A stretch of 20,943 bases of DNA from a virus. Each line of letters starts with the position of its first letter. The first letter of the stretch is position 1. Below the pieces are notes generated by a model. That model did not search any database. It worked only from the letters and a program-made list of their open reading frames with translations, and had not been told where the DNA came from. Location of the stretch: IMG/VR virus record IMGVR_UViG_3300033146_001429, positions 1 to 20,943 of that record; one strand, given 5' to 3'. Of the stretch, positions 1 to 20,943 are shown one piece after another. Both the position numbers and the translations under genes were made by a program.

Positions 1-164
1 GAGCGACTCGCAACAACAGGCATCGGATCAACGATCTCTAGCCTGTCCTCAACACGCCCACCGTCAATCAGCCCAACAAGCCACTGACGGATCTGGTCGA
101 TTAGCGGGGGGAGGCTAAGACCGCCCAGTGACCCGCGCCCCCATAGGTTCAGATTAAGAAACAT
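1..164 (-). CDS. Hypothetical phage protein, 5' part only (runs off the left edge)
   Basis: An open frame begins with ATG at 164-162 and stays open for 54 codons to the window edge, so only the N-terminus is visible. Its ATG shares one base with the TAA stop of the preceding gene (TAATG), the same coupling seen elsewhere in this operon. A GGAG lies just before the overlap and can act as ribosome-binding site. The peptide starts MFLNLNLWGRG, then has an amphipathic stretch LIDQIRQWLVGLIDGG followed by an acidic segment. I recognise no family. Its place after the internal virion genes suggests a late structural or lysis gene, but that is inference from position only. Confidence 0.6.
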   Translation of the reverse strand, partial: MFLNLNLWGRGSLGGLSLPPLIDQIRQWLVGLIDGGRVEDRLEIVDPMPVVASR

Positions 165-472
165 TAAGCTCCTTCTACATCACAGGTGTTAATTTGGATT
201 TTCGTGGTTGCTTCGATTACTTGCCCTGCCTTTAGGATGAATGGGCGGGTTCGTTCGTATGCAGATAGCATCACGCCGTTATCTTCCGCAGGCTCAAGAG
301 TTCCTGTTCCGATAAGAAACCACGAAGCTCCGCCGTCGGCTTCTTTTATCTCAATGAGTTTATCGGCAGTAAATGCGGTCGTCGAGACATTCGCCTCTAC
401 CGTCTGCGCGGTGCTTGTGCAAAGTCCGCCAACCTGAATCGATGCTCCATTTGTGAATTGTTGCGCTTCCAT
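164..472 (-). CDS. Small hypothetical late protein (102 aa), possibly a virion surface protein
   Basis: The start ATG at 472 has GGAG six bases upstream. The protein is rich in Thr, Ala, Val and Gly with few charged clusters, and has beta-type segments such as ASWFLIGTGTLEPAEDNG and a C-terminal KIQINTCDVEGA. There is no signal peptide, membrane segment or coiled coil. The composition resembles small beta-sandwich decoration or fibre-associated proteins of phages, but I do not recognise a named family. It follows the giant ejection-type gene after a 53-base gap that may hold its own promoter, and is coupled by TAATG to the next gene on the left. That it is coding is well supported; the role is a guess. 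Confidence 0.7.
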   Translation of the reverse strand: MEAQQFTNGASIQVGGLCTSTAQTVEANVSTTAFTADKLIEIKEADGGASWFLIGTGTLEPAEDNGVMLSAYERTRPFILKAGQVIEATTKIQINTCDVEGA

Positions 473-495
473 AATGTTCTCCGTGTTTTGTTATA

Positions 496-522
496 GTTAT
501 ATTAAATCTCAATAAAGGTCAA
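496..522 (-). promoter_or_regulatory. Possible sigma70 promoter before the 102-aa gene
   Basis: On the minus strand TTGACC (522-517) is followed after 15 bases by TATAAC (501-496), a five-of-six match to the -10 consensus. The spacer is two bases shorter than the ideal 17. The 53-base AT-rich gap (473-525) is one of the few non-coding gaps in the left half, which supports a regulatory role. A weaker TAACTA box sits at the ideal 17-base spacing. Confidence 0.3.
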
Positions 523-525
523 TAG

Positions 526-3500
526 TCACTTCTTCCAATCAGGCTTGTCGACCGCTTTTATTCCAAACATAATACCGCCTGCCCAGCGAATAGGGTTCTT
601 GTATCCCAAGAAATCTGCATATTTACGCCCTGTTAATCCCTCGAACCGCCCGTGATTTATGGCGGCGGAGGTAATTCGCGCAGTGTTCTTCATGGGAACA
701 GACCCGGGGATTCCGGCCATTGGGGTGATATAATCAAATGCGTAAACCGCCGCTTCTCTTGCCGCGTGCTCATCGCCTTTAAGAATGGCGGCGATAACCC
801 GCCCAGTTTGTTTGAGGAACTTTTCGTGCGCTTCGCTGTCTTGCCACGATTTATCTTCCTTCCATGGCAATATCTTTGAAATCGAAATATCAACACCTTT
901 TCCGAAAGCAGGAATCACCGAGCCGAGAGTTCCATTGTTTACGGTCGGATCAAACAACGCCTTCTTGAGTTTGTCGCCAAGGATCAGGCTCATAATAAGG
1001 GCGATAAATCGTTGAGCAATCACCCATTTTACATGCCTTGCCACTCTCTCCGCCCTTGGAGTCTTCATCCCAGCCAGCCCCACCGTCTTCATCGTCTGCC
1101 CGAACGCTGTGAATACGTAGGACTGCATCGGCTTCATAAATCTATACAACGAAGAGTTCAGCATAGGGTTGCGGCAAAGAGAGTCGTACATAGACTGCGT
1201 TTGCGCCGCAACAAAATCAGCATGGATCAGCGCTTCTTCGTCGGATGCCTTTAGTGTTTCTTTTGCATATCGGTATCCGGCATCCCAGGATACTTCCACC
1301 GTAAACCGCTCCATCGGTTTTGCCGCTAACCCGTTTATCCATCTCCTGAACAGTTCCCTTTTCGTCTTGGATAAGCCCGCGCTCTCTATGTCTGACACCG
1401 CTTGCAAACCATCAACATTGTCGCCATCTTTAATGATAGGCACGTATCCCCCAGATGTGTCAATTTCGCCCCTTTTGAACCGCTTAATAGATTTCCAAGT
1501 CTCTCTAAAGCCAACTTCTATTCCCGTAAGCGTCAGCGAAGTCCATTGCGTCACCAACGTCCATCCAAAGTTTCCGGTCAAATATGCGTTGACGCGCGCC
1601 CTTGAAATCAAGTTTGCAGATTCAAGCATAAGACGATAGATTTGCTCTGGAGTCCGCCCATTGACAATATCCGAATTGGAATATATTCCGTCAGGGTCGG
1701 GCGTTGCTCCCTTCCAGTCGGCAACCAAGCCGCTAATACCTTCGAGCACTTTGTTTTCCCACTCGAACGGCTTGTTCTTCACGTTCCGATCATTAAGGTT
1801 TCTCCACCAGTCGGCGGCAGGTTTATTTCCTTGCGACTCTAGATAATCTGCCCATGCCTCGAACTGTGCGGCGCGCTGGGGCAGTACGGCTCCTCTGTCG
1901 GCGTGAGACATTATTGAGGAATAATACCCCAAGAAATCCTTATTATCCAACGCCTGCTTCTCAAAGATTGCGCGCGCGGCATTGCGTAAAATAGAGCTTT
2001 TTGTTTTTTCTCCCTCTGCTTCTTTCGCAAATTCAAGATAAGTCAGCATCTCTTCTTCTGTCTGAACCCCTTCCTGTACAGCCCGTTCAATGGCCGCAAA
2101 TGCAATGCGCCGTTCTGTAGACAATTCAGAAACCTTTGACCGATGATCGCGAGAAAGTGCTATCTGAACCTTTCCGGCTACTAGCGATTTCATCATCATG
2201 TCGGCCATGTCGGCGGTTTCGCGATTAACGCCAAACTCCTTCATTATATCGGGAATTCTCATTCCGCGCTCATAGCCTAAAAAGATGCTGTGGAGATCGT
2301 TATTCCTTTGCGCTCGTTGCTTCTTGTCTAGGCCAACCAACATCTTCTCTACCGTCGCTTCGCGCCTTTCCTCAAGCGTTCGCAGGTTTGCCGCATCTGC
2401 AAACAGTCGATGAAGAACGCGAGAATGCGCCCCGTACCAACGTCCATCCTCCGTCATCCCGTCAAGGCCGTCTAAGAATTGCGTCATCATTGATGGCTCG
2501 ATAAGCATTGACCAAGTTGTCCCGTATTTCTTCGCCAAATCCGAAAGGATGCCAGCGTTCTCGCCAACCACAGACGCAATGCTTGGGATTTGCGCTCCGC
2601 CGCCGTCCTTTTGAAACATGGAAACAGATGCAAAAAACTCGTCGCTTAGGCTCGCTTGCTCGTATACACCAAGGCGCGTTGCCTCTTTCTCGACAGCGCG
2701 GGCATCGTCTAAAATCTCCAGAAGTTTTTCTTCTTTTGGAGTCAGTTCCTGCTCGCTCTTCTTTTTCTCTAAAGCAACCGCAATCTCGTTCGCGTTCCCC
2801 TTAACAGAATCAATCTGTGTCCCGAGTTCTTCGGCGATTGCGGCCAGCATTGCTGAGTCGCGCACAAGATTTTCAACTTGTCGCACGGGATCTTTTAGAA
2901 CTCCTTCAAATTTCCCGTGGCGTTTCTTCATGCTACCGCTTGAGTGCCGAATAAGGTCTTCGATGGTTGTTCCTGCGAAACCACCGTTGCCGTCACCATG
3001 ACGAAGCGGAAAATAAAATCCAGCCACAGCCTCGAAATCTATGCCGAAGGTGTCGGAAATTTCCTCGTACATCGTTCGGTTCTTCTCTGCAAAGACATCC
3101 CACCTTGTAAAAAATTCGCGCGTAGGCTTGTCGAGTTCAGAGAACTTCACCTCTTTGACGGTAGGATCATAGTCTTGAGCGAAGGACGCGTATTGCATTA
3201 TGCGGTCAAAATCTTCTTGTGTGAGGCTCCGAAGGTTCTCAACATCGATTTCAGCCATCCATTGACCCGCCAGATGGTCGCCCCGTTCCTGAATGCGGTG
3301 CATTGCATCAATTAGGGACTGTGATTGCGCCGACGCGTCAGCAACCCTTATAGGCTCCTCTCTGGTCTCCACGCGGTTTGTTTCGATGTCTGTCACCTTT
3401 TGAGTGCCGCTCGCCACTTCTGCGGCATTTACGACGGCTTTATAGTAGTTGCTTTGATGTGGAACGCCCTCGCTTTCAAGAATCGCCTGTACGGTTGCTA

Positions 3501-6500
3501 CAGATCCATCGCGGATGTGTTGGATCAATAATTCGTGTCGCCTCTCAATAGTGTTCCACGCCAGACGTGAAGAAAAATCAGAAGCGTATTCATCAAAATC
3601 AACGGTTTCCCCTGCTTCGTCATACTGCTTTCTTGCCGCTCTATCCCTTGCTTCGGAGCGTTTTGACATGTTCCCTGCAAATAAATCCCTTCCGGCTTGC
3701 TCGAATAACACCTCTGCTTCGGCTGTTCGTCCCGCTAAGCGGAAATCGGGTTTCTGGAAGTCTGCCTCTTCTGCCAGCGATGCCGCCGCCTTTCTTTCTT
3801 TCCGAATGCCTCTTGCCCGATCTTTGACCTCTGCGATTAGTGCTTCGGCATGAGATGGGCTAGAAGCCTTGCTCTGTAACGCTTCAATCAGGGCAGGGGG
3901 GGCTTTCTCTCCGCTTACAAACGATTCGGCGATAAGATCGATTAGGTCGTTCACTTCCATTTCCTTGCCATCAGGCAACTGGTCGGGCTTCTGCGGTTGG
4001 GCGGGGGCAGGGAAATAATCTGTCAGATCTTCTGCAATCTCCACATCGCTATAATCGGGATCTTCTGCAATATTCTTGTTTAGAGTGGCAGTTGTTTCCG
4101 GCGTAGGGTTTTCCAATGCTCGTCGCAGGTTGCTCTGTTGTAAAAGATCGGCTTGCGAAACAATCGCATCGATTCCCGCCGCATCATTGTTTTGGTGAAG
4201 CGCGTAGAGTTCCCCGAATGTCCACGGAACCCTTGATTTCGCATCGAATTTTTGCCGCAGTGTCACAAGTGCGCCCTTCGGCGTGGGCGTTGCCTGTGGT
4301 GTAGGCGGCGAAGGAGGGCGGGTGGCGGGGGCGGTCTTGTGCGCGCCCTGCGCCTGTGCTTCGGCTGGGGTAAATATCATATTATTGCGTAGCCATTCCT
4401 TGGCTACAGGATCGCCCTTGCGGCCTCTGGCCGCCATCTCCTTCACGAATGCCGCGCGATTCGCGTTCGCATCGGAACCGACCGCTCGGGTTGTAGACAA
4501 AGCCTTATCAATCCACTTGTTGCGCGACTTGTTGCGCGGCTCGTGTCCGCCCCTGAACATTAACAGCATAAAGGTGGTATCCACCGACGCTTTAAGGACA
4601 GCCGTTTCTACATCCTCTCCGGCATTAATGCGCGCGGCGGAATTAAGCATCGTCATCGCCGTTGCACCTGCCACAGGATTTACGGAAAACATCCCAAGAG
4701 CGGCACCAAATTTCGCGCCTTCAGTTGCGCCGTGTATCGGGTCGTCCGGATTTGAAATTGCCCCGACCGTCCCTAAGGTTGAGCCACTGGACAACGAGCG
4801 GTCAAGAAAGGGAGCCGCCTTGCTTTTACTCAATCGCTCCAATGCGGGCGACAACTTGCGTAGGCCGGGCACCTTTTTAATATGTTCAGCAACTTTTGCC
4901 ACTGTTGCATTCGCTCCGATCACCTTTCCGCCCACCATAAATGCTGGGATTTCATTGGCCAGCTTCACAGCCGCCTGCTGGTGCTCCTTCGCCTCGCGCT
5001 CAAAGGCAGGGGTATCGCTTTGGGCCTTGTTGATTAAATCGGCATAGGTCTTTAATGCTTCCGGCGAACTCCACTCCGCCGCCGCCGCATAACTTTCCCG
5101 ATAACCCTTCAATCGCTCTTCGTTTTCTGCAATGCGCACCTGACGAGCGCGTTGCTCTTCATCGCTTTCGCCCGGCAGTTTTCCCCAACCCGCCAGAGCT
5201 GGCTTGTATTTCTCATAGACTTGCTGTTCAACCTCGGTCATCGCCAGTCCGCGATCCACAGGGAATTCATCTGCCGCCGTCTTATGGGCATATTCCTCCC
5301 GCGCCTTGCGCGATTTAATCAGCTTCTTAACGCCCTTATCCTTCATCAACTCCTGGGCGCGTTCATTGCGGCGCATCGTCAGCGTATCCCACTGCTGTCC
5401 CTTCTTAAAAATCTCTTCAAACGAAGGCAGCCCCAGCATTTCCAGCTCCTCCGGCTTGCTGGGAACCGCCGCCCCATCTACATCGCCGTAGGCTACACCC
5501 GTTTTCTTATCCACATAATAGGTTTTGCTTGGGTCAGAATGGTTTTCGGCATCCACAGCCTTTGCAACATTATAAGAGTTTGCAATAGCAGGAGTCGCAT
5601 TAGGCCCGTATTCGACCTGCTGAATCGCCATTAATTCGGCATCATCAAGAAGTCGCCCCTCTCGCTCTGAATAATACCGCCTCGATTTTTCCAGTTCAAC
5701 CGTTTCGGGCGGAACTGGAGTAGGAGTAGCAGGGAAACTTGAGTGCTTTAGATTCCATCCAGCGATTAATGCTCTATCGTTTTGCTCTCTATATGCCTCG
5801 AAGTCTGCTGATTCACCAGACTCTGCCGATGTCTTTTTATTGGTATATCGCTCTTTCCATACGCGCGTTGCTTTCTGGGCAAAGTGATTATTAAATTCTT
5901 CTGTAACTTCTTCTTCGGAAAGCGTGTGCTTCCGCTGGTTTAATTGCATTAAAAACTGCCCAGTTTCTTGCACCCAATCGGGATCGCTCCCTCCCATTGC
6001 AAGATAATCTGAAATTTTGCGCTGGCCGTCTGCATAAATTCCCTCAAGTTTTACCACGTGTTGCTTGGCGTACCAGCCAGCATCGTACATTGCTACCGAT
6101 TCCTGATTGTCTATATTAGAATATGCAAGGGTGGCAAGCTGTGCATAGCTGGAATAAACCAGCGAGTCGCGAATTTCCTTCCGTTTTTTTGGTGAATAAT
6201 AAATGCCATCAGGGTCAATGTCGGACTTATTTGCTGGCTCTTTAAATTGTTCAATATAATCGTCGGCCCTCTTCTCGATTGCCTTCATCACCTCGGACAG
6301 CGTTTTCTTTTTGTTTGCGTATTTGACCAGCTCCATCTGAATCGCGGGAAAAGTCGCATCGCCTCGATTCTCTGGGAGTTCTGCCATTATCGCCGCGCCT
6401 CTCGAAATGCTTGCGGCAACAGCTTCAACCTGCTCGTCCTCAATCTTTTTGCCCAGCGCATTAAATACCACTACTGCATCAGTAGAGTCCAGTTTTCCGC

Positions 6501-7335
6501 TCGCCGCGCCCTTCATAAGTTTTGTATTATTTGCTGCCGCTTGAGTAACGCGTTGCGCCCGATCCTTAACCGCTGTGCTTTTTATTGATGCAATTCCTGC
6601 ATTGAGAGCGTTTTCTGTTGCCATTCGTCGCTTCGGATCTGTTTGCTTTGCGGCGTTTTCAGTATTCAATTCTTCCATTTGGTTTATGGCTTCACCTGCT
6701 CCCATTTCTCCGGCTTGAGTTTGGGTCATGATGGTAGCAAGCCTGTTGTTATATGCGGATGAGTAGAGGTCGCTGATGGTTTCCTTTGTCGCAACAACTC
6801 CGATGCTATCGACCAGCGCGGCCTCTTGTTGGGAATAATCCCCGCCTGCCGCAATGATGTTGCCCATATTGGTTTTTATTCTGGATGTGTATTCTCCCAG
6901 TTCCATTGAAGCCTGTTCGAGTACGCCCTCTGTCTCGATTGCTTGCCTCGAAACATCCCAGTTCTGGCTAATACGCCGATAAGAGGTATTGCTATATTGC
7001 TGATTTAGGTTGGCGGCCTCAAAATCCGCAAGCAAAGGCGCGACGACAACATCATTTACGTTTGAGATCGTTGCTGTCCCGTTCTTTATAGCATCAGCCT
7101 TGCCCTTTTCAATATCTGCAATTAGCTTCCGTTTGCGAACTTCGTAGTCCGACCAATCTGCCTCCTGCTTTAGTTGAGTTCTTCGATTGCCAAATTCGGT
7201 AGCTATCTTGGTAGCCTCGCCGCCCAGTTGCGCCATCGCTTTAAATGGAGATGCGGCAACCTGCGGGTTCATTTCAACGGCGGTTCCTTGTGTGGAAACC
7301 GTTGATTGTCTTTGGTAAAGTGGAATCTTTGGCAT
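526..7335 (-). CDS. Giant virion/ejection protein (2269 aa), large-polyvalent-protein type
   Basis: This is the largest gene of the window, at the position where T7-like phages encode their big internal virion protein (T7 gp16, about 1318 aa). Its ATG overlaps the stop of the previous gene (TAATG). Residues 1-700 are mostly helical and charged. Residues 790-930 hold Gly/Ala-rich hydrophobic stretches (GATEGAKFGAALGMF, AGATAMTMLNSAARI) that could insert in a membrane. A Pro-rich linker (1000-1020) leads to a helical middle part with a YFPLRHGDG motif near 1441. Residues 1550-1850 are helical. The end (about 1900-2260) has NFGWTLVTQWTSL, a WDAGYRYAKE...EALIHADFVAAQTQ pattern and a hydrophobic helix IALIMSLILG. 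This C-terminal pattern resembles the large polyvalent proteins of phages. I see no lytic transglycosylase, protease, methyltransferase or polymerase motif. Ejection into the cell is inferred from position, size and the absence of other candidates. Confidence 0.75.
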   Translation of the reverse strand: MPKIPLYQRQSTVSTQGTAVEMNPQVAASPFKAMAQLGGEATKIATEFGNRRTQLKQEADWSDYEVRKRKLIADIEKGKADAIKNGTATISNVNDVVVAPLLADFEAANLNQQYSNTSYRRISQNWDVSRQAIETEGVLEQASMELGEYTSRIKTNMGNIIAAGGDYSQQEAALVDSIGVVATKETISDLYSSAYNNRLATIMTQTQAGEMGAGEAINQMEELNTENAAKQTDPKRRMATENALNAGIASIKSTAVKDRAQRVTQAAANNTKLMKGAASGKLDSTDAVVVFNALGKKIEDEQVEAVAASISRGAAIMAELPENRGDATFPAIQMELVKYANKKKTLSEVMKAIEKRADDYIEQFKEPANKSDIDPDGIYYSPKKRKEIRDSLVYSSYAQLATLAYSNIDNQESVAMYDAGWYAKQHVVKLEGIYADGQRKISDYLAMGGSDPDWVQETGQFLMQLNQRKHTLSEEEVTEEFNNHFAQKATRVWKERYTNKKTSAESGESADFEAYREQNDRALIAGWNLKHSSFPATPTPVPPETVELEKSRRYYSEREGRLLDDAELMAIQQVEYGPNATPAIANSYNVAKAVDAENHSDPSKTYYVDKKTGVAYGDVDGAAVPSKPEELEMLGLPSFEEIFKKGQQWDTLTMRRNERAQELMKDKGVKKLIKSRKAREEYAHKTAADEFPVDRGLAMTEVEQQVYEKYKPALAGWGKLPGESDEEQRARQVRIAENEERLKGYRESYAAAAEWSSPEALKTYADLINKAQSDTPAFEREAKEHQQAAVKLANEIPAFMVGGKVIGANATVAKVAEHIKKVPGLRKLSPALERLSKSKAAPFLDRSLSSGSTLGTVGAISNPDDPIHGATEGAKFGAALGMFSVNPVAGATAMTMLNSAARINAGEDVETAVLKASVDTTFMLLMFRGGHEPRNKSRNKWIDKALSTTRAVGSDANANRAAFVKEMAARGRKGDPVAKEWLRNNMIFTPAEAQAQGAHKTAPATRPPSPPTPQATPTPKGALVTLRQKFDAKSRVPWTFGELYALHQNNDAAGIDAIVSQADLLQQSNLRRALENPTPETTATLNKNIAEDPDYSDVEIAEDLTDYFPAPAQPQKPDQLPDGKEMEVNDLIDLIAESFVSGEKAPPALIEALQSKASSPSHAEALIAEVKDRARGIRKERKAAASLAEEADFQKPDFRLAGRTAEAEVLFEQAGRDLFAGNMSKRSEARDRAARKQYDEAGETVDFDEYASDFSSRLAWNTIERRHELLIQHIRDGSVATVQAILESEGVPHQSNYYKAVVNAAEVASGTQKVTDIETNRVETREEPIRVADASAQSQSLIDAMHRIQERGDHLAGQWMAEIDVENLRSLTQEDFDRIMQYASFAQDYDPTVKEVKFSELDKPTREFFTRWDVFAEKNRTMYEEISDTFGIDFEAVAGFYFPLRHGDGNGGFAGTTIEDLIRHSSGSMKKRHGKFEGVLKDPVRQVENLVRDSAMLAAIAEELGTQIDSVKGNANEIAVALEKKKSEQELTPKEEKLLEILDDARAVEKEATRLGVYEQASLSDEFFASVSMFQKDGGGAQIPSIASVVGENAGILSDLAKKYGTTWSMLIEPSMMTQFLDGLDGMTEDGRWYGAHSRVLHRLFADAANLRTLEERREATVEKMLVGLDKKQRAQRNNDLHSIFLGYERGMRIPDIMKEFGVNRETADMADMMMKSLVAGKVQIALSRDHRSKVSELSTERRIAFAAIERAVQEGVQTEEEMLTYLEFAKEAEGEKTKSSILRNAARAIFEKQALDNKDFLGYYSSIMSHADRGAVLPQRAAQFEAWADYLESQGNKPAADWWRNLNDRNVKNKPFEWENKVLEGISGLVADWKGATPDPDGIYSNSDIVNGRTPEQIYRLMLESANLISRARVNAYLTGNFGWTLVTQWTSLTLTGIEVGFRETWKSIKRFKRGEIDTSGGYVPIIKDGDNVDGLQAVSDIESAGLSKTKRELFRRWINGLAAKPMERFTVEVSWDAGYRYAKETLKASDEEALIHADFVAAQTQSMYDSLCRNPMLNSSLYRFMKPMQSYVFTAFGQTMKTVGLAGMKTPRAERVARHVKWVIAQRFIALIMSLILGDKLKKALFDPTVNNGTLGSVIPAFGKGVDISISKILPWKEDKSWQDSEAHEKFLKQTGRVIAAILKGDEHAAREAAVYAFDYITPMAGIPGSVPMKNTARITSAAINHGRFEGLTGRKYADFLGYKNPIRWAGGIMFGIKAVDKPDWKK

Positions 7336-7847
7336 TACTGCATCCTATATTTCAAGTTTTTGGGAGCGGAGGAACCATCCAGTCCGGAGGGTTGCTTTCC
7401 ATCGTTATATTGTTTGCCCACAGAGTTTGCCCCCGAAAGTAGTGTTGCCCCGACTTTGAACATTGCTGTCCGCCGCGCCGTCTTGCCCTCCCACTTGCTC
7501 ATAGCCGCCGTGTTCTCAAGTGATTGAGCCTCCTTCATCCGGTTATGTCGCTCGGCCATTATATCAAGCTCCATATCCTTCGCCTGTTCCATCATAACAA
7601 GCAAAGGTGTGCCTGTGGTCGGAACGGCTCCGGCCTTGCTGTATGCGGCTCTCTGCTCGGCTTTAAGACGGCGCGCATTCTTGTGTGCCAGCGACGTTTC
7701 CGCCTCCATTGCCCGTGCAGTCGCGTCGGCGCGTTGCCGGGCCACCTCGGCATTGTAATCTGCGGCATCTTTGGCCGACTCGCCAGCCGCATATTGCCCA
7801 TAAGCAGTGACTGCCGTACTTGCGACGGCTACTACTATCCAAGACAT
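7335..7847 (-). CDS. Small internal virion protein (T7 gp14-like position)
   Basis: A 170-residue protein with a short hydrophobic N-terminus (MSWIVVAVASTAVTAYG) followed by a long Ala-rich helix (AAGESAKDAADYNAEVARQR) and a TTGTPLLVMMEQAKDMELD segment. This arrangement is typical of the small internal virion proteins of podoviruses that precede the giant ejection protein; T7 gp14 (196 aa) plays this part and helps build the channel through the outer membrane. The start ATG at 7847 has GGAGGG just upstream and overlaps the end of the cupin gene by 13 bases. The stop is coupled to the giant gene through TAATG. Family assignment rests on architecture and position. The tail after residue 130 is polar and unremarkable. 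Confidence 0.7.
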   Translation of the reverse strand: MSWIVVAVASTAVTAYGQYAAGESAKDAADYNAEVARQRADATARAMEAETSLAHKNARRLKAEQRAAYSKAGAVPTTGTPLLVMMEQAKDMELDIMAERHNRMKEAQSLENTAAMSKWEGKTARRTAMFKVGATLLSGANSVGKQYNDGKQPSGLDGSSAPKNLKYRMQ

Positions 7848-8290
7848 AATCCCTCCAATGCCGCCATCTGGTTTTCGGTCAACTCTCTATCTGAAAAATC
7901 TTTTGCTATCACATGATCCTCAAGGCGTTCTAAGTCTGTTGTGTTTTCGGGGTTATGGTGAACCGTTACCCATGCTGTATCTTCGTGCGTGTAAACAACG
8001 CGCTTGGTTCCAGCGGGGCTAATCATGTAGCATGGGGCGGTCAAATGCTCCGTGCCGCCATCTTCTGTGAACACGCTAACCTTGCCAGCCATTAAAAAAT
8101 TCGGATGCGCGTTTTTGTGAATCTTCCCAACTAGAAGCGTTCCAGCGGGAATCTGGATCTCGCGCACATACATTTCCGGCGCAAACGAGTGCGTTAGCGG
8201 ACACAGCTCCGTATCGCCAAAAACAGCCCCCGCTATCTGCCCGATGGACTTTTCAATTTCTTCAACCTTGGTTCTTTTTGCCAGATCCAT
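7835..8290 (-). CDS. Cupin-fold phage protein (151 aa)
   Basis: Residues 30-115 read like a single cupin barrel: REIQIPAGTLLVGKIHKNAH, then FLMAGKVSVFTEDGG, YMISPAGTKRVVYTHEDTAW and VHHNP. His residues at KIHKNAH and THED are in places where cupins bind metal, but the classic full set of ligands is not clear, so catalysis cannot be claimed. Similar small cupin proteins occur in structural operons of many podoviruses, where their job is unknown; a structural or regulatory role is as likely as an enzyme. The gene lies two bases after the nozzle gene, with GAGG upstream of its ATG, and overlaps the next gene by 13 bases. The C-terminal part (DRELTENQMAALEGLCLG) is a short helix. Confidence 0.75.
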   Translation of the reverse strand: MDLAKRTKVEEIEKSIGQIAGAVFGDTELCPLTHSFAPEMYVREIQIPAGTLLVGKIHKNAHPNFLMAGKVSVFTEDGGTEHLTAPCYMISPAGTKRVVYTHEDTAWVTVHHNPENTTDLERLEDHVIAKDFSDRELTENQMAALEGLCLG

Positions 8291-8292
8291 TG

Positions 8293-11200
8293 TTACGTCC
8301 TCGCCTCAATCTCTGGAATTACCGCCAATACCGTGCAGGGCATTGGTTCGTCCTGCGTGATTTTGCACGTTTGCAGAAACTCCGAACTATTCTCAAACCA
8401 TGCCAGCCCGTAGTCGGAATGTAATCCAGAATCGTCAGGATTAAACCGCACAGCCTCAAGCTCGCCGTGTTGCTGTCCGCATTTAGCAGAGAAAGTATCT
8501 TTGAATTGAACCTTAGCCGTTCGGATGTCGGTTTTATTGCCCTGTGAGGAGCCATATCGCGTTTCCAGATTGATGTGCATCGGCTCAACGGTGGATGTGA
8601 AGGGCAACCCAACAACAACCGTTGTATAAGTTGACGCGTCGATTGTGATCTCACCGCCCAATACAACCGCATTGGCTTTGACGACTCCATCGGCAACGAC
8701 CGAAACCGTCTTGCCCTCAAGGTGATCCAAACCTGTCAGGGTTGTAGATCCGGGCGCGGTATAGACTTTGTAAAGATCGGAGCCTTGCCACTCGGTCAGA
8801 TAATCGGTTCCCCATTCGCGGTCATTTAATCGGGTGAGATAGTGATTGCTTCCCATCAGAACCACTGCCCAGACTTCATCTTCGGCATTATCGCGAGGAA
8901 GAACCGCTACGCTTTCAAAGGAGAGTTCACTATTTGAATGTCGATGCCACCCGACGACATTCTGGTCGCGCTCGTAGGTCAGCCCCAAAAGCGTTCCATC
9001 ACCGCGAATGCTCCAAAGAATATTGTCCGGCTGTTGTTGATATGCCCATTCCGTAACGCCGCCCTTGGTGATGTGCTCTGCCAAGATGCTCATATCAGGA
9101 GCAACGTAGTCTTTCAAATCGTATGCGGGTGTCCACTCCCTAACCTTGCGCGATTGGCGCATCATAAAGAGAACGGCGGAATTAACGAGGATGCCCGGCA
9201 AACCATTGCTCCCGTAGGTGGTCATCCGCTTTAAATCGTAGCTTGTTGGTGATACTGCGTGACGCTCATCAGATGCGCGTAGCTCCCACTCGCTCCCTGC
9301 TGTGCCAATAACAAGATTTGCCTGCGGAACCATCCAGCGGATTTTATCGTTCTGACCGCTGTTGAGCGTTAGCTTCATTGCGTCGTCGTCAAGCTCGCCC
9401 ATTGTGAAGTTGTTGTAATCATCGGTTTTGGATAGCCAAATCGCGTCGGGGTCGGTTTTTGTGCCGCCATAGGCAAGACGGTTCTCGTACATGGCAATAG
9501 AGCGCGGGTGGCCTCTGTAGTCCGAGAACGCGCCTTCACTCCAAGTGGTCATAAGCGGATCTCTAATTGACCACGAATCGTTACTGAAGACATCTCCCGA
9601 ACCTGTTTCCTTAACGCATTCATAATAAAGCGTTTCTGCCGCGAACGAGTATTTGTAAAGATTCCCGCCACTATCGCAAACCCACGCAAAGTCCTGTTGA
9701 AAACACAGACCCTGCGGATCGGTTGACGGAGATGACGGAGAAGAATCCAGTAAATCAAGTGATTCACTAAAGCAGTCAATGGTTAAATCCTCTGGGTTCG
9801 TTACGTAAATCTTTCCATCTGTTCCCGCTACACCCGAATAATGATAGGCCGGAAGTGTGGTTATGTTTTTATAAAGGCCGCCCGTATAAGAGAAGCCAGT
9901 GGTGTACTGTCTGACAAACGACTTGCTTGCGCCGCCTGTAGAGTACACGCCTGTGACATAAAAATATCCATTATAATAGCCGAGTCCCTCAACCTTATCG
10001 TGCTCGGAGTCAAGCGTTTTGCAAAAATCAACGAAAACGCCACCAACCGACAACACAGGAACAGTATATCGTGCCACAGCAAATAGTCCTGTGGTTTTTT
10101 GCCCTATGACATATAGATAGCCATCATCCGGGCAAGCAACATCTGTCACACTCGAAAACTCTGTGCTCACATCGAAAGACGCAACATTGTCCCAGTCATC
10201 AGTCCACGGCGACCCTGCCGCACCGTCCCACTTTATAATATAGACCTTTTTATTTGACGTTCCGTTTGTGGTTAAAGCAAAGCAATCTTCTCCATCAACC
10301 GTTGCGCTACACATACCGGTTACGTCGGTGAGACCCGCGTTGATAGTTGCGAGTGGGAAATGATCTTCACCAACTACAGGCTCCGTATTGTAACTAATCT
10401 CTGCGGATCTATACTTTTTTGTACCAACAGACCATTCAGCTTTCGTCCATTCGGAAAACTCGCTTTCGATATACTGGAATTCATCACGAATATTAGCTAT
10501 GACATTCTTCGCATCAGTTCGCTCCGTGATGTCAACAAGAGTTTTCCAAGGGTCGGAAGTTTTGAGGCTATAATTGAAGGTTCCACCATCGTCGATGTAA
10601 TAAAGGCGAATCCACGTATTCGTAGCCTCTTCTCGGTCACTTGCGATTGAAAAATTCTTCTCTCCACCGCTCGCCGCGCCTGTAGTATCGCCAAGAACTA
10701 GATAGTCGTGCCATGTCGCCTTGTTATCTAGACTCCGTTGCAATAAGACCCTCCCTGTCCATGTCCCGCTTGTGGTCGCCTCCCAGTTTGCGTTCGATAC
10801 GTAGAGAGGCTCTGATGCGTGTGTGACCGTGGTTGTGTCTGTAATTGCCGCGTTTGCAAGTAAGCGCACCGTGTCAAAGGCCATTGACGAGCCAACGTGC
10901 CCCGCGTCAAAGAAATCGCGCGAGGCCGTGAGAGTAATCGTCCCTATCGTAGCACTCGGAGACATCGTAATATCGGTGTCGTTCATATCCAGCAACGGCG
11001 GATATTGAAATTCTTCTGGTACGTTCGTCCAAGCCGTATCGCTATCTGCATATCGGCTGATGCGCTGAATCGGGTAATCGGGATGCGTCAACCACCTCAC
11101 ATCAATGCTTTGGCTATATTTGATCTTTGCGAGATCCTCAACGCTGTAAGGTGTTCCAATCTCAAGCGGGGAGCCACCGTCTTCTATCAGCGCGCCATTC

Positions 11201-11469
11201 TTCCAGAACCGAATATAACCAGCCCCGAGTTCAAGCATGTAAGCGTCTTCGATGTTTGCAATGAACGGAATCATCCGAACCTTGCCATTATTCTTGGAGC
11301 CGCCCAGATATTCAAGCGCGGGGCGGCGAGTTGCTCCCCCATAACTCAGAGGAACAAAGTTCTCCATAGTCAAACACCCGCTACTGTACTTCTCAAAGTC
11401 AGAACGGGCGTAGAGGTACGGGGAAAGCTCCCCCGCGTTAAGGCTGTTGATTACCTTGTTTGTGGGCAT
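8293..11469 (-). CDS. Tail nozzle / tail tubular protein B-like, with propeller-like insert (1058 aa)
   Basis: The N-terminus (NSLNAGELSPYLYARSDFEK, then MENFVPLSYGGATRRPAL) and the C-terminal half (YRGHPRSIAMYENRLAYGGT, WLSKTDDYNNF, LVIGTAGSEWEL, GLTYERDQNVVGWHRH, GLDHLEGKTVSVVADG) carry the pattern of the podovirus nozzle family that closes the tail below the adaptor, like T7 gp12 (794 aa). Residues 155-260 form a beta-rich domain seen in relatives (SATIGTITLTASRDFFDAGHVG; SGTWTGRVLLQRSLDNKATW). Between about 310 and 640 lies extra material with some five similar segments, each ending in a motif such as DGYLYVIG, NGYFYVTG, DGKIYVTN or GGNLYKYS. These look like blades of an NHL-type beta-propeller. 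The ATG at 11469 has GGAGGGG upstream and overlaps the previous stop (TAATG). The nozzle call is firm; the insert fold is inferred. Confidence 0.85.
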   Translation of the reverse strand: MPTNKVINSLNAGELSPYLYARSDFEKYSSGCLTMENFVPLSYGGATRRPALEYLGGSKNNGKVRMIPFIANIEDAYMLELGAGYIRFWKNGALIEDGGSPLEIGTPYSVEDLAKIKYSQSIDVRWLTHPDYPIQRISRYADSDTAWTNVPEEFQYPPLLDMNDTDITMSPSATIGTITLTASRDFFDAGHVGSSMAFDTVRLLANAAITDTTTVTHASEPLYVSNANWEATTSGTWTGRVLLQRSLDNKATWHDYLVLGDTTGAASGGEKNFSIASDREEATNTWIRLYYIDDGGTFNYSLKTSDPWKTLVDITERTDAKNVIANIRDEFQYIESEFSEWTKAEWSVGTKKYRSAEISYNTEPVVGEDHFPLATINAGLTDVTGMCSATVDGEDCFALTTNGTSNKKVYIIKWDGAAGSPWTDDWDNVASFDVSTEFSSVTDVACPDDGYLYVIGQKTTGLFAVARYTVPVLSVGGVFVDFCKTLDSEHDKVEGLGYYNGYFYVTGVYSTGGASKSFVRQYTTGFSYTGGLYKNITTLPAYHYSGVAGTDGKIYVTNPEDLTIDCFSESLDLLDSSPSSPSTDPQGLCFQQDFAWVCDSGGNLYKYSFAAETLYYECVKETGSGDVFSNDSWSIRDPLMTTWSEGAFSDYRGHPRSIAMYENRLAYGGTKTDPDAIWLSKTDDYNNFTMGELDDDAMKLTLNSGQNDKIRWMVPQANLVIGTAGSEWELRASDERHAVSPTSYDLKRMTTYGSNGLPGILVNSAVLFMMRQSRKVREWTPAYDLKDYVAPDMSILAEHITKGGVTEWAYQQQPDNILWSIRGDGTLLGLTYERDQNVVGWHRHSNSELSFESVAVLPRDNAEDEVWAVVLMGSNHYLTRLNDREWGTDYLTEWQGSDLYKVYTAPGSTTLTGLDHLEGKTVSVVADGVVKANAVVLGGEITIDASTYTTVVVGLPFTSTVEPMHINLETRYGSSQGNKTDIRTAKVQFKDTFSAKCGQQHGELEAVRFNPDDSGLHSDYGLAWFENSSEFLQTCKITQDEPMPCTVLAVIPEIEART

Positions 11470-11777
11470 TACCCCTCCAGAAGGGCTTTATATTTCCAAT
11501 AAGGGGATTTGTTTCCCACACAACGAATGCTTAGCTCAAGCGTCGCCATGTCTACCGGACAAGTCTCTTTGACCTTGATCGACGTTGAAACCGTTTGTGT
11601 TTCAACCACAGGCTCCACAATCGGTGCAAGAACCACTTCTTCCGCAGGCTCGTCCGGCAGATATTTGCAAAGCACTTCGTCCGGCACCTTGTCCGCGTGG
11701 TGGTCAACCTCATCAATCTTGTTGATAAGCTCGCGGCTCTTAACACCTAAAATCTTTGCTAATTCGTATACTTTCAT
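11469..11777 (-). CDS. Small protein with an IF2_N-like N-terminal domain (102 aa)
   Basis: Residues 1-42 (MKVYELAKILGVKSRELINK, then a short helix to KYLPDE) closely follow the pattern of the small IF2_N domain found at the start of bacterial translation initiation factor 2: basic start, YELAK, LGV, S-[RK]-E-L. A Pro/Val/Glu linker (45-60, LAPIVEPVVE) recalls the N-terminal repeats of the scaffold protein. A conserved-looking tail ends RCVGNKSPYWKYKALLEG. No GTPase part is present, so this is not a translation factor. In IF2 the domain is a small helical module; its role here is unknown. The gene overlaps the adaptor stop by ATGA and the nozzle start by TAATG, has GGGAG upstream of its ATG, and so is tied to tail assembly. 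It could be a small tail chaperone or a virion component. Confidence 0.75.
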   Translation of the reverse strand: MKVYELAKILGVKSRELINKIDEVDHHADKVPDEVLCKYLPDEPAEEVVLAPIVEPVVETQTVSTSIKVKETCPVDMATLELSIRCVGNKSPYWKYKALLEG

Positions 11778-12427
11778 TCTAAACTCCCGTAACTACTTTC
11801 CCCAAAGGGGCGATAAACTGATTCGCTTCCCATCGTAGCGTCGAGCCATTCACTGTCAACTACTGCGGGTTCGCTTCCTTCAAAGCCATTAACGCGGCGG
11901 GCTTCGGGAAGATCGATTGATTCAAACTGATTGATTAGATTGATTGTTAATTGGTCGTTGCCGCCAATCGGTTTTGCTAGTTTTGAGGCAAGAAGAACGC
12001 AAAATGCGCGAGCAAACAAGGCTTCCATGGTTGCTGGCAAGGGTTCTTTCTCATAAATCATAAACGCGGAGGAGTGATTGCAATAAACCGTTCGTCCTTC
12101 AACAACCCAGTCGATCTCGGGCTTCCAGAACTGCGACATCGAGGCATCAGACGCAAGATATATTGGGCGGATGCAATCAGTCGGCAAAGTTGCTTCCCTG
12201 CTCCATCCCATTGCTGGCGCGGTCGCATCGGATGTGATTAGTTCTGCACGACCTTTCGCGCAGTTCCATGTATGCTTCCGAATAAGCTCGTGAAGTGTCG
12301 GCTCGTAATGAAGCAGGCACTGACGCGAAATCACGGTGTTGTCTGTGTCAACGTCGGTCAACTGATTGCGAGTGTCGCCAATCATTGAAAGAGCCAAATT
12401 ACAGAGAGATGTTTTCGTCTGTGCCAT
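11774..12427 (-). CDS. Head-to-tail adaptor, tail tubular protein A-like (217 aa)
   Basis: The N-terminus (SLCNLALSMIGD, then CLLHYEPTLHELIRKHTWNCAKGRAEL) matches the gp11-like adaptor family of podoviruses: a first helix with NLAL..IGD, a Cys/Tyr/Leu helix and a xHxWNxAxxRAxL motif. A central beta part (GRTVYCNHSSAFMIYEKEP) precedes a helix where the family packs against neighbours (FARAFCVLLASKLAKPIGG). T7 gp11 is 196 aa. The protein forms the ring between portal and nozzle, which fits its place between the head genes and the nozzle. No Shine-Dalgarno sequence is visible before the ATG; instead an imperfect stem-loop ends 12 bases upstream. The end overlaps the next gene by ATGA. Confidence 0.85.
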   Translation of the reverse strand: MAQTKTSLCNLALSMIGDTRNQLTDVDTDNTVISRQCLLHYEPTLHELIRKHTWNCAKGRAELITSDATAPAMGWSREATLPTDCIRPIYLASDASMSQFWKPEIDWVVEGRTVYCNHSSAFMIYEKEPLPATMEALFARAFCVLLASKLAKPIGGNDQLTINLINQFESIDLPEARRVNGFEGSEPAVVDSEWLDATMGSESVYRPFGESSYGSLE

Positions 12428-12439
12428 AATTAAGAAGGT

Positions 12440-12491
12440 GAATGCAGGGAAGAGCGGGAAGGAAAGAGAAAAACCGCCCTCCCCCGCATTC
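12440..12491 (-). other. Imperfect stem-loop just upstream of the adaptor gene
   Basis: In the 74-base gap, GAATGC (12440-12445) pairs with GCATTC (12486-12491). The inner pairs are GGG/CCC, GAG/CTC and CGG/CCG, with small bulges and a 16-base loop. In the minus-strand transcript no U-run follows the stem, so it is not a classical intrinsic terminator. It could be an RNase III processing site or control access to the adaptor start, which has no visible ribosome-binding site. Confidence 0.5.
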
Positions 12492-12501
12492 TGGGTGTAG
12501 G

Positions 12502-12891
12502 TTATTCGTCGGTAACGATTAGGATATAGCCGCCGATGGAGTCACTGGACATAGTGCCAGTCAACGCTCCCACGATTGCTTTCCCACCAACTGCCACAGG
12601 TGCGCCCTGATAGTCCACATTGCCAGCGGACGTAAGAACCGCGCCATCAATGATTGCATCAGAATCACCGGTATAACCAATATCCAGCACACCAGAAGTG
12701 ATTGCGGTATTGGTTAGGTGGATTCCAATTAGCTCGGAATTCGGGGGAAGAACCGCCGAAAATACAAGCTCGGTGGCACTGTACGTTCCGTCCGTGGTGA
12801 ATTCCACGGGAACAGATTGTACGTTGCCGCGATATGCGCTTTTCCGCTGAATGCTGGTAGCAAGGGCGGTTACGATTGCAGTGTTAGCCAT
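12502..12891 (-). CDS. Small virion protein after the capsid gene (129 aa), candidate head decoration protein
   Basis: A beta-rich, Gly/Thr/Ala-rich protein with few charges: residues 25-50 (VPVEFTTDGTYSATELVFSA), a middle part with GVLDIGYTGDSDAIIDGAVL, and an end with GGYILIVTDE. Its composition and place directly after the major capsid gene fit small decoration or capsid-stabilising proteins of podoviruses. I do not recognise a named family. The ATG at 12891 has GGAG with seven bases spacing; the gene starts 23 bases after the capsid stop, so it is probably made from the same message. A tail component is the main alternative. Confidence 0.7.
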   Translation of the reverse strand: MANTAIVTALATSIQRKSAYRGNVQSVPVEFTTDGTYSATELVFSAVLPPNSELIGIHLTNTAITSGVLDIGYTGDSDAIIDGAVLTSAGNVDYQGAPVAVGGKAIVGALTGTMSSDSIGGYILIVTDE

Positions 12892-12914
12892 TTTATTTCT
12901 CCGTTAAGGGTTGA

Positions 12915-13913
12915 TTAGGATGCCGCAGGCGACTGGTCGCAAGGAATCACGTTCACAAGTGCTTCTTGTGTGCGAACTGCCCCGAACTGTCCTTTGACGT
13001 AAGCATACCAGTTCAGGCTCTTGTCACCACGCTTTATGATGTCAGTGGAGATGTCCGGATTTACCTCGAACAACACTGCTTCATTTGCGATGAAGGCCGT
13101 AACAGCGCGAACATCGGTGGTATCGGTATCATTCCATGTTCCGGTAGCAGGCGTAAGATCGCTGTCTGCAATGCGGAATCCGGTTCCGGCGGTGTTCATG
13201 TAAGGAACAATATTGGAGATAACAAATTTGCATCCCATATAGTTCTTGATGATCCCGGCCTGCTGTCCATCAATAGGAGCCGCAGTTGTGAAGTCCTTGT
13301 TGATGAAGTTTTGATCTTTCATCATGTCTTGCCATTGCGACCACGAGATTTTGAAGACCGGTGTTTTGGTTTCCAAATCAACATTGTTGTTGCCGAACAT
13401 AGCGAGAGTTGCAAGGAACTTCTCGTACGTGAATCCGGCATTAGTATAACCGGATGCCGCGCCGAGGGTAACATCAATGATGTTGCCTGTATCGAATGCG
13501 ACTGTGGTTTCGCCATTGTCGCCGCCCTGTGCGGTTCCAAGTAGTGCTTGGTCGAGAACGATGTCTTCTTGACGCTTGAACTTGTTCAGCATTGCCGTCA
13601 ACTTCTTCGGCTTTACATCAACGCCCATTTTAGCAATGTCTGCCCAGTCCATGAACTGACCATCATTGTAGCTGGAGCGAGATACGCGCCGACGACTGTA
13701 ATCGAGTTCGGAAACAGGAGAGTCCCCAAAACGATTTGTTACCTTGGCTGGCAGTCCGCCACCGGTTGTGAATTGATAAACCCCATCGGCGCGAAACAAA
13801 TCACCCGATGCGACTTCTGCGAATTGGCGGAGCTTGCCGCCTTGAACTTCTACGTTCGACCGAACTGTGCGATCAAACCCTACTTTATAAGTATTGAGTA
13901 GGTCTTGGCTCAT
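12915..13913 (-). CDS. Major capsid protein (332 aa)
   Basis: The size fits the T7-group capsid proteins (T7 gp10A is 345 aa). The sequence has the expected order: an N-terminal helix (LLNTYKVGFDRTVRSNVEVQ), a GxFRADGVYQF region, a segment with SRRRVSRSSYNDGQFMDWAD, a long helix with KPKKLTAMLNKFKRQEDIVLDQAL, then GYTNAGFTYEKFLATLAMFG, WSQWQDMMKDQNFINKDF, the capsid-typical GCKFVISNIVPY, and ESDIS-type ending with WYAYVKGQFGAVRTQEALVN. It builds the icosahedral shell on the scaffold encoded just upstream. The ribosome-binding site AAGAGGT lies six bases before the ATG. It can be paired with a perfect complement in the same 174-base leader, and a promoter candidate lies at the beginning of that leader, so this gene is likely controlled separately from its neighbours. 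Confidence 0.88.
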   Translation of the reverse strand: MSQDLLNTYKVGFDRTVRSNVEVQGGKLRQFAEVASGDLFRADGVYQFTTGGGLPAKVTNRFGDSPVSELDYSRRRVSRSSYNDGQFMDWADIAKMGVDVKPKKLTAMLNKFKRQEDIVLDQALLGTAQGGDNGETTVAFDTGNIIDVTLGAASGYTNAGFTYEKFLATLAMFGNNNVDLETKTPVFKISWSQWQDMMKDQNFINKDFTTAAPIDGQQAGIIKNYMGCKFVISNIVPYMNTAGTGFRIADSDLTPATGTWNDTDTTDVRAVTAFIANEAVLFEVNPDISTDIIKRGDKSLNWYAYVKGQFGAVRTQEALVNVIPCDQSPAAS

Positions 13914-14046
13914 AATAATACCTCTTGGTTACTCGTTGCGTTTTTGTCGGCTTATGAGTATCCGCACTCGCGGGTCTGGCCTGATATTCGGGTTCTCACC
14001 CTGTTCGCAGGAATCAGGCTCCGAAGAGGTATCTGCTTTGTGAACG
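13914..14046 (-). promoter_or_regulatory. Structured mRNA leader of the capsid gene with an anti-Shine-Dalgarno segment
   Basis: In the transcript, ATACCTCTT (14032-14024) is the exact complement of AAGAGGTAT (13926-13918), which contains the ribosome-binding site of the capsid gene. Between these arms are further self-complementary segments: GCCTGAT/ATCAGGC (14019-14013 with 13985-13979), two small overlapping hairpins inside it (CCTG-CGAA-CAGG and GGGT-GAGA-ACCC, the latter with a GNRA loop) and CCGC-GAGT-GCGG (13973-13962). A competing GAGT/ACTC pairing (13969-13966 with 13959-13956) overlaps the last one. The whole could fold into a branched structure that hides the start site. It may be a translational switch, a protein-binding site or an RNase III processing site. 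I do not recognise a known riboswitch class. Confidence 0.6.
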
Positions 14047-14052
14047 GTTTCT

Positions 14053-14081
14053 TGTTTAGACTAAATCCGAAGAAGAGTCAA
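14053..14081 (-). promoter_or_regulatory. Candidate sigma70 promoter for the capsid gene
   Basis: TTGACT (14081-14076) is followed after exactly 17 bases by TAAACA (14058-14053). The -35 box is strong and the -10 box weak (three of six). It begins seven bases after the scaffold stop codon. A transcript from it would start near 14046, just ahead of the anti-Shine-Dalgarno segment. Confidence 0.4.
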
Positions 14082-14087
14082 GAGCGA

Positions 14088-14957
14088 CTATGACATTTTT
14101 GTTAGGAGCTTCAACCGCTGTTCGCCCAAGGCTTTGTATTCCGGCGAGTTGGTGTTTCCCTCAAAGCGTTGCATCTTCCCTTCAATGTCAACGAGAGTAT
14201 CGGTGACGGTATCCAGATTTTGCGATTGCTTCGCTTCAATGATCGCGTCGTCAGAAACCAGCGGAACGATATTGTCGAAGAACTCTTTCATTCGCTCTGG
14301 ATTGTTCCCGAATGCCGGGTCTTCTACCCACGAAGATAGACCCAAATGCTCCAAAGAAGTTTTGATTTTAGCGACATTGTACTCAAATTTGTCGCCCTTC
14401 CACTCCGCTCGTAGCACCTTCTCGGCTTCGACCACAGCCGCTTGTTCAGAGTCTCTTTGTGCTTCAAATTGCGCCACCGCTCCCTGTTTGTCCCACGCAA
14501 GAATGTCATCGACCATTGCCTTGGGATACCCCTTCTCAAGCGCAAAGGTCATAAACTCCTTAGAGCGAGTATCTGCAAACTCTTTCAGCTCGTCAGGCAA
14601 ACCTTCGCTGTCAAATGAATAACCAGAAACCTCCTTCGGAACGCCCATAATTTCACGCCGCTTTGCGATAATGTCTTTATCTTCGGACTTCCAGAAATCC
14701 TCGGCCTTCTTTCCAGCCAGACCCTGTGCATTGATCGCTCCTTTCACTAAGTCGGTGATGTTTCCGTACTTCTGGAAAATCGAATGCTTCCCCAACTCAT
14801 CAGGGAGATTGTCTAAAAATGATTGCGTAAATGCGTTTTCATCCCCCAGTGGATCGGCCACAGGCTCAACAACGGGTTCAACCGCGGGTTCAGCCGCAGG
14901 GGCAACTACAGGCTCGACTACGGGTTCGACTACAGGCTCGACTACAGGCTCACTCAT
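14088..14957 (-). CDS. Capsid assembly scaffolding protein (289 aa)
   Basis: An acidic, helix-rich protein directly upstream of the capsid gene, the standard place for the scaffold; T7 gp9 is 307 aa. Residues 3-34 are a Pro-Val-Glu repeat (EPVV units) that is probably disordered. Residues 40-150 carry the pattern of podovirus scaffolds (FLDNLPDELGKHSIFQKYGN, KAEDFWKSEDKD, the MGVPKEVSGYSF segment, then GLPDELKEFADTRSKEFMTF). Helical segments follow (AVAQFEAQRDSEQAAVVEAE) and a C-terminal helix (EYKALGEQRLKLLTKMS) that probably contacts the capsid protein. It guides shell assembly and leaves before DNA packaging. The ATG at 14957 has AAAGGAG upstream and overlaps the preceding gene by eight bases. 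Confidence 0.85.
   Translation of the reverse strand: MSEPVVEPVVEPVVEPVVAPAAEPAVEPVVEPVADPLGDENAFTQSFLDNLPDELGKHSIFQKYGNITDLVKGAINAQGLAGKKAEDFWKSEDKDIIAKRREIMGVPKEVSGYSFDSEGLPDELKEFADTRSKEFMTFALEKGYPKAMVDDILAWDKQGAVAQFEAQRDSEQAAVVEAEKVLRAEWKGDKFEYNVAKIKTSLEHLGLSSWVEDPAFGNNPERMKEFFDNIVPLVSDDAIIEAKQSQNLDTVTDTLVDIEGKMQRFEGNTNSPEYKALGEQRLKLLTKMS
14856..14951 (-). repeat. 12-base repeat coding for EPVV in the scaffold N-terminus
   Basis: Eight consecutive 12-base units follow the first two codons of the scaffold gene. The first units are nearly identical (GAGCCTGTAGTC), and later ones drift to give APAA, EPAV and EPVA. This is a coding minisatellite that could change length by slippage in steps of four residues without breaking the frame. 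Confidence 0.85.
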
Positions 14958-15210
14958 TTTCTACTCCTTTTGTTTTTTCACTCAACAAAGCAAGGATGTA
15001 TTTCAACCCATCCTGTTTGCCATTAATATAAATTGCTTCGTCACCAGAGACGTACCCAACTTGGTCGTCCACTTCAAAGACTTCAACCAGATGCTCGATA
15101 AGAATTCGACCCTCTGGTGAGTTGAAGCAGTATCTTGCACACCCCATCACCTTTTCTATATCGGCTTTGGCGGATCGCCCCTTCTTGAATCGATCAAATA
15201 TCCCTATCAT
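14950..15210 (-). CDS. Bbp19-like small phage protein (86 aa)
   Basis: The core (CARYCFNSPEGRILIEHLVE, then a loop and NGKQDGLKYILALL) has the pattern of the small Bbp19-type proteins found between portal and scaffold genes in many podoviruses: a 'F.SPEGR..L..L' helix and a final 'G......I...L' helix. Function is unknown; it is thought of as a head-associated or assembly protein because of this conserved place. The N-terminus is basic (FDRFKKGRSAK). The start at 15210 overlaps the portal stop by ATGA with GGGAG upstream, and the end overlaps the scaffold start by eight bases, so its translation is coupled on both sides. Confidence 0.75.
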   Translation of the reverse strand: MIGIFDRFKKGRSAKADIEKVMGCARYCFNSPEGRILIEHLVEVFEVDDQVGYVSGDEAIYINGKQDGLKYILALLSEKTKGVENE

Positions 15211-16835
15211 TGCTCTCCCAATTTTTCCAAGATGCTGTCAGCCGCAACTGGCCCACTAATTTTCTGGGCGGCATCTGCTAATGCCGGAGCATTCTCAATC
15301 TGTTTCTGTTTTTCCATTGCTTCGGCGCGGGCAATCCGCTCCTCTTCTACAACATCTGCATCTTTTAAAACGCGCATGACTCCGCTATTTGCATGGTTCA
15401 GAACCTTCAGCAACTTGTCGCCGTCGATATAATCAAAGCTCTCTGCCAGTTGCGGAACGCCCTGTGCCAGTTCTGCCATTATTCGGATTGTGTCTACCGA
15501 ACCCCGAGCCTCTAGCCCCTTGGATGCCATGCTAAGCCGACCAATGTAGTCCACTTCGTAGCTGGGATCATTATTAAGTGCGGCAGGTGGAGCTGGAAGT
15601 TTATTTGCCTTTGCCGCCATGTAATAAACCGTTTCCATGATCGGCGATACGTGTTCGTCTAGGTATCGCGAAACGAAAGGAGTCAAGGCAAGCATATCTG
15701 TTTGCTCTCGAACATTCGCTTCATATGCAGTCATATTTCGATAATCGTCGAGCGGTCGAAATAAGTGATTGTAGAACATCCGCTTAATTTGCGCGTCATG
15801 CAATTCGTACATGTCCATCGCAATGCCCGGGTCGCCATTGTGGTCAAGACGCTCTGGCTTCCCGTTCGGGTTGCTCGTGCGCCATTTGATTTTTGCACCT
15901 GCCCGACTACTCAAACCCTTCACGCTGTCGTCATCCGGCAACAACCATTGCGGGTTTGAGTGTTGCTCTGCGCTGACAATAGCAGATCGGAAAATTACAT
16001 TCGCGCGGCGGGCGGTTGCCAAGCACATGCTCATGGGTCCACGACCATAAACCTCGTCATTGCCCTTGGTAAAGCGGCTGACCTTGTACGGATTGTTGTC
16101 AAACCCGCCTTCTTTTACAATTTTCTGCGTCTTCCGGCAGACATAATAGGACGCAATCGGCTTTTTATCGCTTCGCTTGGAGCCTACCTTGTAGTCTGCC
16201 CTCGGTGAGACGAGGTGAACAAACATATGTTTGTTGTCTCGGTGCTCGTTCGCATCATCCACAATGGTAGCATCAAGGTTTTTTACTCCAAATTGTTGCA
16301 CAGCTTGGCGCGCAGTCAGCGTAAATTCGCGCCCAACGGTGTCAACGCGCCCAAGATTGTCCTCCTCAACGACTATTCTACCAATAGTGAAGTTTCGGAA
16401 GCGGAAAACATTGTCCTCGTCTTCCTCAACACTTAAACAGTTTGTGCCAAAGGCTCCCATTGCCAGAAGTGCTTGAAACTCCTCTGTTGAGAAATTGGAC
16501 TTCAAAAGAAGCTGATAGATTATTCGAGAAACTTCCTCAAAATAATCCGCAACGCCCTTCTGATCCATCATTGCGGGGTCGGGGTGGCGATAATTTGCCC
16601 AAACCACGTTCGGTGGGAACATGTTCGCAAAAAATCCGGAAGCAAAGGTGAGGTTCGCTTCGACGCATGTGTCGATCATTCGTTGGGGCGGTTTCTCTGC
16701 CCCCGCCGTCCGCACCGCATTGATATTGTCATTTGTCGGCCAACACCAATCGGCGGACTCTTGCCAGAGTGATTCCCAATTCGAGCGTTTTTCTTTGAGG
16801 GTATCAAACCGCTTAATTATTTGTTGTCCGGTCAT
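15207..16835 (-). CDS. Portal protein, T7-like head-tail connector (542 aa)
   Basis: The size and the order of motifs fit the podovirus portal family (T7 gp8, 536 aa). Seen in order: an N-terminal helix with WESLWQESADWCWP, the MIDTCVEANLTFASGFFANM region followed by FPPNVVWANYRHPD, a central part with EEFQALLAMGAFGTNCLSVE, wing beta strands (FRFRNFTIGRIVVEEDNLGR), a NPYKVSRFTKGNDEVYGRGP motif, the crown-stem region AIVSAEQHSNPQWLLPDD, and near the end MTAYEANVREQTDMLALTP and a Gln/Ala-rich helical tail. Twelve copies would form the ring through which DNA is packaged and to which the adaptor binds. Only a weak GGAT is visible as ribosome-binding site. The end overlaps the Bbp19-like gene by ATGA. 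Confidence 0.9.
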   Translation of the reverse strand: MTGQQIIKRFDTLKEKRSNWESLWQESADWCWPTNDNINAVRTAGAEKPPQRMIDTCVEANLTFASGFFANMFPPNVVWANYRHPDPAMMDQKGVADYFEEVSRIIYQLLLKSNFSTEEFQALLAMGAFGTNCLSVEEDEDNVFRFRNFTIGRIVVEEDNLGRVDTVGREFTLTARQAVQQFGVKNLDATIVDDANEHRDNKHMFVHLVSPRADYKVGSKRSDKKPIASYYVCRKTQKIVKEGGFDNNPYKVSRFTKGNDEVYGRGPMSMCLATARRANVIFRSAIVSAEQHSNPQWLLPDDDSVKGLSSRAGAKIKWRTSNPNGKPERLDHNGDPGIAMDMYELHDAQIKRMFYNHLFRPLDDYRNMTAYEANVREQTDMLALTPFVSRYLDEHVSPIMETVYYMAAKANKLPAPPAALNNDPSYEVDYIGRLSMASKGLEARGSVDTIRIMAELAQGVPQLAESFDYIDGDKLLKVLNHANSGVMRVLKDADVVEEERIARAEAMEKQKQIENAPALADAAQKISGPVAADSILEKLGEQ

Positions 16836-16851
16836 AATGATTTATCCAGCA

Positions 16852-17223
16852 CTAGCTGATCGTGGCATCTCCACCCACGAAATACCAGTACGTGCCATCT
16901 GAAATCAGCTCTACATATTCGTTTGCGGACGAGAAGGTAATCGTGGTGCCGTCAACAAACGAAGCCGGTGTCACCGTAACGCCGCCCGTAACATTAATCG
17001 CCTTGATACAAATACCCTGCCCAGTTGCCCCTGTGGCGAGGGTCATGTCTACCGCGGCAACATTCCCGTTAAGAATCGCGAACCTGTCTGTAAGCGCAAT
17101 CGCGCCGTCCAGTGAATAGGTCGTGACGTTACCCGTTAACCTCCCGTCTTTATCCAGTTTTTGGATTCTCGCGGCCACTTCTTTCTGAACCTCGCCCATC
17201 CACACATCTTTGCTAATATCCAT
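16852..17223 (-). CDS. Small beta-rich phage protein before the portal (123 aa)
   Basis: I chose the ATG at 17223 because GGAGAT lies seven bases upstream. A start at 17268 would add 15 residues (MIRIKTITNKFWRWI) but has only a poor GGGG in front. The first 35 residues are a charged helix (WMGEVQKEVAARIQKLDKDG). The rest is beta-rich with Gly/Thr, and its end (FSSANEYVELISDGTYWYFV) has the pattern of short fibre or spike modules whose last strand is 'dGt.W.v.gG'. This suggests a small trimeric head- or tail-surface protein with an N-terminal attachment helix. No named family is recognised. It sits 16 bases before the portal gene. Confidence 0.7.
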   Translation of the reverse strand: MDISKDVWMGEVQKEVAARIQKLDKDGRLTGNVTTYSLDGAIALTDRFAILNGNVAAVDMTLATGATGQGICIKAINVTGGVTVTPASFVDGTTITFSSANEYVELISDGTYWYFVGGDATIS

Positions 17224-17272
17224 AATCCATCTCCAGAATTTATTTGTTATTGTTTTTATTCTTATCATCGCG

Positions 17273-17446
17273 CTACCCCAATACGGTTTTCTTCACGGTG
17301 GCGGGGGCGGCGGTGCTTTGCAGCATCGTTGTGGCGCGCCCCTGCGCTTCTTTTGCCCTCTTCCGCGTATATCCCTTTTGCGCCGTCGCATCTACTTCTT
17401 CCGGCGCGGCGGGGAGCGCGGCGGGGGGCTTTGGTTTTTTCGTCAT
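17273..17446 (-). CDS. Small basic phage protein between terminase and portal (57 aa)
   Basis: A short frame starting MTKKPKPPAALPAAPEEVDA and ending TVKKTVLG. The N-terminal half is Pro/Ala-rich, the middle is basic (KGYTRKRAKEAQGRATTM) and the end is a short conserved-looking tail. This pattern (proline-rich start, 'GR.[ST]T.L', final 'KK.[LV]LG') recalls a family of small proteins that often precede the portal gene in podoviruses; function unknown. The ATG at 17446 overlaps the previous stop by ATGA and has GAGAGG upstream. The coupling, the purine-rich site and the family pattern support it despite the length. Its codons are clearly more GC-rich than those of its neighbours. Confidence 0.75.
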   Translation of the reverse strand: MTKKPKPPAALPAAPEEVDATAQKGYTRKRAKEAQGRATTMLQSTAAPATVKKTVLG

Positions 17447-17751
17447 TTCATTATCCTCTCGAATCGATCCATCGGCACATACCGAAGTTTGCCGTCGTTG
17501 CGCTCATAGGCCACGTAGGCCATTCGTTCAGAGCTATTAAATATGCGTTTCAAATTTCCCACAGCGATATATATAAACCATGTATCGGATTTGTCAACAC
17601 TCTTGGGTGATCTCGTTTTGTACCCAGCAATGAATCCGTTCGCGTCGCAATGCACTTCCCCTCGCTCCAAACAATCGCGCACCACAGCCGCAACAGCTTC
17701 CTCGTCACCGCCATACATCGCCACAACTTCATCATACCACGAATTCTTCAT
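17443..17751 (-). CDS. Hypothetical phage protein after the terminase (102 aa)
   Basis: It starts at 17751, 20 bases inside the terminase gene, with GAGG six bases before the ATG. The N-terminal 35 residues form a helix (YDEVVAMYGGDEEAVAAVVR). The second half is beta-type with aromatic residues: DTWFIYIAVGNLKRIFNSSE, then MAYVAYERNDGKLRYVPMDR. The ending 'aW.ayeR..k.RyvP.dR....m' resembles small proteins coded next to the large terminase in many podoviruses, for which no function is known to me. Its fixed place between terminase and portal suggests a packaging or connector accessory part. It is linked to the next gene by ATGA. Confidence 0.7.
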   Translation of the reverse strand: MKNSWYDEVVAMYGGDEEAVAAVVRDCLERGEVHCDANGFIAGYKTRSPKSVDKSDTWFIYIAVGNLKRIFNSSERMAYVAYERNDGKLRYVPMDRFERIMK

Positions 17752-19210
17752 ACAAAACCTCGTCCGCCTCCTCGCGCATCTCCCCCCAAAAGTGCTTCTG
17801 CGTCATTACTTCCGCCAGCAAATACGGCTCAATTAAGTTCAAGTGCTTGGCCATGACCATCACCCTGAAACTGTCCGCCGCGTGACTTGCGCCCCCGCAC
17901 TGCATACACGTATTGCTGTGACACGGCTTCCCTGTGCTCTCCCGCTCGTGATAATTCCCCAACGCCTGTGTTAGCTTTGATGTCCGAGTTTTATCAAAAA
18001 TAATTTTTGGCAAAGTCCGCCGCACAATCTCTATATCGTTGGCTGTGAATTGAGTTTTTGGCACATATCGAACCTTTTCCCCGTAAATTCTCTCCGCTGT
18101 ATCGCCGCTACTCTCCCCCGTGTATTCATTCCGCCGCTTTCCATCATGCGGAAAGAAGTGGCCGCCATATTGATACCCCAATCCCTGCAAATATTCCCAG
18201 TAATGCCCGCGCTTCTTTCCTCTATTCTCATAATAATCCACGACCTTTAACCGTCCAGCCACTATGTCGGCTTGCGCGAAGGTGATGCACGTCTCATCGC
18301 TACTCTCCCCTACCCCTCCCAAGTCCCAAAACGTATAAACAGGCTGGCTACGTGGGTCTAAATCCGCATATTCCACCCGCTCCATCTCATATCCGTAATA
18401 GCTGTTGGTCACATGGCTCACCGCATCATTCAAAAACTCCTGACGCGCCAAACTCTGGCTCATAACCCCGCTATCTATCAGGTCTTGAACATTGTAAAAC
18501 GTCCGATTCTGCACGTTCAGGTACTTTGGATTGTTCACAAACGGCAGAAGCTCCGGATTAATGTCGTATTCAGGGCTACACCAGCAATATAATTTCGTGT
18601 CCGTCGGCTTCAACCAGCTCGTGTACCATGCCGGATCGTTGCGATTGCGCTCCATCATGTCATATAACTGATTGTTCTTCCCCCGCATCGTCCCATTCAT
18701 CCACAAAAACGCGTCGTTCTGCTTAATAATAGGCATCACATACCCAATCACATCAGGCTTGTGCAAAGAAAATTCTGACAACACTATCCCAGAGGAGGTC
18801 GCACCAACGAAGTCACCTCCATCTGTGCCGCCCAAAAATATCACCGATCCATTCACCAACTCTATAAAATAATCCGTGGAGTTTTTCCGCTTCACTATCT
18901 CTTTCGGGAAAATTACATCCAGCAACGCGCCGCTCCGATGGTTCCCTGCGTAATCCGTCACATCTATCTGCGCGTCCCAAACCACACGACTCGCCCACTT
19001 CCGCGTAGGAAGCATGTAATGATATATCCCGCGCTTTGCTATAGCCATCAAACTCAACATACTTAAATGTACTAAGTCTTTGCCACCACGACGGTGATAG
19101 CTCAACAGGCTGTATTGACACCCGCTCGAATTCGCCCGCCACGCTGGATATTGATAATGCAGAGGCTCAATCTGCGGCAATCGTATTATTCGCTTCGCTT
19201 TCGCTTCCAT
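17732..19210 (-). CDS. Large terminase subunit, DNA-packaging ATPase and nuclease (492 aa)
   Basis: The ATPase part shows a Walker A variant SYHRRGGKDL (37-46), a Walker B GIVLSEFS with the catalytic Glu at 146, and the coupling motif WMNGT (170-174). The nuclease part has the expected acidic residues: Asp296 in FWDLGG, Asp356 in FFPHDG and Asp446 in HAADSFR. It cuts concatemeric DNA and drives it through the portal. It is shorter than T7 gp19 (586 aa) but complete. An unusual cysteine group (CHSNTCMQCGG, residues 430-440) sits right before the last nuclease Asp. The start ATG at 19210 has GAGGGG five bases upstream and lies inside the end of the preceding small gene. Confidence 0.92.
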   Translation of the reverse strand: MEAKAKRIIRLPQIEPLHYQYPAWRANSSGCQYSLLSYHRRGGKDLVHLSMLSLMAIAKRGIYHYMLPTRKWASRVVWDAQIDVTDYAGNHRSGALLDVIFPKEIVKRKNSTDYFIELVNGSVIFLGGTDGGDFVGATSSGIVLSEFSLHKPDVIGYVMPIIKQNDAFLWMNGTMRGKNNQLYDMMERNRNDPAWYTSWLKPTDTKLYCWCSPEYDINPELLPFVNNPKYLNVQNRTFYNVQDLIDSGVMSQSLARQEFLNDAVSHVTNSYYGYEMERVEYADLDPRSQPVYTFWDLGGVGESSDETCITFAQADIVAGRLKVVDYYENRGKKRGHYWEYLQGLGYQYGGHFFPHDGKRRNEYTGESSGDTAERIYGEKVRYVPKTQFTANDIEIVRRTLPKIIFDKTRTSKLTQALGNYHERESTGKPCHSNTCMQCGGASHAADSFRVMVMAKHLNLIEPYLLAEVMTQKHFWGEMREEADEVLYEEFVV

Positions 19211-19350
19211 TCTATCCCCTCATACCCCGACCGATACGCTTTGTCGTTATACCCAGCTCGACGACCACTCTTCGGCGACCCTGCAGCTCGACGCGCTTCC
19301 CAACCTCGCTCTAATTCCGATTCCTGACTGTACTTCTTCGGTATGCTCAT
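19186..19350 (-). CDS. Small basic protein just before the terminase (54 aa)
   Basis: The frame begins with ATG at 19350 behind a near-perfect ribosome-binding site AGGAGGGAGC and ends 25 bases inside the terminase gene. The peptide (MSIPKKYSQESELERGWEAR, then RRAGYNDKAYRSGYEG and a KRKRSE end) is very basic and hydrophilic, fitting a DNA- or RNA-contacting helper. It is too short for the usual small terminase, although its position would suit one. I know no family for it. The strong site and the coupling with terminase make it likely to be real. A reading in the same frame continues upstream to the tiny ORF at 19387-19479, separated by one TAA. Confidence 0.65.
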   Translation of the reverse strand: MSIPKKYSQESELERGWEARRAAGSPKSGRRAGYNDKAYRSGYEGIEWKRKRSE

Positions 19351-19496
19351 GCTCCCTCCTGAAATATCCCATCCCGATGACGGGGTTTAAATAAGACGCT
19401 CTGTAGATAAGTCCTGCCCGATGGGGTGGGGTGCTGCACCCCCCTGCCCCCTGGAATTGCTTTTGATTGCATCGGCCATGGAGAGCTGGCGGTCAT
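19347..19496 (-). CDS. Possible tiny coupled ORF (49 aa)
   Basis: An ATG at 19496 overlaps the stop of the candidate small terminase gene (ATGA), and its own stop overlaps the start of the 54-aa gene, again as ATGA. Having this coupling at both ends is the typical joint of this operon and argues for translation. The peptide (MTASSPWPMQSKAIPGGRG..., ending HRDGIFQEGA) has no recognisable pattern. It crosses a strong GC-rich hairpin at 19428-19442. A different frame of the same DNA (19387-19479) is a rival candidate. Confidence 0.35.
   Translation of the reverse strand: MTASSPWPMQSKAIPGGRGVQHPTPSGRTYLQSVLFKPRHRDGIFQEGA
19387..19479 (-). CDS. Rival tiny ORF in another frame (30 aa)
   Basis: ATG at 19479 opens a 30-codon frame, MADAIKSNSRGQGGAAPHPI and then GQDLSTERLI, which has a more protein-like composition than the overlapping 49-aa frame. 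The same frame is open upstream to a TGA at 19560-19558 (with KPKPRGKTSTSTEDDRQLS before the Met), but no standard start codon occurs in that stretch. No ribosome-binding site is visible. After its TAA the frame runs on directly into the 54-aa gene. At most one of the two frames is likely to be the main product. Confidence 0.3.
   Translation of the reverse strand: MADAIKSNSRGQGGAAPHPIGQDLSTERLI
19428..19442. other. GC-rich perfect hairpin
   Basis: GGGGTG-CTG-CACCCC on the plus strand is a six-base-pair perfect stem with a three-base loop. Further G and C runs on both sides allow a longer imperfect stem. No T-run follows on either strand, so it is not a classical terminator. It lies in the short stretch between the candidate small terminase and the small genes before the large terminase. 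Confidence 0.55.
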
Positions 19497-20038
19497 CCTC
19501 TGTGCTCGTGCTGGTCTTGCCGCGCGGTTTCGGTTTCAGTGTCGCTGGTGTCGTCGCTCAACTCGCCGTGAGCGTCACCGATGCTAGAGGAGCGGGGCTG
19601 ATGCCCATCGGTTGCGCTGGTTGCGGCGGAGCTGGTGCCGTCGGTGCCGAACGAGGGGAGCGCGGGCGGGCGGGCAAGCGGACAATCTGCGCACTGGCTG
19701 CGGTAGTCGATCGAATGAACCTCGATCTCACTGGCCGCGTCACCGATCTTGAGCAAGTCCCGAACCTCCTTCATCGCGGCGGCATTGCCGGACTCGGTTG
19801 CCGATTTGAGCTGGGCAATCAACCACGCACGGGCGTATGCTGGATCATCGAGGGGCTGCGTGCCTGTTGCGACCCCTTCAATGGCCTTATTTTGCTCCTC
19901 TTTTGTCGCGGATTGGATAGTAGCATAGATTATATCGCGATATTGCAGAGAGGATAGTGGTGCGGATTGATCGTCGGCTTTGGCTTTGATCGCGTAGGCT
20001 GCGGTTGTTGCGGTTGAGTATGCGAGGGAATTATCCAT
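19493..20038 (-). CDS. Candidate terminase small subunit (181 aa)
   Basis: I start it at ATG 20038. A TTG at 20074 would add 12 residues, but that TTG is itself part of a good -35 box. Residues 10-110 are helical, and a segment reading ARAWLIAQLKSATESGNAAA followed by MKEVRDLLKIGD resembles the C-terminal oligomerisation helices of small terminases ('L......gn..A...v..LL...G'). It is followed by RSQCADCPL (a CxxC) and a Ser/Thr/Asp-rich disordered tail. Position upstream of the large terminase also fits. No clear helix-turn-helix is seen, so the call is tentative. There is no Shine-Dalgarno sequence, and the -10 box ends seven bases before the ATG, suggesting a leaderless message. The stop overlaps the next ORF by ATGA. 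Confidence 0.5.
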   Translation of the reverse strand: MDNSLAYSTATTAAYAIKAKADDQSAPLSSLQYRDIIYATIQSATKEEQNKAIEGVATGTQPLDDPAYARAWLIAQLKSATESGNAAAMKEVRDLLKIGDAASEIEVHSIDYRSQCADCPLARPPALPSFGTDGTSSAATSATDGHQPRSSSIGDAHGELSDDTSDTETETARQDQHEHRG

Positions 20039-20045
20039 GCGGGGA

Positions 20046-20074
20046 TGTATGCGCTTATTTAGATTTGATGTCAA
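20046..20074 (-). promoter_or_regulatory. Candidate sigma70 promoter placed right at the start codon
   Basis: TTGACA (20074-20069, perfect -35) is followed after 17 bases by CATACA (20051-20046, three of six). The ATG of the downstream gene begins seven bases after the -10 box, so transcription would start at or next to the A of the start codon. Confidence 0.4.
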
Positions 20075-20137
20075 GAGCGGGGTTTCGGTGGAAGAGTGCG
20101 GATGGCTGGGGCGGTTGAACTGGTTGTGCTTAAATCA

Positions 20138-20184
20138 GTTTTAGCGAATCGGGTTTTTGAAGTCAAGCGGGGGGGCGTTGACTT
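20138..20184 (-). promoter_or_regulatory. Candidate promoter with an inverted repeat over its -35 box
   Basis: TTGACT (20166-20161) is followed after 17 bases by TAAAAC (20143-20138, four of six). The -35 box is one arm of a perfect seven-base inverted repeat, AAGTCAA (20160-20166) and TTGACTT (20178-20184), around an 11-base G-run spacer. This could be an operator that controls the promoter. It lies in the 151-base gap between the two rightmost minus-strand genes, where I see no convincing minus-strand gene. Confidence 0.35.
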
Positions 20185-20226
20185 GGGAGGGCAAACCTAT
20201 GATCGAGGCAATAATAGCGCAACGGA

Positions 20227-20445
20227 TTAAGATCCAGATTTATTAGCGCGGTCGATTGCGAGGGCAAAACGCGCAAGCTGGCCGGACTTGGTATCAGCGG
20301 CATCAATAGCATCGGCTCGATTAATTGGTTGACCAGTGCCGCGCTGGATCGTGGCAGCTAGGAGTTCGCGGCGTAAATCCTCGAGGTTTTCGTCTTTGTC
20401 GAAAATGCAAGTGTTTGGCGGTTTGCGAAGTCCTTTGATATTCAT
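20227..20445 (-). CDS. Hypothetical phage protein (72 aa), probably leaderless
   Basis: I choose ATG 20445. A longer reading from 20748 would add about 100 residues, but these would be antisense to the plus-strand gene and its control region and would run over two promoter candidates. The peptide starts MNIKGLRKPPNTCIFDKDEN and continues as charged helices (LEDLRRELLAATIQRG; GQLARFALAIDRANK). I recognise no family. It could be a small regulator or a DNA-packaging helper; its place as first gene of the late operon allows either. There is no ribosome-binding site, and the consensus TATAAT ends seven bases before the ATG, so the mRNA would begin at the start codon. The stop is followed by a 151-base gap with another promoter. 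Confidence 0.55.
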   Translation of the reverse strand: MNIKGLRKPPNTCIFDKDENLEDLRRELLAATIQRGTGQPINRADAIDAADTKSGQLARFALAIDRANKSGS

Positions 20446-20452
20446 GGCGGGA

Positions 20453-20481
20453 ATTATAGCGGGGTCGGTGATGGTTTGCAA
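20453..20481 (-). promoter_or_regulatory. Strong sigma70-type promoter for the minus-strand operon
   Basis: TTGCAA (20481-20476) is followed after exactly 17 bases by a perfect TATAAT (20458-20453). It points towards the 72-aa gene, whose ATG lies seven bases after the -10 box. This is the best promoter match in the window and probably the main entry for transcription of the minus-strand genes. Confidence 0.6.
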
Positions 20482-20536
20482 GTGGTCGATTGTTCGCGCG
20501 TGGTGTGTTTTCGGGGTGATTTCGGGGAGGGAAAAG

Positions 20537-20560
20537 GATTTATTTCGATTTATTTTCGAT
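20537..20560. repeat. Short AT-rich tandem repeat in the divergent control region
   Basis: GATTTATTTC is followed directly by GATTTATTTTC and a partial third GATT. It lies in the 247-base gap between the divergent genes (20446-20692). That gap also holds the two facing-away promoters and two copies of GTTTGCAA (20475-20481 region and 20583-20590). It may be a protein-binding site or part of an unwinding region. Confidence 0.4.
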
Positions 20561-20591
20561 TGTAAAGCGTTGGGGTGTAGGTGTTTGCAAC

Positions 20592-20620
20592 TTGCGGTTA
20601 TATTATTGTTATTATATAGT
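20592..20620 (+). promoter_or_regulatory. Sigma70-type promoter for the plus-strand gene
   Basis: TTGCGG (20592-20597) is followed after 17 bases by TATAGT (20615-20620). A transcript would start near 20627 and have a leader of about 66 bases with a good ribosome-binding site. It is divergent from the minus-strand promoter 110 bases to its left. Confidence 0.5.
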
Positions 20621-20692
20621 TGCCATAAGGCGGGGATCTGGTAAATTGATACCCAGATGAGAGACAAACACACAACAAAAGGAGCAGAAAGA

Positions 20693-20943
20693 ATGAAAAA
20701 GATGAACACAATCGAAGCACTATCCAACCGCCGTACAGCCGCCCACAACAGACTGGCCGAAAAATATAACGCGCTGAGAAAAGAGTTTGGGGAGCTAGAA
20801 TACGAGGGTTATAAAATCGCGTTGGCCGAAGATGCAGGAATGACCAATCGGGGAACCAACCCGACCGAGGCCGTCATGGTAGCGGACATCCTCGCATATC
20901 AGCCATCAACCGGCGCGTGGGCCAATGGAAGGATCTATTGGCC
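20693..20943 (+). CDS. Hypothetical plus-strand phage protein, 5' part only (runs off the right edge)
   Basis: The ATG at 20693 has AAAAGGAG eight bases upstream, the best-spaced site of the region; a second ATG at 20702 is less well placed. The frame is open for 83 codons to the window edge. The N-terminus is a basic, probably coiled helix (MKKMNTIEALSNRRTAAHNR, then LAEKYNALRKEFGELEYEGY), followed by a more globular part (LAEDAGMTNRGTNPTEAVMV and QPSTGAWANGRIYW). No family is recognised. It is the only gene transcribed rightwards and so probably the first gene of an early or replication region lying outside the window. Its relation to the late operon is a divergent control region. Confidence 0.65.
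   Translation, partial: MKKMNTIEALSNRRTAAHNRLAEKYNALRKEFGELEYEGYKIALAEDAGMTNRGTNPTEAVMVADILAYQPSTGAWANGRIYW

Follow-up and report, generated by a model that had tools for sequence, protein, structure and literature searches.

The capsid gene of this virus is preceded by a conserved, structured mRNA leader, which we read as a cis-regulatory element with two matching sites for a factor whose binding would free the Shine-Dalgarno sequence (SD) in the window and in many of its relatives. We put the chance that this reading is right at roughly one in two. The window is the whole stretch of viral DNA analysed, 20,943 nt. Sequence comparison shows the conserved position of the leader and of its promoter, covarying stems, two tandem loops that change in concert and, in the window and many relatives, the overlap of one module with the anti-SD segment.

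The capsid locus and its leader

The late region of the window is podovirus-like, with genes for a portal (PF12236), a probable scaffold, the capsid (PF19821) and a tail protein. In pelagiphages, a gene annotated as capsid assembly protein occupies the same place as the 289-aa upstream gene of the window. The N-terminus of the probable scaffold protein (14880-14957, minus strand) is a run of EPVVEPVV repeats. Further along the late region, a single very long ORF (526-7335, minus strand; 2269 aa) probably encodes an internal virion or ejection protein. Among the tail genes, a 102-aa protein (11469-11777, minus strand) matches the IF2 N-terminal domain (PF04760, E 0.0007, under the curated cut-off), and a similar small gene is found at the equivalent position in L086; this small late protein might touch RNA or ribosomes.

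An earlier note on this DNA had proposed a promoter just ahead of the leader. A TTGAC(A) element with a -10-like box at 16-18 nt is present at the same position in 35/35 leaders compared; in the window itself the promoter is weak when taken alone and is absent from the promoter-prediction list. From its conserved position, the RNA would start just ahead of the conserved core. The promoter spacer (14059-14075 of the window, minus strand) contains a TTTAGAT-like word that recurs, for example, in L006, L011, L012, L013, L028 and L086, and is perhaps an extra promoter element.

Table 1. Features of the capsid locus and leader RNA in the window
Feature	Position	Strand	Remarks
Major capsid protein gene, 332 aa	12915..13913	(-)	PF19821 Phage_capsid_2, E 1.1e-31; phrog_3437 major head protein, E 4.2e-35
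Capsid start codon ATG	13913-13911	(-)	
AAGAGGUAU, capsid gene SD with its pairing arm	13918..13926	(-)	
Conserved leader RNA core	13945..14038	(-)	R1 67.8 bits, E 3.6e-14; R2 64.1 bits, E 1.2e-13
Module II: P5 GGC/GCC, GA/UC, then [C]CCGC(GAGU)GCGG[AUAC]	13949..13981	(-)	
P2, GCCUGAU/AUCAGGC	13979..14019	(-)	in MFE fold; incompatible with P1 (module I) and P5 (module II)
P3 hairpin GGGU-GAGA-ACCC, GNRA loop	13990..14001	(-)	covaries
Module I, CAG[AUAC]CUC(UUCG)GAG[C]CUG: helix P1, 4x1 internal loop, hairpin P1b	14015..14035	(-)	
Anti-SD segment AUACCUCUU, loop I plus 5' strand of P1b	14024..14032	(-)	exact complement of 13926-13918; duplex and ensemble predictions
Sigma-70-type promoter, TTGACT, 17 nt, TAAACA	14053..14081	(-)	directly past scaffold stop codon; predicted transcript start ~14046
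Promoter boxes: -35 TTGACT; -10 TAAACA	14081-14076; 14058-14053	(-)	
Gene upstream of the capsid gene (289 aa), probably for a scaffold or capsid assembly protein	14088..14957	(-)	phrog_3742, E 1.4e-20

The anti-SD pairing on which the earlier note was built is exact, the arm ATACCTCTT (14032-14024, minus strand) being the reverse complement of AAGAGGTAT (13926-13918, minus strand). Its low estimate for a chance match also holds: the complement of the given 9-mer is expected ~0.0005 times per 136-nt leader, and that of any SD-covering 9-mer ~0.004 times. The helices it listed between the arms are all present: GCCTGAT (14019-14013) with ATCAGGC (13985-13979), GGGT-GAGA-ACCC (14001-13990) and CCGC-GAGT-GCGG (13973-13962). 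The last of these belongs to the inner segment of module II, GA[C]CCGC(GAGU)GCGG[AUAC]UC, at 13976-13956. The leader (13911-14046) folds at -39.4 kcal/mol, compared with -26.6 +/- 3.2 for shuffles (z -4.0, 0/200), a signal that weakens to z -1.6 with longer flanks. In the predicted fold, the window SD is paired with the 5' arm at a probability of ~1.0.

Relatives and covariation

Capsid relatives were collected from IMG/VR, 6 via the window protein and 60 via an alignment, and 38 distinct leaders were studied. A homologous leader lies directly before the capsid gene in all of the IMG/VR capsid relatives found (~60 loci). The leaders form two groups labelled 'freshwater' and 'marine', documented marine origin being limited to the pelagiphages. 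From 21 marine leaders, the window not among them, we derived two covariance models, R1 and R2. All matches of R1 (63/63) fall on capsid leaders, and the ten records of 34-43 kb have one leader copy apiece. R2 also matches weakly (E 0.07-0.9) at three other places, L057:1965-2048, L058:1963-2046 and L048:825-909, which lie some 1 kb upstream of the capsid gene and are probably due to chance. A scan of viral contigs with the core pattern gave 54 matches; those beyond capsid leaders (L069, L070, L071, L073, L084, L091, L095, L096, L102, L108 and L118) get no score from R2 and were discarded as chance. The GTDB genomes searched contained neither capsid relatives nor the core pattern, hence no prophage or host copy was seen.

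The leader was compared with known RNA classes in Rfam 15. For the window there was no match at gathering score and none at E <= 5 in 13850-14150; for ten homologous loci there was none at E <= 1 on the leader, and two chance-level matches elsewhere in L066. The view of the earlier note that no known class is involved agrees with these searches. Resemblance to cobalamin, preQ1-II and theophylline-like aptamers was in letters only, and these candidates were dropped, Rfam giving no match.

In an unfitted alignment (A5), a structure consisting of P1, P1b, P3, P5 and P4 has 95% of its cells paired. Doubly changed cells number 33, as against 8.8 when shuffled, and the covariation score is 0.278 as against 0.140 (0/500); the leader shuffle statistics, and the arm-swap statistics given below, ignore shared ancestry. 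Shifting the helix partners abolishes the signal. When changes are mapped onto the capsid tree by parsimony, 43 are compensatory, 20 affect one side of a pair only and 21 break or mend a pair, the count of 43 being inflated because the script took the best-complementary positions; permutations gave 8.0 +/- 2.8 compensatory changes. Pair 3 of P4 has 11 compensatory events by parsimony, and P3 shows changes from GC to CG, AU and UA with no broken pairs. Homologous capsid leaders and compensatory changes in them, which the earlier note had named as the check to be made, are thus both found, and the branched RNA with alternative folds that it envisaged before the capsid gene is conserved and covarying.

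The two helices that compete for the same strand do not fare equally. Column 5-25 of P1 is paired in 21/21 leaders as AU, GU, GC or UA, and column 25-58 of P2 is unpaired in 6/21. Covariation of P1 at places where P2 is broken led us to give up a main model whose only core helix was P2 (GCC/GGC). Since P2 shares strands with P1 and P5, it is an alternative state. The GCCTGAT/ATCAGGC helix of the earlier note therefore stands as one of two states, in competition with the covarying P1. R2 outscores R1 on most of the divergent freshwater leaders, and R1 is slightly better on the window and L086. As each model is best on different leaders, both folds may matter. In marine-type leaders, an AGAUU at the extreme 5' end (the predicted transcript start) can pair with AAUCU or GAUCU before P3; no such extra 5'-terminal helix was seen in freshwater-type leaders.

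The tandem modules and their remote relatives

Both arms of the core share one asymmetric internal loop, 4 nt starting with A opposite 1 nt that is nearly always C (AAA replaces the single C of module I in L008 and L010). A G-C closing pair bounds the loop on one side and a short stem on the other, 5'-G[ANNM]..-3' facing the single C, and the two modules flank the GNRA-capped P3 hairpin, one on each side. Tandem modules were read by script in 37/38 leaders, the exception, L033, having an imperfect P1; for L025, L030 and L056 we overrode the script and assigned module I by eye, after close relatives. Letters 3-4 of the loop are identical in the two modules of every leader compared on the capsid tree. 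They are AC/AC in most leaders, UA/UA in L013 and L028, and CC/CC in L006. Once the pelagiphages (AA/AA) are included, the capsid tree shows three changes of loop-letter label, the minimum possible. This matched pair of asymmetric loops, absent from the earlier note, is the feature kept throughout, whereas the anti-SD pairing emphasised there is not universal.

A strict descriptor was used to define the leader family: G[ANNM]..[C]C followed by [C]C..G[ANNM], the two loops sharing letters 3-4, ahead of a capsid gene from the window's family. The window conforms to it, its loops being AUAC/AUAC. The descriptor finds 42/48 leaders, 2/4800 dinucleotide shuffles and one non-leader place in 2992 background windows (17 records), having been tuned on the same leaders that were counted.

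The PELAGIPHAGES are isolated HTVC010P-type SAR11 phages whose capsids are ~25% identical to the window capsid family. R1 finds no leader in HTVC010P-type pelagiphages. R2 has a match on the capsid leader in 10/11 of them, including HTVC010P, Greip, Lederberg, HTVC204P, HTVC100P and HTVC024P (E 0.07-0.7), and gives no match there in Skadi-4. In each of four pelagiphages added later the capsid leader is the top R2 match, HTVC028P being the best (E 0.0011). As the single E-values are weak and the phages mutually related, membership is argued from the repeated position of the match, by which the HTVC010P-type capsid leaders are distant members of the leader family. Their module I reads GUAAG[ACAA]UUC(GNRA)GAA[C]CUUAC and their second module, for example, GAGAAG[C]CAGA..UCUG[AUAA]CGUCUC.

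Among the most distant phages, a loose module scan of Baldr, ZP6, MW202510 and MW202898 was not convincingly above shuffles, and modules there are read by eye only. In MW202742 two concordant modules were found (1/500 shuffles), the scan's pair differing from the by-eye pair. Possible by-eye module pairs, mostly not convincingly above shuffles, are seen in the capsid leaders of L135, L134, L067 and L131, an example being CUGAGG[AGAA]UC(GCAA)GA[C]CCUCAG in MW202742. The leader of L133 (Alteromonas phage ZP6), before a distantly related capsid gene, has two GGUAGCCA(N)UAGG-like words, a different tandem motif.

Predicted Shine-Dalgarno masking and the proposed mode of action

In the window's family, the anti-SD is made of loop I and the 5' strand of P1b, so that module I and SD masking are mutually exclusive. 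Complementarity between arm and SD is kept while sequence and register vary by lineage; in freshwater leaders the two are CUCCAUUUGAG and CUCAAAUGGAG, and in L086 the duplex reaches 17 pairs. Own arm/SD duplexes come to -9.6 kcal/mol and swapped ones to -7.9 (0/20000 permutations, with kinship ignored). In 18/38 leaders the 5' arm is predicted to mask the SD at p > 0.75. On the capsid tree such masking is predicted in 10/10 deep-branching rows, the window among them, and in 6/21 rows of the marine crown; it thus looks ancestral in the family and repeatedly weakened. The anti-SD pairing is weak or missing in roughly half the leaders, every one of them marine, so masking is not a universal function, and theories requiring it in every member were dropped. 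The SD-hiding leader of the earlier note accordingly fits the window and the other deep lineages, where the predicted masking is strong, and does not fit that marine half. In the pelagiphages, the SD is predicted to be masked (p > 0.7) in 7/11, by the 3' strand of module II in those inspected. Alternative folds that mask or free the SD, which a translational riboswitch would have, are likewise only predicted, from computed energies, in those 18/38 leaders.

The fold in which module I forms and the SD is free is less stable than the masked one, by 18 kcal/mol in the window, by 9-24 across the leaders whose anti-SD is strong and by 0-6 in most others. A gap of 18 kcal/mol is too large for reversal by a ligand at equilibrium, so a switch would have to be kinetic, operating during RNA synthesis. 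Masking of the SD may simply be the resting state. Module I can form ahead of SD transcription, and binding to it would probably be co-transcriptional. We infer that a single factor binds both modules as matching sites. It is most likely a protein encoded by the phage, given that the loop letters differ from one phage lineage to another. On nascent module I, the factor would keep the SD free and the capsid would be translated; unbound RNA would refold to the masked state, more stable by the margin given above where the anti-SD is strong. In leaders without an anti-SD, the same sites may serve another output, such as mRNA stability, ribosome recruitment or transcription elongation.

That the modules outlast the anti-SD could also be explained by a cis-acting antitermination RNA, in which the nascent two-stem-loop structure binds RNA polymerase for read-through of the late operon and the SD pairing is secondary. 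The precedent is HK022, whose putL site is described as ~70 nt with two stem-loops immediately downstream of PL (PMC9378689). The put sites are likewise phage leader RNAs of ~70-90 nt with two promoter-adjacent stem-loops and unpaired internal bases, and act on RNA polymerase for early genes (PMC9378689); the capsid leader, in contrast, is at the capsid gene, has matched loops in both arms and carries an anti-SD in many members. The capsid leader does place two stem-loops with unpaired internal bases right after a sigma-70 promoter, with a long late operon downstream. However, a conserved polymerase does not demand the lineage-wise change of loop letters 3-4, and the anti-SD lies on a module strand in the window clade and the pelagiphages alike. 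The highest R2 score in the two stretches of HK022 searched, which may or may not span putL and putR, was a non-significant 9.5 bits (E 0.49). We consider a put-like role unlikely.

The concerted, phage-lineage-specific loop changes that suit a phage-encoded activator would equally suit autogenous repression, in which free capsid (or scaffold) protein on both modules lowers capsid translation; every copy found is at a capsid gene. The coat operator of RNA phages is a phage autogenous translational operator. HK97-fold capsid proteins are not known to be specific RNA binders, which counts against repression of this kind, as does the prediction that formation of module I frees the SD in the window and its relatives, the opposite logic. 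We regard it as improbable. Autogenous operators such as that of T4 gp32 mRNA (PMC535899) likewise consist of a phage mRNA leader with a probable protein target and control a virion or replication protein; the capsid leader differs in having two separate 4x1 loops on the capsid mRNA of a dsDNA phage and in a predicted logic of opening, not closing. Ribosomal-protein leaders are also structured mRNA leaders, autoregulatory ones in which RNA and protein evolve together, but the capsid leader has no downstream r-protein gene and no Rfam match.

A tandem aptamer sensing a host metabolite would fit the compact fold, the unpaired letters that hardly vary and an expression platform built on an anti-SD, and translational riboswitches with an anti-SD platform share the mutually exclusive folds, one masking the SD. 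However, the loop letters that would contact the ligand differ in step between lineages, the anti-SD is partly lost, and the leader has no known aptamer, no Rfam riboswitch match and no metabolic gene. A small-molecule riboswitch is therefore very unlikely. We give similarly little credence to a passive element, a structured 5' end that would shield a very abundant mRNA and adjust its initiation but would not switch. The SD is largely unpaired in many marine leaders, as such an element would allow, but protection alone calls for neither tandem loops that change in concert nor an anti-SD retained through altered sequence and register.

As a cis-regulatory mRNA leader the RNA is of a known kind; the family is undescribed and its tandem-loop architecture unusual, and the open-access literature, screened by titles and the openings of abstracts, gave no pointer to it. 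Little is known in tailed phages of the control of capsid synthesis by a dedicated leader RNA. This one is found in a broad group of aquatic phages, at their capsid genes; the group includes isolated members of the very common pelagiphages, which infect SAR11. More tentatively, and at somewhat less than even odds, an undescribed RNA class with two co-evolving copies of a binding loop, recognised by a phage-encoded partner, may time capsid synthesis in a broad range of freshwater and marine podoviruses, including the HTVC010P-type SAR11 phages. At ~90 nt, the leader is small and concrete enough for its structure to be probed, its binding partner sought and the timing of late-gene output followed, and the joint change of the two loops leads one to expect a binder with a specificity that would be testable between lineages.
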